From contig NZ_JAFEWD010000010.1 of assembly GCF_017355855.1 (NCBI RefSeq), positions 1-64,000 of the forward strand: 64,000 nt of DNA, in the 5' to 3' direction. The notes beneath the pieces are model-generated. The model made no database searches. It had not been told where the DNA came from and saw nothing but the letters and a program-made list of their open reading frames with translations. Shown here piece after piece: positions 1 to 64,000 of the stretch (its first letter is position 1; each line of letters starts with the position of its first letter). The translations under genes and the position numbers were made by a program. This DNA is from Pedobacter sp. SYSU D00535 (GTDB lineage: Bacteria; Bacteroidota; Bacteroidia; Sphingobacteriales; Sphingobacteriaceae).

Positions 1-65
1 CAACTTTTCTTGTGAATATCTAAACCAATGAATAGCTTTGGTAAAGCAGTAAGTTTTGTGTCCAT
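1..65 (-). CDS. IS110-family transposase, N-terminal fragment (cut by window edge)
   Basis: Reading the minus strand from the ATG at 65 gives 21 codons that run off the window start. They begin MDTKLTALPKLF and continue IGLDIHKKS. A short leader followed by GLDIHKKS(W) is the hallmark start of IS110-family transposases, where the Asp is the first acidic residue of the DEDD (RuvC-like) catalytic domain. These enzymes, with a serine-containing Tnp domain, recombine a circular element into a target chosen by an element-encoded bridge RNA. The rest of the gene lies outside the window, so whether it is intact cannot be judged. It points away from the accessory genes that follow. Confidence 0.8.
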   Translation of the reverse strand, partial: MDTKLTALPKLFIGLDIHKKS

Positions 66-282
66 GATTTCGCAGTTTATGGTTACTTAAATTTACTGCT
101 TTTACATGGATGCTTTAAATTATGCCCGGGCGACGTGAATCAGTTCTTTTCTACTTTTTAATTACTTTAGTGCTGAGCGACAGGATACTTTCTTTAAATC
201 GGGCACAACTTAAACCCTTAACCGTTATAGGCAAGCCTAATGAACACCATACTCCAAATCGAATTATAAAATTTCATAAATA
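66..282. repeat. Non-coding end of the IS110 element and/or attC-like repeat
   Basis: This gene-free stretch lies upstream of the minus-strand transposase start. An imperfect inverted repeat pairs 114-128 with 200-214 (13 of 15 positions), separated by about 70 bases. It is followed at 220-232 by AACCGTTATAGGC, whose GTTATAGGC part is the exact reverse complement of GCCTATAAC at 2923-2931. IS110-group elements carry their bridge RNA in the non-coding end upstream of the transposase, so this segment is where it would lie. The same repeat layout also fits an attC-like cassette end. The sequence alone does not decide between them, and the outer element boundary could not be fixed. Confidence 0.45.
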
Positions 283-1524
283 ATGAACGGTATAATATTA
301 GACAAAATGCAAGAAAACGGAGGGACTTGCTATTTGACCAAAATAACTCTCTCTGATTTTGTCACTTCTCTGTCTTTGGGTTACCAGGACTATGAAGTTC
401 AAAGGGAAATTGTTACTAACACCTATTTAGATAGTTTAATTGACACAGTACTTCAACAAAAGCACATTCCGCCAATTGTATTAGTAATCGATGCTGGAAA
501 TTTCACAATTCAGAATGAAAATATAACAATAACTGAGTTTAAAATTCTCGATGGGCTTCAAAGAACATATCGCTTAAAGCTAATTTGGGATTCTATTCAA
601 TTTTTCAATGCCCAAGTTTTAATATCGGACGAAATACTTGAGCTAAAAAGGATACAGTTATCAAGGCGCTATTCTGAACAACTTGAAAAAATAAATTCAA
701 ATTCAAAAATTTTAGAAGCAATAATTAAGTTTTACAAAGAAAAGTCAACATCGCAACAAAAAGTTGCCGTTGAAAACTGCTTTAATAACTATCAATGGTT
801 TGAAATATGGTCTAACCTAACACCTCAGCAGGAAGTGAATAAGATGCTAGTTCTAAATGCTGGCCATAAACCCGTAAAGACGCAACACCAACTTGAACTT
901 TTATTTTTGAATCTGATTCCTATAATCAAAAAATCAGGGCTTGATTCATTTGAGTTGATAAGAGAAAAAGATTCTAACTCAACAGTATTTAGCAAGAATA
1001 GAAAAAAGGGGCAGTTTCATTTTTCTCATCTTATTACCGCAATTCTTTCTTTAAATGAAGGCAGACCAATAACTGCAAATGTCAATTTGGTTCATAAAAC
1101 TCAATCGTCAGATTTTGATATTGAACAGTTTGACAACTACTTTAACTATGAGGTCCTACACAAGTTCATTGAAATACTTTTAAAATTAGACACTTCCATT
1201 GAAAAACAGTTTGGTGAACTAGGTACAAAATGGATGGGCCGAGAAGTATCCTTAGTTGGAATGTTTGCTGCCCTAGGCAAATTCAGAAATAAAGAATCTC
1301 ATTCTACATTGACAATGTTAGAAAAGTTGGACGAAATCATTGTAAAAAACCCTGCTTCGCTTAATTTGACGGAATATGAAGTAGTTCGTAATAGCCTTGA
1401 CCTAAGTAAAATAAATATCGGAACCGTAAACAAGAGCGCAATTTACAATGGAATATATGCACTGCTTCTAAACAATGAGCAAATAATCATATGGTCTAAC
1501 CACTTTAAAGGTCAAACCGTATGA
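283..1524 (+). CDS. DGQR-motif ParB/DUF262-like protein
   Basis: This 413-residue protein has no signal peptide or membrane segment. Residues 34-70 read like the start of DUF262/ParB-like proteins (…YEVQRE…, then a helix, then HIPPIVLV), and D90-G-L-Q-R-T95 matches the DGQ(H)R / DGQQRLT signature of DndB-, GmrS- and DUF262-type proteins. That fold binds nucleotides or DNA in several phage-defence and DNA-modification systems. The C-terminal two thirds has no motif I recognise. The stop codon overlaps the start of the next gene (ATGA at 1521-1524), so the two are surely co-translated. The gene is AT-rich compared with the chromosome after 5.9 kb, which suggests acquisition. The function is inferred; a housekeeping role is not excluded. 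Confidence 0.7.
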   Translation: MNGIILDKMQENGGTCYLTKITLSDFVTSLSLGYQDYEVQREIVTNTYLDSLIDTVLQQKHIPPIVLVIDAGNFTIQNENITITEFKILDGLQRTYRLKLIWDSIQFFNAQVLISDEILELKRIQLSRRYSEQLEKINSNSKILEAIIKFYKEKSTSQQKVAVENCFNNYQWFEIWSNLTPQQEVNKMLVLNAGHKPVKTQHQLELLFLNLIPIIKKSGLDSFELIREKDSNSTVFSKNRKKGQFHFSHLITAILSLNEGRPITANVNLVHKTQSSDFDIEQFDNYFNYEVLHKFIEILLKLDTSIEKQFGELGTKWMGREVSLVGMFAALGKFRNKESHSTLTMLEKLDEIIVKNPASLNLTEYEVVRNSLDLSKINIGTVNKSAIYNGIYALLLNNEQIIIWSNHFKGQTV

Positions 1525-2915
1525 GAAAAATTGATATAATATACCCTAATCTAATCGCTCTCTTAAATAATCTCACAATAGACGGTGCCTCTTTTGCGGC
1601 GTTTCATGATGCCTTGGATGAAGAAGGCCAAAATAAATTGATAGATATCTCTGAAAAAATCGCTACGGAGAAAAGAGAAATCACGAAAACTCAGTTGAGA
1701 AGGGAATTCTATCCTGATTTTACAAATTTACTAGACTTCCTTACCGAGTATAATGACAGTTTTAGCACTTTCCCAAATTTCAGGAAGACTGAAATAGTGG
1801 CAATTATCAGTATCATCCAAAAGTTGACAACTGAATTTGGAGGAACGGACACATTAAATTTAGAGGAAGAGGTAGCAGTAGAGGATTTCGAAATTGTTGA
1901 AATGAATGAGGATATTGTTCAAGATAACTTTTTACATTTTGACACAATAGACATGACGCATTCATTATTTCTGTTCAATATCAATAAAAGCACCGAGTTC
2001 AAAAATTATATTGATTCAATATCAAGTGGTGTTCATATACTGTATCATCTTTTGTCGAAATTAGGGTCAGCTGCAGCTCCTTTAAATGCTCCAAAATATG
2101 TTTTAGTAAAGTCAACATTTTCCGCAAAGCCAAAGATCGTATGGGCAACATTGTGTCTTCACATAATAAAAAATGGCGAAATTATTCATAATTCTTATGA
2201 ATATCTATCACCGCCAGCCATACCAGCCACCTATATAATTTCTTTAGGAAAGAACTATCAACAATTTTCAGATTCACTCGGTATCATAAGCGAGTATAAC
2301 TACCAAAAGGATATTTTGGACAAATACTTAAGAATATATCATGTTTTTGAAAATTTCATGTACAAATCGCCTCTAGTTAAACTTGAAAGAGATTCATCGG
2401 GAGAAGTATTCTCAATACGGGATTTTAAGCGGATGTATGATAGGATTAACGATTCAGAAATAAATATGCTAAAGAAGCTTTTCGAAACCGTTTTAGCTTT
2501 GGAGCATACTCCTGGACAAACATTCAATGTAAAAATATTAAACAGATGGACGGGGTTAATTCCAGGCTCATTTGTTGACACGGTAAAAGTTAATTATCTA
2601 ATTGATGTTTTAAATATTAAGACTGGAAAAGGAAATACAATATTACATGGTGATATAACAGCAGACACTCTTCCTCATTTCTTTGCTAAGCTAGTTTATG
2701 CTTTCAGAAATTCAATGGTTCATAATAGAGAAACCGAATTTCATTTGACACATCAAACTTTATTGAATCATCATGTAATTGGAAATGCGGCTTTGATAGT
2801 TTTAGAAAATTTCCTTCTTCCAATTTTAGAAGACATTGTTTTTTATTTAATTATCAATGAAAATACAATTGTTTGGTACGACAATGCAATTTTGAAGCTA
2901 TGGGACAAAGACTAA
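1521..2915 (+). CDS. HEPN-motif protein, partner of the DGQR protein
   Basis: This 464-residue protein is translationally coupled to the gene before it by a 4-base overlap. Near the C-terminus the sequence AFRNSMVHNRETEFH contains R396-x4-H401, the R-x4-6-H signature of HEPN-fold RNases. It is followed by a long hydrophobic helix (NAALIVLENFLLPILEDIVFYLI), as expected for a four-helix HEPN bundle. The first 130 residues are helical and acidic around residues 110-135 (EEEVAVEDFEIVEMNED). HEPN proteins act as ribonucleases in toxin-antitoxin and antiviral systems. Coupling to a DGQR protein suggests a sensor/effector or antidote/toxin pair. This is an inference from one short motif; no database family is recognised with confidence. 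Confidence 0.65.
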   Translation: MRKIDIIYPNLIALLNNLTIDGASFAAFHDALDEEGQNKLIDISEKIATEKREITKTQLRREFYPDFTNLLDFLTEYNDSFSTFPNFRKTEIVAIISIIQKLTTEFGGTDTLNLEEEVAVEDFEIVEMNEDIVQDNFLHFDTIDMTHSLFLFNINKSTEFKNYIDSISSGVHILYHLLSKLGSAAAPLNAPKYVLVKSTFSAKPKIVWATLCLHIIKNGEIIHNSYEYLSPPAIPATYIISLGKNYQQFSDSLGIISEYNYQKDILDKYLRIYHVFENFMYKSPLVKLERDSSGEVFSIRDFKRMYDRINDSEINMLKKLFETVLALEHTPGQTFNVKILNRWTGLIPGSFVDTVKVNYLIDVLNIKTGKGNTILHGDITADTLPHFFAKLVYAFRNSMVHNRETEFHLTHQTLLNHHVIGNAALIVLENFLLPILEDIVFYLIINENTIVWYDNAILKLWDKD

Positions 2916-2922
2916 AAGGCCT

Positions 2923-3056
2923 GCCTATAACAGGCGTTTGGCGCAATGGCGGTTGAAGTGGTTAAATAAACATTCTACCACTAATCAACCTTTGTGGTGT
3001 ATTGACAGTTATGTACTTTGAAATTCGCCACTGCGCCAAGCGCCAAACCGTTAGGC
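2923..3056 (+). repeat. attC-like site behind the HEPN gene
   Basis: The layout is that of an integron recombination site. GCCTATAAC (2923-2931) is R''-like and GTTAGGC (3050-3056) matches the R' consensus GTTRRRY exactly. Between them, GTTTGGCGC (2936-2944) pairs perfectly with GCGCCAAAC (3040-3048), and AATGGCG (2945-2951) pairs 6 of 7 with CGCCACT (3026-3032). The 3' arm carries several extra unpaired bases, which is typical of attC asymmetry. The site is 134 bases long, directly after a stop codon, and followed by the next gene in the same direction. No integrase is in the window. A covariance-model search would settle it. Confidence 0.55.
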
Positions 3057-3151
3057 GGCATTTTAAGATACTTCGCCAACTAAGCCAGCATGGCTATAAA
3101 ATTTTTTTTACACTTTTTCAGGCTCTTAAATAAATTTGAACAAAAACTGTA

Positions 3152-4186
3152 ATGGACAGTATCAAAGACCTCATCTATTTTGATTATGATAAAGCAAAGT
3201 CGTTAAACAGCCAGTTAGCTGGTGGGATAATCAGTGAACTAACTAGGGCGATCGAAAACGAAGGAGGAATGTCATCAGAGCTAGGCTTCGATATAAAAGT
3301 GCTGAAATCGAAGGTTGCTGGCGCTAACAAAGAGCGAACAATACGAACTGAAACCATTGAAATATATCACGAGCTTCTTAATCAAGTTGAACATACTCTT
3401 TTTGGAAAAAAGATTCTAACCGATTTAAACGCTAGCTTCGAAAAGGGAGATAGATCCTTTAATGAATTTCTGGAAGAGGTGCCTAGCTACACTTACGTTA
3501 AAGCAACAGGGTGGAGTACCTTCGAGGATTTCGAGCGATTTAAACGAATAATGAATAACTTCAACGATATTCAACGATTAATATTCGCCTCTGGCTTAGA
3601 AACGAATCCAGAAGTTAAACAAATCAAAGACCAGATCAATGAAATTAAAAAAGGACTTAAGGCAAACTCGCATGCGAACCATAAGGAACTACTAAAGCTG
3701 AAAGCAATTGAGAAGAATTTTGACAAGGCTTTAGAACAAGAATCAAACGCTTCGTTTTTAGATGAAACTTTTATAGAAAGAGTAGAGATCTTCCTTAACA
3801 CGTTTTCGCCAAATCGGTTAAATTTTCGCTTAGCCCCTTTCGACGTATTTAATGACTTTCAGATTTTGGCCAGTTTAAAAAGTGAACATCTTGTTAATGG
3901 CAATTTTGAAAACGTTATTTATACATATGGAAGTAGGCCAAATATTAAGCTTTCAATTCTTGGAATAATAACTTCATGCCCACAGAAAGATGATGTCCGA
4001 GTGGACCTAAATGATGAATATCTCGGATATTCGGATGATGAGTTAAAAGAAGAGGCAAGGTTTGAAAAGGCGTTTAGACACGTTTTTTCTACCTTCGAGA
4101 ATTTCGAAAAGTTCTTTTTTGTCCCTAGCTATCCTAAGATTGCGGTTAGCCCACTTGCTATTTATAGGGAAATACAAGTTCCATAG
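3152..4186 (+). CDS. DUF6414-like protein of unknown function
   Basis: This 344-residue soluble protein begins MDSIKDLIYFDYDKAKSL, with an early L(N)SQLAGGII segment, a charged coiled-coil region around 160-205 (KGLKANSHANHKELLKLKAIEK), and the ending SPLAIYREI. The YFDYDKAKSLNSQL start and the PLAIYRE end resemble the DUF6414 family, which has no known function; I am only moderately sure of that link. The gene sits between two inverted repeats in the same orientation as its neighbours, like a gene cassette. A long reverse-strand open frame over its 3' end (4043-4576) is a shadow. Confidence 0.6.
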   Translation: MDSIKDLIYFDYDKAKSLNSQLAGGIISELTRAIENEGGMSSELGFDIKVLKSKVAGANKERTIRTETIEIYHELLNQVEHTLFGKKILTDLNASFEKGDRSFNEFLEEVPSYTYVKATGWSTFEDFERFKRIMNNFNDIQRLIFASGLETNPEVKQIKDQINEIKKGLKANSHANHKELLKLKAIEKNFDKALEQESNASFLDETFIERVEIFLNTFSPNRLNFRLAPFDVFNDFQILASLKSEHLVNGNFENVIYTYGSRPNIKLSILGIITSCPQKDDVRVDLNDEYLGYSDDELKEEARFEKAFRHVFSTFENFEKFFFVPSYPKIAVSPLAIYREIQVP

Positions 4187-4206
4187 TAAAAACGCCGCAT
4201 AATAAA

Positions 4207-4312
4207 GTATTTGAATTATCCGGGTTGGATCTGTAGTATTAAGTGATGTGCTTTTAAATACCTTTGTGCTGGTACAAAGTGACGAGCTATCAATCCCGCA
4301 CAATACAAATAC
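4207..4312. repeat. Long imperfect inverted repeat behind the DUF6414-like gene
   Basis: Positions 4207-4230 and 4289-4312 form a 24-base inverted repeat with 19 matches around a 58-base spacer. It lies between two same-direction orphan genes, in the same position relative to the stop codon as the repeat at 2923-3056. The outer boxes are poor: CGCATAAT on the left and no GTTRRRY on the right. If this is an attC it is degenerate. A transcription terminator is a weak alternative because the spacer is long and there is no T run. Confidence 0.4.
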
Positions 4313-4352
4313 AAACCGACAGGTGAAACAATAAAAACTCACCATATTCTCT

Positions 4353-4685
4353 ATGACCGACTGGACTCCAATACCCTTAACTGAATTGTACGACCACATC
4401 AATAAAACCGAGAATGAGCTAAACGGGGAATTGTTGAACTTTTGGAATCTCATTAAAGTTGAGCCGAAAAAGTGGAGCGAGAAAGAATATGGTAACGAAG
4501 GCGGCGGTTTTTGGGTGGTGGCAATTTGTGGAGTCCGAGTTATCTGGTTTAATGACATCGAAGAAGGGTTTAACATATCGACCTATACGACTTTTGGTGA
4601 GCTTGACGAATATTACAGCAACCAGGACGAACTTTCGGTTGCTGTTTTACGACTTTTTGAAATCTGCTACAGCTCAAATCCTTAA
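4353..4685 (+). CDS. Small orphan protein of accessory/cassette type
   Basis: This 110-residue acidic soluble protein has a tryptophan-rich core: FWVVAICGVRVIWFNDIEEGFN, then QDELSVAVLRLFE near the C-terminus. This pattern (WVVAI, then an IWFNDIE segment, then QDEL) is one I associate with small conserved hypothetical proteins scattered in Bacteroidota accessory regions; no function is known to me. The stop codon lies directly on an AACCGTTAGCGG box (4684-4695), resembling the boxes at 220 and 3046. An overlapping frame at 4459-4692 is a shadow. Confidence 0.65.
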   Translation: MTDWTPIPLTELYDHINKTENELNGELLNFWNLIKVEPKKWSEKEYGNEGGGFWVVAICGVRVIWFNDIEEGFNISTYTTFGELDEYYSNQDELSVAVLRLFEICYSSNP

Positions 4686-4695
4686 CCGTTAGCGG
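4684..4695 (+). repeat. AACCGTTA box at the end of an orphan gene
   Basis: AACCGTTAGCGG at 4684-4695 shares AACCGTTA with the boxes at 220-227 and 3046-3053. All three lie at the edge of an orphan gene, in the same orientation. In attC terms it would be a right-hand R' box, though GTTAGCG departs from the GTTRRRY consensus at its last two bases. No convincing left arm was found for this copy. Confidence 0.35.
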
Positions 4696-4722
4696 TAACC
4701 ACAAAACCCTCAGAAATCAAAA

Positions 4723-5067
4723 ATGAAATCTCGCTCTAACTTCATGACTGTTGTAATATTATAATATTCATAGTTGGAGTGGTTTATGTTAATGTGGGGA
4801 AATACTCGTATGAGAAACGACTGTTAGGGACTAAAATAGATGCCTTGATAACAAAAGTAGAATATCGTAATCGAGGAGGATTTGAATATCATTTACGATT
4901 CTACTTCATCGTTTGGCTGCGACTATTTTAACATGAGTAGAGATACAGCAGAACTAGTTGTGGGCGACTCGATATCAAAATCGCCGAATAGTCTTGAGCT
5001 GAAAGTTTATAGGAAAGATTCAGGAAACCGCTTTAAATACCTGGCTACTTTTAGCGGAGAACGTTAG
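4723..5067 (+). pseudogene. Small membrane-anchored protein gene with two compensating frameshifts
   Basis: The ATG at 4723 opens MKSRSNFMTVVIL and then meets a stop. The reading continues in a second frame as IFIVGVVYVNVGKYSYEK, then LLGTKIDALITKVEYRNR, until about 4885. It then returns to the first frame as DSTSSFGCDYFNMSRDTAEL, followed by VVGDSISKSPNSLELKVYRK, to the stop at 5065-5067. Joined, this gives a coherent protein of about 115 residues: one membrane helix followed by a small β-rich domain with a VGDSISK motif, a pattern I associate with small hypothetical proteins of Bacteroidota. The short intact frame starting TTG at 4882 is only its 3' part. I judge it a broken gene; sequencing error is the alternative. 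Confidence 0.55.
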
Positions 5068-5089
5068 GCAAAGAAAGGCGGTCGCTAAC
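5063..5089 (+). repeat. GTTAGGC / CGCTAAC boxes
   Basis: GTTAGGC at 5063-5069 overlaps the stop of the broken gene and is identical to the R'-like box at 3050-3056. CGCTAAC at 5083-5089 is its near reverse complement and fits an R''-like box. A clear right arm was not found in the 170 bases before the next gene, so this would be an incomplete site. Confidence 0.35.
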
Positions 5090-5265
5090 AACACCTTTGC
5101 AAAAATGGCGGGTGACGTTCTTCTCGCAAATTTTCTACATTTAACTAAGCTTTGTGCCAGGTGATAATGAAGTGCTTTTTGTCCGCTGTAAGCTTCCCAA
5201 AAAAATAACTTATTAATGAAAAAGACCAATGAAGATAAACCCTTAGTTCAATTCTCGAATGAAGC

Positions 5266-5880
5266 ATGGAGAAGCTAGAAATATACCATCCTGACAAGTA
5301 TTACCTAAGTCGCACACGTATCATATATTCAGCACTGGCACTTTTGCTGTTTGTAGGCTTTGTTCTTCACCTGTTTGGCTTTGACCACAACACCGCTATT
5401 TTTGATACGGTAATTTCTCTGGCCCTCTGTTGCTATATAGCCGGGATAGTATTGAAGTTCATTTCTATGGGCAAGTACAAGCCTCTTTATGGGAAATTAG
5501 ATGGAGAAATAATTTTTGAAAAAGACAGCATTAGAATTCAGGGAGAAATAATCTCGATTGATCGGATTGAAAAAATTGAATTTGAAGGAGGAGATTGGCT
5601 CGGCCTTTATGAAGATGATCGGTTTTCTTTTGAGAATAGCCTTTCAAACGGCACAAGAAATTGGCTAAAAGTCTATTTAAATGATTCGCCAGACAGAAGA
5701 ATTAGATTTCAAAAATATGAAGCTTGTCATCTTGTACGATTTAAAGAGGTGCTGTTAGCGTACTATGTCAAAGAGAAGATTGGTTATTTGCAAATGGTTG
5801 ATCTCTTAGGTCTAACCACTCCCGAGGAATGGAATAATCTAAAAAGTTTGAAAAAAGGAACGCTTACTAATAATAGTTAA
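5266..5880 (+). CDS. Two-helix membrane protein with a cytoplasmic domain, unknown
   Basis: This 204-residue protein has two membrane helices (about residues 19-40 and 47-67), then a soluble part of about 130 residues rich in β-type sequence: a GEIIFEKDSIRIQGEIISI segment, then IEKIEFEGGDW. The pattern resembles PH-like or bPH domains found after paired membrane helices, but no family is recognised. It is the last gene of the AT-rich stretch and is followed by core-like sequence. Its role is unknown. Confidence 0.6.
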   Translation: MEKLEIYHPDKYYLSRTRIIYSALALLLFVGFVLHLFGFDHNTAIFDTVISLALCCYIAGIVLKFISMGKYKPLYGKLDGEIIFEKDSIRIQGEIISIDRIEKIEFEGGDWLGLYEDDRFSFENSLSNGTRNWLKVYLNDSPDRRIRFQKYEACHLVRFKEVLLAYYVKEKIGYLQMVDLLGLTTPEEWNNLKSLKKGTLTNNS

Positions 5881-5943
5881 AGCATCGGCTTAGCCCTAGA
5901 AAAGCCATTTTTCCCTTCTGGTTACCATCCCAGAAATTGATAT

Positions 5944-6678
5944 ATGAAGACAGTTCAAGAAATTTTCAGTGTCACAGATTACCGCCCCTGGCCGCTGCCA
6001 GTGGAAGAGTGGACGTACTATCAGGAATGGAATCGCGCCCTGTTTTTGCATTGGGAGGTACCTGCCGAACAGCTGCGACCATTAGTGCCGCCTCAACTTG
6101 AGCTCGATACTTTCAACGGCGCCACATGGGTTTCCTTAGTGGCCTTCACCATGGAACAGATCAGACCGAAAGGTTTCCCTGCTGTCGGCTTGATCTCCAA
6201 CTTTGATGAGATCAACCTCAGAACCTATGTCCAGTGGGGAGAAAAACCTGGCGTCTACTTTTTAAGTATAGAAGCAGGCAAGCTCCTCTCCGCCTACACG
6301 GCTCGGGTGTTGTCCGGACTTCCCTATGAGCCTGTCTCTATCCGGCGCCGGAGCGGAGTCGTTCAACGCTATACATCAGTCAATAGAAAGCGAGATTTCC
6401 AATTGGATGCCTCATTTCGAATTGGCAGCAAAGAAATAGGGAAGTCCGCCCTGGACCTGTTCCTCACCGAGAAATATTGCCTGTACATGGATAATTCAGG
6501 GCGCCTTTTCCGCTATGAAATCCATCACAAGCCATGGAGCCTGTACCAGGTGGAGCAACTCGACTTAAAGGTTGCCTACCGGATGGGAGGAATAACGTTG
6601 GTAGGAAAGCCCGATGTGATTCACTACTCAGACGGAGTGAAAGTGATTGCCTGGAATAAGCTGCGGGTAGACAGCTGA
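5944..6678 (+). CDS. YqjF family protein (DUF2071)
   Basis: This 244-residue soluble protein matches DUF2071/YqjF over its full length. It has the early WNRALFLHWEVPAEQLRPLV segment, the PPQLELDTFNGATWVSLVAF strand region, and EINLRTYVQW near residue 95. The family has an acetoacetate-decarboxylase-like β-fold; its biochemical role is not established. It stands alone here, with a convergent neighbour downstream. GC content and codon choice shift sharply upward at this gene relative to the preceding 5.9 kb, so I take its start as the right edge of the acquired region. Confidence 0.85.
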   Translation: MKTVQEIFSVTDYRPWPLPVEEWTYYQEWNRALFLHWEVPAEQLRPLVPPQLELDTFNGATWVSLVAFTMEQIRPKGFPAVGLISNFDEINLRTYVQWGEKPGVYFLSIEAGKLLSAYTARVLSGLPYEPVSIRRRSGVVQRYTSVNRKRDFQLDASFRIGSKEIGKSALDLFLTEKYCLYMDNSGRLFRYEIHHKPWSLYQVEQLDLKVAYRMGGITLVGKPDVIHYSDGVKVIAWNKLRVDS

Positions 6679-6785
6679 CCGGAGTGCACCGCCCAGGGAA
6701 GCTTAGCAGGGAACATGACCGTCGTTCTGATGAAGCAGATATGAAAATGGTGAAGCTACACTAACAATCTGCTTGCCCTCGGTAC

Positions 6786-7346
6786 CTATTCCGCGGTGAT
6801 CAGGCTGCAAGTCCAGCGTCCATCGGGGATAGTTGGAAAAACAAGGTAATACCTGTTGTCGTAGCCCTGAATCGGCGTCGCCTGGCCTCCGTTAAAATAC
6901 CCTTGCCTAAAAGAGATTACGCCGGAAGCATCGACACTGAATGTACCGGTACTGGCCTTGCTGAATCCGTTGTAAGCGTAAGTGCCATTTTTATTTAGCT
7001 GAAATGAACCTTTGGGAATGTAAGTATAGCTGCCATCTGAGTATTTCGATGCGGTGCATCCGTATTTTCCAAACCGAACTGAAGCTTGGGCGCTAGCTGC
7101 TTCTCTAGGTTTACCCTTTTGATCCGCTATCCGAATTCTTGAAGCGGGCACGGTTTCATCCCAGGAAGCGGCATATCCCTCGTAATGGATCTTGTAATGG
7201 TTTCCCTGCACTTCGAGAATGCGGGCCTTATACCACTTGCCTTTCCATTCCACCTCCACGAGTTGTTTAGGCTCAAATCTTTGTTGGGCGAAGGCGGGAT
7301 AAGTAAGCAGGATGTAAACAATAAATTTAAAAAGGGCTAATCTCAT
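6786..7346 (-). CDS. Secreted protein with a Tudor/agenet-like module
   Basis: I place the start at the internal ATG at 7346, giving 186 residues, because MRLALFKFIVYILLTYPAFA is a clean signal peptide; an upstream ATG at 7376 would add ten residues. After the signal, VEVEWKGKWYKARILEVQG followed by HYKIHYEGYAASWDETVP is a compact SH3-like β-barrel of the agenet/Tudor-knot (chromo-like) type. That type normally binds nucleic acid or methylated peptides inside cells, so a secreted copy is unusual. The C-terminal 100 residues (from GKYGCTASKY) form a β-rich domain with Gly/Tyr repeats. A role in binding surface polymers is a guess. Confidence 0.65.
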   Translation of the reverse strand: MRLALFKFIVYILLTYPAFAQQRFEPKQLVEVEWKGKWYKARILEVQGNHYKIHYEGYAASWDETVPASRIRIADQKGKPREAASAQASVRFGKYGCTASKYSDGSYTYIPKGSFQLNKNGTYAYNGFSKASTGTFSVDASGVISFRQGYFNGGQATPIQGYDNRYYLVFPTIPDGRWTCSLITAE

Positions 7347-7499
7347 GATGAAACAATTGTTAGGGGACAGCAGCAATCTGATGAAATGAAGTTGTTAGTC
7401 CGCTTCAACAAAGATATAGTTTAAGGGAAATTTTCCTAGCGGTTTTGCACTTCTGGCCTTGCATCCAGTACCCTCTCTGCTCTCTTTACAAGAAAGCCG

Positions 7500-7561
7500 T
7501 AGAGTCCCGTTTAACTCTAGGGATAAGGGCTATAAACAGGGTCGGCGCTGTTTACGCCCTT
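7500..7561. repeat. Tandem hairpins between two minus-strand genes
   Basis: Two stem-loops lie in the 260-base gap. TAGAGT…ACTCTA occupies 7500-7519, and a stronger stem occupies 7525-7561 in which AAGGGC-TATAAACAG pairs with CTGTTTACGCCCTT with one bulge and an 8-base GC-rich loop. They lie after the stop of the lipoprotein gene ending at 7607. Neither strand shows a good T run, so a factor-independent terminator is not clear. An RNA-stabilising structure is equally possible. Confidence 0.4.
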
Positions 7562-7606
7562 GTTGTTTAAGTGGGGCTACCCGGGGAGTTGCTACTGGTT
7601 CATTGT

Positions 7607-8689
7607 CTAATTTCCCAGCACGTCAAAATATAAGCCGTTCTTCAACCCGGTATAGCTGGTCTCAACTGACTTGTCCGAAAGTTTCATTCTTCTGATTTCA
7701 CCATCATTCTTACTGGTCATCCAGTAGAGATAGTTTTTCTGCTGATCAAGCTCCATGTCGAGGATCAATACCGGAAGTGCGTTAGATCCGATCATCATCA
7801 TCGGCTCCTGGAAAAGCTTGTCCAGAGACCCGGAACCGTCCATATTACCCTGCATGATGATGCCGCTCTCTTCCTGTGCAGCGGAGGAATTAGTGTCGCC
7901 ATCGAAAGTGTTGATATAGATCTTTTTATTGTTCGTGTCCAACGCAATGTTCCAGCAATATAGCAGGCCATCCGACTGGTCAAAAAGCACCTGGGGAGTT
8001 TGCTGGCCGCTCAGGCTTCCCTGCATGATCTTTGCCGAGCCATTATTTACGCCGCTATCCTTTATGATGCCCATCGCCCAATAGATCTTTCCACCTGCTC
8101 TATCTATTTTTACGTCGGATATAGCTGCGTCTGTATTGATGCTGTAGAGGAGGCTTGCCGTCGTCTGCGAGGTTCCCGGAGTGAGCTTATAAATTTCCGC
8201 TTTTCTTACATGTGGCCCTTCTGCTGAATTAAGCGGCCGGTCATCACTTAAAGAGTTGGTGAGATAGAGAGCATTCGCTTCTACATCCAGGTATAAGTCC
8301 AAAAAGAAATTCGTTTTGTAGTCTTTGCTGAAAACTACTTCCATTGGCCCTTTTCCATCTAAAGGAGCCCTCACTACATCTAAAGCACTGGTCAGTGAAT
8401 TGGAGCCATTTATCCAATAAACGTAATTTCTGATGGTATCGACGGCTATACCCCATGGAATTCTGACGCCTTCGCCTGTATTATAGAGCACCTCAATGCC
8501 GGTTTTGCCGTCGGCGCTGGTCGTTCCCTTCATGATAGCGCCACCATCGCTGCCTTCGTTCACAGTCCAGTAAACGGTTCGGGGGACAGCAGCACCCTCT
8601 TCTTTGGCAGGTTGTTCTTTCTTACAGGCAAATAGAAACAGACAAGCAACAAGGAGAGCTACTTGTCGAACGGATCTAGGATAGTTCAT
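7607..8689 (-). CDS. YWTD-type β-propeller lipoprotein
   Basis: This 360-residue protein has a lipoprotein signal ending LFLFAC (Cys22). The mature part shows repeated blades of the LDL-receptor YWTD/NHL type: TVYWTVNEG, NYVYWINGS, GKIYWAMG, KIYINTFDGD and NYLYWMTSK. A six-bladed propeller at the cell surface is expected. Such lipoproteins usually bind protein or glycan partners; the ligand is unknown. The gene is isolated, with divergent transcription of the membrane protein at 8819. Confidence 0.75.
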   Translation of the reverse strand: MNYPRSVRQVALLVACLFLFACKKEQPAKEEGAAVPRTVYWTVNEGSDGGAIMKGTTSADGKTGIEVLYNTGEGVRIPWGIAVDTIRNYVYWINGSNSLTSALDVVRAPLDGKGPMEVVFSKDYKTNFFLDLYLDVEANALYLTNSLSDDRPLNSAEGPHVRKAEIYKLTPGTSQTTASLLYSINTDAAISDVKIDRAGGKIYWAMGIIKDSGVNNGSAKIMQGSLSGQQTPQVLFDQSDGLLYCWNIALDTNNKKIYINTFDGDTNSSAAQEESGIIMQGNMDGSGSLDKLFQEPMMMIGSNALPVLILDMELDQQKNYLYWMTSKNDGEIRRMKLSDKSVETSYTGLKNGLYFDVLGN

Positions 8690-8818
8690 GCAATAATTGT
8701 GATGATTGATTTAAATTGTCCGAATATACAAATCTTATTTCAGCTACTATCAGTCAGCCCGGCGCCTATAGGTCAAGACTTAATTGACGGTTAAATTTTC
8801 TACCTTCGCCCTTGAGTT

Positions 8819-9433
8819 ATGACCCTAAAAAAACTGCATTACACCTCCGGCCTGCTATTAACCCTTTTCATTGGAATCCATCTATTCAATCACCTCTGTA
8901 GCCTTGGAGGAATCGAAAGTCATATTGCTGTGATGAAAACATTACGACCTTTTTATCGCAATATACTGGTGGAGTCTTTGGTGCTGGCAGCAGTCGTGCT
9001 CCAAATTCTTTCCGGGCTTAAACTATTCATTGGTACCCGGTCGGCGGCATCACGGGCTGAAAAGCTGCAGCGTTGGACCGGGCTATACATGGCCATTTTC
9101 GTTGTTATTCATGTTAGTTCCGTTTTGGTAGGGCGCTTCGTTTTACATCTGGACACGAATTTCTACTATGGTACTGCCGGGCTCAATACCTTTCCGTTCA
9201 GCCTGTTTTTTGTTCCCTATTACGGTCTGGCCAGCTTGTCTTTTTTCGGGCACCTGGCCGCTATTCATCGTCAGAAAATGCAATATTCCTTTTTAGGATG
9301 GACACCTGGGAAACAAGCAATAGCCATTTTAACGCTCGGTTTTCTGCTAACGGCGGCTATGTTCTATGGACTAACTAACCGCTTCCGCGGAGTGAGTGTA
9401 CCGGCAGCATACCATGTGCTTATCGGGAAGTAG
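8819..9433 (+). CDS. Polytopic membrane protein resembling a cytochrome b subunit
   Basis: This 204-residue protein has five likely membrane helices. Histidines sit inside or next to helices (FIGIHLFNH near residue 20, VIHVSS near 100, FFGHLAAIH near 140), which recalls the di-haem-type membrane anchor of succinate dehydrogenase or related cytochromes b, although no flavoprotein or iron-sulphur partner is adjacent. A candidate promoter -7 box TACCTTCG lies at 8801-8808, but its -33 spacing is poor. The function is uncertain. Confidence 0.55.
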   Translation: MTLKKLHYTSGLLLTLFIGIHLFNHLCSLGGIESHIAVMKTLRPFYRNILVESLVLAAVVLQILSGLKLFIGTRSAASRAEKLQRWTGLYMAIFVVIHVSSVLVGRFVLHLDTNFYYGTAGLNTFPFSLFFVPYYGLASLSFFGHLAAIHRQKMQYSFLGWTPGKQAIAILTLGFLLTAAMFYGLTNRFRGVSVPAAYHVLIGK

Positions 9434-9528
9434 GTGTGGGGAGTCCGCCGGTCTACAAACGAGAAACAACAAGCGAATAGGAGGGCACTCCCAAACCTAA
9501 TCCGCTTTTCCTCTCAGAGCGTTACCTG

Positions 9529-10881
9529 TCAGATTTGACTATAAATATCAGGCAGCAAACTATTAATATAGCTCTCAATATTCATATAGCCACTGGCAGC
9601 AATACTCGCAGCGTCGGAGGGGTTAGCAGGGTTCAAACCATTTTTACGTTCCCAATCGTCGGGCATACCGTCTTTGTCGCTATCCTTTGGAAGCTTTCCC
9701 TGTTTCAACTCGGGCCAGCCACCAGCTTGTTCCACCCGGTCGATCAGTCCGTTCTTACTCGAGGAATATTTTCCTGTCCGGATCTGTTCCAGGATGCGTT
9801 TTTCCTGACTGTCGCGCTGAGGATAATAGCCCGCATACTTCAGCACCAGCTCGTAAGCTTCGCGGGCCGATTGGGTAGTCACAGGAGCCACTTCAAAAGC
9901 TTGTTTACGAAGGTTTTTTTCAGGAGTCGTTCCTTCCTCGAAATCTATGCCGCCAGCGCGGTTGTTGGCAGAGATTTCAGGATATCCTTCAACATAATTT
10001 CCCTCCACATACCATAAACCGGAAAAGCCTAGCTTCTCCGCATTATCGATACGTGCGATCCGCCTTTTTACATCTTCATTGGTAGCCGGCCCTGGTTTAT
10101 AATAGTTGTTTACCAAGTTGATGGATAGCGGCTTTCCGTCGCAGGAACGGTGTCCCCAGTTGGAGATCACACAATTGCGGAAGTCGAGCAGCACAGTAGG
10201 AGCCTGGTTATTACCCGCTATACTTGGATTTCTTGCTGCACCGTTAGCAAGGAGGTTGTGGTGGAAAGAAGATTTATAGCCACCGATAGATCCCGAATAG
10301 CCGTGCGCTCCTTTTTCATGAATCGAATGATTGAGAGGTTCGCTCATCATACACCATTGCACGCTGATCATCCTGGCTCCGTGCCAGGTGTTGATCCCTT
10401 CATCAACCGACCAGCTGAACACACAGTGATCTACAATCACATTCTCTGAGTTATCGATATTAAGCGCGTCTATCTCGCTTCCTATTAATCCCGATTCCGT
10501 ACCCGGTCTTACCCTAATGCCACGGATAATGATATCGTGTGTGTTATGGATCTTTAGGGGAAAACGTTTCAGGCAGATCCCCTCACCGGGAGCAGTTTGT
10601 CCCGCGATGGTCAGGTAAGGAGAATTGATTTCAATCGGCGACGTCAGATCTATGGTTCCTGAAACCTCGAAAATAACAATTCTCGGCCCGGCCTGAGTAA
10701 CTGCTTCCCGGAAGCTGCCTGGTCCGCTGTCGTTCAGGTTAGTTACCTTCAAGACAACACCGCCTCTTCCTCCTTTAGAATACCGGCCCCAACCTTCCGC
10801 CCCTGGAAAGGCCGGTAATTGTGCCTGCAGCTGAGCCACGATACCACAAAAGACAATGATGAACAGAATGAACTTCCTCAT
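9529..10881 (-). CDS. Secreted pectate lyase (PL1 family)
   Basis: This 450-residue protein has a signal peptide (residues 1-20). The mature start FPGAEGWGRYSKGGRGG and the β-helix motifs ITIAGQTAPGEGI-type (here LTIAGQTAPGEGICLKR) and VDHCVFSWSVDEG are those of PL1-type pectate lyases, which cleave de-esterified homogalacturonan by Ca-dependent β-elimination. AARNPSIAG carries the likely catalytic Arg. The C-terminus has DSDKDGMPDDWE, a calcium-binding type-3-like repeat often found before sorting or docking ends. A paralogue lies at 23983-25389. A strong inverted repeat sits just upstream (10914-10949). Confidence 0.88.
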   Translation of the reverse strand: MRKFILFIIVFCGIVAQLQAQLPAFPGAEGWGRYSKGGRGGVVLKVTNLNDSGPGSFREAVTQAGPRIVIFEVSGTIDLTSPIEINSPYLTIAGQTAPGEGICLKRFPLKIHNTHDIIIRGIRVRPGTESGLIGSEIDALNIDNSENVIVDHCVFSWSVDEGINTWHGARMISVQWCMMSEPLNHSIHEKGAHGYSGSIGGYKSSFHHNLLANGAARNPSIAGNNQAPTVLLDFRNCVISNWGHRSCDGKPLSINLVNNYYKPGPATNEDVKRRIARIDNAEKLGFSGLWYVEGNYVEGYPEISANNRAGGIDFEEGTTPEKNLRKQAFEVAPVTTQSAREAYELVLKYAGYYPQRDSQEKRILEQIRTGKYSSSKNGLIDRVEQAGGWPELKQGKLPKDSDKDGMPDDWERKNGLNPANPSDAASIAASGYMNIESYINSLLPDIYSQI

Positions 10882-10913
10882 AACTATTAGCGAATTAAAA
10901 CTGGTTGTTTGTT

Positions 10914-10949
10914 GACGAATAAACTAAGTTTGAACATAGTTAATTCGTC
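10914..10949. promoter_or_regulatory. Inverted repeat upstream of the pectate lyase gene
   Basis: Two 13-base arms (10914-10926 and 10937-10949) match at 12 positions around a 10-base spacer. The arm reads GACGAAT[A/T]AACTA. It lies 33 bases upstream of the minus-strand pectate lyase start and about 120 bases from the divergent AraC-type regulator. Arm length and spacing fit an operator for a dimeric regulator. It was not found upstream of the other pectinase genes in the window. Confidence 0.5.
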
Positions 10950-11071
10950 GCGTTAAAGTGATGGTATAGCAAAACTGTTACAGAAAACGAACGGCTTTCC
11001 AGATCGTACAGCAGGCTTCGCCTATTTCCGGTATTTTGCCGTCAAAAACTTAACTATCGCTATCTTTAAGC

Positions 11072-11854
11072 ATGCGTTTGCAATTCTACGACATCATCCC
11101 CGCTTTGCAGCCCTATGTAAAGTCGGTATGCTCCATGGACTGCGATGAGGAGGCAGACACCCGCTACATCCGCGTGCTGCCCGACGCCTGTGTAGAGATC
11201 TTTGTGAATTACACGACTACGCCTGTAGCCATCATTGAGGGCGAACTGCACAAGCAGAGCATCGTTACCTTTCGGATGAGTCAGGCAAGAGATGTTCAAA
11301 TGCGAAAAGGCTCCGGCTGTCTTGCTGTCTGTTTTTATCCCGGTAAGGCCTATCCCTTTTTCCGGATCCCTATGCATGTGGTCACAGATACTACAACTGA
11401 CTTGTGTGATTTATGGAGGGATGGTGAGATGAAGATAGAAGAGGTGCTCGCTAATGCTCGGGATAATGGGGCGCGGGCGGATTTCCTGCAGCGACACTTG
11501 GTTCAATTGTTGGCCCGGCACCAAGGGGACCTGCACCTGGAGTATTGTTTGAAACAGGTGGAGGATTCCGGAGGTTTGCTGACAGTAGCGGAGCTGGCTG
11601 ATCGCTCGGGATGGAGCCAACGGCACTTGTCCCGGAAATTTCAGCAGTACCTGGGCCTGTCTCCCAAAGAGTACCTGCGTGTAAACAGGTTTCTCCGGTC
11701 ATTATCCCATCTGAAAAAACATCCCAGCTGGTCATTAACCGCCCTTGCTTATGAGAGCGGCTATTACGACCAGGCACATTTTAACCGCGATTATAAGGAG
11801 TACACGGGTTGCAGTCCCGGCGAGCTGATACAAGCCAATTACTTTTTATACTGA
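11072..11854 (+). CDS. AraC family transcriptional regulator
   Basis: This 260-residue protein has an N-terminal sensing domain of the DUF6597 kind (residues 1-150: FYDIIPALQPYVKSVCSMDC, then VLPDACVEIFVNY). The C-terminal AraC double HTH (about 155-258) includes LTVAELADRSGWSQRHLSRK and the second-helix signature SYYDQAHFNRDYK-type (here GYYDQAHFNRDYKEYTGCSP). It is divergent from the pectate lyase and could bind the inverted repeat at 10914. It is followed by a reductase-like gene in the same direction 64 bases on, so the two may form a unit. The ligand is unknown. Confidence 0.85.
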   Translation: MRLQFYDIIPALQPYVKSVCSMDCDEEADTRYIRVLPDACVEIFVNYTTTPVAIIEGELHKQSIVTFRMSQARDVQMRKGSGCLAVCFYPGKAYPFFRIPMHVVTDTTTDLCDLWRDGEMKIEEVLANARDNGARADFLQRHLVQLLARHQGDLHLEYCLKQVEDSGGLLTVAELADRSGWSQRHLSRKFQQYLGLSPKEYLRVNRFLRSLSHLKKHPSWSLTALAYESGYYDQAHFNRDYKEYTGCSPGELIQANYFLY

Positions 11855-11918
11855 TGTCCGTTTTGTACAATCGGATCTGCCAAGGCTAGTGCAACTTCGC
11901 GGTATAAATAAAAAAAAC

Positions 11919-12467
11919 GTGCGAAAATTAATATTAGGACTGGCGATAACGCTGGACGGATACATTGAAGGTCCGAATGGAGAGTATGACTGGTGCTTTA
12001 CTGACCAGGACTATGGTCTCAACGAGTTTTTTAAGCAGATTGACGCCATCTTTATTGGTCGCAAAAGTTATGAGATGCTGCAGCAACATGCTGATGGCAA
12101 TACTGTGGAGCTGGTGCCCGGTATGCCGCCCGTTACGGAGTACGTTTTTTCCAGAACGCTGAGTTCTGTAAAGCAAGGTGCCATGTTACTGGCTGAAGAT
12201 AGCATCGCGGAAGCGAAAAGAATCAAAGAGCAGCCGGGTAAAGACATTTGGTTATTCGGTGGAGCTTCGCTTACAGATGCGTTAATGGATGCAGGACTGG
12301 TAGATGAGTTGTGGATGTCCGTGCATCCGATATTGCTGGGAAAGGGTAAACGTCTCTTTCGGGAGGAGGACCACCGTACACAGCTTACACTGCTGGAGAG
12401 CAAAACTTATGATACCGGTCTAGTATCACTCCGATATGGAATCAATAAATCAGAAGTTGCCAGCTAA
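11919..12467 (+). CDS. Dihydrofolate-reductase-like protein (RibD C-terminal family)
   Basis: I place the start at GTG 11919 (182 residues), because the conserved family start is MRKLILGLAITLDGYIEGPN; an upstream in-frame GTG at 11889 would add ten poorly conserved residues. The core motifs are IDAIFIGRKSYEML and KDIWLFGGASLTDALMDAGL, the latter being the NADPH-binding glycine turn. The family reduces pteridine- or riboflavin-precursor-like substrates using NADPH; the specific substrate is unknown. The stop overlaps the convergent response-regulator gene by four bases. Confidence 0.82.
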   Translation: MRKLILGLAITLDGYIEGPNGEYDWCFTDQDYGLNEFFKQIDAIFIGRKSYEMLQQHADGNTVELVPGMPPVTEYVFSRTLSSVKQGAMLLAEDSIAEAKRIKEQPGKDIWLFGGASLTDALMDAGLVDELWMSVHPILLGKGKRLFREEDHRTQLTLLESKTYDTGLVSLRYGINKSEVAS

Positions 12468-13666
12468 TGCGGGCGCTTTTTTAGTTCGTCCATGAACTGC
12501 GAGGGCGTTTGACCGAATTCCTTTTTAAAGGCTTTCGTGAAATAGGAGGGCGTTTGGATCCCTACTCTGAAGATTACTTCAGAGAGGGATAAGCCTTGAT
12601 GTGTCAGCAACTCTTTCGCCTTTTTCAGCCGGTAGGATCGCACAAATTCTACAATGGACTGGCCTGTCAAACTCTTTATCTTCTGGTACAGAGTGGTACG
12701 GCCAAGGTTCAATTCCTTGCACATCAGGTCTACCTCGAATGCTTCGTTCATCAGGTTTTCTTCGATCACCCGGATGATGTTCGATATGAACTCTTGTTCT
12801 TTGCTGGATTGTACGAGTTTAAGTGCGTCTGAATAATGCTTTTTGCTGAAATAGTCGCGTATTTTCTGTCGTTGCAGGAAGACGTTTTCTATGGTGGCCT
12901 GCAATAGCTCCGCGCTTGCCGGTTTCGAAAGGTAGATGTCTGCCCCTGATTGGGTGCCTTCCAGCCGGGAAGTTACAGCATCTTTAGCGGTGAGAATAAT
13001 AAAGGGGATGTGATTGGTACCGATATCGCTCTTGATCGCCTTGCAGAAATCTATGCCATCCATTACGGGCATCATCAGGTCGCTTACGATCAGGTCAGGA
13101 TGCTCTTCTTCTGCCATGCGAAGGCCTTCAGCACCATTGGCAGCTTCCAGTATTTCATAATACGGGGAAAGGGCCAGGTTGTAAAATATCCGCAGGTCCG
13201 GGTTGTCTTCTACCAGTAAAATCTTCTTTTTTAACTGTTGCGCGGGTTCTTTGGTCTCCAGCAGCTCCTCCGACTGAAAGGAGAGATTCAAATTTTGTTT
13301 GTCTTCCTCTTTTTCTCTGTCGCTGCGGGCGGTTGTTCCTGCCTTCGGCACGAGCTCTTCCTTCAGTACATATTTTGATTCGCCGTTCCTGCCTCTTTGC
13401 TGTTCGTCTTCTAAGGGGGTGTTTAGCGATGCCCTTACCCGGTCCAAATGTTCGGACACCAGCCGGATAAGCAGACGGATCTCCTCCCGAGATGTTTCCG
13501 ACTGTAGCTGGCTCAGACTTTCTTTTAACTGTTGGGCGTGGAAGTTGAAGTCCCTTACCTGTTCCTCCAATATCCTGAATTCCTTATCCGCCAAATACTC
13601 GTCCCGGTCCCGGCTTGTTTGAGGGCTCGATTCTTCAATTCGTCTTTTTTTAAACCAGGAAAGCAT
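12464..13666 (-). CDS. Response regulator: coiled coil, receiver, AraC-type HTH (split HTCS output half)
   Basis: In this 400-residue protein, residues 1-145 are a charged, coiled-coil-prone extension unlike any receiver. Residues 147-262 are a receiver with the acidic pair around 153-155, phospho-acceptor D196 in SDLMMPVMDG and the LSKPA lysine. Residues 290-397 are an AraC DNA-binding domain (CKELNLGRTTLYQKIKSLTG; FGQTPSQFMDEL). This is exactly the C-terminal half of a hybrid two-component system, and the divergent gene at 13931 is a sensor that lacks it. The pair probably acts together on carbohydrate genes (inference). Confidence 0.85.
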   Translation of the reverse strand: MLSWFKKRRIEESSPQTSRDRDEYLADKEFRILEEQVRDFNFHAQQLKESLSQLQSETSREEIRLLIRLVSEHLDRVRASLNTPLEDEQQRGRNGESKYVLKEELVPKAGTTARSDREKEEDKQNLNLSFQSEELLETKEPAQQLKKKILLVEDNPDLRIFYNLALSPYYEILEAANGAEGLRMAEEEHPDLIVSDLMMPVMDGIDFCKAIKSDIGTNHIPFIILTAKDAVTSRLEGTQSGADIYLSKPASAELLQATIENVFLQRQKIRDYFSKKHYSDALKLVQSSKEQEFISNIIRVIEENLMNEAFEVDLMCKELNLGRTTLYQKIKSLTGQSIVEFVRSYRLKKAKELLTHQGLSLSEVIFRVGIQTPSYFTKAFKKEFGQTPSQFMDELKKRPH

Positions 13667-13930
13667 ACAAATTATAATGATAAGTTGGACTGATAGTTAA
13701 CGCTGAAGCAGCAACAACGGCAATGCAGCCTGGCCACCTTCATTACTTTTAAATTCCACTTGCAGTTGACAGCTTAAATTGATTTAGTTGGAGGTCTCAA
13801 AATTATAGATTTTCCCGGCATTAGCCCCAGGATGAACAAAAATTGATAACTTGTCCTGTAAATCAACCAGAACTAAAGTCGGCCTGAAGCCTGCATGCTT
13901 CGGCCAAAATAATGAACCTGAGTAATTCTA
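13667..13930. promoter_or_regulatory. Shared divergent promoter region of the split two-component pair
   Basis: This 264-base gap lies between divergent regulator and sensor genes, so both promoters must lie here unless transcription comes from outside. No full TTTG-N19-TAnnTTTG promoter and no strong inverted repeat were seen by eye. Confidence 0.4.
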
Positions 13931-16900
13931 TTGATGAGGTCGCTGATTGTTAGCTCGCTTTTATTTTTCTCACTGCTGCTATCTTCCTACGCAGGGGCTC
14001 AGGTACGCTGTGTGATGAAGCAGTATTCGTTGCGGGAGGGGCTTTCTGACGGACGGGTGCTCTGTAGTCTGAGAGACCGGGAAGGCTTTATGTGGTTCGG
14101 AACCTTTATTGGTCTATGCAGGTTTGATGGCTACAACTTCAAAACCTATAAGTCATACCCTGGCGATAACTCCAGCTTAAAGAATAACAGGATCAACGAC
14201 ATTCTGGAAGATAAGGATGGCTTTTTATGGCTCCTTGCGGACGATGAGAAAGTGTACCGCTTTGATAAACAGAAGGAAACATTCCACGCTTTAACAGAAC
14301 TGGTTTCGGCTCCCGACTTGCGATCAGTACAAGTCAAGGAGATTAAATCGGCAGACAAACGCAATCTATGGCTTCGCACTAATCAGGGTCTTTATCTGAT
14401 CACTACCTCCGCCGCGGAAAAGATGAAGGTATCTCATTATAGCGATACCACTCGCAGTGTAAGCACTCTTCCTCCTAAAAAGATTCGTTTCTTCAATCTT
14501 CCCGACCCGAATACGGTCTATGTAGGCACAGATAAAGGTCTGTTAATCCTGAAAAAACGAAATGGTGTTTTCGTACCAGTAGACATTGGCGAAGATCTCT
14601 CGAAACTTCATTACACTTCTGTGTCGGTGGGACCCAACTATGCTTGTTTTGGTACTTTTCAGGGATATGTCGTAGTTATTAACCGAAAAACCGGGAGGCT
14701 GACAAAGCATAAACTCTCCGACCATATTATTCATGCAGTGCGTATGTCTGCAAATCCGGGAAGGTTATACTGCACCACCGCGGGCAAGGAAATTATCAGT
14801 TTGGAGTTTAATAGGGATAAGCCGGTAAAGCGGGTTAAAATAGAAAACCAGTCGCTTTTCTCTCTCTTCGAGGATAGCCGAGGACTACTTTGGGTTGAGC
14901 CTCAACGAAGCGGTATCCTGAAATATGACCCGGCAAGCAATGTCTCGCGGTTCTACTTTTATCCTTCACCCGACTACATTATTAAGGAAAACAACAACTA
15001 TGACTATCAGGTGCTGGAGGATAAGCAGGGCAACGTATGGATCAATCAAAAGGGGAGCAGATTTGGTTGCTATAACCGTTCCACCGGAGAAATCGACTTT
15101 ACGTACGACGATTTTCAATCGCTCAATTCATTTCATCCCGAGGTAAAGATCCTGATGTATGACCAGCAAAATGTGCTGTGGCTAACAAGTTCGCTCGGTG
15201 GGGTACAAAAATGTGTGATAAGCCGAAGTCCTTTCCGGCAGTCTTTTATTCCCGGAGATAAAATTACAAAGGAAGAAAATAATATAAGGGGTATGTTTTC
15301 TGACCGTGCCGGCAGGTTATGGATGGGAACACGCACAGGTCGTTTATATGTGATGCAAAACGAAAAGGTGCTGGACGGCCTGCTGGAGGGAGACATCCCC
15401 CAAAGGGTATACTGTATTCTGGAGGATAAAAGAGGGAACGTGTGGCTGGGTACTAAAGGCTTTGGTTTATTCAAGGCAGAGCCGCTCGACCAGGGCCGTA
15501 CCCGATATCGTGTCAGGCGCTTTGCAGTTGATCCGCCTAACAGCTCATCTATTTCAAGCAATGTTATTTATTCTTTGCTGGAGGATAGAGCAGGACGGAT
15601 CTGGGCAGGTTCATTCGAGAAAGGGCTAATCATGGTGAATGAGACAGCCGGAAAAACATCCTTCAAAACGATCGATAACTACTTTTTCAACTATCCACGA
15701 GAAGCACATAGTCGGGTCCGTTCTTTAGCGGAAGACCAGCAGGGTAATATTTGGATCGGTACCACCGGAGGGCTACTCGTTTTCAATCCGCAGCCGGCAA
15801 ACAGTGGGGGCGGCAGCTTTCGGGTCTACAGGAAAGAGCCCAACAACATAAAGAGCTTAGGCGACGATGACGTGCAGTTTATTTACCGGAACCGGCAAGG
15901 GATTATGTGGGTGCTGACTTCCTCCGGTGGTTTAAATCAGGCGATGGGGGATGCGCTGAAGAAACTGGAGTTTGTGAACTATTCCACCAGGAACGGTCTG
16001 GCAAATGATTGTTTACTAAGCTGTGTGGAAGACGACGCCGGGAATCTGTGGTTGGGGGCTCAGAACAGCGTTTCCCGGTTTTCGCCGAAAACTAAACAGA
16101 TCAGGAACTTCGACACTTTTGACGGGCTGTCTGTCTCGGGAATCTCAGAGGCCTCGTGTGTGAAGGCGAAGGACGGAAGTATCTTGTTCGGAACTGTAAG
16201 GGGCTATTTTTCTTTCAAGCCTCAGGAAGTTAATTCAGAAAAAGTTTCGGGCACCATAGTACTGACCGACCTGCAGATAAACAATGAGTTTTTTCTTGCC
16301 GGAGCCGGGATGAACGTCGGGAAAAACGTGAATTATCTGGATACCTTAATTCTCGATCATCATCAAAATAATATCAGTTTATTTTACACCCTTCTTGATT
16401 ACCGGGTGGAGGACAAAATACAGTACAGTTTCCGCCTTTTTGGTTACGATAGTAAATGGCAGAACAACCGGGGAGCGAGAAGGGTAACTTATACAAACCT
16501 GGAGCCAGGCACCTATACCTTTGAAGTGCAGGGAGGAGATGGAGGTACTTACAAGAACGGGCCCTTAAAAAGATTAACCATTGTCATAAAGCCGCCCTAC
16601 TGGAAAACCAGCTGGGCCTATCTTCTGTATGCTGCTGTTGCTCTCGGGATCCTGCTGATTGTAAAGCATATTGCAACCACTATGCTTCGTTTGCGAAGGG
16701 ATATCGCTGTAGAGAAACAGATGGCCGAGCTGAAGATAAACTTCTTCACCCAGGCGTCACACGAGATCCGCACGCCGCTGAGCCTGGTGATCAATCCTTT
16801 GGAGGAAGTGATCCGCAACGAGGATCTTTCAGACAAGGGCCGAGAATACCTCCATCTGGTCCTTCGCAATGCAGGTCGTATGCTTCGTTTCTTCAATCAG

Positions 16901-17452
16901 CTGCTGGACCTGCGCAAGGTTCAAAGTGGCATGGCAGAGTTAAAGCTGAGCCGGCTTGAACTGATTGCTTTCCTGAGAAAGGAAGCCGGTTATTTTGTTG
17001 AGGCCGCCGGTCAGCGAAATATTTCGATCAAAATTCTCTCTGAGATGACGGAAGCATTTGTATCTGTCGATACAGAGAAGATGGACATCGTTATTTACAA
17101 CATTCTGTCCAATGCATTAAAATTTTCACCAGATAATAGTACGGTGACCATCATCGTCGAAAAAAGCCAGGGGGAGCAAAAAGTAAGGATTAAAATCCAG
17201 GATGAAGGTCCGGGGGTACCAGAAGCAGAGCTGGGCAACATCTTCAGGCTTTACTACGAAGGCAAACAGCAGGGGGAAAGGCCTTTGAAGGGAACCGGCA
17301 TCGGCCTGGCGCTTGCTAAAGAGCTGATTGAGCTTCATGGAGCGGAAATACGAGCCCAAAATATTCGTCCCCGGGGCTTTGTTGTCGAGGTGGTGTTGCC
17401 GCTCCTAGTAGCAACGGAGCATCCGTTGCCGGCCCCGGTCTTGTCAGAATAA
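13931..17452 (+). CDS. HTCS-type sensor kinase lacking receiver and output domains
   Basis: This 1173-residue protein has a signal peptide (1-23) followed by about 13-14 Reg_prop propeller blades (e.g. FMWFGTFIGLCRFDG, RLWMGTRTGRLYVM, NIWIGTTGGLLVF), enough for two seven-bladed propellers. A Y_Y_Y domain (about 790-860) is followed by one membrane helix (about 893-915). HisKA has H944 in SHEIRTPLSLV, and HATPase_c has IQDEGPGVP and GTGIGLALAKEL. Such sensors bind oligosaccharides in the periplasm. The protein stops just after the ATPase domain, while classical HTCS proteins continue with a receiver and AraC domain; those are encoded by the divergent gene at 12464-13666. Confidence 0.9.
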   Translation: MMRSLIVSSLLFFSLLLSSYAGAQVRCVMKQYSLREGLSDGRVLCSLRDREGFMWFGTFIGLCRFDGYNFKTYKSYPGDNSSLKNNRINDILEDKDGFLWLLADDEKVYRFDKQKETFHALTELVSAPDLRSVQVKEIKSADKRNLWLRTNQGLYLITTSAAEKMKVSHYSDTTRSVSTLPPKKIRFFNLPDPNTVYVGTDKGLLILKKRNGVFVPVDIGEDLSKLHYTSVSVGPNYACFGTFQGYVVVINRKTGRLTKHKLSDHIIHAVRMSANPGRLYCTTAGKEIISLEFNRDKPVKRVKIENQSLFSLFEDSRGLLWVEPQRSGILKYDPASNVSRFYFYPSPDYIIKENNNYDYQVLEDKQGNVWINQKGSRFGCYNRSTGEIDFTYDDFQSLNSFHPEVKILMYDQQNVLWLTSSLGGVQKCVISRSPFRQSFIPGDKITKEENNIRGMFSDRAGRLWMGTRTGRLYVMQNEKVLDGLLEGDIPQRVYCILEDKRGNVWLGTKGFGLFKAEPLDQGRTRYRVRRFAVDPPNSSSISSNVIYSLLEDRAGRIWAGSFEKGLIMVNETAGKTSFKTIDNYFFNYPREAHSRVRSLAEDQQGNIWIGTTGGLLVFNPQPANSGGGSFRVYRKEPNNIKSLGDDDVQFIYRNRQGIMWVLTSSGGLNQAMGDALKKLEFVNYSTRNGLANDCLLSCVEDDAGNLWLGAQNSVSRFSPKTKQIRNFDTFDGLSVSGISEASCVKAKDGSILFGTVRGYFSFKPQEVNSEKVSGTIVLTDLQINNEFFLAGAGMNVGKNVNYLDTLILDHHQNNISLFYTLLDYRVEDKIQYSFRLFGYDSKWQNNRGARRVTYTNLEPGTYTFEVQGGDGGTYKNGPLKRLTIVIKPPYWKTSWAYLLYAAVALGILLIVKHIATTMLRLRRDIAVEKQMAELKINFFTQASHEIRTPLSLVINPLEEVIRNEDLSDKGREYLHLVLRNAGRMLRFFNQLLDLRKVQSGMAELKLSRLELIAFLRKEAGYFVEAAGQRNISIKILSEMTEAFVSVDTEKMDIVIYNILSNALKFSPDNSTVTIIVEKSQGEQKVRIKIQDEGPGVPEAELGNIFRLYYEGKQQGERPLKGTGIGLALAKELIELHGAEIRAQNIRPRGFVVEVVLPLLVATEHPLPAPVLSE

Positions 17453-17657
17453 GAATTCTTTTCGGGTTTTCCTGCTTCTCCAATCCTTGCTCCTTAAAAT
17501 GTCATTTTGGACAAGAGAAATGCTGAAATGAATAAGACGGGAGCAGGCTGCGTTTTTAGTTTTGTTTATCGGAAATACCTAAAGGGGAGGCGCTTTTGCC
17601 GCCGACCCATCCGCAGCATATTAGTAATAGGAAGTTTTACACAGAAACGAATAACCA

Positions 17658-17909
17658 ATGAACGCAGTCAGACTCGATTCCAATTCTGAGATTCCTCTGT
17701 ACGAACAATTGGCGGAGCAGATTAGATCAGCCATTAAAAAAGACAAATACGGCGATCTTTCACCCCTACCATCACCCAAACATTTAAGCCGAACGCTGAT
17801 GGTTTCAAAAGTGACCGCCTACAGAGCCTATTGGCATCTGGCGAAACTAGGTTGTGTAGAGTGGATTAAAGGAAAAGGTTTTTTTGTGACGATGAAAAAG
17901 GGCTGCTAA
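17658..17909 (+). CDS. Minimal GntR-type winged-helix protein
   Basis: This 83-residue protein consists almost entirely of a GntR DNA-binding domain: PLYEQLAEQIRSAIKK (helix 1), LPSPKHLSRTLMVSKVTAYR (helix-turn-helix) and VEWIKGKGFFV (the wing). There is no effector-binding domain, and the frame closes straight after the wing. It could be a genuine mini-regulator, a partner that heterodimerises, or the remnant of a MocR/YtrA-type gene. Two palindromes at 18054 and 18141 downstream are candidate operators. Confidence 0.7.
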   Translation: MNAVRLDSNSEIPLYEQLAEQIRSAIKKDKYGDLSPLPSPKHLSRTLMVSKVTAYRAYWHLAKLGCVEWIKGKGFFVTMKKGC

Positions 17910-18211
17910 GGCGCGCAGCAGGGAAGTTTACCCATCTGCAGTAGCGCGGAGTTGAGCGTCAAATAAAGCTAACCATACGACCCACAACTTTTATAGAAAT
18001 CATTTTTCTACCAGGTTCAAATATCCCCGGATTTAGCGTCGTGAAGAAGGAAAAGGTGATTCTTCACCTGAACAGAGGAGAAAGCAGGTGGGGTTAGATG
18101 CCTCATCAGTGATCCACAAATAATCAAATGAGCTGATTATAGAGGTAATTAATACCTCTGATCAAGAGGTTAGCGGATCATAGTTGAAAGACTCACGGGA
18201 AGTGTAGCAAT
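17910..18211. promoter_or_regulatory. Gene-free stretch with two palindromes
   Basis: No credible coding frame is seen in these 300 bases. Two short palindromes stand out: AGGTGA-N4-TCACCT at 18054-18069 and AGAGGTA-N5-TACCTCT at 18141-18159. Both share an AGGT core and could be recognised by a winged-helix dimer such as the adjacent GntR-type protein. A small RNA is another option; no clear promoter was found for one. Confidence 0.35.
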
Positions 18212-18243
18212 AAAAAAGCCTGCGAATTTTTCGCAGGCTTTTC
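18212..18243 (-). terminator. Bidirectional hairpin terminator
   Basis: A perfect stem AAAAGCCTGCGA / TCGCAGGCTTTT with a 5-base loop is flanked by A and T runs on both sides. It lies 21 bases after the stop of the minus-strand gene ending at 18265. Confidence 0.85.
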
Positions 18244-18264
18244 AATTGAAATGGGAAGATATTA

Positions 18265-18927
18265 TTATCTCCTGTTCATCATCGCCATCAACTGAGCGAA
18301 GGTGATTTCTTCATATTCTTTAGTTGCTGAAAAAGAACCTTTAGGAACCGAACCCGATTTGACTTCCTTCACGGTAGCTTTCAATCCTACTCCATTCTGA
18401 AAACTGTTGAATTGTAGGGGGAAACCGTAAGACGCATCAAAGAACTGTGTAAGAGAATTTTGGGTAATGTCTACATCTTTGGTGAACCAGGCATCAAAGG
18501 TGGTATTGCTTTTCTTTTCTGTAACGGTATGTTTCTTTGCATTATAGCCGGCAATAGTCTTCGTTTCAGTACCAGGCGTTACAGTAAGCTCAGGCCAATG
18601 TTCCTTCATCTGCTCCTGATCATCTGGTGTAAATAATACCGAATACTTTTTGCCCATCATCGGGATATCTAATAAAAGGCGTTGATACTCTGTTTTAGGG
18701 TTCATCACACTTCTAGCCGTCGACATAGGCGACTTAGTTTCTGATGCTGAAGAGTCTCCCTTGAAGTAAACGGTAATTTCAGGAGGGAACATCGCCTTCA
18801 TTTGCTGCATTTGCGGTGGTAGCTGCCATTCTACCTGGTAAGTGATGGTGCCTTCGCTGACTTTTTTCTGCGCGAAAGTGGTAGTAACTAATAATAAGGC
18901 TATTACGCTTAAAAGAATTTTTTTCAT
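18265..18927 (-). CDS. Secreted DUF4412/GLPGLI-like protein
   Basis: This 220-residue protein has a signal peptide (MKKILLSVIALLLVTTTFAQ). The mature start VSEGTITYQVEW and the later KTIAGYNAKKHTV strand are typical of Bacteroidota periplasmic proteins of the DUF4412/GLPGLI kind, which are lipoprotein-carrier-like β-folds of unknown role. The C-terminal YEEITFAQLMAMM helix is short. It is divergent from the barrel gene at 19032, with overlapping control regions. A palindrome ATAGATT-TAT-AATCTAT lies 28 bases upstream at 18956-18972. Confidence 0.65.
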   Translation of the reverse strand: MKKILLSVIALLLVTTTFAQKKVSEGTITYQVEWQLPPQMQQMKAMFPPEITVYFKGDSSASETKSPMSTARSVMNPKTEYQRLLLDIPMMGKKYSVLFTPDDQEQMKEHWPELTVTPGTETKTIAGYNAKKHTVTEKKSNTTFDAWFTKDVDITQNSLTQFFDASYGFPLQFNSFQNGVGLKATVKEVKSGSVPKGSFSATKEYEEITFAQLMAMMNRR

Positions 18928-18971
18928 CTCGTTTTGATCTTGCTAGACTTCTTAGATAGATTTATAATCTA

Positions 18972-19002
18972 TTTGTAACGCTATATACTTAAAATATTTT
19001 AT
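18972..19002 (+). promoter_or_regulatory. Candidate Bacteroidota promoter for the barrel/ComEC operon
   Basis: TTTG at 18972-18975 and TATTTTAT at 18995-19002 are 19 bases apart, which is the spacing of the Bacteroidota primary sigma factor. The -7 box matches TAnnTTTG at six of eight positions. The ATG follows 29 bases later. Confidence 0.5.
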
Positions 19003-19031
19003 TTTAGATAAAATTTAAACCTACTATCACA

Positions 19032-19832
19032 ATGAAAGGGACCTTCTTCATCGCCCTTTTCCTGTGGGGACCGACCTTATACGCGCAGGAAATAAATGCA
19101 GGACCAAGGCTCACCAGCCTTGGAAATACAGGGGTTGCACTTCACGACGTATGGAGTCTTCATGCGAACCAGGCAGGAATCACTGGCCTTTTAAAACCTA
19201 CAGTAGCGGGCGCCTACAAAAGCAGCTATATCAATTCAGAAGTAAGTACACAGTCGCTAGTGCTGGTGTACCCGGTAAAAAGTAATGTATTTGGGATTGG
19301 GATCCAGAACTACGGCTTTTCAAAATATGCGGAACAGCGCTTTTCGGCGACCTATGCGAAGCAGTTTGGGAAGTCGGTAGCGCTTGCGCTTAATTATAAC
19401 TTTCATCAGCTCAGCGTACCTCAGTACGGCAACACCCGTACTTTCTCTGTGGAGGCCGGTCTGCAGTATCAGGCGGGGAGGAGCCTTCTTCTCGGTGCGC
19501 ATATCTCCAATCCCAACCAGAGTAAATTCGATAGCGAAATAGATGCGCCTATACCTGTAATGCTGCAGTTCGGTGCTTCTTACCAATTCTCAAAGGGACT
19601 TCTTCTCAGCAGTGCAATTTCTCAGGAGCTGAATTCGGTAACAGACTTTAAAGTGGGTCTCGAGTACGCACCAGCCTCCGCATTTGCTTTCAGAGGAGGC
19701 CTGAATGTTAATCCCTTTATGCAGTTCGGCGGCTTTGGCTATAAGCTAAAAGGCTTTTGCTTTGATGCCGCTGTTTCAGTCCATCCCGCCTTGGGATATG
19801 CTCCGCAAATAGCTTTAGGTTATGAGTTCTAG
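19032..19832 (+). CDS. Outer-membrane β-barrel protein (PorQ/PorV-like)
   Basis: This 266-residue protein has a signal peptide ending YAQ. The early LTSLGNTGVALHDVWSLHAN segment resembles PorV/PorQ-type 14-strand barrels (GNAGVA…D…NPA), followed by alternating amphipathic strands ending in an aromatic residue (LGYEF). Its last 11 bases overlap the start of the next gene, showing operon structure with the HhH-barrel and ComEC genes. The function is unknown; a channel or scaffold role in DNA uptake is possible only by context. Confidence 0.65.
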   Translation: MKGTFFIALFLWGPTLYAQEINAGPRLTSLGNTGVALHDVWSLHANQAGITGLLKPTVAGAYKSSYINSEVSTQSLVLVYPVKSNVFGIGIQNYGFSKYAEQRFSATYAKQFGKSVALALNYNFHQLSVPQYGNTRTFSVEAGLQYQAGRSLLLGAHISNPNQSKFDSEIDAPIPVMLQFGASYQFSKGLLLSSAISQELNSVTDFKVGLEYAPASAFAFRGGLNVNPFMQFGGFGYKLKGFCFDAAVSVHPALGYAPQIALGYEF

Positions 19833-21864
19833 GAATATTTTGCTCCTCGGGATCCTAAACCTGTTGTTGGCTTCAGCTGTGCAGGCGCAGTCGGAAGAAG
19901 AATTGCTTGTCGAGCAAATTGTTGAAGCGCTGGCTGAAAACGCAGCGGAAGATGCTGATTATTCTGAGCTGGTGGAACGGCTGCATTTTTATCGCAGACA
20001 TCCTATAAATTTGAATAATACCACCGTGAGTGAATTACAGGAGTTGACGTTTCTGTCTCCACTTCAAATAACCCAACTATTAACTTATCTGAAAGAAAAT
20101 GGAGAGCTGATCGAACTGATGGAGTTACAGGCTGTTGAGGGCTTCGATTCCGAAACCATCGCCCGGCTTCTGCCATTTGTTACGATACAGCCCAGGTTCG
20201 GGCTAAAACATTTAACGCTTAAAAACCTGATCAGCAAGGGGAGGCACGATCTGATTTTTACTTATGGTAAGGTGCTTGAGCGTCAGGCCGGCTTTCGCAT
20301 TCCGGATACAAGTTCCCGATCTCGTTATCTAGGTTCTCCTCATCGTTTGTTAACTCGGTACCGCTATAACCTTGGTAAAGAGCTGAAGCTGTCGCTGAAT
20401 ATGGAAAAAGATGCGGGAGAAGGTCTGTTCTCCTCCAGTCAGCCGCGAGGATTCGACTTCTATTCGGGAAGTCTTTCAATTAAAAAAGCGGGCCGCCTGA
20501 AGGAGATGGTACTCGGCGATTATAGTCTGCAGTTTGGACAGGGCCTGAGTTTGTGGTCGGGATTCGGTTTTGGAAAGGGTGCTGCGGTGACTTCGATTGT
20601 TAAAAACCCTGCCGGACTACGGTCCTACACTTCTACTAACGAGTCGCAATTTATGCGGGGCGCAGCAGCAACGGTAGTAATTAAAAAACTGGAACTTACT
20701 CCCTTTTTTTCACTGCGCTACCTGGATGGAAGTATTTCCTCTGATAGCGCGATAAGCTCAGTAAGTGTCTCCGGACTGCACCGTACTTCGAATGAACTTG
20801 ACATCCGGAGAAGTTTCAGGCAAACTAGCTACGGTCTTGCTTCCCAATTGATGCTATCGGGCTTGCGAATTGGAGCTACCTTTAGTCGGACTGTTCTAGA
20901 CAAGCCGTTTGAGGCTGGAAAGAATGAATACGATAAGTTCAGCTTTGACGGCGACAAGCTGAGTAACCTGGGGCTAAACTACTCCTACAACTTCAGAAAT
21001 ATCTATCTCTTTGGCGAGACTGCCCACAGCATAGGCGAAGGTACCGCAACCGTAAATGGTGCATTGCTCAGTTTGACGTCTAACGTTTCCTTTATAGCGC
21101 TTCATCGGGACTATTCCCGCCGGTATTTTTCGTTCTACAACCAGGCATTGTCAGAAGCAACGGAAGCAGTGAACGAAAGAGGCTTTTACTCTGGTTTAGT
21201 CCTCAACCCCAATCGTCGCTTGGAAATAGCCACCTATGCCGACTTCTACAGATTTCCCTGGCTTCGTTTTCGTGCCGATGCTCCTTCCACGGGTTTTGAG
21301 ATTCTTTCGCAACTCAGTTATGCTCCTTCCAAGCGGCTGAAGGCAGTGCTCCGGTACAAGTTTGAACAAAAAGAAGAAAATGACGACTTGCCCAATTCTC
21401 TAAATTTTCTCGAAAAGGTAGTCAAGGAAAATGCTCGGCTGGAACTCAACTACCGTATTAGCAAGGACCTTCAACTTCGCAACAGGGCGGAAGCAGTAAG
21501 CTACTCGAAGGGGAAGAGTGGCCGGCAACTTGGTTTCCTTGCTTTTCAGGATGTTAATTACCGGTCTATGGAGTCGCGCCTTTCCGGATCTTTTCGTTTT
21601 GCAATTTTCAATACAGATGGGTTCGACACCCGAATTTATTCCTTTGAAAACGATGTGCTATACGGTTTTTCCGCTCCGGCTTATCAGCATAGAGGGACGC
21701 GGTTTTACCTGAATGGCCGGTACCGTATGGTAAAGGGTCTTGATTTTTGGATGAGGTACTCCTTAACCACCTATTCCAATTTGGAAAGCATCGGTTCTGG
21801 CTTGGAGGAAATCGAGGGAAATAAAAAGTCGGATATCAAACTTCAATTGAGATATCAATTCTAA
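19822..21864 (+). CDS. Helix-hairpin-helix domain fused to an outer-membrane β-barrel
   Basis: This 680-residue protein has a signal peptide (1-22). Residues 50-125 contain paired helix-hairpin-helix motifs (HPINLNNTTVSELQELTFLS; ELMELQAVEGFDSETIARLL) of the ComEA type, which bind double-stranded DNA without sequence preference. The rest (about 135-680) is a string of amphipathic β-strands ending LQLRYQF, a typical outer-membrane barrel terminus. It overlaps the genes on both sides, and comEC follows directly. A surface or periplasmic DNA-binding barrel acting before ComEC is the natural reading, but this is inferred. Confidence 0.75.
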   Translation: MSSRNILLLGILNLLLASAVQAQSEEELLVEQIVEALAENAAEDADYSELVERLHFYRRHPINLNNTTVSELQELTFLSPLQITQLLTYLKENGELIELMELQAVEGFDSETIARLLPFVTIQPRFGLKHLTLKNLISKGRHDLIFTYGKVLERQAGFRIPDTSSRSRYLGSPHRLLTRYRYNLGKELKLSLNMEKDAGEGLFSSSQPRGFDFYSGSLSIKKAGRLKEMVLGDYSLQFGQGLSLWSGFGFGKGAAVTSIVKNPAGLRSYTSTNESQFMRGAAATVVIKKLELTPFFSLRYLDGSISSDSAISSVSVSGLHRTSNELDIRRSFRQTSYGLASQLMLSGLRIGATFSRTVLDKPFEAGKNEYDKFSFDGDKLSNLGLNYSYNFRNIYLFGETAHSIGEGTATVNGALLSLTSNVSFIALHRDYSRRYFSFYNQALSEATEAVNERGFYSGLVLNPNRRLEIATYADFYRFPWLRFRADAPSTGFEILSQLSYAPSKRLKAVLRYKFEQKEENDDLPNSLNFLEKVVKENARLELNYRISKDLQLRNRAEAVSYSKGKSGRQLGFLAFQDVNYRSMESRLSGSFRFAIFNTDGFDTRIYSFENDVLYGFSAPAYQHRGTRFYLNGRYRMVKGLDFWMRYSLTTYSNLESIGSGLEEIEGNKKSDIKLQLRYQF

Positions 21865-23990
21865 TGAATGTGCTATTCAAAGGGGAAATTGTTTTTGTTA
21901 GAGTGCTGATCGCGGTGCTTACAGGTGTTATCCTTGGCATCAACTGCCCTTTTCAGGAACAAGCTTTTCCGATGCTTGCGGCGATGCTGGCAGGATTGCT
22001 TCTGCTCTTTGGTTTTCTACTGGCGGCTTATAAGAAGTACCGGTTGTATCTGAGGAAATGGCTCCCGTCCCTGGTTGCGAACGTCCTGATCATCGCTTGT
22101 TTCTACATCATTACCAGTCAAAATCACCGTTATAATCTTTCCGAAATAGCAAAGGATGGGAAGATAGAGGGCCTGGTTGGTACAGTGATCTCCGAACCCA
22201 AAAAGGCAAACGACATTCTTCGGTTTCAATTGAAAGTGGAACAAGCCTTAGCCGAAGATAAGTTCATGCCCGCCTCAGGAACCATTCTTGTAGCCCTGAA
22301 GTTAGACTCCTTGGAGCTTTCCCGCTTGAGCTATGGTGATCAACTTTTGCTTCCACACAAATTGGTGCCCGTTGATCCTCCTTTCAATCCACAGGAATTT
22401 AACTATAAAAAGTATCTCGCTAACCAGGGAATTTACTTTCAAATGTTTTGCAGCTCGGAGGAGCTACAATTACTGGCAAGCCATCAGGCTAATCGGGTAG
22501 TAGAGTTGGCTCAAAGTCTGCGACGGGAAGCAGTTAGCTTTTTCGAAGTTCATTTAAAAGACCGGGAAGCCACAGCTCTTGCTTCTACTCTTATTTTAGG
22601 TTACCGAGCCGATCTGAGTCCGGAGATTGTGAATGCTTATTCGAAGACGGGCACCATGCACGTGCTATCCGTTTCAGGAATGCATGTCGCGCTGGTACTT
22701 TGGATACTTGCTAAGCTGTTATGGTTCCTGAATGGTAGCCGGAAATCAAGAATGGTACAGGCTGTAGTCATCGTGCTGCTTATCTCTTTTTACGCCCTGA
22801 TAACTGGTTTTTCACCCTCTGTCTGCCGGGCCGCTCTTATGATCAGCATATTAACGATTGGGAAGGCCTTAAACCGGCGGAGCAATCCCTATAATTTGTT
22901 AGCAGCCTCTGCAGTATTGTTACTCGTTTATAATCCTTATTTTCTGCTGGATGTAGGATTTCAACTTTCCTATCTGGCAGTTGCAGGCTTGGTGTTTTTT
23001 TACCCGCCCATCTATCATTTCATCTACATCAAAAATTGGGTGATGGATAAGATTTGGGCCTGCATCGCTGTTTCGGTAGCTGCCCAGCTATCTACCTTTC
23101 CACTTGGCTTATTTTACTTTCATCAGTTTCCGGTATATTTTCTATTAAGTAACTTACTGATCGTTCTACCGGTTTCGATCATCATGTTCTCCGGCCTGGC
23201 GTTCCTTTGTGTTAAAGCCCTCGGTATTGCCACCGGTGTTTCTCTTCCACTACTGCTTGATCTGCTCTCTTTATTTTTACGAGAGACCATTCATCTTACC
23301 AATAACATTCTTTATGCGATTGAAAAACTGCCTTTCGCCAGCCTGATTTATTACAACCAGTTTCATTCGTTCTTCGCACTGCTTTTTCTGCTGATCCTTA
23401 CAGCCAGTCTTTTTATGATCAAGTATGAAAAAAAGTGGCTCTACGCTTCCTTCGTATCTCTATTTCTGTTGGTTGCCCTGCACTCATCCGACAGAATGTT
23501 GAAGCGGCGTCAGCATCAGATCGTGTTTTACAGTTTGAGAAAAAACAGTGCCTTTGCTGTTTTCGATGGGAACAAAGCTTATTGTTATTCCGACCTAAGT
23601 TTCGAGAATAAAACTTTTACATTTTCAGTGAAGCCGTCCATAGATGCTCAAGGGGGAGAACTGATGAGGATGGTAGAGGAAAAAACGCCTTTCCTTTTTC
23701 AGGGGAATGTGTTACAGTACCGGCACTTTAGGCTGCTGATATGGGATAAACAGGCAGCTGCGTTCAGCTATTCGTCTCGGCTAAAGGTGAACGCGGTTCT
23801 GTTAACCGGTAATCCTTATTTAAAGTTGTCGACCTTGTTGAGATCAGTTAAAACTGATCTCCTGTTGATTGACGCTACTAATAAGGACTACCGTATTAGG
23901 CAATGGGTTGAAGAGGCAAGAGAGCTGGGACTGAAAAGTTATGTTCTCAAACGACGGCCCTCTTACCTCGTAGATCTTGCTGTTAGATAA
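21864..23990 (+). CDS. comEC: ComEC/Rec2 DNA-uptake channel
   Basis: This 708-residue polytopic protein has N-terminal helices, then a DUF4131-like OB domain (about 95-205: VVISEPKKA-type, VALKLDSLELSRLSYGDQLL), and the Competence domain (about 240-510) with the diagnostic HVLSVSGMHVALV and GFSPSVCRAALMI. The last 180 residues sit where the metallo-β-lactamase domain would be but contain no HxHxDH motif, as is usual in this phylum. The start codon overlaps the stop of the HhH-barrel gene (TAATG). It imports single-stranded DNA across the inner membrane. It overlaps the convergent pectate lyase gene by eight bases. Confidence 0.9.
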   Translation: MNVLFKGEIVFVRVLIAVLTGVILGINCPFQEQAFPMLAAMLAGLLLLFGFLLAAYKKYRLYLRKWLPSLVANVLIIACFYIITSQNHRYNLSEIAKDGKIEGLVGTVISEPKKANDILRFQLKVEQALAEDKFMPASGTILVALKLDSLELSRLSYGDQLLLPHKLVPVDPPFNPQEFNYKKYLANQGIYFQMFCSSEELQLLASHQANRVVELAQSLRREAVSFFEVHLKDREATALASTLILGYRADLSPEIVNAYSKTGTMHVLSVSGMHVALVLWILAKLLWFLNGSRKSRMVQAVVIVLLISFYALITGFSPSVCRAALMISILTIGKALNRRSNPYNLLAASAVLLLVYNPYFLLDVGFQLSYLAVAGLVFFYPPIYHFIYIKNWVMDKIWACIAVSVAAQLSTFPLGLFYFHQFPVYFLLSNLLIVLPVSIIMFSGLAFLCVKALGIATGVSLPLLLDLLSLFLRETIHLTNNILYAIEKLPFASLIYYNQFHSFFALLFLLILTASLFMIKYEKKWLYASFVSLFLLVALHSSDRMLKRRQHQIVFYSLRKNSAFAVFDGNKAYCYSDLSFENKTFTFSVKPSIDAQGGELMRMVEEKTPFLFQGNVLQYRHFRLLIWDKQAAAFSYSSRLKVNAVLLTGNPYLKLSTLLRSVKTDLLLIDATNKDYRIRQWVEEARELGLKSYVLKRRPSYLVDLAVR

Positions 23991-25389
23991 TGCTGTTTAT
24001 GTATTTTTCAAGCATCGTATAACCGTCGGCCGCAACCTTATTTCGATCTTCAGGATTCCTGGGATCAAGTCTATTGGTCTTCTCCCATGAATCCGGCATA
24101 CCGTCGCGGTCTGAATCAACAGGAGCTTTAGCAGATTTCAAAACAGGCCAGCCGCCAACAGCTTTCTGGCTGTCGATCATTCCTGTATTTTCTCCGTATT
24201 TACCGTCTCCCGTCACCTTGACTTTTCCGGCTGCCTCTGCAACAACTCGTTGATCTACCACATCTCTCTTTGGTAAGATGGCGCCTGCTTTTGCTAGTAC
24301 TGATTTGTAAGCTTCTTGTGCTGATTCAGTCTTGGGGCGATCTACCTCAAATTCCCGGTCTGATTTGATGTTTTCTGCAGATCCTACCTTGGATACATCA
24401 ACACCCAACCAGTTATCCTCATTCATGCCGCCTTTTTGACCTTCCATGTAGTTTCCGGCAAAATACCATTTGGCATAACCCTTAGCAGCTCCTTTTCTGG
24501 ACTCATAAGAGGGAGCGGCGAAGTACAAACTTTTACTGGTAGCGGGTCCGGGCTTATAGTAATTATTCACCCAGTTTACATTGCATTTAGCAGCAGGAGA
24601 ATTCACTTCCAGTTCGCCGCCATATACAGCACCGGGTTTTCCCCAGTTGAAAATCACATTGTTGCGATAGTCTACCAATGCGACGGTGTCATGTGATCTT
24701 GCCCCGTTGACACGTGGTGAGCGGCTCGCATTACTTGCAATCAGGTTATGATGGTAGGTGGCGTATTGTCCGCCCCACTGCGCCGCATAGCTTCTGGCTC
24801 CTTTTGAATCGAAAGAGCTGTATAAGCTCTCACTCAAAATGCACCACTGCACCGTGATATACTTATTGTCGTAAGCGGTATGACTTTCTTCGTTTGACCA
24901 GCTCAGCGAGCAATGGTCAATGATGACGTTTTTCGAATTTTCATTCCCTAAGCTCGACAGATCACTTAAGCCGGCCTCGTCTCCCGGGCGGAAGCGAATG
25001 TATCGGATGATGAGGTTGTTTCCAGAGAATTTAAGCGTGCCGTTCCGAATGCAAATACCCTCGCCGGGTGCAGTTTGGCCAGCGATCGTCATATTGGATC
25101 GGCCCACTTTTACCATCCCCTGCGCCAGGTCAATGGTGCCTGATACTCTGAAAATAATAGTGATAGGCTCAGTACCTGGTGTTTTCAAAGCAGCTCTTAA
25201 GCTACCTTCCGATTCATCGCCTTTAAGATTGGTAACTTCTACTACTTTCCCACCGCGACCGCCGGTAGTAAACCGACCATAACCTTCGGCCCCTGGAAAG
25301 GCCAGTTGCTGGGCCTTCAGCTGTGTTGCACTTAAAGCAAGGTAAAGCACCGCAAATAACAGTGTGTGTAACTTAGATTTAATTGGCAT
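23983..25389 (-). CDS. Secreted pectate lyase (PL1 family), second copy
   Basis: I place the start at ATG 25389 (468 residues); a TTG at 25395 is less likely. A signal peptide ends at LKAQ. FPGAEGYGRFTTGGRGG, MTIAGQTAPGEGICIRN and IDHCSLSWSNEES mirror the gene at 9529, so the two are paralogues. The C-terminus has DSDRDGMPDSWE and the MLEKYINSI ending. The substrate is Ca-bound polygalacturonate. It is divergent from the GH28 polygalacturonase, so both could be controlled from the 25390-25561 region. Confidence 0.88.
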   Translation of the reverse strand: MPIKSKLHTLLFAVLYLALSATQLKAQQLAFPGAEGYGRFTTGGRGGKVVEVTNLKGDESEGSLRAALKTPGTEPITIIFRVSGTIDLAQGMVKVGRSNMTIAGQTAPGEGICIRNGTLKFSGNNLIIRYIRFRPGDEAGLSDLSSLGNENSKNVIIDHCSLSWSNEESHTAYDNKYITVQWCILSESLYSSFDSKGARSYAAQWGGQYATYHHNLIASNASRSPRVNGARSHDTVALVDYRNNVIFNWGKPGAVYGGELEVNSPAAKCNVNWVNNYYKPGPATSKSLYFAAPSYESRKGAAKGYAKWYFAGNYMEGQKGGMNEDNWLGVDVSKVGSAENIKSDREFEVDRPKTESAQEAYKSVLAKAGAILPKRDVVDQRVVAEAAGKVKVTGDGKYGENTGMIDSQKAVGGWPVLKSAKAPVDSDRDGMPDSWEKTNRLDPRNPEDRNKVAADGYTMLEKYINSII

Positions 25390-25507
25390 GCTCAAAAGTA
25401 CCGATCTCCGCGATTGTAATTCTGTATCTTTTTTTCATGATTTTGTACGATTTTGCTATGCAAAGACCCTCTTTTTTTTCCTCCAAAAACTGTTAAAACA
25501 ATATCCT

Positions 25508-25515
25508 TACTTTTG
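25508..25515 (+). promoter_or_regulatory. Candidate -7 promoter box of the GH28 gene
   Basis: TACTTTTG matches the Bacteroidota -7 consensus TAnnTTTG exactly and lies 46 bases before the GH28 start. A TTTG at the expected -33 position is absent; the area is A-rich. Confidence 0.45.
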
Positions 25516-25561
25516 ACTGTTAATTATAATCTCAAAAATCAATCAATTAAAATCAGTTAAG

Positions 25562-26977
25562 ATGAAAGTTAGGAACATAGCCGTAGTGCTTCTTTTTGTG
25601 ATCTCTTTAGCCGGATGCAGTAGTTTTAGGGGGAATAGGGTTGGTTCGGTTAATTCGGATCCTTGGGATACCGTGAAGGTCATCCTGAAGGACATTAAGG
25701 CGCCGGAATTTCCTAAAAGGGATTTTTTGGTGACCAGCTACGGAGCGGTTGGCGATGGTAAAGTGAATTGTTCTCAGGCGTTCAAAAAAGCTATTGAAGA
25801 GTGTAGCAAACAAGGTGGCGGACGTGTAGTGGTGCCTCCCGGCAATTACTTCACCGGTCCCATCTACATTGAAAGTAATGTGAATTTGCACGTTCAAAAG
25901 GGGGCAAGAATTCTGTTTTCAACCAATCCGGATGACTATCCGATCGTGTTTACCCGTTGGGAGGGTATCGAGTTGATGAACTATTCTCCGCTGATCTATT
26001 CGTTCGAAGAGAAGAATATTGCCATCACCGGTGAAGGAATTTTGGATGGCCAGGCCAACGAGACCAATTGGTGGCCATGGAAAGGGCAGGAGCGTTACGG
26101 GTATAAAAAAGGAACGCCGAGCCAGGTAGATAAAGACAAAAGAGCAGCGCTGTTCAAAATGGCCGAAGATGGGGTGCCGGTAGAAAAACGTGTCTTTGGA
26201 AAGGGTTTTTACTTGCGTCCGCAGTTTGTGCAGCCTTACCGTTGTGAAAACGTGCTGATTGAAGGAGTTACGGTTACAAATTCCCCGATGTGGCTATTAA
26301 ACCCGGTGCTGTGCAATAACGTAACTATACAAAAGGTGACCATGGAGAGCCTTGGACCGAATTCAGACGGATGTGACCCGGAATCTTGTAAAAATGTGTT
26401 AATCAAGGATTGTTATTTTAATACTGGTGACGATTGTATCGCAATTAAGTCGGGTAGAAATGCTGACGGTCGCCGTATCAATATCCCAAGTGAGAATATT
26501 ATTATTCAAGGATGTCGCATGGCCAACGGTCACGGTGGCGTGGTGATTGGCAGCGAAATTTCTGGCGGTGTACGGAACGTGTTTGCTGAAAACTGTACGA
26601 TGAGCAGCCCTGAACTGGATCGTGCACTTCGCATTAAAACCAGCTCGGCCAGAGGTGGCGTTACCGAAAATATCTACATGCGGAATATTGAAGTAGGGCA
26701 GGTGGCTGAACAAGTATTTATTGCAACGATGTTTTATGAGGATAAAGGTAATTATATGCCAACCATCAGAAACATTGAAGTGAAGAACATGAGGGTGAAA
26801 AACGGCGGGAAAACGGGTGTTTTACTCGAAGCGTATGAGACTTCGCCTATTCAGAATGTTCGTCTCATCAATGTTACCATCGATAGTGTTCCAACTCCTT
26901 ACAAGTTCACCAACGTTAAAAACGTCGTGTTTGACGATGTGAAAATCAACGGAAAGAAAGTAGAGTTGGACAAGTAA
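25562..26977 (+). CDS. Glycoside hydrolase family 28 polygalacturonase, lipoprotein
   Basis: This 471-residue protein has a lipoprotein signal (SLAGC, Cys19). All GH28 landmarks are present: N267-S-D-G-C-D272 (NxD), G289-D-D-C292 (DD), G323-H-G325 and R357-I-K-T360, providing the three catalytic Asp (D269, D290, D291), the His and the substrate-binding Arg/Lys. The N-terminus has the YGAVGDGKVNCSQAFKKAIE start typical of these right-handed β-helices. It hydrolyses α-1,4-galacturonan, probably from the cell surface or periplasm. It is divergent from the PL1 gene, forming a compact pectin pair, and is followed by ldh 24 bases on. Confidence 0.9.
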   Translation: MKVRNIAVVLLFVISLAGCSSFRGNRVGSVNSDPWDTVKVILKDIKAPEFPKRDFLVTSYGAVGDGKVNCSQAFKKAIEECSKQGGGRVVVPPGNYFTGPIYIESNVNLHVQKGARILFSTNPDDYPIVFTRWEGIELMNYSPLIYSFEEKNIAITGEGILDGQANETNWWPWKGQERYGYKKGTPSQVDKDKRAALFKMAEDGVPVEKRVFGKGFYLRPQFVQPYRCENVLIEGVTVTNSPMWLLNPVLCNNVTIQKVTMESLGPNSDGCDPESCKNVLIKDCYFNTGDDCIAIKSGRNADGRRINIPSENIIIQGCRMANGHGGVVIGSEISGGVRNVFAENCTMSSPELDRALRIKTSSARGGVTENIYMRNIEVGQVAEQVFIATMFYEDKGNYMPTIRNIEVKNMRVKNGGKTGVLLEAYETSPIQNVRLINVTIDSVPTPYKFTNVKNVVFDDVKINGKKVELDK

Positions 26978-27001
26978 AAACTGAGAAAACACCTTCGTCC
27001 T

Positions 27002-27925
27002 ATGACATCAAACTCAAAGAAGACTCGTATTGTGGTAGTTGGCGTTGGCGCAGTAGGTTCTACCACCGCTTATACCTTGTTACTCCGGCACCGCATGGAC
27101 GAACTAGTACTTATTGATGCGAATAAGGAAAAGGCAGTTGGCGATGCGCTGGACATGAACCACGGCCTTCCCTTCCTAAGTAAGACTAAAGTCTGGGCAG
27201 GCGACTACTCGGATTGTGCTGAAGCAGACATTGTTATAATTACGGCAGGTGCAGCTCAAAAACAAGGCGAATCGAGGGTAGATCTGCTTAAACGCAATAT
27301 CGCCATCTTCGAGAGTATTACGGATGAGGTGTTGAAGTACAACAAAGACGGCATCATCTTAATCGCGTCCAACCCGGTAGACATTATGAGTTATTTTACC
27401 TGGAGGAAGTCGGGCTGGCCGGTCAATCGGGTTATTGGCTCGGGTACGCTGTTGGACAGTTCCCGTTTCCGCTATCTTATTGGCGAAAAATTGCAGGTGG
27501 ATCCTCGGAGTATTCATGCGCACATTATCGGGGAACACGGCGACTCTGAACTGCCGGTGTGGAGCTTGGCAAACATCGCAGGTACAACGCTGGAGCTTTC
27601 TGAGCAAGATAAAGAGGAAATCTTCACCAATACCCGTGATGCGGCCTACCAGATCATTAACGCAAAGGGAGCTACTTTTTATGCAATTGCTTTGGCTCTT
27701 GATAGGATATGTACGGCAATTCTTCGCAATGAGGCGGCTGTTCTCAATGTGTCGACCCTACTTCAGGACTATCACGGCATTTCGGATGTTTATCTCGGAG
27801 TTCCCTGCATAGTTGATCGCAATGGTATCCGCGAAGTGCTGAAGCTCAATCTCAGTGATGAGGAGGAGGAAAAGCTTCGTGCTTCTGCCAATAAGTTGAA
27901 GGATCTGATAAAATCTATTTCGTAG
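27002..27925 (+). CDS. ldh: L-lactate dehydrogenase
   Basis: This 307-residue protein has NAD-binding GVGAVGS (14-20). Substrate-specificity Q86 in AAQKQGESR points to lactate rather than malate dehydrogenase, which has Arg there. Also present are D152 and R155 of the catalytic relay (LLDSSRFR), and H179 in IIGEHGDSELPVW. It interconverts pyruvate and L-lactate with NADH in the cytoplasm. It lies 24 bases after the GH28 gene in the same direction, so it may be read from the pectinase promoter. It overlaps the convergent DUF1572 gene by 11 bases. Confidence 0.9.
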   Translation: MTSNSKKTRIVVVGVGAVGSTTAYTLLLRHRMDELVLIDANKEKAVGDALDMNHGLPFLSKTKVWAGDYSDCAEADIVIITAGAAQKQGESRVDLLKRNIAIFESITDEVLKYNKDGIILIASNPVDIMSYFTWRKSGWPVNRVIGSGTLLDSSRFRYLIGEKLQVDPRSIHAHIIGEHGDSELPVWSLANIAGTTLELSEQDKEEIFTNTRDAAYQIINAKGATFYAIALALDRICTAILRNEAAVLNVSTLLQDYHGISDVYLGVPCIVDRNGIREVLKLNLSDEEEEKLRASANKLKDLIKSIS

Positions 27926-28463
27926 GTTCGCTTTTCGCGATGTTTCCTTTGGAGAACATTGCATCATTAAACTGATGGGAATTGCCTCTGGGTATAGAGA
28001 GCGATTCCCATTTTTCGTTAAGCAGCGCTTTTCCTATAAAAACAATCTGGCCAATATGGTAAGGATAGTGGGCAAGCTGACGGTTGATCGCCTCTATTAC
28101 AGCATGAGGTTCGTTGCGGATTAAAACCGTTTTTTCCAAATCTTCCTCTTGTAGGGATCGAACGGAGAGTAGCAGACAATTCCAGCCGGCTTCCCATACA
28201 CGCAAGAGCTCTTCCCGGTTTTGAATGTCATTCTCAAATTCCTGATCACGATTTCTCCATTCTTTCTCGCCGTCACTACTCAGAAAATCCGTCCATCGCG
28301 AGCGCATATTCCCCGACAGGTGCTTCACAATGGTGGCGATGCTATTGCTCTCCTCGTTGAATTGATAGAAAAGCTGCTCATCGTCCAGTCGGCTGATGGT
28401 CTTCTCTCCCAGGTCTTTGTAGTATTCAAACTGTGTGATTGCGCTCTTAAGATAGGCCTGCAT
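27915..28463 (-). CDS. DUF1572 / DinB-like protein
   Basis: This 182-residue helical protein matches the DUF1572 branch of the DinB/YfiT superfamily: SIATIVKHLSGNMRSRWTDF near residue 40 with a metal-site His, and NRQLAHYPYHIGQIVFIGKA near 130 with two more His. The trio His48/His132/His136-type arrangement would bind a metal. Members are often thiol transferases or of unknown role. It is monocistronic and convergent with ldh. Confidence 0.8.
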   Translation of the reverse strand: MQAYLKSAITQFEYYKDLGEKTISRLDDEQLFYQFNEESNSIATIVKHLSGNMRSRWTDFLSSDGEKEWRNRDQEFENDIQNREELLRVWEAGWNCLLLSVRSLQEEDLEKTVLIRNEPHAVIEAINRQLAHYPYHIGQIVFIGKALLNEKWESLSIPRGNSHQFNDAMFSKGNIAKSEPTK

Positions 28464-28545
28464 GCTTTTTTCGCTTTTCGTGACTAGTTACCTAAAGGTA
28501 GGCATTGCGCTCGATACTTGTACCGCGACTGTGCGCACCTGAACA

Positions 28546-30654
28546 CTAGTTTACCAACTGCCAGCTAAAGCAGGCGCCGTCTTTTCGATCGGGACGAGTG
28601 CCGGGCGCATCTGCAGACGTGAGGCTTTTTGCATTAGGATCCGCAAAAAGATAACGATGCGTTTTCAACGACATCAGCATCAGATCTCCCCTTAGCATAT
28701 CCTGCCATTGAAACACCGATGCTTTAGCGTCTGCTTCGCTTTCTGTCCTGACCTCTGCCATCCCACCTAAGCCCTGCACGGTTACATACTTTCCATCGGC
28801 AAGTGACTGAAGAGCGATTCTTCCCTTGCCCTTGTCAATCACCTTGAAGTGTGCAGCATTGCCCTTGGCAAAGGGAGAATTTACATCCACAGGACGAACA
28901 AAGCCTTTCCAATTAACCAAAATTGCACTGTCAGCTAAGCTGCTCAGGGTAATCGTTTTGCCGTAGGGGATCGGTTTCGTTAAGCCTTTGGAACGGGGTT
29001 CATCTACCTGGAAACTGTTAAAGTCGGCATACCCGCCTTCTACGCCTGTAGTGTTGTAGTTGAAAAGCGCCGATCTAACTCCCTGGAAGGTGCGCAGCTG
29101 GAACACCATGATGTATTCCTGGCCAAGCTGACTGAAGTTTTTACCGTCTGTGCTGTAGCTGAATGTTGCTATTTCCGTGTCGAAATTACAATCTGCCCGA
29201 AGCCATATTTTAGAAGAACCTACTGTGGCCTTTGCCGTTCTGTTGTTTTGCTGGTCAAACTGGGTGATTTCATAGCCTTTCCCGTTCTTGCTGATGCCAA
29301 TCCAGGCATAAGGAAGATTGAGCAGGGCTAATCCAGCCAGATCGCCCTCTTTAAGTCCTTTTACGTCTACTTCGGTCGTTACCACCGACTCCGGTCCGAC
29401 GCATCTTTGTGTAAGCGAGTTTCGGGCAAACCAGAAGTCCTTCGCAGGTAAGGAGTTCAATCTCAAATATCCCTTGCGGGACGTTAACGACCATTTATTA
29501 TCCACCGGTACAGGGTTCCATTGCCATACCGGTTGCAACTTGGTAGCTGAGAAGTCGTCGCTTCGCCTATAAGGAGCAGCAGGAGCCGAGCTGAATCCCG
29601 TATTTGGTTTTACCCATGTCCTGGGAGTTCTGGTAAGATTTCCTGGCAGACCGAAGTAAGGCCAGTCGTTTTCCCAGGTTACAGGCGAAAGGCAAAGAAT
29701 TCTTCCTACGGAATTGTGGTCCATCATTGACCAGCCCCACCACTCACCCGACTGGATTTGTACAATACCACCCTGGTGCATCGGTATACATCCTACATAA
29801 TTCTCAACCGGGGCAACCAGATTGTAAGGAGGGCCTTTTCGGGTATCAGGCAAGCGCCAACCGGTTCCAATTCCGAGGCTTTCTTCGGCGCTCATCACAT
29901 TAATTTCGTAGGGGCCTTCCGGCCGGTCGGACCTCAAACAGACCTGATAACACAAAGGATCGTAATTGGTATTGGTGATGTAGTACTTGCCGTTAATCTT
30001 GTAAAAGTGGCAACCTTCACCTGCCCCGCTGCCTTTCGGAACAATTACCTTTTCTGTGCCCGGTTTAATGTCGGTCAATTCATCGTTAAGTTCCGCCAGC
30101 CGAAGTTCATCATAGCCCCAAACCACGTAGGTCTTGCCATTATCGTCGAACAAAACAGACAGGTCGTGGAAGGCCTTGTTCATTTTGGTATGAGTCCAGG
30201 GGCCACGCGGGTTAGTAGCAGTATACAGGTGCGTGTTATAGCGGTTTACATTCGTGAAGATGTAAAACTTGCCTTTATGGTAGCGGAAGCTTGGTGCCCA
30301 GATCCCCTGACCATAAAAGTCTTTGCCTCCCTCCAAACGGAACTCAGGACCGAAATCCAGCTTATCTGCTGCGTAGCTCAAAAATTCCCAGTTTACCAGG
30401 TCTTTCGAGTGGAGTACGGGCAAGCCTGGCATGGCATGCATGGTGGTTCCCGTTAGATAATAGTCGTCGCCGACGCGGATCATATCTGGATCAGAGAACT
30501 CATCGTAGAAAATAGGGTTGGTGAAGGTGCCGTTTCCGTTGTCGGCAGTCCAGGTACTGGTGGCAGTGCCGGGGCTAGTTTTTTTCCTGGCCGTTTGTGC
30601 AAGCACAGGCTGTGTTGCAAGAAATAAAGACACTAGCAAGAACGTCTTAAACAT
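28546..30654 (-). CDS. Secreted glycoside hydrolase family 43 enzyme
   Basis: I prefer the start at ATG 30654 (702 residues), since MFKTFLLVSLFLATQPVLAQ is a clean signal peptide; an ATG at 30675 adds seven residues. NPIFYDEFSDPDMIRVGDDY carries the catalytic-base Asp region, followed by WAPSFRYHKGKFYIF and the GAGEGCHFYKINGKYYI general-acid Glu segment of the five-bladed propeller. From about 370 there is a concanavalin-like β-xylosidase C-terminal domain, and the final 130 residues form a β-trefoil-like tail. Likely activity is β-xylosidase or α-arabinofuranosidase on pectin or xylan side chains. It has its own promoter at 30720-30750. Confidence 0.87.
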   Translation of the reverse strand: MFKTFLLVSLFLATQPVLAQTARKKTSPGTATSTWTADNGNGTFTNPIFYDEFSDPDMIRVGDDYYLTGTTMHAMPGLPVLHSKDLVNWEFLSYAADKLDFGPEFRLEGGKDFYGQGIWAPSFRYHKGKFYIFTNVNRYNTHLYTATNPRGPWTHTKMNKAFHDLSVLFDDNGKTYVVWGYDELRLAELNDELTDIKPGTEKVIVPKGSGAGEGCHFYKINGKYYITNTNYDPLCYQVCLRSDRPEGPYEINVMSAEESLGIGTGWRLPDTRKGPPYNLVAPVENYVGCIPMHQGGIVQIQSGEWWGWSMMDHNSVGRILCLSPVTWENDWPYFGLPGNLTRTPRTWVKPNTGFSSAPAAPYRRSDDFSATKLQPVWQWNPVPVDNKWSLTSRKGYLRLNSLPAKDFWFARNSLTQRCVGPESVVTTEVDVKGLKEGDLAGLALLNLPYAWIGISKNGKGYEITQFDQQNNRTAKATVGSSKIWLRADCNFDTEIATFSYSTDGKNFSQLGQEYIMVFQLRTFQGVRSALFNYNTTGVEGGYADFNSFQVDEPRSKGLTKPIPYGKTITLSSLADSAILVNWKGFVRPVDVNSPFAKGNAAHFKVIDKGKGRIALQSLADGKYVTVQGLGGMAEVRTESEADAKASVFQWQDMLRGDLMLMSLKTHRYLFADPNAKSLTSADAPGTRPDRKDGACFSWQLVN

Positions 30655-30719
30655 GCTTTTGGCTGATGGGAGCATAGTTAGGGTTAAATCAGGTTATTAA
30701 AATAATTGGTGTTACACTG

Positions 30720-30750
30720 CAAATTTATACTTTGAAACCCAGGAATCAAG
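30720..30750 (-). promoter_or_regulatory. Promoter of the GH43 gene
   Basis: On the minus strand, CTTG (30750-30747) and TAAATTTG (30727-30720) are separated by exactly 19 bases. The -7 box is a full TAnnTTTG match and the -33 box matches three of four. The start codon lies about 66 bases downstream. Confidence 0.65.
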
Positions 30751-30872
30751 GATTAAATGTAAGACTTACACTTATTCTTTCCGCCTGTATCTCGCTCAAT
30801 GTTTTATTAAAATGTTACAGTTGACTGTTTCGCTTTTCTCTATTTTTATTCCGCTAAGCCAGTTTAAGCTAA

Positions 30873-32024
30873 ATGAAGGAAATCAGGGATATACTGAAGG
30901 CAAATCAGGAAGCCATTCGCACGGGAAGACGCCGGGCATTAGCAACGGTGGTTAAGGTGGAAGGATCATCGTACCGCCGGCCGGGTGCCCGAATGTTGGT
31001 GACAGAGGATGGACAGCTAACAGGGGCTATCAGTGGCGGATGCCTGGAAGGAGATGCCTTACGGAAGGCCCTGTATGTGATGAATCAGCAAAAGCCGATG
31101 CTCGTCACCTACGATACCAACGATGAGGACGACGCTAAAATAGGAGTAGGCCTTGGTTGCAACGGCATCATTCATATCCTCATCGAGCCTCTTTTAGATA
31201 ATAACAATCCTCTTACATATCTTGACGGGCTAAACCACAAGAGGGAAAAGGCTGTGCTGGTTACGCTGTTCAATAGTCAGAACAAAGCAGCTTTCCAAGT
31301 TGGAAGTTGCTACTTTTCAGACGGGGATGTTGCCTGGGTTAAAAGCGATCTCGAGAACGAGTTATTAGATGATATACAGCAGGATGCGATGCATGCACGC
31401 TCTGCCGGAGTTAGTTCTTTCAGTTCCTATTTTGTCGATGGAGAGGGGTACACTGCTTTCATTGAAGTAATCCTTCCCCCTGTCGCTCTTAAAATCGTCG
31501 GTGCCGGAAACGATGTCATTCCATTAGTGAGAATAGCCGATGTGCTTGGTTGGGATGCGGCGGTGTACGACGGGAGACCGGCTTTGCTCCAAGCTTCCCG
31601 TTTTCCAGGAGCCCGGGAAATGATCCTTACCAAAGCGGAGGACTTTTCGTCAAAATGCAGCTTTGATTCAAGAACGGTAGTGGTGTTGATGACACATAAC
31701 TACAACTACGAGCTCACGGTGCTGCGGGATTTATTAGCCACGGACCTGCCGTACCTGGGCGTGCTGGGGCCAAAGAAAAAGCTCAACCGGATGCTCTCGG
31801 AATTGGCGGGGCAAGGAGTACAGATAGATGAGGGTACGATCGGTAGGCTATACGGGCCTGTAGGGTTTGATATAGGGGCCGAGACATCTGAAGAAATCGC
31901 GCTTTCGATTGCGGCGGAAATAAAGGCAGTTTTGTCGGGAAGGGCAGGAGGTTCTTTAAGAGATAAAAACGGCCCTATTCATGAACCGGGAATAACAGAA
32001 AGTATACAAGCAGCAAAAGTGTAA
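30873..32024 (+). CDS. XdhC family molybdenum-enzyme maturation factor
   Basis: This 383-residue protein has an N-terminal XdhC/CoxI domain with VEGSSYRRPGARMLV and ISGGCLEGD, whose Cys is conserved in the family, and a Rossmann-like C-terminal XdhC domain (about 205-350: LKIVGAGNDVIPLVRIADVL, then VVVLMTHNYNYE and YLGVLGPKKK). XdhC proteins sulphurate and insert the molybdenum cofactor into hydroxylases. It is the first gene of a four-gene operon, with 3 bases to the next gene. Confidence 0.88.
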   Translation: MKEIRDILKANQEAIRTGRRRALATVVKVEGSSYRRPGARMLVTEDGQLTGAISGGCLEGDALRKALYVMNQQKPMLVTYDTNDEDDAKIGVGLGCNGIIHILIEPLLDNNNPLTYLDGLNHKREKAVLVTLFNSQNKAAFQVGSCYFSDGDVAWVKSDLENELLDDIQQDAMHARSAGVSSFSSYFVDGEGYTAFIEVILPPVALKIVGAGNDVIPLVRIADVLGWDAAVYDGRPALLQASRFPGAREMILTKAEDFSSKCSFDSRTVVVLMTHNYNYELTVLRDLLATDLPYLGVLGPKKKLNRMLSELAGQGVQIDEGTIGRLYGPVGFDIGAETSEEIALSIAAEIKAVLSGRAGGSLRDKNGPIHEPGITESIQAAKV

Positions 32025-32027
32025 ACA

Positions 32028-32621
32028 GTGGTTGGGAAGGTTGGAATTATAGTGTTAGCCGCGGGCGCATCCAGCAGGATGGGGCAGCCGAAACAATTGC
32101 TGCCTTACCAGGGAAGAAGTTTGTTAGAGCGTTCAGTAGAAGCCGCCACCACCTCATCCTGCTCTTTCTCTGTCCTGGTGCTCGGCTCCAACCATAAGCG
32201 TCATCAAAAGGCTATTTCGGAATATGGAATAGAAGTGGTAATAAACGAAGATTGGGAGAAAGGGATGTCTGGATCCATAAAAGCAGGGCTAACCCAATTA
32301 TTGCACAGAGACAAGTCTATTGCGGCAGTCATTATCATTCCCTGCGATCAACCTTTTGTAAACGCTGCTCTGGTAGATCAGCTGATAGAGGTTTACCTCC
32401 ATAGCAATAAGGGGATTGTGGCTTGTGCCTATGCAGAAACAGTGGGTATTCCCGCACTTTTTTCTGCCGCCTATTTCGGCGAGCTGGGTCTTTTGGAAGG
32501 CCAGGCCGGGGCAAAGCAACTGATCAACAAAAACATACAGGATTGCCTTACAGTAGCCTTTCCTGCGGGAGCCATTGATATTGATACTCCTGAAGATTAT
32601 CTGCGATTGAACGAGAAATAA
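32028..32621 (+). CDS. mocA: MocA-type molybdenum cofactor cytidylyltransferase
   Basis: This 197-residue protein has a GTG start at 32028, three bases after the XdhC stop. The nucleotidyltransferase signature VLAAGASSRMGQPKQLLPYQ lies at residues 10-29, with IIPCDQPFV near 107. Co-occurrence with XdhC and a hydroxylase indicates a MocA-like enzyme that couples CTP to molybdopterin, giving the cytosine-dinucleotide cofactor used by this enzyme class. MobA (GTP) is less likely given the context. Confidence 0.82.
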   Translation: MVGKVGIIVLAAGASSRMGQPKQLLPYQGRSLLERSVEAATTSSCSFSVLVLGSNHKRHQKAISEYGIEVVINEDWEKGMSGSIKAGLTQLLHRDKSIAAVIIIPCDQPFVNAALVDQLIEVYLHSNKGIVACAYAETVGIPALFSAAYFGELGLLEGQAGAKQLINKNIQDCLTVAFPAGAIDIDTPEDYLRLNEK

Positions 32622-32647
32622 TAAGAAATTAGATCTAAAATAAAGTT

Positions 32648-33106
32648 ATGGCCACTTACAAACTACAAATCAACGGTCGCACTTACCAAACGGAGGCAGA
32701 GCCGGATACACCGCTGTTGTGGGTGTTGAGAGATAACCTCGGCCTAGTGGGGACAAAATATGGCTGCGGGATATCAGCTTGCGGAGCTTGTACTGTTCAT
32801 GTGAACGGCCAGGCCATCAGATCCTGCACTTATCCCGTGGCAGCTGTGGGGACATCAAAGGTAACTACGATAGAAGGTCTTTCTGCTAAGGGGGATCATC
32901 CGGTTCAGCAAGCATGGGATGAGGTAGACGTGGCCCAATGCGGTTATTGCCAGGCTGGCCAGATAATGACAGCAGCAGCGTTCTTAAAAACGAACCCGAA
33001 GCCAAGTGCTGAGGAGATTGAAAATGCAATGCACGGGAACATTTGCCGCTGCGGCGCCTATCACCGCATTAAAGAAGCTGTAAAGTTAGCAAGTACAAAA
33101 ATTTAG
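32648..33106 (+). CDS. 2Fe-2S subunit of a molybdenum hydroxylase
   Basis: This 152-residue protein has the plant-type cluster motif C-x4-C-G-x-C ([18 protein letters not shown]) with the fourth Cys near SCTYPV, and the second cluster [12 protein letters not shown] … [12 protein letters not shown]. It is the typical small subunit of isoquinoline 1-oxidoreductase/aldehyde-oxidase-like enzymes. There is no signal peptide; it would be exported with its Tat-signal partner, whose gene follows three bases later. Confidence 0.92.
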
Positions 33107-33109
33107 ATT

Positions 33110-35248
33110 ATGGCAAGTACAACCAGCAGACGTGATTTTTTGAAAATGACAGCAACTGTAGGAGGTGGCTTGTTATTAGGTTTTCATTGGCTAGAGGCAG
33201 AGGCCGAAGCTTCTGTTTTCAACGCTGCCCTTTCGGGGACTGGTGCTGAGTTTAACAGTTATCTGTCAATCTCTTCTGATAATGTCATCACCATCTTCTC
33301 TCCCAACCCCGAGCTGGGGCAAAATATAATGACTTCCTTCCCTATGATTGTAGCGGAAGAGCTGGAGGCGGACTGGACTAAAGTGAAGGTGCTGCAGGCG
33401 CCTTTGGATACGAAGCGTTTTGAGCGTCAGGTGACTGGTGGGAGTGGAGCTGTTCCTCATTCCTGGAAACGCCTTCGCACTGCCGGAGCTACAGCTAAAC
33501 AAATGCTGGTACAAGCCGCGGCTAAAAGGTGGAATGTTTCCGATACGGAATGCAAGGCAGAGATGGGCGTGGTGACTCATCTGGCATCGGGACGAAAACT
33601 AAGTTATGGAGAACTTGCTGCTGATGCTGCAGCCCTGCCTGCTCCCCAGGATGTAAAGCTGAAAGACCGAAAGGATTTTAAGCTGATTGGGAAAATTGTG
33701 AAGAATGTCGAGAATCACAACATCCACACCGGGAAACCCCTTTATGGGCTCGACTACTCCAAGCCAGGAATGCTGTTTGCGATGATTCAGCGGCCACTCG
33801 CATTTGGGAAGAAGCTAAAATCAGTGGATAGCACAGCAGCTAAATCGATGCCGGGCATTGTTGATGTCGTGAAGTTTAAAAATAACGTAGCGGTGGTGGG
33901 CAAGTCTACATGGCAGGTGATGAAAGCACGCAAAGCACTGAAGCTGGAATATGAAGACGACCGGGCTATAGAAAGCTCAGCCGACCACGACCGGATCTTC
34001 TCTGAGCTGATGGACGGGGATAAAGCGACTGTCAGAAGAAAAGATGGTGATGTGAACGCGGCCTTCCAGTCGGCTGCTAAAGTGATAAAAGCGGAATATC
34101 AATGTCCCTTTCTGCCTCATAATCCCATGGAGCCGATGAACTTCTTTGCTCATGTACGGGAAGATGGAGTAGAGCTGGTAGGTCCAAGTCAGACGCCTGG
34201 TAGCGCCCGTGCTGAAACAGCGAAACTACTGGGCATCCCTGAGGATAAGATTACGCTGGAACTTACCCGCTTGGGTGGTGGATTTGGACGGCGTTTAATG
34301 ACTGACTACGTGGTGGAGGCGGCGGAATTATCGAGTATCATTAAAGCACCTGTTAAAGTAATCTGGAGTCGCGAAGACGATATGGCAGGCGGCTATTATC
34401 GTCCGGCCGTGCGTTATCGTTTTGAAGCTGCTTTAGACGATAAGGGAAATATGATTGGGTATAAGCTGCGGGGCGTGGGAATAAACGCAGGTAATCCCAC
34501 CCGGGAAAACAATTTTCCTTCAGGCGCCGTCGATAATTTGTTAATAGAATCTGTTGATCACCGGTCGCCTATTTCCACAGCACCTTTCCGGGCGCCTATC
34601 ACTAACTTCCTGGCTTTCGCCGAGCAGGCCTTTCTGGATGAGGTCGCTCAGGCCGCAGGGAAAGACCCGGTGCAGTTCAGGTTAGATCTGTTACAGCGGG
34701 CTAAAAGTAACCCGGTTGGTGCTATTCGTTATAACCCGGACCGGATGATCGGGGTGATCAATCTTGCAGCTGAAAAATCTGGATGGGGACAGAAAAAGGA
34801 CGTGGCCCAGGGCTTTAGCGTGTACTTTTCGCATGCCTCCTATGTTGCGCAGGTGGCTGAAGTAGAGATGAAAAACAAAAAGCCTTCCGTAAAGAAGATC
34901 TATGCAGCTACAGATTGCGGCGAAGTGATTAATTTGAGTGGTGCGAGGCAGCAGGTTTTAGGCGGTATTGTGGATGGACTAGGGCACGCCATGTACAGCT
35001 ATCTTACCTTCAAGGATGGTGCAGCAGAACAGAATAACTTCCATAAATACCGGTTGATCCGGATGAAAGAAGTGCCGGAAATTGAAGCACATTTTGTTGA
35101 CAATGGAATTGAGCCTACCGGACTGGGTGAGCCCTCGCTGCCGCCAACCGGAGGAGCGGTAGCAAATGCCATTTTTAAAGCAACCGGAAAACGAATTCGG
35201 AACCAGCCCTTTATTAACGACGAAGTGTTTAAAGTAAAATCTGTTTAG
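33110..35248 (+). CDS. Tat-exported molybdopterin-binding subunit (IorB-like)
   Basis: This 712-residue protein has a twin-arginine signal, TSRRDFLKMTATVGGGLLLG. The aldehyde-oxidase/xanthine-dehydrogenase Mo-binding landmarks include GGGFGRRLMTDYV near residue 390, STAPFRAPITNFLAF near 490, and near the C-terminus GLGEPSLPPTGGAVANA, whose Glu is the catalytic base. This layout, without an FAD subunit, fits the isoquinoline 1-oxidoreductase β family; electrons probably go to a cytochrome. The physiological substrate (N-heterocycle or aldehyde) is not shown by the sequence. Confidence 0.9.
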   Translation: MASTTSRRDFLKMTATVGGGLLLGFHWLEAEAEASVFNAALSGTGAEFNSYLSISSDNVITIFSPNPELGQNIMTSFPMIVAEELEADWTKVKVLQAPLDTKRFERQVTGGSGAVPHSWKRLRTAGATAKQMLVQAAAKRWNVSDTECKAEMGVVTHLASGRKLSYGELAADAAALPAPQDVKLKDRKDFKLIGKIVKNVENHNIHTGKPLYGLDYSKPGMLFAMIQRPLAFGKKLKSVDSTAAKSMPGIVDVVKFKNNVAVVGKSTWQVMKARKALKLEYEDDRAIESSADHDRIFSELMDGDKATVRRKDGDVNAAFQSAAKVIKAEYQCPFLPHNPMEPMNFFAHVREDGVELVGPSQTPGSARAETAKLLGIPEDKITLELTRLGGGFGRRLMTDYVVEAAELSSIIKAPVKVIWSREDDMAGGYYRPAVRYRFEAALDDKGNMIGYKLRGVGINAGNPTRENNFPSGAVDNLLIESVDHRSPISTAPFRAPITNFLAFAEQAFLDEVAQAAGKDPVQFRLDLLQRAKSNPVGAIRYNPDRMIGVINLAAEKSGWGQKKDVAQGFSVYFSHASYVAQVAEVEMKNKKPSVKKIYAATDCGEVINLSGARQQVLGGIVDGLGHAMYSYLTFKDGAAEQNNFHKYRLIRMKEVPEIEAHFVDNGIEPTGLGEPSLPPTGGAVANAIFKATGKRIRNQPFINDEVFKVKSV

Positions 35249-35300
35249 AAGTTGAGCCGAACACAGTGCCAAAGAAACCGGGCTTCTGGCAAGGAGGCAA

Positions 35301-35358
35301 AGAACTTATAGTGGACAGCGGTACTGCGTGAGCAGCGCTACTGCCCGCTATAAGTTCT
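35301..35358. terminator. Long hairpin between convergent genes
   Basis: AGAACTTATAG at 35301-35311 pairs perfectly with CTATAAGTTCT at 35348-35358. The stem continues inward with a few mismatches to about 27 base pairs, with almost no loop. It lies between the convergent Mo-hydroxylase and pectinesterase genes. It has no T run, so it may be a bidirectional terminator or an RNA-processing structure, or a small palindromic repeat. Confidence 0.55.
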
Positions 35359-35366
35359 CATACAAA

Positions 35367-36350
35367 TTAGAAAGCGGGGAAAATCAGGCATTTAACCGCA
35401 GGGACCCATCCATTCAAAACCCTGGCGATCGTATAAGCTTCGGCTTCCTGGTCGGTCAACTGTTTTGCCCAGCTTACACGGGTAGAGAAGTTGCCACGGG
35501 GGCCGTAATTCATATATTCCGCATAACGAGCCTGGTGAAAAGTCTCCTTATTATTCCAGGTAGACCAGCCTTCCGGGCGTACTCCACGATCGATATAACA
35601 GTAGAGGTAAGCTACAGCTGCATCTGGCTGCCAGGGCCGCCCCAACGAAACATTGGTAACGCTGGTGTCCGCCGTAATGGTGCAATCGTAAAAAACATAA
35701 CCATACTGATGTGCTTTGGGAGTGGAAGCTGCAGTAATATGGGAGTTCTTTTTGCAGTGAATCTGGCACTGTTGAAACCAGACAGTTGCGTCGCCGAAAA
35801 TAAAGTCGGTAGTCCCCTCGATGTAACAATTTTTATAAAACTGCCTGCTTTTTCCACTGCTGGGAAATAGAACGTCCTGGTTCCCGAGAAAACGGCAGTT
35901 GACGAAAATAGCTTTGTCTCCTCGTATTTCAACTGCGACAGCCTGTCCTGCCGCAAAGCCCGCATTGTTCTCAAACGTCAGGTTATCAGCGTAAAAATTG
36001 TTGGCGCTAACCAGTAGACTGTAGGAGGTGCGGGTATTGATGGTCTTGCCATCAGCTGTCTTCTTACCTGCGTGATCATCGAAAGTAAGAATAGTTTTGA
36101 AGCGGTCTTCACCCACCAGCGTCACGTGATCCTTGCCTGCAGGCAAGTGGAGCTTCTCTTTGTAAGTGCCGTTTTTAATGTAAATGATGACCTCTCTTTT
36201 ATTGTCCGCAGGAACCTTATTAAATGCATCCTGCACGGTTCTGACGTCACCGCTGCCATCCGCTGCAACCACTATTGTTTTGGGTTTCGCCAATGCATCC
36301 AGAGAAATGAATAAAAGGAAAAGGAGGGTGGAGTTTAAAATCTTACGCAT
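35367..36350 (-). CDS. Secreted pectinesterase (CE8)
   Basis: This 327-residue protein has a signal peptide (1-21). Pectin methylesterase motifs are in order: TVQDAFNKVP and YIKNGTYKEKL (β-helix start), GNQDVLF with Q158/D159, YIEGTTDFIFGDA with nucleophile D182, and LGRPW with R238. It removes methyl esters from homogalacturonan, preparing it for the pectate lyases at 9529 and 23983 and the GH28 enzyme. Its start lies five bases after the stop of the gene at 36356-36883, so the two share a transcript although the upstream gene looks unrelated. Confidence 0.92.
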   Translation of the reverse strand: MRKILNSTLLFLLFISLDALAKPKTIVVAADGSGDVRTVQDAFNKVPADNKREVIIYIKNGTYKEKLHLPAGKDHVTLVGEDRFKTILTFDDHAGKKTADGKTINTRTSYSLLVSANNFYADNLTFENNAGFAAGQAVAVEIRGDKAIFVNCRFLGNQDVLFPSSGKSRQFYKNCYIEGTTDFIFGDATVWFQQCQIHCKKNSHITAASTPKAHQYGYVFYDCTITADTSVTNVSLGRPWQPDAAVAYLYCYIDRGVRPEGWSTWNNKETFHQARYAEYMNYGPRGNFSTRVSWAKQLTDQEAEAYTIARVLNGWVPAVKCLIFPAF

Positions 36351-36355
36351 TACTC

Positions 36356-36883
36356 TTAAGCTCCTTTTTCTCCCACGAACTGGTCTTCTTTAAACTTGAA
36401 AAGCACATTGAAGGTAGTTAGCGAGCCGTAAATCCTGGTGATATATTGCTGGATATTTACTTTTTCCTCGTTTTCAAGATTACTGCTGTTTACGCGCTGT
36501 TCCAGCACTCTCAATCGGTCTCTCACCATCACGATTTTATTAAAAAACTGATCGATCGGAATTTCTTTCGGCGCCAGTCCGGCATTGCCGGGATAAAGCA
36601 CCATTTTCCCGTTTTTCCATTTATCGCCCAAAGGCACCACCTCTGAAACATCCGACCACCTTTGTAACAGTTTCTTTAGCGTTTGCTCCACCTCCCAACT
36701 GCTGATCATGTCTGTGTCGGGAGCCATCTCGTCAAGTATTTCCAGGGGCTCCGTTAGCGGGACTTCTTTGTAGCCGGTATCAATAAATGTTACCAGGTAC
36801 GCATTTGATCGAACGTTTATCACTACCCCTTTCCCGTATTTTTCGTGTTGCACTCTCGATCCGATTCCGATATTTTCTTCCAT
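36356..36883 (-). CDS. KOW-like cytoplasmic protein of unknown function
   Basis: This 175-residue protein begins with VQHEKYGKGVVINV followed by AYLVTFIDTGYKEVPL, a small β-barrel of the kind seen at the C-terminus of UvrD-type helicases and in KOW/SH3-like modules. The rest is helical and charged, with a possible coiled coil at 125-160 (VMVRDRLRVLEQRVNSSNLE). I recognise it as a Bacteroidota conserved hypothetical only. It is co-directional with and just upstream of the pectinesterase. Confidence 0.6.
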   Translation of the reverse strand: MEENIGIGSRVQHEKYGKGVVINVRSNAYLVTFIDTGYKEVPLTEPLEILDEMAPDTDMISSWEVEQTLKKLLQRWSDVSEVVPLGDKWKNGKMVLYPGNAGLAPKEIPIDQFFNKIVMVRDRLRVLEQRVNSSNLENEEKVNIQQYITRIYGSLTTFNVLFKFKEDQFVGEKGA

Positions 36884-36954
36884 TACTTTTTAAATTAGTT
36901 TAGCCGGGGTAAAAGTAAGCGTCAGACGTATAAACTCCAACGCTCCTTAAGGCC

Positions 36955-37167
36955 TCAAGACCCCATTTCTTTGATCTTTTCGCCTATTTTAGCAACATCA
37001 CTGTCGCTGTAACTTCCCTTCTGTGTCTTCCAGCCTTCGGCAGTTTCTTTGATCATAGCTACGATGCTGCCAGATTCGATTAGTGTATATGATTCATTCT
37101 CAGAAACTACTGTAAAAGCTTTTTTTCCAGCTTCAAGCTCAATTTCAAGGTCAAACTCTTTTTTCAT
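36955..37167 (-). CDS. Small conserved hypothetical protein
   Basis: This 70-residue acidic protein begins MKKEFDLEIELEAGKKAFTV. It has a predicted β-strand-rich first half and a short C-terminal helix (DVAKIGEKIKEMGS). There is no signal peptide or known motif. It is read leftward from an AT-rich gap, divergent from the GNAT-like gene at 37318. Confidence 0.55.
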   Translation of the reverse strand: MKKEFDLEIELEAGKKAFTVVSENESYTLIESGSIVAMIKETAEGWKTQKGSYSDSDVAKIGEKIKEMGS

Positions 37168-37317
37168 TTTTTAATCTTTTTTAAGGAATCGTACGTAAAA
37201 GTTTTTGTTTTTGTATTTTTCTCTAGTTTTAAAAATTGTTAAAACTTTTAATAACTATGAAACGAGTGTAGGGGCAGTTTGTATCGACAAATTATATCTC
37301 CCTGAAAACCTGAAACA

Positions 37318-38133
37318 ATGGAAGCTAGCTTAAATAAAGATAACCCGGAAGTACGATTGAGGGCTTTCCGGGCAGTAGATGATCAGCATGCCTGTGAGCT
37401 TTTTGTGCAGGGGCATGAGCACGTACTTGCAAGTATTGGTGTTACAAAAGTTACTTCTTCAAAAAATGGCTGGATATCTAATCCGGGTGCTTTTGTGTTG
37501 ATCGTGGAGTCGTTGGATGGAAGTAAGGTATACGGCGGAGCACGGGTGCATGTGTCGGGAGGTTCGGAGCTTCTACCGTTAGAACAGGCAACAGGAGCTA
37601 TCGACCCTAACGTTTTTGAACTCGTTTGGAAGCATGCACAATATGGTGCGGGGGAGTTATGCGGGCTTTGGAATTCTAGAGAAATTGCCGGATACGGCAT
37701 TGGAAGTATCTTCCTGATCCGTGCAGCAGTGGCCATCGCCACCCAAATAGGCTTAAAATCCCTTTTTGCTCTCTGTGCGCCGTATACCGTTAAGCCTGTA
37801 GAAAGCGTAGGAATGCATCTTGAACCATCTGTGGGTAAGGATGGGACTTTCTATTATCCAAAACAAGATCTTGTTGCTACCACTATGGTCGTTACGGATC
37901 TGGATACTTTAAAGACTGCGGAACCGGAACACCGCGAGGCCATCTTCGCAATTCGGAATAATTTTAATACTACCCGGCTGGAAACTTTGCGGAACAAAGA
38001 GATCACGATTCACTATGAAACAAAGATTCCGAATTTAGATCAATGGGACCTGAACCAAATTATTTCAAATGCGTATACAAACTTCCTGAGCGCAAAGCCT
38101 GACACATCGAAGGCGAGTTTTCCATTTGGCTAG
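37318..38133 (+). CDS. GNAT-like acyltransferase, first gene of the ThiF/kinase cluster
   Basis: This 271-residue protein's first 170 residues look like a GNAT fold: RLRAFRAVDDQHACELFVQG (strand 1/helix 1), then ELCGLWNSREIAGYGIGSIF in the position of the acyl-CoA pyrophosphate loop, followed by a long helix AAVAIATQIGLKSLFAL and CAPYTVKPVESVGM. The wide spacing recalls autoinducer-synthase-like members more than protein acetylases, but no specific family is assigned. It is followed 35 bases later by a ThiF-type gene. A role in making a small acylated product with the E1-like partner is inferred from context. Confidence 0.6.
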   Translation: MEASLNKDNPEVRLRAFRAVDDQHACELFVQGHEHVLASIGVTKVTSSKNGWISNPGAFVLIVESLDGSKVYGGARVHVSGGSELLPLEQATGAIDPNVFELVWKHAQYGAGELCGLWNSREIAGYGIGSIFLIRAAVAIATQIGLKSLFALCAPYTVKPVESVGMHLEPSVGKDGTFYYPKQDLVATTMVVTDLDTLKTAEPEHREAIFAIRNNFNTTRLETLRNKEITIHYETKIPNLDQWDLNQIISNAYTNFLSAKPDTSKASFPFG

Positions 38134-38168
38134 ACAGGTTTCGGTGTTTTTCTGGTGGTGTAAGGGGA

Positions 38169-39248
38169 ATGTGTGATGAAATGAAAGACGTTTATTTACC
38201 TATAATTCTGAGATTGGAGCACGCCTCCGAACGATCTACTTTTGAGAGCTTATATCAGGATAGAGATACTATCTCTGTCTATGATGAAATTTTCTCTCAA
38301 CTGAAAGAGCTGATCAAGATCAGCCACCCCTCCAGGAAAATTGCCGAAGAAGAGTATCCATTATTAATTGAAGAGCATCTTGCAGGAAGAAGGATAGAAG
38401 AGTACGGCGTGTGGGTGTATTACCCCTGGAGTAGAAGATTGGTACATTTGCTTGATGAAGACGAATTTGTGGAGGTGCGCACAAACAGAAACAGAAATAA
38501 AATTACACGCGAGGAGCAGGATATTCTAAGAGCGAAAAAAATCGGTGTGGGTGGTTTGTCGGTAGGTCAGTCTATTGCGCTAACGCTTGCTATGGAACGG
38601 ACCTGCGGGGAAATAAGGCTCGCAGATTTCGATACTGCTGAACTGAGTAACCTGAACAGAATACGTGCCGGCGTGCACAACCTTGGCTTAAGCAAGACCA
38701 TCATTGCTGCCCGAGAGATTGCAGAGATCGACCCCTTTATTAAAGTGCGTATTTTCAACGACGGGCTTACCGAGAATAATCTTTCTGATATCTTTTTGTC
38801 GGGAGGAAAGCTCGATCTTTTTGTGGAGGTATGCGATGGAATTCAAATGAAGCTAACCAGCCGTTTGAAAGCAAAGGAGCTACAAATTCCGGTGGTGATG
38901 GATACTAATGACCGCGGCATGCTGGATGTGGAACGATTTGACCTGGAACCGGAAAGACCGATACTTCATGGATTTCTTGAACACTTTATCGGAGATGGAG
39001 CCATTACGGTAACAGATGAAAACCGGGGACAAATAGTAGGGGCGATCCTTAATTTCGAGACTCTTTCTGAAAGGATGAAACTATCTATGGCAGAGATCGG
39101 TAAAACGATTAACACCTGGCCTCAGTTAGCTTCATCAGTGGTGTTGGGAGGCGCGATAACAACTGACATTTGCCGCCGGATATTACTAGATCAGCATTCG
39201 GCATCAGGTCGCTATTATGTGGACCTGGATGAACTATTAAAAGATTGA
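38169..39248 (+). CDS. ThiF/E1-like adenylyltransferase of the Rv1355c (MoeY-like) type
   Basis: In this 359-residue protein, an N-terminal domain (1-120) with GVWVYYPWSRRLVHLLDEDE is followed by the E1 Rossmann fold: nucleotide loop G126-V-G-G-L-S-V-G133, DFD (153-155), SNLNR with R164, K176, and the C222-D223 segment. This N-terminal domain plus ThiF is the arrangement in mycobacterial Rv1355c (MoeY), but the nitroreductase-like half of that protein is missing. No CxxC zinc pairs are present. E1-like enzymes adenylate carboxyl groups, of small proteins or of small molecules. The partner here is unknown; the adjacent GNAT-like protein is the obvious candidate co-worker. Confidence 0.75.
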   Translation: MCDEMKDVYLPIILRLEHASERSTFESLYQDRDTISVYDEIFSQLKELIKISHPSRKIAEEEYPLLIEEHLAGRRIEEYGVWVYYPWSRRLVHLLDEDEFVEVRTNRNRNKITREEQDILRAKKIGVGGLSVGQSIALTLAMERTCGEIRLADFDTAELSNLNRIRAGVHNLGLSKTIIAAREIAEIDPFIKVRIFNDGLTENNLSDIFLSGGKLDLFVEVCDGIQMKLTSRLKAKELQIPVVMDTNDRGMLDVERFDLEPERPILHGFLEHFIGDGAITVTDENRGQIVGAILNFETLSERMKLSMAEIGKTINTWPQLASSVVLGGAITTDICRRILLDQHSASGRYYVDLDELLKD

Positions 39249-39291
39249 AATTGCTAAATAACGCCTGGACCTTTTAGTAAAAAACAAATTA

Positions 39292-41454
39292 ATGATTAAT
39301 TCAAAAAACGTCTTCCTGGCATTCTGCCTGATGCTATTTGCAGTGCAGCTGTTTGGACAGGATAAAACAATCTATTTCTCAAAAGCACTTCAACAGGATT
39401 TCATTGGGGAAAGCGTCTATGTTTTCCAGGACCGTAGTTCCAGCCTGAGCTTTAAAGAGATCGAACAGCAGGATTCCTTGTTCAAGCCCAGCCTGGTCAA
39501 GGTGCCTAACTTTGGGGTTTCCTCCTACGACAGCTGGATCCGGTTTACGGTGGTAAACGATCTTGATCTTAATAAGATGACGATCAATATCTCTAATCCC
39601 ATTATCGATGAGGTAACTTTATACATCAAAAAGAACGGGAACGTAGATAGTATCAAAACAAGCAACTACCAGTCGTTCAAAAAAAGACCGTACAAACACC
39701 AGTATTACTTATTCGATATTCCGTTGAAGAAAGGCGAAACAGCGGAGTGTTATCTCAAACTAGAAAGCAACCAGCAGATCCTGGCGCCAATTAGTATAGG
39801 TAACGATACCAGAATTATCTCTGAAATAAGTATTTCCGACACCAGAACGGGGCTTTACCTAGGCATTATGTTGGTGATGCTGCTCTATAACCTGTTTATC
39901 TACTTCACCACTAAAGACAGGGATTACCTGGTTTATTGTCACTATATTTTCTGGGTTACCTTAACTCAGGCAACGCTGTTGGGTTACTCGTACCGTTTCC
40001 TATGGCCGGAAAATTTGTGGATGGCCGAAAATATGGTGATTATATGCGGTGCAATGTCCGGGATTGCCACCATTATTTTTTCGATCTCCTTTCTTCGGAC
40101 ACGGAAGTTTTCACCAGGTCTTAGTAAGGTACTCTTTGCCACCATTGCCATGTATGTTCTTGCCCTAGTAGTGCTGCTTTTCGGAGCCAAACCGACTGCT
40201 TTTCAAATCGTAAACGTCAATGCAGCCTTGGTTTCACTCCTTATTATGTATACGGCCTGGCATATTTACCGCAAGAACTACGCACCAGCCAGATACTTTC
40301 TTCTCAGCTGGACTATATTTTTCCTTAGTATTTTGATCTTTGTTTCTAAGGATTACGGTGCTGTTCCCTATAATGCATTTACCATACATTCGGTGGAGAT
40401 AGGCTCGGCACTTGAGGCCGTATTCCTTTCTTTTGCACTCGCTGGGAAAATTAATATCCTTAAAAAAGAGAAAGAAGCATCGCAGGCAGAAGCGCTGGCA
40501 ATCGCTAAAGAAAATGAGCGTATCATACGTGAGCAGAATGTAATTCTCGAAGCGAAAGTCCATGAACGGACCGCAGAACTTGAAGAATCAAATAAAGAGT
40601 TGAACATTACTTTAGAAGACCTGAAACAGGCGCAGTCGCAACTTGTTGAGTCTGAAAAGATGGCTTCGCTCGGTCAGTTGACTGCCGGCATCGCACATGA
40701 AATTAATAACCCAATAAACTTCGTAACCTCCAATGTCACACCTCTTAAACGAGACGTCGAAATGCTGATCGATACATTAAATACTATCGAGCAAGTGGGG
40801 CTATCTGAGGCGCCGCCGGAAGAGAAGCGCAGGCATATCGAAGAATACAAGGAAGAAATGGATTTCGACTATCTTAAAACCGAGATAAGTTATCTTCTTA
40901 AAGGAATACATGAGGGAGCGTCCAGAACCGCGGAAATAGTAAAAGGATTGCGAATTTTTTCACGGGTGGATGAAGATGATCTTAAAAGGGCAGATATTAA
41001 CGAGGGCCTTGATTCAACATTAGTTATCGTGAATAATCTGCTAAACAAGATAAATCTGGTTAAAGAGTACGAAGTGTTACCGCTCGCTGAGTGTTACCCC
41101 GGAAAGCTTAACCAGGTGTTCCTCAACATCATCACCAATGCCATTCATGCTATCAATAGCAAGTTCCATGGTGAAGCAGGTGGCGAACTTTATATAAAGA
41201 CACATGCCGATCAGCACTCTGTTTTTATTACATTTAAAGATAATGGAACTGGGATGGATGATAAGACGATGAAAAAGATATTCGAGCCGTTCTTTACCAC
41301 GAAAGAAGTGGGCGAAGGAACAGGCCTGGGGATGTCCATTGCATACAACACTATAAAGAAACACAACGGGCAGATTAAATTATCATCAGAAGTTGGGAAG
41401 GGAACCGAGTTCGTAATCCAAATTCCCGTTATTCACGAAATAGTAACAACTTAA
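39292..41454 (+). CDS. 7TMR-DISM sensor histidine kinase
   Basis: This 720-residue protein has a signal peptide (1-23), a periplasmic 7TMR-DISMED2 domain (about 30-165: VPNFGVSSYDSWIRFTV), seven membrane helices (about 180-385), and a coiled coil (390-450: RIIREQNVILEAKVHERTAE). The kinase core has H469 in GIAHEINNPINFV and ATPase motifs FKDNGTGMDDKT and GEGTGLGMSIAYN. DISMED2 domains resemble carbohydrate- or small-ligand-binding modules. It lies 43 bases after the ThiF gene and upstream of two receiver-containing genes, so it is a plausible receptor for whatever the GNAT/ThiF pair makes. Confidence 0.88.
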   Translation: MINSKNVFLAFCLMLFAVQLFGQDKTIYFSKALQQDFIGESVYVFQDRSSSLSFKEIEQQDSLFKPSLVKVPNFGVSSYDSWIRFTVVNDLDLNKMTINISNPIIDEVTLYIKKNGNVDSIKTSNYQSFKKRPYKHQYYLFDIPLKKGETAECYLKLESNQQILAPISIGNDTRIISEISISDTRTGLYLGIMLVMLLYNLFIYFTTKDRDYLVYCHYIFWVTLTQATLLGYSYRFLWPENLWMAENMVIICGAMSGIATIIFSISFLRTRKFSPGLSKVLFATIAMYVLALVVLLFGAKPTAFQIVNVNAALVSLLIMYTAWHIYRKNYAPARYFLLSWTIFFLSILIFVSKDYGAVPYNAFTIHSVEIGSALEAVFLSFALAGKINILKKEKEASQAEALAIAKENERIIREQNVILEAKVHERTAELEESNKELNITLEDLKQAQSQLVESEKMASLGQLTAGIAHEINNPINFVTSNVTPLKRDVEMLIDTLNTIEQVGLSEAPPEEKRRHIEEYKEEMDFDYLKTEISYLLKGIHEGASRTAEIVKGLRIFSRVDEDDLKRADINEGLDSTLVIVNNLLNKINLVKEYEVLPLAECYPGKLNQVFLNIITNAIHAINSKFHGEAGGELYIKTHADQHSVFITFKDNGTGMDDKTMKKIFEPFFTTKEVGEGTGLGMSIAYNTIKKHNGQIKLSSEVGKGTEFVIQIPVIHEIVTT

Positions 41455-41530
41455 TTAGAGCGCTGTAGTATAAAGTCTAACTATTTGCTGAAAAAAGTCA
41501 AAAATACCGGCTCAACGCCAAGCTATAACT

Positions 41531-42616
41531 ATGCCCGACAAAATTAAGGTTTTATACATCGATGACGAGTTAAACAACTTGGTAGGCTTCAAAGCCTCCT
41601 TTAGATTTAGTTATCATGTATATACCGCAATAAACACTACCGAAGCAGTTGAAATACTGTCTGCCCAACAGGATATCAGAATCATCTTCTGCGACCAGCG
41701 GATGCCTGATAAAACCGGGGTAGAGTTTTTTGAGGAGATCAGGAGCCATTTTCCTCACCCCATACGCATATTGCTAACTGCTTACGCGGATATAGAAGCC
41801 GTTATTTCAGCAATCAATAGGGGCCATATCTTCAGATATGTTAAAAAGCCCTGGGTCGAGGCTGATATCATTTCTGCCATTGAAGAAGGAAACAAGTTTT
41901 TTATGGCGAATTCTATGCTTGCTGTCAAGAACGACGAACTGCAGAAGGCCTATAATGAGCTCGACAAGTTCGCCTATAGTGTTAGCCATGATATTCGCGG
42001 GCCTTTATCCGGTATCCTTGGGGCTATCAGGGTGGTGAGGCATTTAGACGATATCAAGGACATCAAGGAGATGTTGTACCTGATGGAAAATTCGGTGAAA
42101 AAGCTGGATACGTTTATCTTAAGTGTGCATGATTACTATAATCTTCAGCGGGGGGAACTTCAGATTAAAGAGATCGACATAAACTATCTTTTTAAAGACT
42201 TGGAAGACCTCTTTCGGGTGTCCATCACTGCCAATCAGATTAGCTTCATTACCAAAGTGAATCAACATGCTGCTTTCCGATGTGATGAAATGACGCTGAA
42301 GCTTATATTGAATAATTTGATAGCCAATGCGGTGAAGTATCAGCGTCTTAACTGCGACCAAAAGATGGTGGAGCTCACTGCTAATGTAGAAAGGACAAGT
42401 GCCACTTTCATCATAAAAGATAATGGAATTGGGATAGAAGAAAAACATATTACTGAAATTTTCAATTTGTTTTACCGTGCTACCTCGCAGGAGTCGGGGT
42501 CGGGCTTTGGGTTATATAATGTTAAAGACGCACTCTTGAAACTGAACGGGGATATTAAAGTGAGTTCAGTAGTTGATGAAGGGACAATTTTTACAGTAAC
42601 AATTCCGAGTAAGTAA
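41531..42616 (+). CDS. Receiver-histidine kinase
   Basis: In this 361-residue cytoplasmic protein, receiver 1-118 has D11/D12, phospho-acceptor D55 (CDQRMPD) and KKPW lysine. A coiled linker leads to a HisKA-type helix with H153 in SVSHDIRGPL, and HATPase_c has KDNGIGIEEKH and GSGFGLYNVKDAL. It can both receive phosphate from the DISM kinase and phosphorylate the receiver encoded next door. One base separates it from the next gene. Its receiver is a close relative of the protein at 43097. Confidence 0.87.
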   Translation: MPDKIKVLYIDDELNNLVGFKASFRFSYHVYTAINTTEAVEILSAQQDIRIIFCDQRMPDKTGVEFFEEIRSHFPHPIRILLTAYADIEAVISAINRGHIFRYVKKPWVEADIISAIEEGNKFFMANSMLAVKNDELQKAYNELDKFAYSVSHDIRGPLSGILGAIRVVRHLDDIKDIKEMLYLMENSVKKLDTFILSVHDYYNLQRGELQIKEIDINYLFKDLEDLFRVSITANQISFITKVNQHAAFRCDEMTLKLILNNLIANAVKYQRLNCDQKMVELTANVERTSATFIIKDNGIGIEEKHITEIFNLFYRATSQESGSGFGLYNVKDALLKLNGDIKVSSVVDEGTIFTVTIPSK

Positions 42617-42617
42617 G

Positions 42618-43028
42618 ATGGCGGAGATTAAAACAAACTTTATTGTAATAGACGATAGCGAGCTGGATTGTTTTATTGCTGAAAAAATGATCAGGCATAC
42701 GGGGAAATGTGGCACCGTAATTAGCTTTAATACTGCGGCGGAAGCGCTGGAGTATGTTAAAAACAGGGAAGTAGATGATGATGAGGACTGTCGTACCGTC
42801 TTAATTCTTGACGTACTCATGCCCTTGATGAGCGGCTTCGCCTTTGTGGAAGAATTTGAGAAACTCCCTCATTCTATTCAAGACCGGTACTTTATTGTCG
42901 CTTTAACATCTTCCATGAACCGTAATGACATGGATAAAATCAAAAGCTACCGATCGGTAAGGCTTTTGCTTGACAAACCAATTACGTCCGAAGCTATCTC
43001 AGCGTTTATAGCTGCAGATAAACTATAG
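42618..43028 (+). CDS. Single-domain response regulator
   Basis: In this 136-residue CheY-like receiver, the acidic pair is D12-D13, the phospho-acceptor is D65 in ILDVLMPLMSG, the switch Thr/Ser is ALTSS, and the Lys is in LLDKPI. There is no output domain. It starts one base after the receiver-kinase stop and is followed by a strong terminator, so it is the end of the signalling operon. It may act as phosphate shuttle or sink. Confidence 0.87.
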   Translation: MAEIKTNFIVIDDSELDCFIAEKMIRHTGKCGTVISFNTAAEALEYVKNREVDDDEDCRTVLILDVLMPLMSGFAFVEEFEKLPHSIQDRYFIVALTSSMNRNDMDKIKSYRSVRLLLDKPITSEAISAFIAADKL

Positions 43029-43051
43029 CAACTGCCTGGTCAGGTGCAATT

Positions 43052-43085
43052 AAAAAAGGCTTGTCGTTGCGACAAGCCTTTTTTT
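43052..43085 (+). terminator. Terminator of the signalling operon
   Basis: A perfect 11-base-pair stem (AAGGCTTGTCG / CGACAAGCCTT) with a 3-base loop is flanked by A and T runs. It also serves the convergent gene ending at 43097. Confidence 0.9.
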
Positions 43086-43096
43086 GTTGTTCGACT

Positions 43097-43561
43097 TCAG
43101 GATAGTAATTTCTGCCGGAGCAAAAACTCAAGCTGATCGTTAGAAACGCATAGCTTGTCATTCATCTCTTTAATATCCTGACGTTCTTTGTAAACCTCGA
43201 AAGCCCTTTCGATCGAAACAGAAAGCTCTTCCTCGTTCCACGGTTTTGCGAGATAATGGAATATTTTTCCTTTGTTTACAGCATCTACAACAGCATTCAT
43301 GTCTGCATACCCTGTAAGCAGGAGACGCATCGGATCAGGATATTTTTCCAGAACCTTCTCCAGAAATTCCACGCCCGTCATGTTCGGCATACGTTGATCT
43401 GTAATAATAACTTCAATCGGTTTAGATTCTATAATCTTCATCGCCTCGTCGCCACTCAGCGCGATAAACACATTATACTTTAGTCTGAAAGTCGCCTTAA
43501 AGGAAATAAGGTTGTTCTCTTCGTCGTCAACGTAAAGTATGTTAATTTTTTTGTTTGACAT
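43097..43561 (-). CDS. Response regulator with C-terminal coiled coil
   Basis: I place the start at ATG 43561 (154 residues: MSNKKINILYVDDEENN); a longer frame from 43609 adds 16 unlikely residues. Receiver motifs are D12-D13, D55 in ITDQRMPNMTGVEFLE, and AKPW. It ends in a charged helix (ERAFEVYKERQDIKEMNDKL) that may dimerise. The receiver closely resembles that of the gene at 41531, suggesting duplication. It is convergent to the operon and probably part of the same circuit. Confidence 0.83.
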   Translation of the reverse strand: MSNKKINILYVDDEENNLISFKATFRLKYNVFIALSGDEAMKIIESKPIEVIITDQRMPNMTGVEFLEKVLEKYPDPMRLLLTGYADMNAVVDAVNKGKIFHYLAKPWNEEELSVSIERAFEVYKERQDIKEMNDKLCVSNDQLEFLLRQKLLS

Positions 43562-43738
43562 TAATAAGCAATTAAAAGAATCCTGGGAAAGGAGAAAAGA
43601 CCTCTCCAATAAAAAACTTGTACGGTAATGTTACAAAAAAAGTTTTATTCATTCAATAAATCAACGCCAATATAAAAGTCGCAGAAACTTAATAAGATAA
43701 GCCTTGTTAAAAATAAATCTAACTAAGAAAAACATAAT

Positions 43739-43927
43739 ATGGCAGAACTACATGTACAACGGAAGCCTCGCAGCTCATGGTGGCTGTGGCTTATCATTAT
43801 CCTCGTTATTGCGGCTCTCGTTTATTTCTTATACACTAACTATTATCAAACCGGTACAAACCCAATAAGCAGCTTGCTTCACCTGACACCTGTTGATTCG
43901 GAAGCGAAGGCTGAACTCATACTATAG
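43739..43927 (+). CDS. Small single-pass membrane protein
   Basis: This 62-residue protein has a basic start (AELHVQRKPRSSWW), one membrane helix (LWLIIILVIAALVYFLY) and a short polar tail. It lies 28 bases before the PRC-barrel gene and in the same direction, so it is likely co-transcribed. It is of a type common next to stress proteins in this phylum; function unknown. Confidence 0.65.
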   Translation: MAELHVQRKPRSSWWLWLIIILVIAALVYFLYTNYYQTGTNPISSLLHLTPVDSEAKAELIL

Positions 43928-43955
43928 CTTTGCTTGTACCTTAAAATTTGAAATT

Positions 43956-45029
43956 ATGTCAAGTAATAATTCCTATGAAACCCACCTGGAGGAGCTGGGA
44001 AAAAGTAAATATGAGATAGCTAGCGGTGAATCGGACATCCGGGGCTGGACTGTCAAGAACGAGTACGGGAAAATCCTCGGCACCATCAACGATCTCATTT
44101 TTGATACGAAGGCTAAAAAGGTAAAGTATCTTATTTTGGACCTTGATGGAAACGAACTGTACCTGCAGCAGCGCAAGGTATTATTGCCTTTGCATCTGGC
44201 CGATCTCGATGAAGTGCACCGAAATGCGATATTTCCCGGACAGATGACAGCAGAGTTAACTTCGATTCCCTCTTATGAGAAAGGCAAAATCACTTCCAGA
44301 ATGGAGGAAATTGTGAGCACGGCTTTTGCCGGCCGGCACCGGGGTGACGCTGAAACAAGGTCTTTCTCTGACCGATTAGCCGAGGCGCCCACTTACCCTT
44401 CCGGTACAGTAGAGCGAGATGAGCGAACACGTTTATCCGACGAACGCGATCATCGCAGAACAGAAGGGTACCCAAACGAGGATATGAGAGGTTCGTTGCC
44501 CGATCAGGCTCAGCATACTTCTTCCACCGGAGATTCGGGCTCAATTCGTTCCTATACTAATGCGGGTGCGGCTTACATGGCTGGTCGGGATACCAATAGC
44601 TTAAATGCCGGTCGCCAGACAGTTGTCGGGATTTTTGATCATACAAATCAAGCCCAAAGTGCCGTAGAGCATCTAGTAAAAAATGGCGTCAGACGCGAGT
44701 CTATTGACATTTCCTATCGGAATGAAACACATCAGGAAAACAATTCAGAACATGACAGCAGTGTCACCAACTTCTTCAAGTCTCTTTTTTCGGATGACGA
44801 TGAGGCTAAGGGATATACTGACGCAGCAAGACAGGGCTCTGTAGTAACGGTTCATGCAACATCAAGGCAGGAAGCGGAATTTGTAGCAGAAATAATGGAC
44901 AACTACGGTGCTGTAAACATGGAAGATCGCATCAGGAGTTCAAGAAGCAATCTTTCAAACACTGCACCCCGGAGATATAGAAGTCGCATCATTGACCATG
45001 GTGACAATGACGAGCGGAAATGGTTATAA
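43956..45029 (+). CDS. PRC-barrel and general-stress (YflT-like) domain protein
   Basis: I place the start at ATG 43956 (357 residues), giving MSSNNSYETHLEELGKSKYE; an earlier in-frame start overlaps the upstream gene. The PRC-barrel occupies about residues 20-105 (IRGWTVKNEYGKILGTINDL; KVKYLILDLDGNELYL). A Ser/Arg/Glu-rich linker follows. From about 220, TVVGIFDHTNQAQSAVEHLV … VTVHATSRQEAEFVAEIM is the heat-induced stress YflT/GSP17M-like domain. The likely role is desiccation or general stress; it forms a set with the two flanking small genes. Confidence 0.82.
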   Translation: MSSNNSYETHLEELGKSKYEIASGESDIRGWTVKNEYGKILGTINDLIFDTKAKKVKYLILDLDGNELYLQQRKVLLPLHLADLDEVHRNAIFPGQMTAELTSIPSYEKGKITSRMEEIVSTAFAGRHRGDAETRSFSDRLAEAPTYPSGTVERDERTRLSDERDHRRTEGYPNEDMRGSLPDQAQHTSSTGDSGSIRSYTNAGAAYMAGRDTNSLNAGRQTVVGIFDHTNQAQSAVEHLVKNGVRRESIDISYRNETHQENNSEHDSSVTNFFKSLFSDDDEAKGYTDAARQGSVVTVHATSRQEAEFVAEIMDNYGAVNMEDRIRSSRSNLSNTAPRRYRSRIIDHGDNDERKWL

Positions 45030-45044
45030 TTTAAACAACGATTT

Positions 45045-45518
45045 ATGATAGATAGAGATGACTACCGGGAAGGAGAGGTGCCAGGTCAGGAAGATGAAAA
45101 TCTAAACGACCTTAATCCTCGCGACCTGGACCAACAGGAGCAGCTAAACTCCAATAACCTCAGTCAACGTATTGAGGAAGAAAACCAGACGAATTCAGAC
45201 TATGGAGATGTTAACGAGGCAATAGATAAACAATCTCAGGGAGAAGAGGATCTGGCGGGATTCACCGAACGGGAATTACCACCGGTTGAAGGCGCCGCCC
45301 CGATAGGAAGCGACAAGCCAGTAACTAAGAACCTTTTAGGTGATAATCCTCCCGGAAGTGAACAAGCAGCTTTTGATGCGGGCATGGAAGGTGACATGAG
45401 TAGTGCTCAGGCGAAGTATAACGATGAGAACATCGTAGAGAACTTCCGCGAAAACCTGGACCGTACTGAATCGCAGCTTGATCTGGATAAGCGATTGCGC
45501 GAGAACAGACAGGACTAA
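45045..45518 (+). CDS. Acidic, disordered stress-type protein
   Basis: This 157-residue protein is very rich in Asp, Glu, Asn and Gln with almost no hydrophobic core; it looks intrinsically disordered. It follows the PRC-barrel gene by 15 bases and is closed by a terminator. Similar hydrophilic proteins accompany stress operons in Bacteroidota; a hydration/chaperone role is a guess. Confidence 0.6.
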   Translation: MIDRDDYREGEVPGQEDENLNDLNPRDLDQQEQLNSNNLSQRIEEENQTNSDYGDVNEAIDKQSQGEEDLAGFTERELPPVEGAAPIGSDKPVTKNLLGDNPPGSEQAAFDAGMEGDMSSAQAKYNDENIVENFRENLDRTESQLDLDKRLRENRQD

Positions 45519-45528
45519 TAATGAGCAG

Positions 45529-45558
45529 GAGGAACTCTGTTTTAATAGAGTTCCTCTT
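45529..45558 (+). terminator. Terminator of the stress cluster
   Basis: A perfect stem AGGAACTCT / AGAGTTCCT (45530-45538 with 45547-45555) is followed by CTTTATT. It lies 11 bases after the stop of the disordered-protein gene. Confidence 0.75.
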
Positions 45559-45644
45559 TATTCCCATCCTACCCCGGCCCAGTTTTAATTCCAAATTCAG
45601 TTCCTGTACTTCATTAAAATACCGTAATTAGCGCTTTAATAATT

Positions 45645-46700
45645 ATGATATTTTCTTTTGAGGCCTCCCTTGCTCAGCTTTCGGTGCACCGGGTAGGAAA
45701 TAAATTACAGGACGAACTTTATGTTTTGTCCGATCATCCTTTACAGGTTCAGGACGAGCTTCTTAGCAATCTTCTCCTTCAGTACTTTTTAAGTCCTTTC
45801 GAGAAGGTGAACGAAATCTACCGCTTTTTTCACCCCAATGATGATTTGAACCTTAATGAGGTATACCATTTTATTTCGTCCGTATTTGCCGAGTATAATA
45901 CCTTTCACGAGAATAGTCAGCAGCTGGCGAAGTACTTATATAATTCAACTAATCATCCCAAGATTAAGTCAGGAGAGCTTTACGTGGCCTACTTTAACAA
46001 GGTGCAGATAGAAGGAGAAGTTGTAGACGCAGTTGGCATCTTTAAATCAGAAACTAAGGAGACCTATTTAAAGGTGTACCCGGATTCTAATGGCTTCAAC
46101 TTAAGCTACGAGGAAGATGCCATTAATATTCAGAAGCTGGATAAGGGCTGCCTGATCTTTAACTCAGAAAAAGAGGAAGGCTTTAAAGTGGCGGTGATTG
46201 ACCAAACAAACCGCAACTCAGAAGCCGTTTATTGGAAGGATGAGTTTTTGAAATTGAAGGTCCGTAACGATAATTATAATCAAACGCAAAACACGCTCAG
46301 CGTTTATAAGAACTTCGTCACCCAGAAAATCGATGACGAGTTTGAGATATCCAAGACCGATAAGATAGACCTTCTTAATCGTTCAATGAAATACTTTAAA
46401 GAGAAAGAGACTTTTGATATCGAAGAGTTTTCCAATGAGGTGATTGGAAACGAACAGGGGATCGAATCTTTCAAAAATTTCAAGAAAAGCTATGAGCAGG
46501 AGTTTGACACCTCCCTGCCCGACTCCTTCGAGATCTCCGACGCGGCTGTTAAAAAACAAGCAAGGGTATTTAAAAGCGTGCTAAAGCTGGATAAGAATTT
46601 TCATATATATATACACGGCAATAAGGAGCTCATAGAAAAGGGGTTTGATGATGATAAGGGCATGAATTTTTACAAAGTCTATTTCAAGGAAGAGCAGTAA
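45645..46700 (+). CDS. Nucleoid-associated protein (NdpA/YejK family)
   Basis: This 351-residue protein matches the NA37/YejK family along its full length: an N-terminal VHRVGNKLQDELYVLS, the middle GELYVAYFNKVQIEGEVVDA (strand pair), and the C-terminal nucleic-acid-binding FHIYIHGNKELIEKGFDDDK. Members bind DNA or RNA in the nucleoid. It is transcribed alone. There is no secretion signal. Confidence 0.85.
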   Translation: MIFSFEASLAQLSVHRVGNKLQDELYVLSDHPLQVQDELLSNLLLQYFLSPFEKVNEIYRFFHPNDDLNLNEVYHFISSVFAEYNTFHENSQQLAKYLYNSTNHPKIKSGELYVAYFNKVQIEGEVVDAVGIFKSETKETYLKVYPDSNGFNLSYEEDAINIQKLDKGCLIFNSEKEEGFKVAVIDQTNRNSEAVYWKDEFLKLKVRNDNYNQTQNTLSVYKNFVTQKIDDEFEISKTDKIDLLNRSMKYFKEKETFDIEEFSNEVIGNEQGIESFKNFKKSYEQEFDTSLPDSFEISDAAVKKQARVFKSVLKLDKNFHIYIHGNKELIEKGFDDDKGMNFYKVYFKEEQ

Positions 46701-46796
46701 GGATTCACAGGGAAAAGTCATTAAAAAATAAATAATTGAAAATCAGCAATTGTCTGAGTTATTATACCTACCTTGTTCACATTAATAAATAATACA

Positions 46797-46991
46797 ATGC
46801 AAAAAGAAGGAACAGTAAAATTTTTCAATGAAACAAAAGGTTTCGGATTCATCGTGCCAGCTAATGGCGAACCTGATATCTTTGTTCATTCATCAGGCCT
46901 TATTGACACTATCCGTGAAAACGATCGTGTAAAGTTCGAAGTTGAACGTGGTAAGAAAGGTCTTAATGCGGTAAATGTTGAAGTAGTATAA
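46797..46991 (+). CDS. Cold-shock domain protein
   Basis: I place the start at ATG 46797 (64 residues: MQKEGTVKFFNETKGFGFIV); an earlier in-frame TTG would add eight residues. RNP1-like KGFGFI and RNP2-like DIFVHSS are intact, as needed for single-stranded nucleic-acid binding. A TACCTTGT -7-like box lies at 46769-46776, but with a short spacing to its -33 partner. It is followed by a strong terminator. Confidence 0.93.
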   Translation: MQKEGTVKFFNETKGFGFIVPANGEPDIFVHSSGLIDTIRENDRVKFEVERGKKGLNAVNVEVV

Positions 46992-47016
46992 TTAAATATA
47001 TTTTCACAAATCGTAC

Positions 47017-47047
47017 AAAGCCCGTCTGTTTCAGACGGGCTTTTTTT
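47017..47047 (+). terminator. Terminator of the cold-shock gene
   Basis: A perfect AAAGCCCGTCTG / CAGACGGGCTTT stem with a 3-base loop is followed by a T run. Confidence 0.92.
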
Positions 47048-47299
47048 GTATTCAGATTGTTGCCCAAGCAATCTTCCACGGATAGCTGAATGTCTGCGTG
47101 TACAAGGAAAATGTGAGAATAAGGTTAAAACGGGCAGAATTTGCGTTTCTAATAGGCGGAAAATCGCTCAAAACCGACGGAAGTGTGCGAGGAAAAATAT
47201 GGTTTGGTCTTGTTTAAAGGGAATTTGGTCATACGGAACTTTCATTTGGTGTAATATTCGGGATAGTATGAAAATACATTCAAATCCCTTAGTATCTTA

Positions 47300-47420
47300 G
47301 TTCCGGAGGTGATCGTATCTCCAAAGAAAAGGGCAACTTAACCTTAAAGCGACGAAAAATCTATAACAGATTTTATAGAAAATACTTTGGCGTCTCCCCG
47401 GAACTTCTATCTAAGACCTT
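47300..47420 (+). pseudogene. Possible remnant of an AraC-type regulator
   Basis: An open frame without a start reads SKEKGNLTLKRRKIYNRFYR, then KYFGVSPELLSKTLKPL. The segment (K/R)xIYNRFYRKYFGVSP matches the last helix of AraC HTH domains, F-x-R-x-F-K-K-x-F-G-x-S-P. Upstream the frame is broken by stops, and the first HTH is missing. The area 47050-47300 holds no convincing gene. AGTTCCGG near 47300 and CCGGAACT near 47398 could pair, so a structured RNA ending at the following terminator is an alternative. Confidence 0.4.
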
Positions 47421-47443
47421 AAAGCCCCTCTTGGGGCTTTTTT
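47421..47443 (+). terminator. Hairpin terminator
   Basis: AAAGCCCC / GGGGCTTT with a 4-base loop and T run. No intact gene lies directly upstream on the plus strand, so it belongs to the degenerate frame or to an RNA ending here. Confidence 0.7.
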
Positions 47444-47490
47444 CTTTTAATCCCATCTCAACACAAATTGTCCTTGCTTGTTAGAATAGC

Positions 47491-47760
47491 ATGATGGACG
47501 AGGACTTTGATTTTGAACAAGAAAAGCAGCCGGAGATCCCTTTTCATGTGGAAGTAGATCTGTATGATACTGGGGACTACAGTCGGATTCTGGTGGTTCC
47601 GTGCAACTCGGTGTATCATGTGGTGCACAACGACGAGCACTTATGTACCCTGGTTCATACCTGCGAAGAGGTAGAGTGCTGGGAACAGGAAGATGGAACC
47701 CTCGATGAGGAGTTGGTTGAAAAAATAGGTGCAGCTATTAAAGCATTCATTCCAGACTGA
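47491..47760 (+). CDS. Small acidic protein of unknown function
   Basis: This 89-residue protein (MDEDFDFEQEK start) has no signal. Two cysteines sit in a HTCEEVECWEQED segment, with a further Cys at about 38 and 52. I recognise it only as a Bacteroidota small hypothetical. It lies 18 bases before the DUF255 gene, same direction, so the two may be one unit. The shorter start (second Met) is equally possible. Confidence 0.6.
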   Translation: MMDEDFDFEQEKQPEIPFHVEVDLYDTGDYSRILVVPCNSVYHVVHNDEHLCTLVHTCEEVECWEQEDGTLDEELVEKIGAAIKAFIPD

Positions 47761-47778
47761 TATCGACCCCTTATATTT

Positions 47779-49788
47779 ATGGCAAACAGGTTAAGCAAGG
47801 AGAGTTCTCCCTACCTTTTACAGCACGCAGAAAACCCGGTGGATTGGTACCCATGGGGGGCTGAGGCACTCCGACGCGCACGTGATGAGAATAAGCTGAT
47901 TATAGTTAGTATAGGTTACGCTGCTTGCCATTGGTGTCACGTGATGGAGCAAGAGAGCTTTGAGGACCAGGAGGTGGCTGCTATCATGAACCAGCATTTT
48001 ATCTGCATCAAAGTAGATCGCGAAGAGCGTCCTGACATCGATCAGATCTACATCATGGCGGCCCAACTGATGACAGGCCGAGGGGGCTGGCCCCTCAATT
48101 GTATTTGTCTTCCCGATCAGCGGCCTTTGTATGCTGGCACCTACTATCGAAAAGAGGAGTGGAAGAAACTCTTGGTGAACCTGGCCGAATTCTGGCAGAG
48201 CAAATCGGAGCAGGCTCTTGAATATGCAGAGCGGTTAACAGCTGGAATAAGTGAAGCGGAACAACTCGACTTATCGCAGGAAGCCAGTTCGTATAGCCGC
48301 GATGATTTAAAAGCTGTCTTTGAGCCATGGAAACAGTATTTCGACTTTAAGGAGGGCGGGTACAGCCGGTCGCCAAAATTCCCCATGCCTAACAATTGGC
48401 GCTTCCTTTTGCAGTATGGGGCGTTAGCAGCTGACGATACTGCATTGTCAATCTGCAAATTAACCCTGGAAAAGCTTGCTCAGGGAGGGATTTACGACCA
48501 TCTGGGTGGCGGTTTCGCCCGATATTCGGTAGATGAAAAATGGCATGTCCCGCATTTCGAAAAAATGCTGTACGATAACGGCCAGCTTCTGAGCCTTTTT
48601 TCAGAGGGCTTTCAGTACTTCCGAGACGAGCGGTTTAAAACGGTGGTTTATGAGACGGTGAAGTGGTTGGAGCGGGAGATGACGTCTCCCGAGGGTGGTT
48701 TTTATTCTGCACTTGATGCCGACAGCGAAGGGGTAGAGGGGAAGTTTTATACTTTTTCTTACACAGAGCTGGTAGAACTATTAGGAAATGCCGCCGAAGC
48801 GTTTTGCAAATTCTACAGCTGTACTCCCGAGGGCAACTGGCAGGAGGAAGGTACAAACGTTTTAATGATAGCTTCTTCCGCATCCGCTATCGCAGGAGAA
48901 TTAGGGATAGAGGAGAAGGATCTGGTTGAGAAGATTGAAAAAGCCAGGCAACAACTTTTTCAAAATCGCGAAACTCGCGTGCGGCCGGCTCGAGACACGA
49001 AAATCCTGGCTTCCTGGAACGGTATGGCATTGAAAGGATTGTGCGATGCGTACAAGGCTTTTGCTGATCCAGCTTTCCTCAACTTAGCACTGCAGAACGG
49101 GAGATTTATCCGGCAGTCACTGCTGCGCAATGGGAGGTTGCACCGCGTTTTCAGAGCTCAGGCTGAAGTCCCAAGTTTTGAAGACGCTTTCCTCGATGAT
49201 TATGCCTTTGTGATTGATGCTTTTATTGCATTATATGAGGTGACTTTTGATGAGGAATGGCTGAACGAGGCAATGCGGTTGAGTGAATATGTATTGCAGC
49301 AGTTTTATGATGCGGGAACAGGCCTCCTATACTACACGTCGCAAAGCGCTGAAGAACTTATTGTTCGCAAACATGAACTTCTGGACAACGTGATTCCCTC
49401 CTCAAATTCACAAATGGCGATTAACCTTTATAAATTAGGGCACTTTTTTGATAATGAGGCCTATCTTGATCAAGCAAGGGAAATGCTCTCATGCGTATTT
49501 ACCTCTATAAAGACGTATGGATCCGCCTACTCAAATTGGTGCACTCTGTTATTGTATGAGGTGTTTGGATTGTTAGAAGTGGCCATCACGGGAGCGGAGA
49601 CCGAAGCACTCCGAACGGAACTGGAAAAATACTTTGTTCCAAATAAAATTACGCTGGGGGGAAGCCCTGGTACTCTGCCCTTGTTGCAGGATAAGTGGAC
49701 AGATAAGACAACAATCTATGTTTGCAAAAACAGAACCTGCGGTTTGCCCGTGCATACAGTAGCAGACGCTCTTCTCCAATTGAAGTAG
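47779..49788 (+). CDS. DUF255/thioredoxin-like protein (YyaL, SPATA20 family)
   Basis: In this 669-residue protein, the N-terminal thioredoxin-like domain has the diagnostic [20 protein letters not shown] and an active-site-like C50-H-W-C53. An (α/α)6 barrel follows (about 190-640), resembling cellobiose-epimerase-like enzymes ([20 protein letters not shown]). It has full family length and no secretion signal. Biochemistry of the family is poorly known; a redox or sugar-modifying role is suggested by the fold. Confidence 0.9.
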
Positions 49789-49845
49789 ATCTTCGCTTTT
49801 CTAATCCTAAAAGATCCACCTCAATGCAACGTATGCAGACATTTG

Positions 49846-49944
49846 CTAAAAAATCACTTTAATTATAGCATAGATTCCAATTACTAACATGGCAACTTCT
49901 AAAGCTACGGTTAGTTTCAATACAGAGAGAAGGAGATTTTTCAT
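49846..49944 (-). CDS. Candidate 32-residue single-pass membrane peptide
   Basis: In the 360-base gap after the DUF255 gene, the minus strand from ATG 49944 encodes MKNLLLSVLKLTVALEVAML and then VIGIYAIIKVIF. It is one strongly hydrophobic helix with two lysines at the start and one near the end, preceded by AGGA at seven bases. Such peptides are common and easily missed. The gap shows nothing else. Confidence 0.4.
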   Translation of the reverse strand: MKNLLLSVLKLTVALEVAMLVIGIYAIIKVIF

Positions 49945-50152
49945 GATCCTGCTATTAGAGGTTTAATTTATAATACAAACATCTGGGTTGAAAGTAGCTT
50001 TACGAGTGACTTACAACACATTTCTAAGTGACGTTTTACAGGAAAACCAGTTGATGTTCCAATGTTTACTTCCTGTGATTTCCGCTTCAAAAAATCAAAC
50101 AAACGGCCTGATTATTGTATTTATAAGGGGGAAGCGAAGGAGATAAGAGAAC

Positions 50153-50455
50153 ATGACTACTACCTTGAAAAACTTTGTTAAGAGAATTAAACTTTGCTGG
50201 AAACTACTTTTTGGTCGTTATGATCATTATGTTCTTTTAAATATTTCTGATGATCAATTTCAGACGCTCGAGAAGTATGACTTTCCGCTTACCTCTCATG
50301 TAGCCGATGTAGAGGTAGAATTTGGAGGAATACAAAAATACCAGGTATTTCAACTGATCGAGTACTCCTGCCGGCATATGGATTTTGCTGAGAAAGTGCT
50401 GTCTAAAGCAGAATTCCAGGCTAAAGTTTTTGAAAAGCTTGAGAAAGACGTATAG
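50153..50455 (+). CDS. Small hypothetical protein
   Basis: This 100-residue protein has a basic N-terminal helix (LKNFVKRIKLCWKLLFGRYDH) that could sit on a membrane, then a mixed α/β segment and a C-terminal helix. No known motif. It is monocistronic by position. Confidence 0.5.
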   Translation: MTTTLKNFVKRIKLCWKLLFGRYDHYVLLNISDDQFQTLEKYDFPLTSHVADVEVEFGGIQKYQVFQLIEYSCRHMDFAEKVLSKAEFQAKVFEKLEKDV

Positions 50456-50547
50456 ATATTCAGTCAAGCCATCCATAGGTTCAAAGCTTTAGCCTGCTTT
50501 TCTCTATCCTGATAATTCGTTCAATAGATCTTAAATACTTACTTTCG

Positions 50548-50718
50548 TCAAATCTGTTCGCGTTGCAACACAGGTAGTCAGACTTGCGAAGGTTTTTTTC
50601 TTGCTAAAAAACAGAACCCTCCTTTGTTGGTTACACAAGTTAGCGATAAACTTTTATGGTTTAATCAGAAGTACTCGGGCGGCAAGGCAAAGTCCCGTGT
50701 ACTACAATTTATATAATT
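50548..50718 (+). promoter_or_regulatory. Structured leader of the slyD-like gene
   Basis: The 170 bases before the gene hold AGTAC-T-CGGG … CCCG-T-GTACT (50670-50703), a hairpin ending 15 bases before the start, and upstream pairings TTCGC/GCGAA and CTGTT/AACAG. A possible -7 box TACTTTCG sits at 50540-50547. The leader may control translation or carry a small RNA. No known riboswitch was recognised. Confidence 0.35.
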
Positions 50719-51216
50719 ATGAGAATTCAACCAAACAGCGTAGTGGCGCTTACGTACGATTTGTACACCACTGAAAACGGTCAGGAAGTATTTGTGGAAA
50801 AGGCTACAGAGGAACAACCACTGGTTTTCCTTTACGGCGTGGGCATGATGCTGCCGAAGTTTGAAGAGAATCTAAATGGCCTTTCAGCGGGTGACAACTA
50901 CGATTTTCATCTAGCTGCCGCTGATGCCTATGGTGAAAAGGACGAAAATGCAGTGGCTGAACTTGGTGCAGAAATGTTCCAGGGTATGGATATGCCTCAG
51001 GTAGATTCAGTTTTACCTCTTCAGGATAACCACGGCAACCAGTTTAGAGCCCGCGTAACCAATGTTTCTGAATCTGGGGTTACTGTAGATTTGAACCATC
51101 CTATGGCCGGACAGGATCTGCACTTCAAAGGTCAGATCTTAAATGTACGTGAGGCAACTCAGGAAGAGTTGGCACATGGTCATGCACATGGTGCAGATGG
51201 CCACTCAGGTCATTAA
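50719..51216 (+). CDS. slyD: FKBP-type peptidyl-prolyl isomerase (SlyD-like)
   Basis: This 165-residue protein has SlyD features: VALTYDLYTTENGQ start, the LVFLYGVGMMLPKFEENLNG FKBP core around 30-50, the insert-in-flap domain (about 70-120), and a His-rich tail HGHAHGADGHSGH that binds metals such as nickel. It catalyses prolyl isomerisation and assists folding in the cytoplasm. It is followed by a terminator. Confidence 0.9.
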   Translation: MRIQPNSVVALTYDLYTTENGQEVFVEKATEEQPLVFLYGVGMMLPKFEENLNGLSAGDNYDFHLAAADAYGEKDENAVAELGAEMFQGMDMPQVDSVLPLQDNHGNQFRARVTNVSESGVTVDLNHPMAGQDLHFKGQILNVREATQEELAHGHAHGADGHSGH

Positions 51217-51242
51217 GCGGAATACATATTTTAAGCTTCAGA

Positions 51243-51268
51243 AACGCTGTCTCAGGACGGCGTTTTTT
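51243..51268 (+). terminator. Terminator after slyD
   Basis: AACGCTGTC pairs with GACGGCGTT (eight of nine) around a 4-base loop, followed by TTTTT. Confidence 0.75.
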
Positions 51269-51364
51269 GTTAGTGCTTTCTAAGATATACGTTTAATAAA
51301 GACTCTTTTCCGCTGCTTTAGTCTTTTATTGCAAGGAGTCAATACTTCTGTTTATTTTTGTCAG

Positions 51365-51943
51365 ATGCACGAGCTGCTATATCAGAAGCTAACTGAGAAG
51401 ATAACGCTTAATCCGGAAGAATTCGAGACGGTAAAAGCTTTTTTTATTCCCAGGACAATTAAAAAACGTCAATACTTGCTGCAGCAGGATGATGTGGCTA
51501 AATACCTTGCCTTTATTAATCGCGGAGCCTTACGTTTATATACCTTAGATAACAGGGGGAATGATATCAGCGTGCAGTTTGGTCTGGAAGGCTGGTGGAT
51601 GACGGATAATTACAGCTATCTTACCGGAGAGCCCACGATATATAACATCGAAGCCCTTGAAGACTCGGAGCTTCTATTGATGCATCGCGACAAGTATGAA
51701 CAAGTCTTTGACGCAGTGCCGAAGTTTGAACGTTTCGTCCGGATTCTTCTGCAAAACAATTTCATTGCCACGCAGCGGCGCCTAATCAGTTCTCTCAGCC
51801 TTTCTGCCGAGGATCGCTATACTTCTTTGGCAAATGCCTATCCCGAAATCATTCGTCGCATCCCTCAGCACATGATTGCTTCGTATCTTGGGATTACTCC
51901 GGAAACGTTAAGCAGAATCAGGAAACAACTGATAAAAGCATAA
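51365..51943 (+). CDS. Crp/Fnr-type transcriptional regulator
   Basis: I start at ATG 51365 (192 residues, MHELLYQKLTEKITL); a longer frame begins at 51329. A cyclic-nucleotide-binding-like β-roll is followed by a helix and an HTH (IPQHMIASYLGITPETLSRI). It lacks Fnr cysteines. The effector is unknown. Most Bacteroidota have many such regulators with no defined ligand. Confidence 0.85.
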   Translation: MHELLYQKLTEKITLNPEEFETVKAFFIPRTIKKRQYLLQQDDVAKYLAFINRGALRLYTLDNRGNDISVQFGLEGWWMTDNYSYLTGEPTIYNIEALEDSELLLMHRDKYEQVFDAVPKFERFVRILLQNNFIATQRRLISSLSLSAEDRYTSLANAYPEIIRRIPQHMIASYLGITPETLSRIRKQLIKA

Positions 51944-51973
51944 CCGCTCTTTGTTGCTCAATTAAATTTTAAG

Positions 51974-52465
51974 ATGAATAGTCATTTGGAAGATACTTAC
52001 CTGGAGGCGGAAGAAGCCATTAGAAATTCCAATTATCCCCACGCAAAACATCTGCTCGAGTCCATTATTATGGAAGAGCCTAACTTTGTTCCTGCTCACA
52101 ATTCGCTGGGTTGGCTCTACCGGACGCAGTTGGATGATTATAAAAGAGCCGAAAACCATTTTCTAACAGCTCTCAATACCGACAGGTACTATCCTCACAC
52201 TTATAACAATCTGTTTGTGCTTTACACCAATCTGGAAGATTGGACAAAGATCAAACAGCTGGGGCAGCGGGCACTAACCATTCCTTTAGTTGATAAGGCT
52301 TTGGTTTTCTACCGCCTGGGAATAGCGGAAGAGTACCAGCTGAATTTCGAGGAGGCGATTAAATATTATAAAAAAGCTATTCAACGTTGTCTTAACTTCG
52401 AATCGCTCGAAGATTACAAGAAGGCTATTACTAATTGCGAATACAAGTTATCTCTAAATATTTAA
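51974..52465 (+). CDS. TPR-repeat protein
   Basis: This 163-residue protein has about three tetratricopeptide repeats (PAHNSLGWLYRTQLDDYKRA; YPHTYNNLFVLYTNLEDWTK; ALVFYRLGIAEEYQLNFEEA). There is no signal peptide, so it acts in the cytoplasm, likely as an interaction scaffold. It follows the Crp-type gene by 30 bases. Confidence 0.75.
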   Translation: MNSHLEDTYLEAEEAIRNSNYPHAKHLLESIIMEEPNFVPAHNSLGWLYRTQLDDYKRAENHFLTALNTDRYYPHTYNNLFVLYTNLEDWTKIKQLGQRALTIPLVDKALVFYRLGIAEEYQLNFEEAIKYYKKAIQRCLNFESLEDYKKAITNCEYKLSLNI

Positions 52466-52597
52466 CTCCCGCTGTTTAAATACGGGGTTTCGGCTGGTCA
52501 ATCTTGATTTAGATCAACTTCATTTCTTATCACAGGTCAATGGCAGAGTTAGGCAGCAGGCCTAAATTTGTAACATCAAAAAAGATAAACTAAGGAA

Positions 52598-53182
52598 ATG
52601 AAAAAGATTCTTCTACTAGCCGTCGTGCTTTTTGCAAACACTGCTTTATTTGCTCAAAAAAAATGGACTGTTGATCCGGTTCACTCAAGTGTAAAGTTTA
52701 ATGTAACTCACCTTGTAATTTCGGAAGTTGAGGGACAGTTCAAAAAGTTCGATGGTTCTTTGCTAAGTGCTAATCCTGATTTTACCAATGCGCAAATTAA
52801 CTTCACGGTTGATGTAAACTCTATCGATACTGAAAACGATCAAAGAGACGCCCATTTGAAAGCGCCCGATTTTTTCGACACACAAAAATATCCTAACATC
52901 ACTTTCAAAAGTACCTCTTTCAAAAAGGTATCTGGCAATAAGTATCAGTTGCTAGGTAATCTTACCTTGCACGGGGTTACTAAGCCGGTAAAATTCAATG
53001 TTACCTACGGTGGTACTGCTAAAGACGGTTACGGAAATACTAAAGCAGGCTTCAGAGCTTCTACCGTTATTAACCGTTTTGATTACGGCTTACAGTGGAA
53101 TGCGTTAACAGAAGCAGGGGGCGCAACTATCGGTAAAGATGTTACCATCGATCTAAAACTTCAGTTTGCACAACAAAAGTAA
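52598..53182 (+). CDS. YceI family periplasmic protein
   Basis: This 194-residue protein has a signal peptide (1-19). The lipocalin-like family landmarks are WTVDPVHSSVKFNVTHLVIS at the start of the mature protein, DVNSIDTENDQRDAHLKAPDFFDTQ in the middle, and the GNLTLHGVTKPV strand. Members bind polyisoprenoid or amphiphilic ligands in the periplasm. A TAAATTTG -7-like box is at 52563-52570 without a good -33. Confidence 0.93.
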   Translation: MKKILLLAVVLFANTALFAQKKWTVDPVHSSVKFNVTHLVISEVEGQFKKFDGSLLSANPDFTNAQINFTVDVNSIDTENDQRDAHLKAPDFFDTQKYPNITFKSTSFKKVSGNKYQLLGNLTLHGVTKPVKFNVTYGGTAKDGYGNTKAGFRASTVINRFDYGLQWNALTEAGGATIGKDVTIDLKLQFAQQK

Positions 53183-53198
53183 TTGAAGTCAGTAAACG

Positions 53199-53227
53199 AA
53201 AAGGAGGTGATAAGCACTTCCTTTTTT
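53199..53227 (+). terminator. Terminator after yceI
   Basis: GGAGGTG pairs with CACTTCC (six of seven) around ATAAG, flanked by AAAA and TTTTTT. Confidence 0.7.
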
Positions 53228-53263
53228 GTTTAGGAGGGGTTGAATACGATTGGGATCAAGATC

Positions 53264-54091
53264 ATGACGACACTAAGTGCTTTCAACAGATTTACTGAGT
53301 CGCTTGCCATGCAAGAGCAGTTGATGCCGGTGCTTTTTATTGGTCATGGATCTCCCATGAATGGTATTGAAGATAACGAGTTTAGCCGCCGCTGGAAAGA
53401 AATGGCCCAGCAGATTCCTCTGCCTACTGCAGTACTGGTTATCTCGGCTCACTGGTATAGTCGGGGTACAAAGATCACAGCAATGAACTTCCCGAGTACT
53501 ATTCACGACTTTGGCGGTTTCCCTCAGGATTTGTTTGATGTTCAATACCCTGCGCCCGGCAGTCCTTTGCTTGCTTCGGCAACAGCAAGCCTCGTCCAGA
53601 GCACGAAGTTAGAACTGGACCACGACTGGGGATTAGACCATGGCACGTGGACCATTATTCGGCACATGTATCCAAATGCCGACATCCCTGTGCTACAACT
53701 GAGCATTGATTACACCAGAAGTCCGGATTATCATTACAATCTGGCAAAAGAACTTTATGAATTACGAAAAAGGGGAGTGCTCTTAGTAGGTAGTGGAAAT
53801 ATGGTTCACAACTTGAGAATGCTATCTTGGGAGATGATTAACGGAGGAGGCTATGACTGGGCTCTGGATTTGAATGAGAAGTTCAAAGGTTTGATCCTCA
53901 ACGACGATCACGAAAGCTTGATCAACTATCATACCCTGGGTAGGGAGGCCGCATTGGCTATTCCAACTCCTGAGCACTACTTGCCGCTATTATACACACT
54001 AGGATTAAAAGGAAGGCGGGACGAAGTTGCTTTTTTCAATGATAAGGCAGTAGGCGGTTCGCTAACTATGACATCCGTTAAAATAGGATAG
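53264..54091 (+). CDS. DODA-type extradiol ring-cleavage dioxygenase (YgiD-like)
   Basis: I start at ATG 53264 (275 residues); a TTG at 53240 is possible. The LigB/DODA fold shows LFIGHGSPMNGIED with a metal His, VISAHWYS, DWGLDHGTWTIIRHMYP (two His) and LVGSGNMVHNLR. It resembles E. coli YgiD (4,5-DOPA dioxygenase) and is probably a Zn/Fe enzyme acting on catechol-like substrates; the true substrate is unknown. Confidence 0.87.
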   Translation: MTTLSAFNRFTESLAMQEQLMPVLFIGHGSPMNGIEDNEFSRRWKEMAQQIPLPTAVLVISAHWYSRGTKITAMNFPSTIHDFGGFPQDLFDVQYPAPGSPLLASATASLVQSTKLELDHDWGLDHGTWTIIRHMYPNADIPVLQLSIDYTRSPDYHYNLAKELYELRKRGVLLVGSGNMVHNLRMLSWEMINGGGYDWALDLNEKFKGLILNDDHESLINYHTLGREAALAIPTPEHYLPLLYTLGLKGRRDEVAFFNDKAVGGSLTMTSVKIG

Positions 54092-54117
54092 AAGAAACAC
54101 CATTAATCATTAATTTA

Positions 54118-54157
54118 AGAGGGGGCTGCTCACTATCGCGACAGCCCTCTTTTTTTA
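54118..54157. terminator. Terminator between convergent genes
   Basis: AGAGGGGGCTG at 54118-54128 pairs with CAGCCCTCT at 54142-54150 with one bulge, followed by a T run on the plus strand. It separates the dioxygenase from the convergent M49-type peptidase. Confidence 0.8.
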
Positions 54158-54163
54158 GGGTTG

Positions 54164-56221
54164 TTAGTTCTCTACCGGCAGGAAAGAGTATTTTTTGCCA
54201 AATTCCAGCATCTGCTCGTAAAAGGAGTTAGGATACGATAGTTTGATATCGGTAATTTCATTTCCGCGCATTATGGGAGTTAGCTTCGGTTGGATAAATC
54301 CTTTGTAAGCTTTAACGCCCAGCTTAGCATAGCGTTCTAATACTTCCTTGTGTAAAGTCCGGTCCACTTTTACGCCGTAGTTTTCTACCAGGTTTTTACC
54401 TGCTTCATAATCTCCTTCAGATTTTATCCGTTGAATCTCCCGTAGTAACTGTCCAAAAAGGTCGCGTAGCTTGTTATAGTCATTGATCTTTGTATACGTT
54501 TTACCGTTTGCTTTTACCAGCTCGATCACCTGGTCTTTCTTGCCCATCTGGTAAACCCACATCGCGTTAAGCTGACGGTTTCTCATGTGGGCTTCTTCGA
54601 TATTGTCGCCTAACTTAAGCCGGGTCAATTGCGAAATGAGACCGTTCATGATATAGCTGTCGTACTCCGCTTTTCCCACCTCTACAGAAGGCATTACACC
54701 GATTTGGACCAATTTAGGATCGAGGATATAGTAAAGTGCAACCAGGTCTGCCCGTGCCTCCTCTAGTGCTGATGCATAATTTTTGAGGGTTTTGTCGGGA
54801 GTGGCCACCCCCGGATTAATTTGACCAGAAGCATGTCCGATGCATTCATGCATATCTGTATGAAGATCTGAGGCCAGAGCGCCGTATTTCTTGATCCGCT
54901 CCTTTACCTCTGCACCGTAAGCAAATTCATCTACTATTCCACCGCCTTTACTGCTGGCTGTGTTGTAGGCATGAATAATATTGCTCAATGAAACAGATTT
55001 TGATCCATGTTCCTTTCGGATCCAATCGGCATTTGGAAGGTTGATGCCAATAGGAGTAGAAGGAGCAGCATCACCTGCCTCCATGATTACCGTAATAGCT
55101 TTAGCGGTTATTCCCTTCACCTCCTTCTTTTTGTGTTGAGGAAGCAAAGGAGAGTTGTCTTCAAACCACTGCGCCTGGTCGGCAATCGCTTTAATTCGTT
55201 TCGTCGCTTCTAAATCTTTTAATGAAACTACACTTTCGAAGCTTCCCTTTTTGCCAATAGCATCGTTATAGACTTCAATAAATCCGTTAATGACATCAAT
55301 TCTTGACGCCGTGTCATTCACCCAGGCAATATTATATTCGTCAAAATCTTTTAAGTCGCCCGAGCGGTAGTACTTAATTAGCTTTTGTAACGCGTCTTTT
55401 TGCTGTGCGTTTTCGGCAACAGGAACGGCTTTTTCTAGCCAGAAAACAATCCGCTCAATGGCGGGACTATACATGCCGCCTATTTTCCAGACTTTCTCGC
55501 TTACCTTTCCGTTTGCTTTGACAACCTTCGAATTGAGTCCCCACGAAGGAGAGTTGCCTTCGGTATTAAATCTAGCGTAATAATCTTCCACTTCTTTTTG
55601 GGTAACTCCTTCATAGAAATTATTGGAAGAGGCAACCACGTTATCTATGTTAGGCGAACGGTCCACCATTTTGGGCTGCATCTGGGGATCAAACAGGATG
55701 GGTTTGATTCTGGTCAAAAATGCGCTTGTTGTTTCTCCTTTCAACAGTGGAAAATTTGCGGAACTGGAGTTGTTAACCAGGGAGCTAAAGTATTCGAAAG
55801 AGAAGCCCGGAATAAACTTCTCGTTACCGTAGTGGTGATGGATGCCATTGCTAAACCATACCTGGCCGGCGTAAGTTTTAAACTTACCCCAATCAGCAGC
55901 TTTTCTGTCTCCTTTATAAGTAGAATAGATGTTCTCCAGGGTTTTACGAACAAGCAGGTTGTATTTGCCTCGCTGATCGTAGATGATATCGCGGCCGGAT
56001 AATGCTGCCTCTGAAAGATAATAAGCTAATTTTTTTTGTTGCAGGCTTAAATCATCAAAGCCGGGTACCTGGTAGCGTAAGATTTGCAGATCAGCAAAAG
56101 ACTCAGCAGCTACATCAAAGTTTCCTTTTTTGGGGGAAGGGGATTGAGCCCATGCATCGATACTGCTAAAGCTCAAGTTGGCGGCAAGAAAAGCCGCGGT
56201 GAAAAACAAAGAGTGCTTCAT
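54164..56221 (-). CDS. Dipeptidyl-peptidase III-like metallopeptidase (M49)
   Basis: This 685-residue protein has a signal peptide (1-25), so it is exported. The zinc motif H458-E-C-I-G-H463 is the HExxGH form specific to M49, and EEARAD (487-492) supplies the third ligand Glu. The C-terminal region VYQMGKKDQVIELV is typical of bacterial homologues. It removes dipeptides from peptide N-termini. It is shorter in the N-terminal part than the human enzyme but comparable to other Bacteroidota proteins. Confidence 0.9.
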   Translation of the reverse strand: MKHSLFFTAAFLAANLSFSSIDAWAQSPSPKKGNFDVAAESFADLQILRYQVPGFDDLSLQQKKLAYYLSEAALSGRDIIYDQRGKYNLLVRKTLENIYSTYKGDRKAADWGKFKTYAGQVWFSNGIHHHYGNEKFIPGFSFEYFSSLVNNSSSANFPLLKGETTSAFLTRIKPILFDPQMQPKMVDRSPNIDNVVASSNNFYEGVTQKEVEDYYARFNTEGNSPSWGLNSKVVKANGKVSEKVWKIGGMYSPAIERIVFWLEKAVPVAENAQQKDALQKLIKYYRSGDLKDFDEYNIAWVNDTASRIDVINGFIEVYNDAIGKKGSFESVVSLKDLEATKRIKAIADQAQWFEDNSPLLPQHKKKEVKGITAKAITVIMEAGDAAPSTPIGINLPNADWIRKEHGSKSVSLSNIIHAYNTASSKGGGIVDEFAYGAEVKERIKKYGALASDLHTDMHECIGHASGQINPGVATPDKTLKNYASALEEARADLVALYYILDPKLVQIGVMPSVEVGKAEYDSYIMNGLISQLTRLKLGDNIEEAHMRNRQLNAMWVYQMGKKDQVIELVKANGKTYTKINDYNKLRDLFGQLLREIQRIKSEGDYEAGKNLVENYGVKVDRTLHKEVLERYAKLGVKAYKGFIQPKLTPIMRGNEITDIKLSYPNSFYEQMLEFGKKYSFLPVEN

Positions 56222-56282
56222 ATTAATGATTTGTAGTAAAACGCACTCAATGTAGTAAAATTACCTGAACAGGAAGGTCAGG

Positions 56283-56314
56283 AAAAAGGCGGTAGCCTGC
56301 GGGAAAACCGCCTT
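56283..56314 (-). terminator. Terminator of the small minus-strand gene
   Basis: AAGGCGGT / ACCGCCTT around a 13-base loop; on the minus strand the stem is followed by TTTTTCC. It lies 19 bases after the stop at 56333. Confidence 0.65.
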
Positions 56315-56332
56315 GAGGGTGTAGAGAATAAG

Positions 56333-56548
56333 TTATTCTCCTTTTTCTACGTGGCCGGCAGGAGGGGAGCCTACTTCATTTGGAGCTTTTGCATCCCCTT
56401 CTTTTGGCTCCAGTTTTTCCAATTGAGATTCATCTTCTGCCCCTGCTCGGATGTTCTCCTGTTCTGACCCGACTGGTTTCGGATCTGAACTTTTTCCTCT
56501 TGGCTCGTTGTCTGGTATGCTGTATTGTTCTGAATCTTTCGGTGTCAT
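56333..56548 (-). CDS. Short acidic disordered protein
   Basis: This 71-residue protein is almost all polar residues (SEQYSIPDNEPRGKSSDPKP; ESQLEKLEPKEGDAKAPNE). There is no signal or motif. It has its own terminator, supporting a real gene. It resembles the small hydrophilic proteins seen in stress regions; function unknown. Confidence 0.55.
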   Translation of the reverse strand: MTPKDSEQYSIPDNEPRGKSSDPKPVGSEQENIRAGAEDESQLEKLEPKEGDAKAPNEVGSPPAGHVEKGE

Positions 56549-56672
56549 AGGCTTTTTCTTTTGCTAACAAGAGTGAAAAGGCTTTGTTGTTTTTTTATTC
56601 AATTCCTTTTTGCCTGCAAACAATAATAAATGAAGGCAGTTAGATTTAGAATATCGATTACGATAACAGTGA

Positions 56673-57146
56673 ATGGAAAAACACATCAGTTGCCTTGAAG
56701 ATTCTCTGGAAACGGAAAAAAAGGAGTGGCCGATTTTACGGGCAGGCTGGATGTTAATGGGTGTTTTTTTGCTTTTGGGGATTTTGGGGTTATTCGGTAG
56801 CGGCATCTTTAGCCGAAGGACCGTGGAAACATCCGAGTTCAGGATGGAGTACGATCGGTACTTAAGGTATTCAATGAGCTCGGAACTTGTTATTAATGCA
56901 GCCAGTTTGGGTAGCGATTCATCCATCTCCCTGAATTACGACTATGTAAAAACCGTCAAGATCGACAAAATAGTACCCGAGCCCGAGAGTGTGAAGTTTG
57001 AGAAAGATAAAGTGTTGTTCAAGTTCAGTTCTGCAAAGGGTAATAACATCGTGTTTTATCTGGTGCCTATTAATCAGGGGGCGCAGCGTCTTGTAGTTGA
57101 GTTGAACGGTTCAAGGAAGGAAGTTTCACAATATATCTACTTTTAA
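56673..57146 (+). CDS. Single-pass membrane protein upstream of DUF421
   Basis: This 157-residue protein has a short cytoplasmic start, one membrane helix (about 24-46: AGWMLMGVFLLLGILGLFGS) and a β-rich extracytoplasmic domain (55-157). It lies one base before the DUF421 gene, so the two proteins probably form a complex. This pairing of a single-helix protein with DUF421 recurs in related bacteria as far as I recall; function unknown. Confidence 0.65.
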   Translation: MEKHISCLEDSLETEKKEWPILRAGWMLMGVFLLLGILGLFGSGIFSRRTVETSEFRMEYDRYLRYSMSSELVINAASLGSDSSISLNYDYVKTVKIDKIVPEPESVKFEKDKVLFKFSSAKGNNIVFYLVPINQGAQRLVVELNGSRKEVSQYIYF

Positions 57147-57147
57147 A

Positions 57148-57591
57148 ATGGAGTCTATTGTAGTCAGATCTGCCGTCATTTATTTTTTCGTGTTTTTAAT
57201 TCTTCGGATGGGGGGGAAGCGAACCCTGGGAGAGATGACCACCTTCGACCTGGTATTGCTGCTCATCATCAGTGAGGCAACGCAACAGGCGTTGATTGAC
57301 GACGACCATTCCATTACGGGTGCTATGCTCGCTATCTCCACCCTGGTATTTATTGATATAATGATCTCACTGATCGGCAACAAATACAAAAAAGTGGACG
57401 ACCTCATTAATGGTGTGCCCCTTATTATTTTGAAGGATGGAGAGCCGTACATGGATAGGCTCAAAAAGTCACGTTTACAAATAGAGGATATCCTCGAAGC
57501 GGGGAGGAAGTTTCAGGGGCTTGAAAATTTGAATCAAATAAAATATGCTGTTCTCGAAAAAGACGGCACTATAAGTATCATACCTAAATAA
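57148..57591 (+). CDS. DUF421 membrane protein (YetF/YcaP-like)
   Basis: This 147-residue protein has three membrane helices, then a cytoplasmic domain. The family landmarks are FLILRMGGKRTLGEMTTFDLV and, after the helices, VPLIILKDGEPYMDRLKKSR with IEDILEAGR. The role is unknown; some homologues are spore-germination or stress related. It is the middle gene of a three-gene unit. Confidence 0.87.
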   Translation: MESIVVRSAVIYFFVFLILRMGGKRTLGEMTTFDLVLLLIISEATQQALIDDDHSITGAMLAISTLVFIDIMISLIGNKYKKVDDLINGVPLIILKDGEPYMDRLKKSRLQIEDILEAGRKFQGLENLNQIKYAVLEKDGTISIIPK

Positions 57592-57603
57592 GATTAATTG
57601 TTA

Positions 57604-57795
57604 ATGGCCGGAAAATTTTTTACAGTACTAATAGACAACAAACCTACCATGTTTGAAAAAGGGAGGATTATAACTATTGAACCCTATGATTTCGGGACAA
57701 AAATTATTATGGAAGCTTCGCATTTGGAAGAAGAGCCCATTGTTTACATCACCTCCGAGTCTTATGATCTCGTGATGAAGTCGTATCTCACCTGA
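57604..57795 (+). CDS. Small protein in the DUF421 unit
   Basis: I start at ATG 57604 (63 residues: MAGKFFTVLIDNKPTMFEKG); a TTG at 57598 is less likely. A short β-rich protein without a signal. It lies 12 bases after the DUF421 gene and is followed by a weak terminator, so it completes that unit. Confidence 0.6.
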   Translation: MAGKFFTVLIDNKPTMFEKGRIITIEPYDFGTKIIMEASHLEEEPIVYITSESYDLVMKSYLT

Positions 57796-57824
57796 TCTTG
57801 TAAACTCAATATGATGTTTTTGTG

Positions 57825-57852
57825 AAGTCGGATGTTCTCCGGCTTTTTTTTG
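57825..57852 (+). terminator. Terminator of the DUF421 unit
   Basis: AGTCGG pairs with CCGGCT (five of six) around an 8-base loop, followed by eight T. Confidence 0.6.
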
Positions 57853-58011
57853 TGTCTTTTTTACCTATTTCTGGTTTGTTTTGTAGTTATGTGTTGTATT
57901 TTTTTACTAATTTTTAATTTTTTGAGAATAAAATCTAGTATTTATGCAAATATTTTTGGTTTTTATTTAAAAAGTGCTCACATTTATATCGCTAAATCAA
58001 AATAAATAAGA

Positions 58012-59316
58012 ATGAAAAGAGTTTTACCTTTTATTTTGCTCGTTGTTGTGGTGGTTTTAACCCTTGTATTCCCTTCGGTAGAGCAATCAAGTGCAAAAAG
58101 TGCTATCGATTCAGGCGATACGGCCTGGATGTTGATGTCTACAGCTTTAGTATTGCTGATGACTCCAGGTCTGGCCTTCTTTTATGGAGGAATGGTTCGG
58201 AAAAAGAATGTTATCTCCACGATGCTTCAAAGTTTTGTTTGTATGGGCCTTATTACAGTACTGTGGGTCGTGTTTGGATTCAGTTTAGCTTTTGGAGAAG
58301 ATGTGGGCGGTATTATCGGTAATCCTGGAACTTTCTTCATGATGAAGGGTATGCTTGGCAATGCAACTTGGGAACTAGCACCGACCATTCCGCTCATTCT
58401 GTTTGCCATGTTCCAGCTCAAATTTGCTGTGATTACCCCAGCATTAATTACCGGAGCTTTTGCAGAGCGGATCCGCTTCAACTCCTACCTGATTTTCATT
58501 TGTTTGTTCATGATCATTATTTATGTGCCTTTGGCGCATATGACCTGGCATCCACAAGGTCTGTTGTTTGAGTTAGGTGTTCTTGATTTTGCCGGCGGAA
58601 CTGTGGTTCACATGTCTGCTGGTTGGGCGGCCCTGGCTTCTGCTATCTTCTTAAAAAGGCGCCACGACCTGGATCATACTCCTGCTCGTATCAGTTACGT
58701 GATTTTGGGTACCGGTTTGCTTTGGTTCGGCTGGTTTGGATTTAACGCAGGTTCGGCGGTAGGTGCCGGTACACTTGCTGCAACTGCGCTCGCAACAACA
58801 ACTACTGCTTCTGCAGCCGCCGCAATTGCCTGGATATTTTTTGATATTATCCGAGGGAAAAAGCCTTCGGCAATGGGAGCTTGTATTGGTGCGGTAGTCG
58901 GCTTAGTTGCTATCACGCCAGCAGCAGGCTTTGTAACAGTACCGCATTCACTGGCCATCGGGGTTATCGCGGCCGTGGTGAGCAACCTGGTAGTAATTTG
59001 GCGTTCACGTACCAAACTTGATGACACCCTGGACGTATTTCCTTGTCACGGTGTAGGAGGTATGGTAGGTATGCTTCTTACCGGAGTTTTCGCTAATCAG
59101 GCTGTTAACTCTGCAAATACAACCGGAAATGGTTTGTTCTATGGTGAAACTAAACTGTTTTTATTACACCTGGCAGCCTTAGTCGGTGTGTCTCTCTTTG
59201 CTTTTGTTGGTTCATACTTGCTGTTGATCATCACAAATGCTATTCATCCGCTCCGCGTTTCTGTAGAGGAAGAAACAGTTGGACTGGATCAAAGTCAGCA
59301 CGACGAAGAATTATAA
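58012..59316 (+). CDS. amtB: Ammonium transporter
   Basis: This 434-residue protein has a signal-like first helix then eleven membrane helices. Amt signatures are WMLMSTALVLLMTPGLAFFY near residue 40, the conserved DFAGGTVVHMSAGWAALASA with one of the two pore His, and PCHGVGGMVGMLLTGVFAN with the second. It moves ammonium (as NH4+/NH3) across the inner membrane. No glnK/PII gene is adjacent, unlike many bacteria. It is followed by a clear terminator. Confidence 0.95.
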   Translation: MKRVLPFILLVVVVVLTLVFPSVEQSSAKSAIDSGDTAWMLMSTALVLLMTPGLAFFYGGMVRKKNVISTMLQSFVCMGLITVLWVVFGFSLAFGEDVGGIIGNPGTFFMMKGMLGNATWELAPTIPLILFAMFQLKFAVITPALITGAFAERIRFNSYLIFICLFMIIIYVPLAHMTWHPQGLLFELGVLDFAGGTVVHMSAGWAALASAIFLKRRHDLDHTPARISYVILGTGLLWFGWFGFNAGSAVGAGTLAATALATTTTASAAAAIAWIFFDIIRGKKPSAMGACIGAVVGLVAITPAAGFVTVPHSLAIGVIAAVVSNLVVIWRSRTKLDDTLDVFPCHGVGGMVGMLLTGVFANQAVNSANTTGNGLFYGETKLFLLHLAALVGVSLFAFVGSYLLLIITNAIHPLRVSVEEETVGLDQSQHDEEL

Positions 59317-59373
59317 TATACGGAACTATGTCTACCTAGAGGAAAATAACACATTAATCATTAGTTTAAAAAG

Positions 59374-59396
59374 AACCTGCGCCAGCAGGTTTTTTT
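59374..59396 (+). terminator. Terminator after amtB
   Basis: Perfect AACCTGC / GCAGGTT stem, 4-base loop, T run. Confidence 0.88.
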
Positions 59397-59465
59397 GTTT
59401 AATAGATCAAATGTTCAACATTAATTGTTCTTTTGTTGTTATAAGATCAATCAAAAACCAAGAAG

Positions 59466-60023
59466 ATGACGACTAAAAAATTATCGAAGTCAGTATTTGC
59501 TGCATCGCTGGTTGCCTTATTGGCAACAGTTGTGTCTTGCTCAAACCTAAGAGGTGGTAATAGTAAAAAGGCCGTTGCTCAAATCGGCGCTACCAAACCT
59601 ACTGAGCTTCCTGGGCAAGGAAACATCTCATTTGTTCAGAAAGCAAATGAAGTGGAGATGGAGCTGGAACTTACGTTTCCTTCGAAAGCTAATCAAACGG
59701 TGGCCGTTCATATTCACGAGCACGGAGACTGCGGGAATGCCGGCAATGACGCACACGGGCATTGGAATCCTACAAAGGCAAATCATGGAAAATGGGGACA
59801 GGGACAATTCCATTTAGGCGATATAGGTAATGTTACCCTCGACGCGAACGGTAAAGGAAAGCTTGAAATGGATACTAACCTTTGGACAGTTGGAACAGGA
59901 GCTACTAATGATGTTGTAGGAAAGGCCATTATGGTACATGAAAAAGCAGATGATTATATTACTCAGCCTACCGGAAACGCAGGAGGAAGAATAGGCTGTG
60001 GCGTGATCCAGCTGTCGAGATAA
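59466..60023 (+). CDS. sodC: Cu/Zn superoxide dismutase
   Basis: This 185-residue protein has a lipoprotein-like signal (LATVVSC). Metal ligands are visible in order: AVHIHEHGDC with Cu-binding His pair and bridging region, AHGHWNP, HGKWGQGQFHLGDIGN with Zn His and Asp, and AIMVHEKADDY with the last Cu His. The two disulphide Cys are in GDCG and IGCGVIQLS. It removes superoxide in the periplasm or at the surface. The gene is monocistronic. Confidence 0.94.
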   Translation: MTTKKLSKSVFAASLVALLATVVSCSNLRGGNSKKAVAQIGATKPTELPGQGNISFVQKANEVEMELELTFPSKANQTVAVHIHEHGDCGNAGNDAHGHWNPTKANHGKWGQGQFHLGDIGNVTLDANGKGKLEMDTNLWTVGTGATNDVVGKAIMVHEKADDYITQPTGNAGGRIGCGVIQLSR

Positions 60024-60046
60024 TACAAAGAAGCTTATAAAAGGAA

Positions 60047-60073
60047 AAGGCTGCCCTTGGGCAGCCTTTTTTT
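60047..60073 (+). terminator. Terminator after sodC
   Basis: Perfect AAGGCTGCCC / GGGCAGCCTT with a 2-base gap and T run. Confidence 0.92.
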
Positions 60074-60079
60074 GTTTAG

Positions 60080-60528
60080 TGATATCAATCAACATTGATT
60101 CTGACTAGCATCACTCCTAACGTGTATCGAAATACACCAACTTTAATCAAACAAAGCAAAGATAGCAATCGATCCCGGGAACGATTGCATAAATAAAAAA
60201 AATACGGGTGTAGCAGGTTGAGCAGTTTGAAGTAGCGGTGAAAAGCGCCTGACCTTCATGCAATATGCCTTCTTCTCAAGGAGTAACAGGAGATCCCTGC
60301 AACTTCACCCGCTCTCCTTTACTCATCTCCGGCTGTGGTATCCCTGCGCCCATTAAGGCTTACGGCGTTCAGCAGGAGTTTGAAATCTTTGCTGTAAGGA
60401 TAGAAAATAGATGACTAAGTGTACCTTTGCCGTGTGACGATAGAGGCGATGAGCTCCGGAACTTGTTGTTAAAGTGGGACAGGAGATAGAAACAGGAGAT
60501 AGAATAGCTCGAACAGGTTGGATTTGTA
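60080..60528. other. Gene-free 450-base stretch
   Basis: No coding frame is supported here. A short palindromic hairpin GCAATCG … CGATTGC lies at about 60165-60188, and an 11-base direct repeat ACAGGAGATAG occurs twice just before the TlpA-like gene (60479-60502). No promoter with correct spacing was recognised. Confidence 0.4.
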
Positions 60529-61101
60529 ATGAAGTACATTAAATCAAATATCGGGTTTATTATCAGCGGGACGTTACTTGCTATAATTGCCCTCCATCCC
60601 GGCGCAAAAAGCTTTGTTTTAGAAGGGCTGATAAAAACTGGTTTGTACAACCCGGATTTCGTAGAGGTAAGCGCTAAACATGCGGCTAAGGCTCCCTCGG
60701 CGGTTTTTAGGTCTTCTAAGGGCGAGCAAATTAATGTGGCCGCCAGCAAAGGAAAAGTAATCTTTCTGAACTTTTGGGCAGAATGGTGTCCGCCCTGTCT
60801 GGCTGAGATGCCCTCCATTCATAATCTTGCGCAGCACTTCAAAAATGAAAAAGACCTTGTTTTTCTCCTTGCGAACGTGGATGGAGACTTGCAATCAAGC
60901 CAAAGATTTTTTGAAAAGAATAAGTATGGGTTGGCGGTATTTGTTCCCGACGGCTCCATTCCAAAACAACTATTTCAAGGAAGTCTGCCTACTACAATCA
61001 TCGTAAATAAAAACGGCGAAATCGCCTACTTTCATGAGGGCATTGCTGATTATGGCTCTACCGAAACGAAGGTTTTTATCCAAACACTATTAAGTAAATA
61101 G
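60529..61101 (+). CDS. TlpA-like thiol-disulphide oxidoreductase
   Basis: This 190-residue protein has an N-terminal membrane anchor (about 8-24) and a thioredoxin-like domain with active-site C87-P-P-C90 in NFWAEWCPPCLAEMPS. The cis-Pro segment GSLPTTIIVNKNG is present. It faces the periplasm and reduces disulphides, for example in cytochrome c maturation. Alone; 80 bases before the MBL-fold gene. Confidence 0.87.
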   Translation: MKYIKSNIGFIISGTLLAIIALHPGAKSFVLEGLIKTGLYNPDFVEVSAKHAAKAPSAVFRSSKGEQINVAASKGKVIFLNFWAEWCPPCLAEMPSIHNLAQHFKNEKDLVFLLANVDGDLQSSQRFFEKNKYGLAVFVPDGSIPKQLFQGSLPTTIIVNKNGEIAYFHEGIADYGSTETKVFIQTLLSK

Positions 61102-61182
61102 TATGCAGGAGTTAAGAAAGACGATAATGCCCTCAGGTAACACTAAAACACGATAAATAGACGCAGCGGAGTCTAGAATTTA

Positions 61183-62292
61183 ATGAAAAAAGTATTGTAT
61201 ATCCTATTGATAATTATCATCATCATTCTGGCAGGTGGATTCATTCTTCTGCAACAGGATGCGTTCGGGGCAAGGCCAAGCGGTAAGCGATTAGAGTTGA
61301 TTAAGAAGTCAAAAAATTTCAGAGATGGCAAGTTTCAGAATCTAAGCCCTACACCCTCCCTAGCGGAAGGATACAATTATTTCGGCGTACTTTATGATTT
61401 CTTGGTAAGGAAAAAAGAAAATCTAACTCCCCCAGACAGCATTCCCACGATTACTACTAACTTGAAGTCCCTTACGGCAGATGCTGAAGTGCTTGTCTGG
61501 TTTGGGCACTCTTCTTATTTGATGAAGTTGTCAGGAAAAACCTTTTTGGTGGATCCGGTCCTTAGTGGCTATGCAGCCCCCTTTAGCTGGATGAACGGAG
61601 CTTTTAAGGGAACTAACAAATACAAGGTGGAGGATTTGCCAGCTATCGATTATCTGGTTATTACACATGATCATTACGATCATCTGGATCACGAAACAAT
61701 TAAAAAACTAAGAGGCCGCGTAGGGAAAGTGATATGCGCCCTAGGAGTTGGTGCTCATCTTGAGGAGTGGGGCTATTCTCCTTTTCAATTAATTGAAAAG
61801 GATTGGGGAGATACCTTCACTTTAGACGGGTTGATAACCGTTCATCTAACCCCAGCTCGCCATTTTTCCGGCAGGAGCCTTTTTAGGAATAATACGTTGT
61901 GGACCTCCTATGTCTTTGAAACTCCTTCAAAAAGGATTTTTGTAGGAGGAGACAGTGGTTATGATAAACACTTTGCTGAGATAGGGAAGCGGTTTGGTGG
62001 ATTTGATTTAGCGATTTTGGAGAACGGGCAGTATAACGAAGCCTGGCGGTATATCCATACGCTACCACAAGAGGTACTTCAGGCGGGTCGAGACCTGCGG
62101 GCGAAACGTGTCTTTCCCGTTCATTCGGGAAAATTTGATCTTGCCGGGCATCCCTGGAATGAACCGCTATCAAAATTGACTGCATTAAATAAGCAAGCAG
62201 GCCTTTCGCTTATTACTCCCATGATCGGGGAGCTTGTAGAATTAGACAACTCCAATCAGTCTTTTAAAAGATGGTGGGAAAACTCCCGCTAA
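61183..62292 (+). CDS. Membrane-anchored MBL-fold hydrolase (NAPE-PLD/UlaG-like)
   Basis: This 369-residue protein has an N-terminal membrane helix (2-24), then a metallo-β-lactamase fold with H162-D-H-Y-D-H167 (HxHxDH), AEVLVWFGHSSYLMKLSGKT upstream, LTPARHFSGRS with another metal His, and FVGGDSGYDKHF with the bridging Asp. The layout is that of NAPE-hydrolysing phospholipase D-like proteins. The substrate is probably a phosphodiester or lipid, but this is not shown by sequence. Confidence 0.86.
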   Translation: MKKVLYILLIIIIIILAGGFILLQQDAFGARPSGKRLELIKKSKNFRDGKFQNLSPTPSLAEGYNYFGVLYDFLVRKKENLTPPDSIPTITTNLKSLTADAEVLVWFGHSSYLMKLSGKTFLVDPVLSGYAAPFSWMNGAFKGTNKYKVEDLPAIDYLVITHDHYDHLDHETIKKLRGRVGKVICALGVGAHLEEWGYSPFQLIEKDWGDTFTLDGLITVHLTPARHFSGRSLFRNNTLWTSYVFETPSKRIFVGGDSGYDKHFAEIGKRFGGFDLAILENGQYNEAWRYIHTLPQEVLQAGRDLRAKRVFPVHSGKFDLAGHPWNEPLSKLTALNKQAGLSLITPMIGELVELDNSNQSFKRWWENSR

Positions 62293-62427
62293 AGAACTTA
62301 TGGAGAGTTTTATGAAGTTTCGTTTTCGGAGGTGTTAAGGAGTTAGTTCAAATAGAAGAGCTTAAGGCATTTAAACCATGTGTTCTACTTCTTTTACACC
62401 TGTTTAAACGATTTTTCAATTTTCTTA

Positions 62428-62458
62428 TTTGAGAATTTAGACGGAATAAGTACATTTG
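62428..62458 (+). promoter_or_regulatory. Consensus Bacteroidota promoter of tRNA-Met
   Basis: TTTG (62428-62431), a 19-base spacer, and TACATTTG (62451-62458) match TTTG-N19-TAnnTTTG perfectly. The tRNA starts 28 bases later. Confidence 0.9.
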
Positions 62459-62486
62459 CCGACCGCAAAACGATAATGTTTTAGCT

Positions 62487-62560
62487 GCGCCTATAGCTCA
62501 GTCGGTTAGAGTAGAAGACTCATAATCTTTTGGTCCCTGGTTCGAGCCCAGGTGGGCGCA
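62487..62560 (+). tRNA. tRNA-Met (anticodon CAT)
   Basis: Cloverleaf of 74 bases. Acceptor GCGCCTA pairs with TGGGCGC (one G-T). The D arm is GCTC/GAGT, the anticodon arm GAAGA/TCTTT with loop CTCATAA (anticodon CAT), and the T arm CCTGG/CCAGG with TTCGAGC. CCA is not encoded. First pair G-C and a normal acceptor suggest the elongator form. An integrase gene follows at 62843, so the 3' end is a likely attachment site. Confidence 0.95.
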
Positions 62561-62584
62561 CAGAGTAGTCACTCAAAGAACACT

Positions 62585-62620
62585 AAAACCCTGTAAATAG
62601 CAGTATTTACGGGGTTTTTT
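62585..62620 (+). terminator. Terminator after the tRNA
   Basis: AAAACCC-T-GTAAATA pairs with TATTTAC-G-GGGTTTT around a short loop, followed by TT. Confidence 0.8.
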
Positions 62621-62663
62621 GTTTAATTATCCCCTCAACTTCCCCAAAGAAAGCCAAGGTTCT

Positions 62664-62812
62664 TGTTACCTAACTGACTACCTGTTTTTAGTTTTTACTT
62701 TTGAGGTAACAGAAAGTGCTGTAATAATTTGAAGATCAATAAAATACAGCTTAAAAAGTTGATCAAAAAAACGCACTTTCTGCTACCTGCAGGTTACCTG
62801 AAAACAGGATGA
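62664..62812. promoter_or_regulatory. Repeat-rich region before the integrase gene
   Basis: AGGTAACAGAAAGTGC (62704-62719) and its inverted copy GCACTTTCTGCTACCT (62773-62788) match at 15 of 16 positions. Motifs (T/C)TACCTG and CCTGTTTT recur at about 62667, 62682 and 62783-62810, in both orientations. Arm-type sites for a tyrosine recombinase, or an excisionase/operator region, would look like this; the tRNA side and the integrase start flank it. Confidence 0.5.
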
Positions 62813-62842
62813 ATTCTGAATTGAAAATTTAAAAGCAATTGT

Positions 62843-64000
62843 ATGAAAACATCACAGTCATTTCGTGTGCACTTCACGATCAGAGCCGACAAGGCTAAAG
62901 AAGGGAAAGCGCCTATCTATGCTAGTGTAACAGTAAACAAGCAACGGTGCCACATTGCGTTAAAGCAGGTGATAGACGTAAAAAACTGGGATACCGGCAA
63001 AGGCGTGGCAAAAGGTAACCGGGAAGAGGTAAAAGCAGTCAATAACTATCTTACACAGGTAAGGACTGCCTTAGGTAATTGTTATCAGCAATTACAATTA
63101 AAGGGAAAGCTGTTAAGTGCAGAAGCGATAAAAGATGCGTTTCTCGGTACAGGCGAAGAAGTCTATACGCTGAAAAAGCTAATTGACTACCATAATGAGA
63201 CAGCTAAATCTTCCTTAAAGTGGAGCACTCTTAAACACTACTATGTTACCCAACGCTATTTGGAGAAGTTTATTCAGCAAAAATTTAAGGCTTCAGACCT
63301 CTACCTACATGAGCTGAATTACAAGTTCATTCACGACTTTGAAATCTTTCTTCGAAACCATAAACCCAAGGATCATCAAAAGCCTCTGAATAATAATGGC
63401 ATTATGAAGCATCTTATCCGGCTTAAGAAAATGGTTCACCTGGCGGTTCGGCTAGAATGGATCACTAAAGATCCTTTCATTAACTACCAACTTAAAATTT
63501 TGAAAGTTACCAGAGAGCATTTATCGCCCAAAGAGCTAGCTGCAATGGAGAGCAAGGAATTTACTATTGAGCGGATTGATATGGTAAGAGACCTTTTTGT
63601 TTTTTGCTGTTATACTGGACTTGCCTACGTCGATGTCATCCAGCTGACTCCTCATAATATTGTTGAAGCCGCAGATGGAGAATTTTGGGTGAGAACATTC
63701 CGGCAGAAAACAGAAACGCCTGTAAATACCCCTCTTCTTCCAAAAGCAGTAGACATTATTAAGAAATACAAGGGAAATATCCGAGCAGAGGTAAGCAATA
63801 CAATATTCCCTATAATCTCCAATCAGAAGGTAAACAGCTATCTGAAGGAGATTGCTGATTTGTGCGGCATTAAAAAGAATATTACTTTCCATTTAGCTCG
63901 TCACACATTTGCCACTACCGTTACCCTTTCCAACGGCGTTCCAATCGAAACAGTAAGCCGGATGCTAGGCCATACTAAGATTGCCACTACTCAGATATAC
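62843..64000 (+). CDS. Tyrosine recombinase/integrase (IntDOT-like), truncated by window end
   Basis: From ATG 62843 the frame is open for 386 codons to the window edge. Order: N-terminal arm-DNA-binding domain (1-100: FRVHFTIRADKAKEGKAPIY), SAM-like core-binding domain (105-215), catalytic domain (220 on). Motifs: CCYTGLAYVDVIQ, in which A261 stands where Arg I is expected, H350-L-A-R353 (HxxR), H377 (LGHTK), and Y386, the likely nucleophile, which is the very last codon in the window. Loss of Arg I is known in CTnDOT IntDOT. Its position 280 bases after tRNA-Met fits an element inserted at the tRNA. Confidence 0.92.
   Translation, partial: MKTSQSFRVHFTIRADKAKEGKAPIYASVTVNKQRCHIALKQVIDVKNWDTGKGVAKGNREEVKAVNNYLTQVRTALGNCYQQLQLKGKLLSAEAIKDAFLGTGEEVYTLKKLIDYHNETAKSSLKWSTLKHYYVTQRYLEKFIQQKFKASDLYLHELNYKFIHDFEIFLRNHKPKDHQKPLNNNGIMKHLIRLKKMVHLAVRLEWITKDPFINYQLKILKVTREHLSPKELAAMESKEFTIERIDMVRDLFVFCCYTGLAYVDVIQLTPHNIVEAADGEFWVRTFRQKTETPVNTPLLPKAVDIIKKYKGNIRAEVSNTIFPIISNQKVNSYLKEIADLCGIKKNITFHLARHTFATTVTLSNGVPIETVSRMLGHTKIATTQIY

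Follow-up and report, generated by a model that had tools for sequence, protein, structure and literature searches.

Related systems

Known systems of Pseudoalteromonas (OxzAB) and of mycobacteria (TyzACB, TrzAS) pair an N-acyl amino acid synthase with an adjoining ThiF-type cyclase of the Rv1355c family. According to the TrzAS paper, TrzA acylates tryptophan, and TrzS cyclises the product and then desaturates it; disabling the oxidase or limiting O2 makes the saturated ring build up, and oxazolones are hydrolysed in acid (PMC12856293). The same paper calls the role of the oxazolones a major unresolved question and raises their likeness to cell-cell signals. In Ralstonia, the single operon phcBSRQ encodes the methyltransferase synthase PhcB, the sensor kinase PhcS, PhcR, which combines receiver and kinase, and the receiver PhcQ; PhcR and PhcQ are described as devoid of DNA-binding domains (PMC8578825).

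We here deal with a gene cluster in the window, i.e., the entire stretch of 64,000 nucleotides from Pedobacter sp. SYSU D00535 that was analysed. As in OxzAB, TyzACB and TrzAS, a synthase, here predicted from its fold, adjoins an Rv1355c-family ThiF cyclase, and 64 of the 168 classified relatives of the cluster keep a long ThiF ORF, which should include the flavin oxidase. In contrast to these systems, the window copy lacks the oxidase, is accompanied by a receptor kinase and receivers and resides in a member of the Bacteroidota; in its relatives, moreover, other enzymes take the place of ThiF. With phcBSRQ, compared by layout only, it agrees in that one operon encodes a synthase, a sensor kinase and also a receiver-kinase and a receiver that are both devoid of DNA-binding domains; the methyltransferase-type relatives come nearest to phcBSRQ. 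The window cluster differs by an extra N-acyl synthase, the ThiF protein and a 7TMR-DISM sensor, and no PhcA-like regulator was identified.

The cluster is quite probably a self-contained chemical signalling system that comprises an autoinducer synthase and a receptor kinase and works in a quorum-sensing-like manner. Gene content, synteny, co-occurrence, fold and co-exchange were seen directly; from these we infer the chemistry and the signalling. The initial annotation had postulated a synthesis-plus-receptor module not described before. This has to be narrowed: the chemistry of GNAT plus ThiF has already been described (Oxz, Tyz, Trz), and thus only the coupling to a receptor, whose sensor half tracks the enzyme, is new. 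A literature search, which relied in part on top-ranked matches and reached few subscription journals, yielded no oxazolone or N-acyl amino acid synthase tied to a DISM kinase in Bacteroidota; when Bacteroidota or its genera were named, no such synthase-receptor pair was among the top matches.

The gene cluster and its conservation

The six ORFs of the initial annotation were all found at their places (Table 1). As it had claimed, the genes of the plus strand follow each other at short distances (35, 43, 76 and 1 bp) up to a terminator, and their assignment as DISM kinase, receiver-kinase and lone receiver agrees with the Pfam domains.

Table 1. Features of the cluster in the window
Feature	Position	Strand	Size and basis
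Predicted signal synthase, similar to N-acyl amino acid synthases (GNAT fold, nearest to FeeM/LuxI)	37318..38133	+	271 aa; AF2 model, structural matches
Stand-alone ThiF/E1-like cyclase, equivalent to the N-terminal half of Rv1355c (TrzS) family proteins	38169..39248	+	359 aa; NCBIfam PRK07877, Pfam ThiF
7TMR-DISM receptor histidine kinase	39292..41454	+	720 aa; Pfam, sliding-window trees, pairwise identity profiles
Receiver + histidine kinase, no recognised DNA-binding domain (PhcR-like layout)	41531..42616	+	361 aa; Pfam
Stand-alone receiver REC1	42618..43028	+	136 aa; Pfam Response_reg
Intrinsic terminator-like hairpin ending the plus-strand operon	43052..43084	+	15-pair stem, T-rich tail
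Stand-alone receiver REC2, convergent here	43097..43561	-	154 aa from ATG; Pfam Response_reg

Like other 7TMR-DISM receptor kinases, the window kinase has a DISMED extracellular domain (7TMR-DISMED2, PF07696, 2e-28), the DISM seven-transmembrane region (7TMR-DISM_7TM, PF07695, 5.6e-47) and a histidine kinase part (HATPase_c, PF02518), all over the cut-off. Its sensor half comprises residues 1 to about 400, its kinase half about 440-720. The receiver-kinase matches Response_reg and HATPase_c; HisKA stays slightly below the Pfam cut-off in both kinases. REC2 is indeed kin to the receiver of the receiver-kinase (44% over 140 residues). The ORF listing prolongs its frame to a TTG at 43609. In other genomes REC2 is divergent and located upstream of either the ThiF or the synthase gene. 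Of 60 genomes searched, 31 are synthase-positive, and 28 of these have REC2 as a stand-alone frame of 155-178 aa. REC1 is not universal, being labelled in 60 of 109 loci.

The adjacency of the GNAT-like and DISM-kinase genes holds across genera. When 100 relatives were searched, the GNAT was present in every one of the 37 genomes in which ThiF has a close homologue (E<=1e-100). One search confirmed 542 matching stretches, and 80 loci were retained. Among 109 loci whose GNATs are distinct, 105 have the DISM kinase in the cluster and the other four run into a contig end; of 68 further loci from other families, 65 have it. GNAT matches in G502, G573, G650 and G703 stand outside these loci, and the second GNAT of G555 was not treated separately. 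Two distant GNATs (L260, L261) that lie beside FAD oxidases without a DISM kinase were counted as misses. Among 60 relatives, with scoring confined to the best 18 first-look candidates of each genome, the kinase (E<=1e-80) occurs in 31/31 synthase-positive and 1/29 synthase-negative genomes. The single match in a synthase-negative genome covers the kinase domain only. The cluster was met in 14 of 392 genomes drawn across Bacteroidota and in 46 of 147 of one family.

No further gene family, be it an output regulator, a transporter or an immunity gene, recurs inside the cluster (177 loci, 1043 unlabelled neighbour ORFs within 3 kb); a shared transporter or immunity gene is thus missing at these loci. 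The commonest families in the 3-kb flanks, grouped by BLAST and named by eye only, resemble a PorX-type receiver, alanine dehydrogenase, pyrophosphatase, TsaE and thioredoxin, with 23, 20, 20, 19 and 17 of 177 loci, respectively. They are taken for lineage-specific context.

The predicted GNAT-fold synthase

The GNAT-like label of the first gene product is backed by its predicted fold (AF2 model, pLDDT 83.5, pTM 0.84); profile scans of the protein itself gave no Pfam or NCBIfam match. In both structural searches FeeM (2g0b) ranks first, followed by the AHL synthases, and the best twelve Foldseek rows are all FeeM or AHL synthases. The Z scores are 14.3 for FeeM (178 residues, 3.0 A), 13.2 for BjaI and 12.6 for LasI, with which generic acetyltransferases are level (12.5). 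In its modelled fold, the protein is thus closest to FeeM, an N-acyl amino acid synthase, and to the CoA-dependent homoserine-lactone synthases. It differs from these FeeM/LuxI synthases by a sequence identity of about 10% and by the lack of a LuxR-type partner in the window cluster. Of 34 aligned relatives, one matches Pfam FeeM (6.4e-4) and five match Acetyltransf_1; the window protein matches neither. Searching the PDB by sequence, we obtained a 20-residue repeat-protein artefact on top and a true GNAT at E 0.6 only. An alignment of the GNAT family was also compared with two acyltransferase candidates that lie beside ThiF homologues in two Actinomycete plasmid loci. It matched one of them weakly (E 0.0026, probability 12%) and the other not at all; therefore, we do not claim shared ancestry with TrzA from sequence.

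The ThiF protein and its substitutes

The second gene product had been described as Rv1355c type without its nitroreductase half, and so it is. Residues 5-358 match the NCBIfam model PRK07877 ("Rv1355c family protein") with 467.3 bits at a cut-off of 476, which covers positions 7-340 of 722 of the profile only. The Pfam ThiF match has an E value of 1.5e-14. Since the DISM gene begins 43 bp past the ThiF stop, there is no oxidase remnant in between, and a fused or adjacent flavin oxidase of the nitroreductase type was not seen in the 359-aa ORF or among nine neighbour proteins scanned with Pfam. D223 lines up with an aspartate of solved ThiF-fold proteins; together with R164 and K176 it is invariant across 25 aligned sequences. 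Of 20 matched plasmid records, 13 contain Actinomycete Rv1355c-family or ThiF proteins that are 44-49% identical to the window protein. In three of the plasmid loci, the neighbours of the ThiF homologue were examined; the gene table, which is incomplete, lists no DISM kinase among them.

A housekeeping identity as MoeB, ThiF or TcdA was rejected, because 15 other NCBIfam models score far lower (23-58 bits) and the genome has two further ThiF-domain proteins elsewhere. An anti-phage E1-E2 system was also dismissed; the PADLOC matches are weak (best 3.9e-6) and reflect the common ThiF fold alone. Unrelated housekeeping roles of the two enzymes, which would have spoken against the initial annotation, were thus not found. 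Rather, the pair is of a known kind, since the GNAT folds like FeeM and the AHL synthases and ThiF represents the cyclase half of Rv1355c/TrzS oxazolone proteins, a family that acts on N-acyl amino acids.

Across loci, the slot of the tailoring enzyme is occupied by ThiF, ThiF-oxidase, a SAM methyltransferase, an ICMT methyltransferase, an FAD oxidase or nothing. With ThiF being one of several interchangeable enzymes, the constant core consists of GNAT, DISM kinase and receivers. ThiF without the oxidase half is encoded in 54 of the 168 classified loci; the ThiF forms were split by ORF length (under or over 600 aa), and single loci could therefore be misassigned by sequencing frameshifts. The class counts omit L087, where a ThiF of 545 aa is accompanied by a detached piece of 227 aa, and L124, whose ThiF is truncated, and the 168-locus set omits L249 (short kinase ORF). 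In the one long-ThiF relative scanned, the Nitroreductase domain was confirmed by Pfam. The methyltransferases were identified by Pfam scan in three of seven of a first set, otherwise by BLAST.

The frequency of the ThiF-only form might mean that these loci, the window included, have lost oxazolone synthesis and that ThiF now plays another role, e.g., the activation of N-acyl amino acids for amide formation or hydrolysis. In line with this, no separate oxidase of the cluster can replace the missing half, as no other gene family recurs there. Yet neither form varies at the residues presumed to be catalytic. Moreover, a cyclase working alone is chemically sensible by the precedent of TrzS, which cyclises first and accumulates the saturated ring without a working oxidase or enough O2 (PMC12856293). 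We consider such a loss quite unlikely.

Coupling of the tailoring enzyme and the sensor half

The tailoring enzyme, above all ThiF versus methyltransferase, and the sensor half of the kinase have been swapped together between species. When ThiF is compared with the rest in trees of 141 loci (27 of the 168 were omitted for want of a 280-500 aa receiver-kinase or a REC2 below 230 aa, for unresolved class or identical GNAT), the class changes twice on the sensor tree, 16 times on that of the kinase half, 18 times on the receiver-kinase, 15 times on the receiver and 11 times on the GNAT tree. For ThiF versus methyltransferase (88 loci) a single change suffices on the sensor tree, as opposed to 9 for GNAT, 9 for the kinase half, 11 for the receiver-kinase and 9 for REC2. 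Along the kinase protein, 100-aa windows require 4-6 changes as far as 351-450 and 19-21 beginning with 401-500, which places the breakpoint near residue 400. In a set of 47 rows, the 14 methyltransferase rows form a single clade on the sensor tree (support 100); on the kinase tree this clade is rejected (p-AU 6.5e-15). The result was steady across 12 column bootstraps. In related Mucilaginibacter, kinase halves that are 70-100% alike are preceded by sensors that are about 30% alike.

The coupling is not equally tight everywhere. With ThiF-alone versus ThiF-oxidase, GNAT tracks the class as well as the sensor does (9 vs 9 changes, 141 loci), and ICMT (5 rows) and no enzyme (8 rows) show no clear link to the sensor (4 and 4 changes; kinase half 5 and 6; same analysis). 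Nearest neighbours agree with the class in 81 of 88 rows for GNAT and in 86 for the sensor. In the 88-locus analysis, ThiF distances correlate less closely with those of the sensor (rho 0.49) than with those of the kinase half (0.72); once REC2 is taken into account, both values are 0.44.

Of course, neighbouring sequences may also travel together mechanically. A recombination hotspot between the enzyme gene and the kinase linker would move enzyme and sensor half without any matching of the ligand, and the break does sit in a conserved linker, a natural homology tract. In order-A loci the enzyme gene ends beside the start, i.e., the sensor-coding end, of the kinase gene, and hitch-hiking in one tract could therefore add to the link. 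GNAT, however, is equally near on the enzyme's other side and far less linked (methyltransferase versus ThiF in 74 order-A loci: 8 changes against 1 for the sensor). In the 52 order-B loci, where the GNAT gene lies between the ThiF and kinase genes, the sensor still beats the kinase half in separating ThiF-alone from ThiF-oxidase (5 vs 10), although GNAT does so too (4). That hitch-hiking accounts for the pattern appears very unlikely to us. The best reading is that the tailoring enzyme is exchanged jointly with a sensor domain matched to it, and that the kinase half does not follow.

In the agr and ComQXP pherotypes of Gram-positive bacteria, the gene that modifies the signal varies in step with the sensor part of the receptor, and the kinase is conserved; the signals are peptides. 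The clusters discussed here vary in the same way, but the variable component is an enzyme that tailors a small molecule and comes from unrelated families.

A matched pair would also be expected if the kinase monitored its own system's product. The enzymes might make an antibiotic, a surfactant or a membrane lipid derived from an N-acyl amino acid, with the DISM kinase sensing envelope or lipid stress and regulating production. Stieleriacines, N-acyl tyrosine relatives of the same chemistry, are antimicrobial, and tryptazolones are enriched in cell pellets, according to PMC12856293. The product may also regulate its own synthesis. The co-segregation of the sensor half with the ThiF/methyltransferase state, down to 1-2 changes, nevertheless suits direct recognition of a product better than generic stress sensing, and the lack of any recurring family inside the cluster, with flanking families in at most 23 of 177 loci, also argues against such a biosynthetic role. 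We regard it as unlikely.

Proposed mechanism

The FeeM/LuxI-like predicted fold suggests that the GNAT-fold protein N-acylates an amino acid. The stand-alone ThiF would activate the carboxylate with ATP and then close the ring to an N-acyl azlactone (5-oxazolone). A point against this scheme is that such a saturated ring is reactive and might not last long. In relatives, the fused flavin oxidase would desaturate the azlactone to the oxazolone, and the SAM- or ICMT-type methyltransferase in the place of ThiF, judging from the enzyme families, probably caps the same carboxylate as methyl ester. The product would leave the cell and bind to the sensor half of the DISM kinase, i.e., its extracellular DISMED2 and seven-transmembrane domains. 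Phosphoryl transfer to the receiver-kinase and to the lone receivers, all without recognised DNA-binding domain, may follow, as the layout shared with Ralstonia phcBSRQ suggests.

Significance

We incline to the view that Bacteroidota have a native and hitherto undescribed quorum-sensing family in which differently finished N-acyl amino acids (azlactone, oxazolone, methyl ester, uncapped acid) serve as distinct signals, and in which new dialects arise by exchange of a cassette of enzyme and sensor half before a conserved kinase. If true, oxazolones would gain a function as signals, and a small-molecule signalling system would be common in parts of Bacteroidota. The conserved, co-exchanged receptor makes the role of oxazolones directly testable, as the genes name producer, receptor and matched or mismatched pairs among related soil bacteria. 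The cluster would then also be a natural experiment in the joint change of signal and receptor specificity.

Gene cluster and proposed mechanism

The cluster is likely a self-contained chemical signalling system composed of a synthase and a receptor kinase. In it, Pfam recognises ThiF, a receptor kinase of the 7TMR-DISM type, one receiver-kinase and a pair of lone receivers.

Layout of the signalling cluster in the window
Feature	Position	Strand	Remarks
Operon of five genes	37318-43028	+	gaps of 35, 43, 76 and 1 bp
Terminator-like hairpin	after 43028		15-pair stem; closes the five-gene + run
Lone receiver, sixth gene	43097-43561	-	convergent to the five + genes

In the mechanism that seems most probable, the GNAT would attach an acyl group to an amino acid, and ThiF would then close the acylated amino acid to an azlactone. 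This product would exit the cell and be read by the DISM sensor, and phosphate would pass from the DISM kinase to the receiver-kinase and the lone receivers. The operon, compared by its layout, matches phcBSRQ of Ralstonia. There, PhcR combines a receiver with a kinase and PhcQ is a receiver; neither is described with a DNA-binding domain in the part of PMC8578825 cited here.

Synthase and cyclase

The 271-residue synthase of the window has no match in Pfam or NCBIfam. A second structural aligner also ranks FeeM first (Z 14.3 over 178 residues, 3.0 Å), followed by the AHL synthases BjaI (Z 13.2) and LasI (Z 12.6); generic acetyltransferases reach Z values as high as 12.5, level with LasI. Among 34 aligned proteins of the synthase family, one reaches Pfam FeeM (6.4e-4) and five reach Acetyltransf_1. 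The likeness of the modelled fold to FeeM/LuxI is not enough to assign a substrate.

The 359-residue ThiF matches NCBIfam PRK07877 (Rv1355c family) with 467 bits over the first half of the profile and is the cyclase part only. D223, R164 and K176, invariant in 25 aligned ThiF sequences, are presumably the catalytic set, judging from MoeB; an aspartate of solved ThiF-fold structures aligns with D223. Rv1355c is TrzS, which together with the acyltransferase TrzA makes N-acyl tryptazolones. As described in the passages cited from PMC12856293, its ThiF domain cyclises and its flavin oxidase domain desaturates, and the saturated ring builds up if the oxidase is mutated or O2 is scarce. A Streptomyces plasmid (L191:4929-6727) carries a stand-alone ThiF with 45% identity to that of the window, followed by a GNAT gene whose similarity to the window GNAT was undetectable.

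Interchangeable tailoring enzymes

The place of ThiF is held by a variable tailoring enzyme. In 168 classified loci it is ThiF-oxidase (64), ThiF alone (54), a SAM methyltransferase (32), an ICMT-type methyltransferase (5, with ICMT confirmed by Pfam in two loci) or an FAD oxidase (2); two loci are unresolved and nine have none, the gap between GNAT and kinase then being -46 to 216 bp in eight and 651 bp in one. The namesake of ICMT acts on lipidated cysteine, methylating its carboxylate. Three unrelated enzymes, each of which could act on the carboxylate of N-acyl amino acids, support the proposed chemistry by inference. At L087:9358-11666 the ThiF-oxidase frame is split into 545 and 227 residues within an otherwise intact cluster, so that either the oxidase is broken or the sequence contains an error.

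Conservation of the cluster

The GNAT occurs in 45 of 100 relatives and a close ThiF homologue (E<=1e-100) in 37, all within the 45; in the other eight, ThiF is replaced by a SAM methyltransferase (seven) or an FAD-binding oxidase (one). When named genomes were scanned for matches to the GNAT alignment, at least 542 of at least 595 matching stretches were confirmed. The 80 loci kept contain either ThiF (51) or a methyltransferase (29) and in no case the two together; the DISM kinase is present in 77. Reducing the window, 44 relatives and these loci to distinct GNAT proteins leaves 109, of which 105 have the kinase and four hit a contig end. Of 392 Bacteroidota genomes drawn across the phylum, 14 have the GNAT, with the kinase at all eight previously unseen loci; in two more families the GNAT occurs in 46/147 and 23/98 genomes. 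The kinase is present in 65 of 68 loci taken from these phylum and family draws. The remainder are L215, at a contig end, and two loci with distant GNATs, L260 and L261 (E ~1e-38 and ~1e-33). The neighbours of the latter GNATs are FAD oxidases and, in place of a DISM kinase, one of about 760 residues, maybe a second architecture with a different receptor. At L211 (genome G555), tandem GNATs of 236 and 239 residues lie between ThiF-oxidase and DISM kinase.

In 60 relatives, among the best 18 candidates per genome, the kinase (E<=1e-80) is found in 31/31 synthase-positive genomes versus 1/29 negative ones, the single match there covering the kinase domain only. Matches to the lone receiver REC2 (E<=1e-30) are confined to these 32 genomes. 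Its stand-alone frame is seen in 28 of the 31; G008 and G032 matched only via the receiver-kinase, and in G068 it lies inside a longer open frame. No additional family recurs inside the cluster in 177 loci, the most frequent flanking family being present in 23.

Coupling of sensor and tailoring enzyme

If the receptor binds the product as its ligand, its sensor half should track the tailoring enzyme and its kinase half should not. This prediction was tested by counting changes of enzyme class on trees of 88 loci having all genes (classes ThiF, ThiF-oxidase and methyltransferase). The extracellular domain requires 6 changes and the 7TM part 5, versus 21 for the kinase half, 22 for the receiver-kinase, 20 for REC2 and 16 for the GNAT; shuffled labels give about 42. 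Along the kinase protein, 100-residue windows show 4-6 changes through 351-450 and 19-21 from 401-500 onward. ThiF versus methyltransferase takes a single change on the sensor tree and 9-11 on the others. In a 47-row sample, the sensor tree unites all 14 methyltransferase rows in one clade (support 100), which the kinase tree rejects (p-AU 6.5e-15), and 12 column bootstraps of 74 loci yield 3-4 sensor changes versus 16-19 for the kinase half. With further families included (141 loci), ThiF versus the rest costs 2 changes for the sensor, 16 for the kinase half, 18 for the receiver-kinase, 15 for REC2 and 11 for the GNAT; for all classes the counts are 16, 38, 37, 37 and 25, respectively. The split is directly visible in two Mucilaginibacter loci: L123 (ThiF-oxidase) and L113 (ThiF) share 73-93% identity in GNAT blocks and 83-97% in the receiver-kinase; their receptors share 18-50% over residues 1-400 and 70-100% beyond.

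Where the enzyme lies between GNAT and kinase, its gene adjoins the sensor-coding end of the kinase gene, and one shared tract could carry both. The GNAT on the enzyme's other side is, however, less linked (methyltransferase versus ThiF: 8 changes against 1 for the sensor, 74 loci of this order). In the 52 loci ordered ThiF-GNAT-kinase, the sensor still needs 5 changes versus 10 for the kinase half, but the GNAT also tracks the enzyme (4 changes).

The coupling of sensor and enzyme is best proven for ThiF versus methyltransferase. It is weaker for finer classes, because ThiF alone versus ThiF-oxidase takes 9 changes for GNAT and sensor alike (141 loci), a link is not evident for the small classes ICMT and none (4 changes each for the sensor, 5 and 6 for the kinase half; 141 loci), and among ThiF loci the correlation of ThiF distances is 0.49 with the sensor but 0.72 with the kinase half, or equal (0.44 each) after allowing for REC2.

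Possible outputs and other listeners

In L088:12456-14609 (genome G065), a REC-PAS-HisKA_3 kinase (476 residues, Pfam) holds the usual receiver-kinase place and is followed by a 235-residue LuxR-type response regulator, judged by eye; this site is a candidate transcriptional output. In one family of bacteria, a PorX-looking response regulator flanks the cluster at L246:10744-12351 and 22 other loci (23/177), accompanied by alanine dehydrogenase- and TsaE-like genes. This is probably old synteny; the adjoining receiver protein is a conceivable output.

The window's own genome has an orphan 7TMR-DISM kinase (L264:7038-9185, contig C11; 43-44% identity to the window kinase) with neither GNAT nor cluster receivers beside it. 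Its sensor comes closest to those of the methyltransferase class (48%), and its kinase half is 57-59% identical to cluster kinases; it may listen for another dialect. At L265:7517-11164 (G026), a more distant DISM kinase (33-36% identity) adjoins a 517-residue frame that resembles an FAD-linked oxidase by eye but has no match to the cluster's FAD oxidase, possibly another synthase-receptor pair.

Relation to known systems

The chemistry of GNAT plus ThiF is already known from other phyla, and an autoinducer synthase with a receptor kinase is a known kind. In the cited passages of PMC12856293, the role of the oxazolones is called unresolved, and c-di-GMP genes adjoin trzAS. Among the papers listed by our searches of an open-access library, none reports a receptor coupled to this chemistry. 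Within that known kind, we rate as new the cluster's chemistry, its swap cassette and its phylum, for which those searches yielded no earlier link. We lean towards a quorum-sensing family of Bacteroidota that would use differently finished N-acyl amino acids, its dialects arising by exchange of a cassette of enzyme and sensor half.
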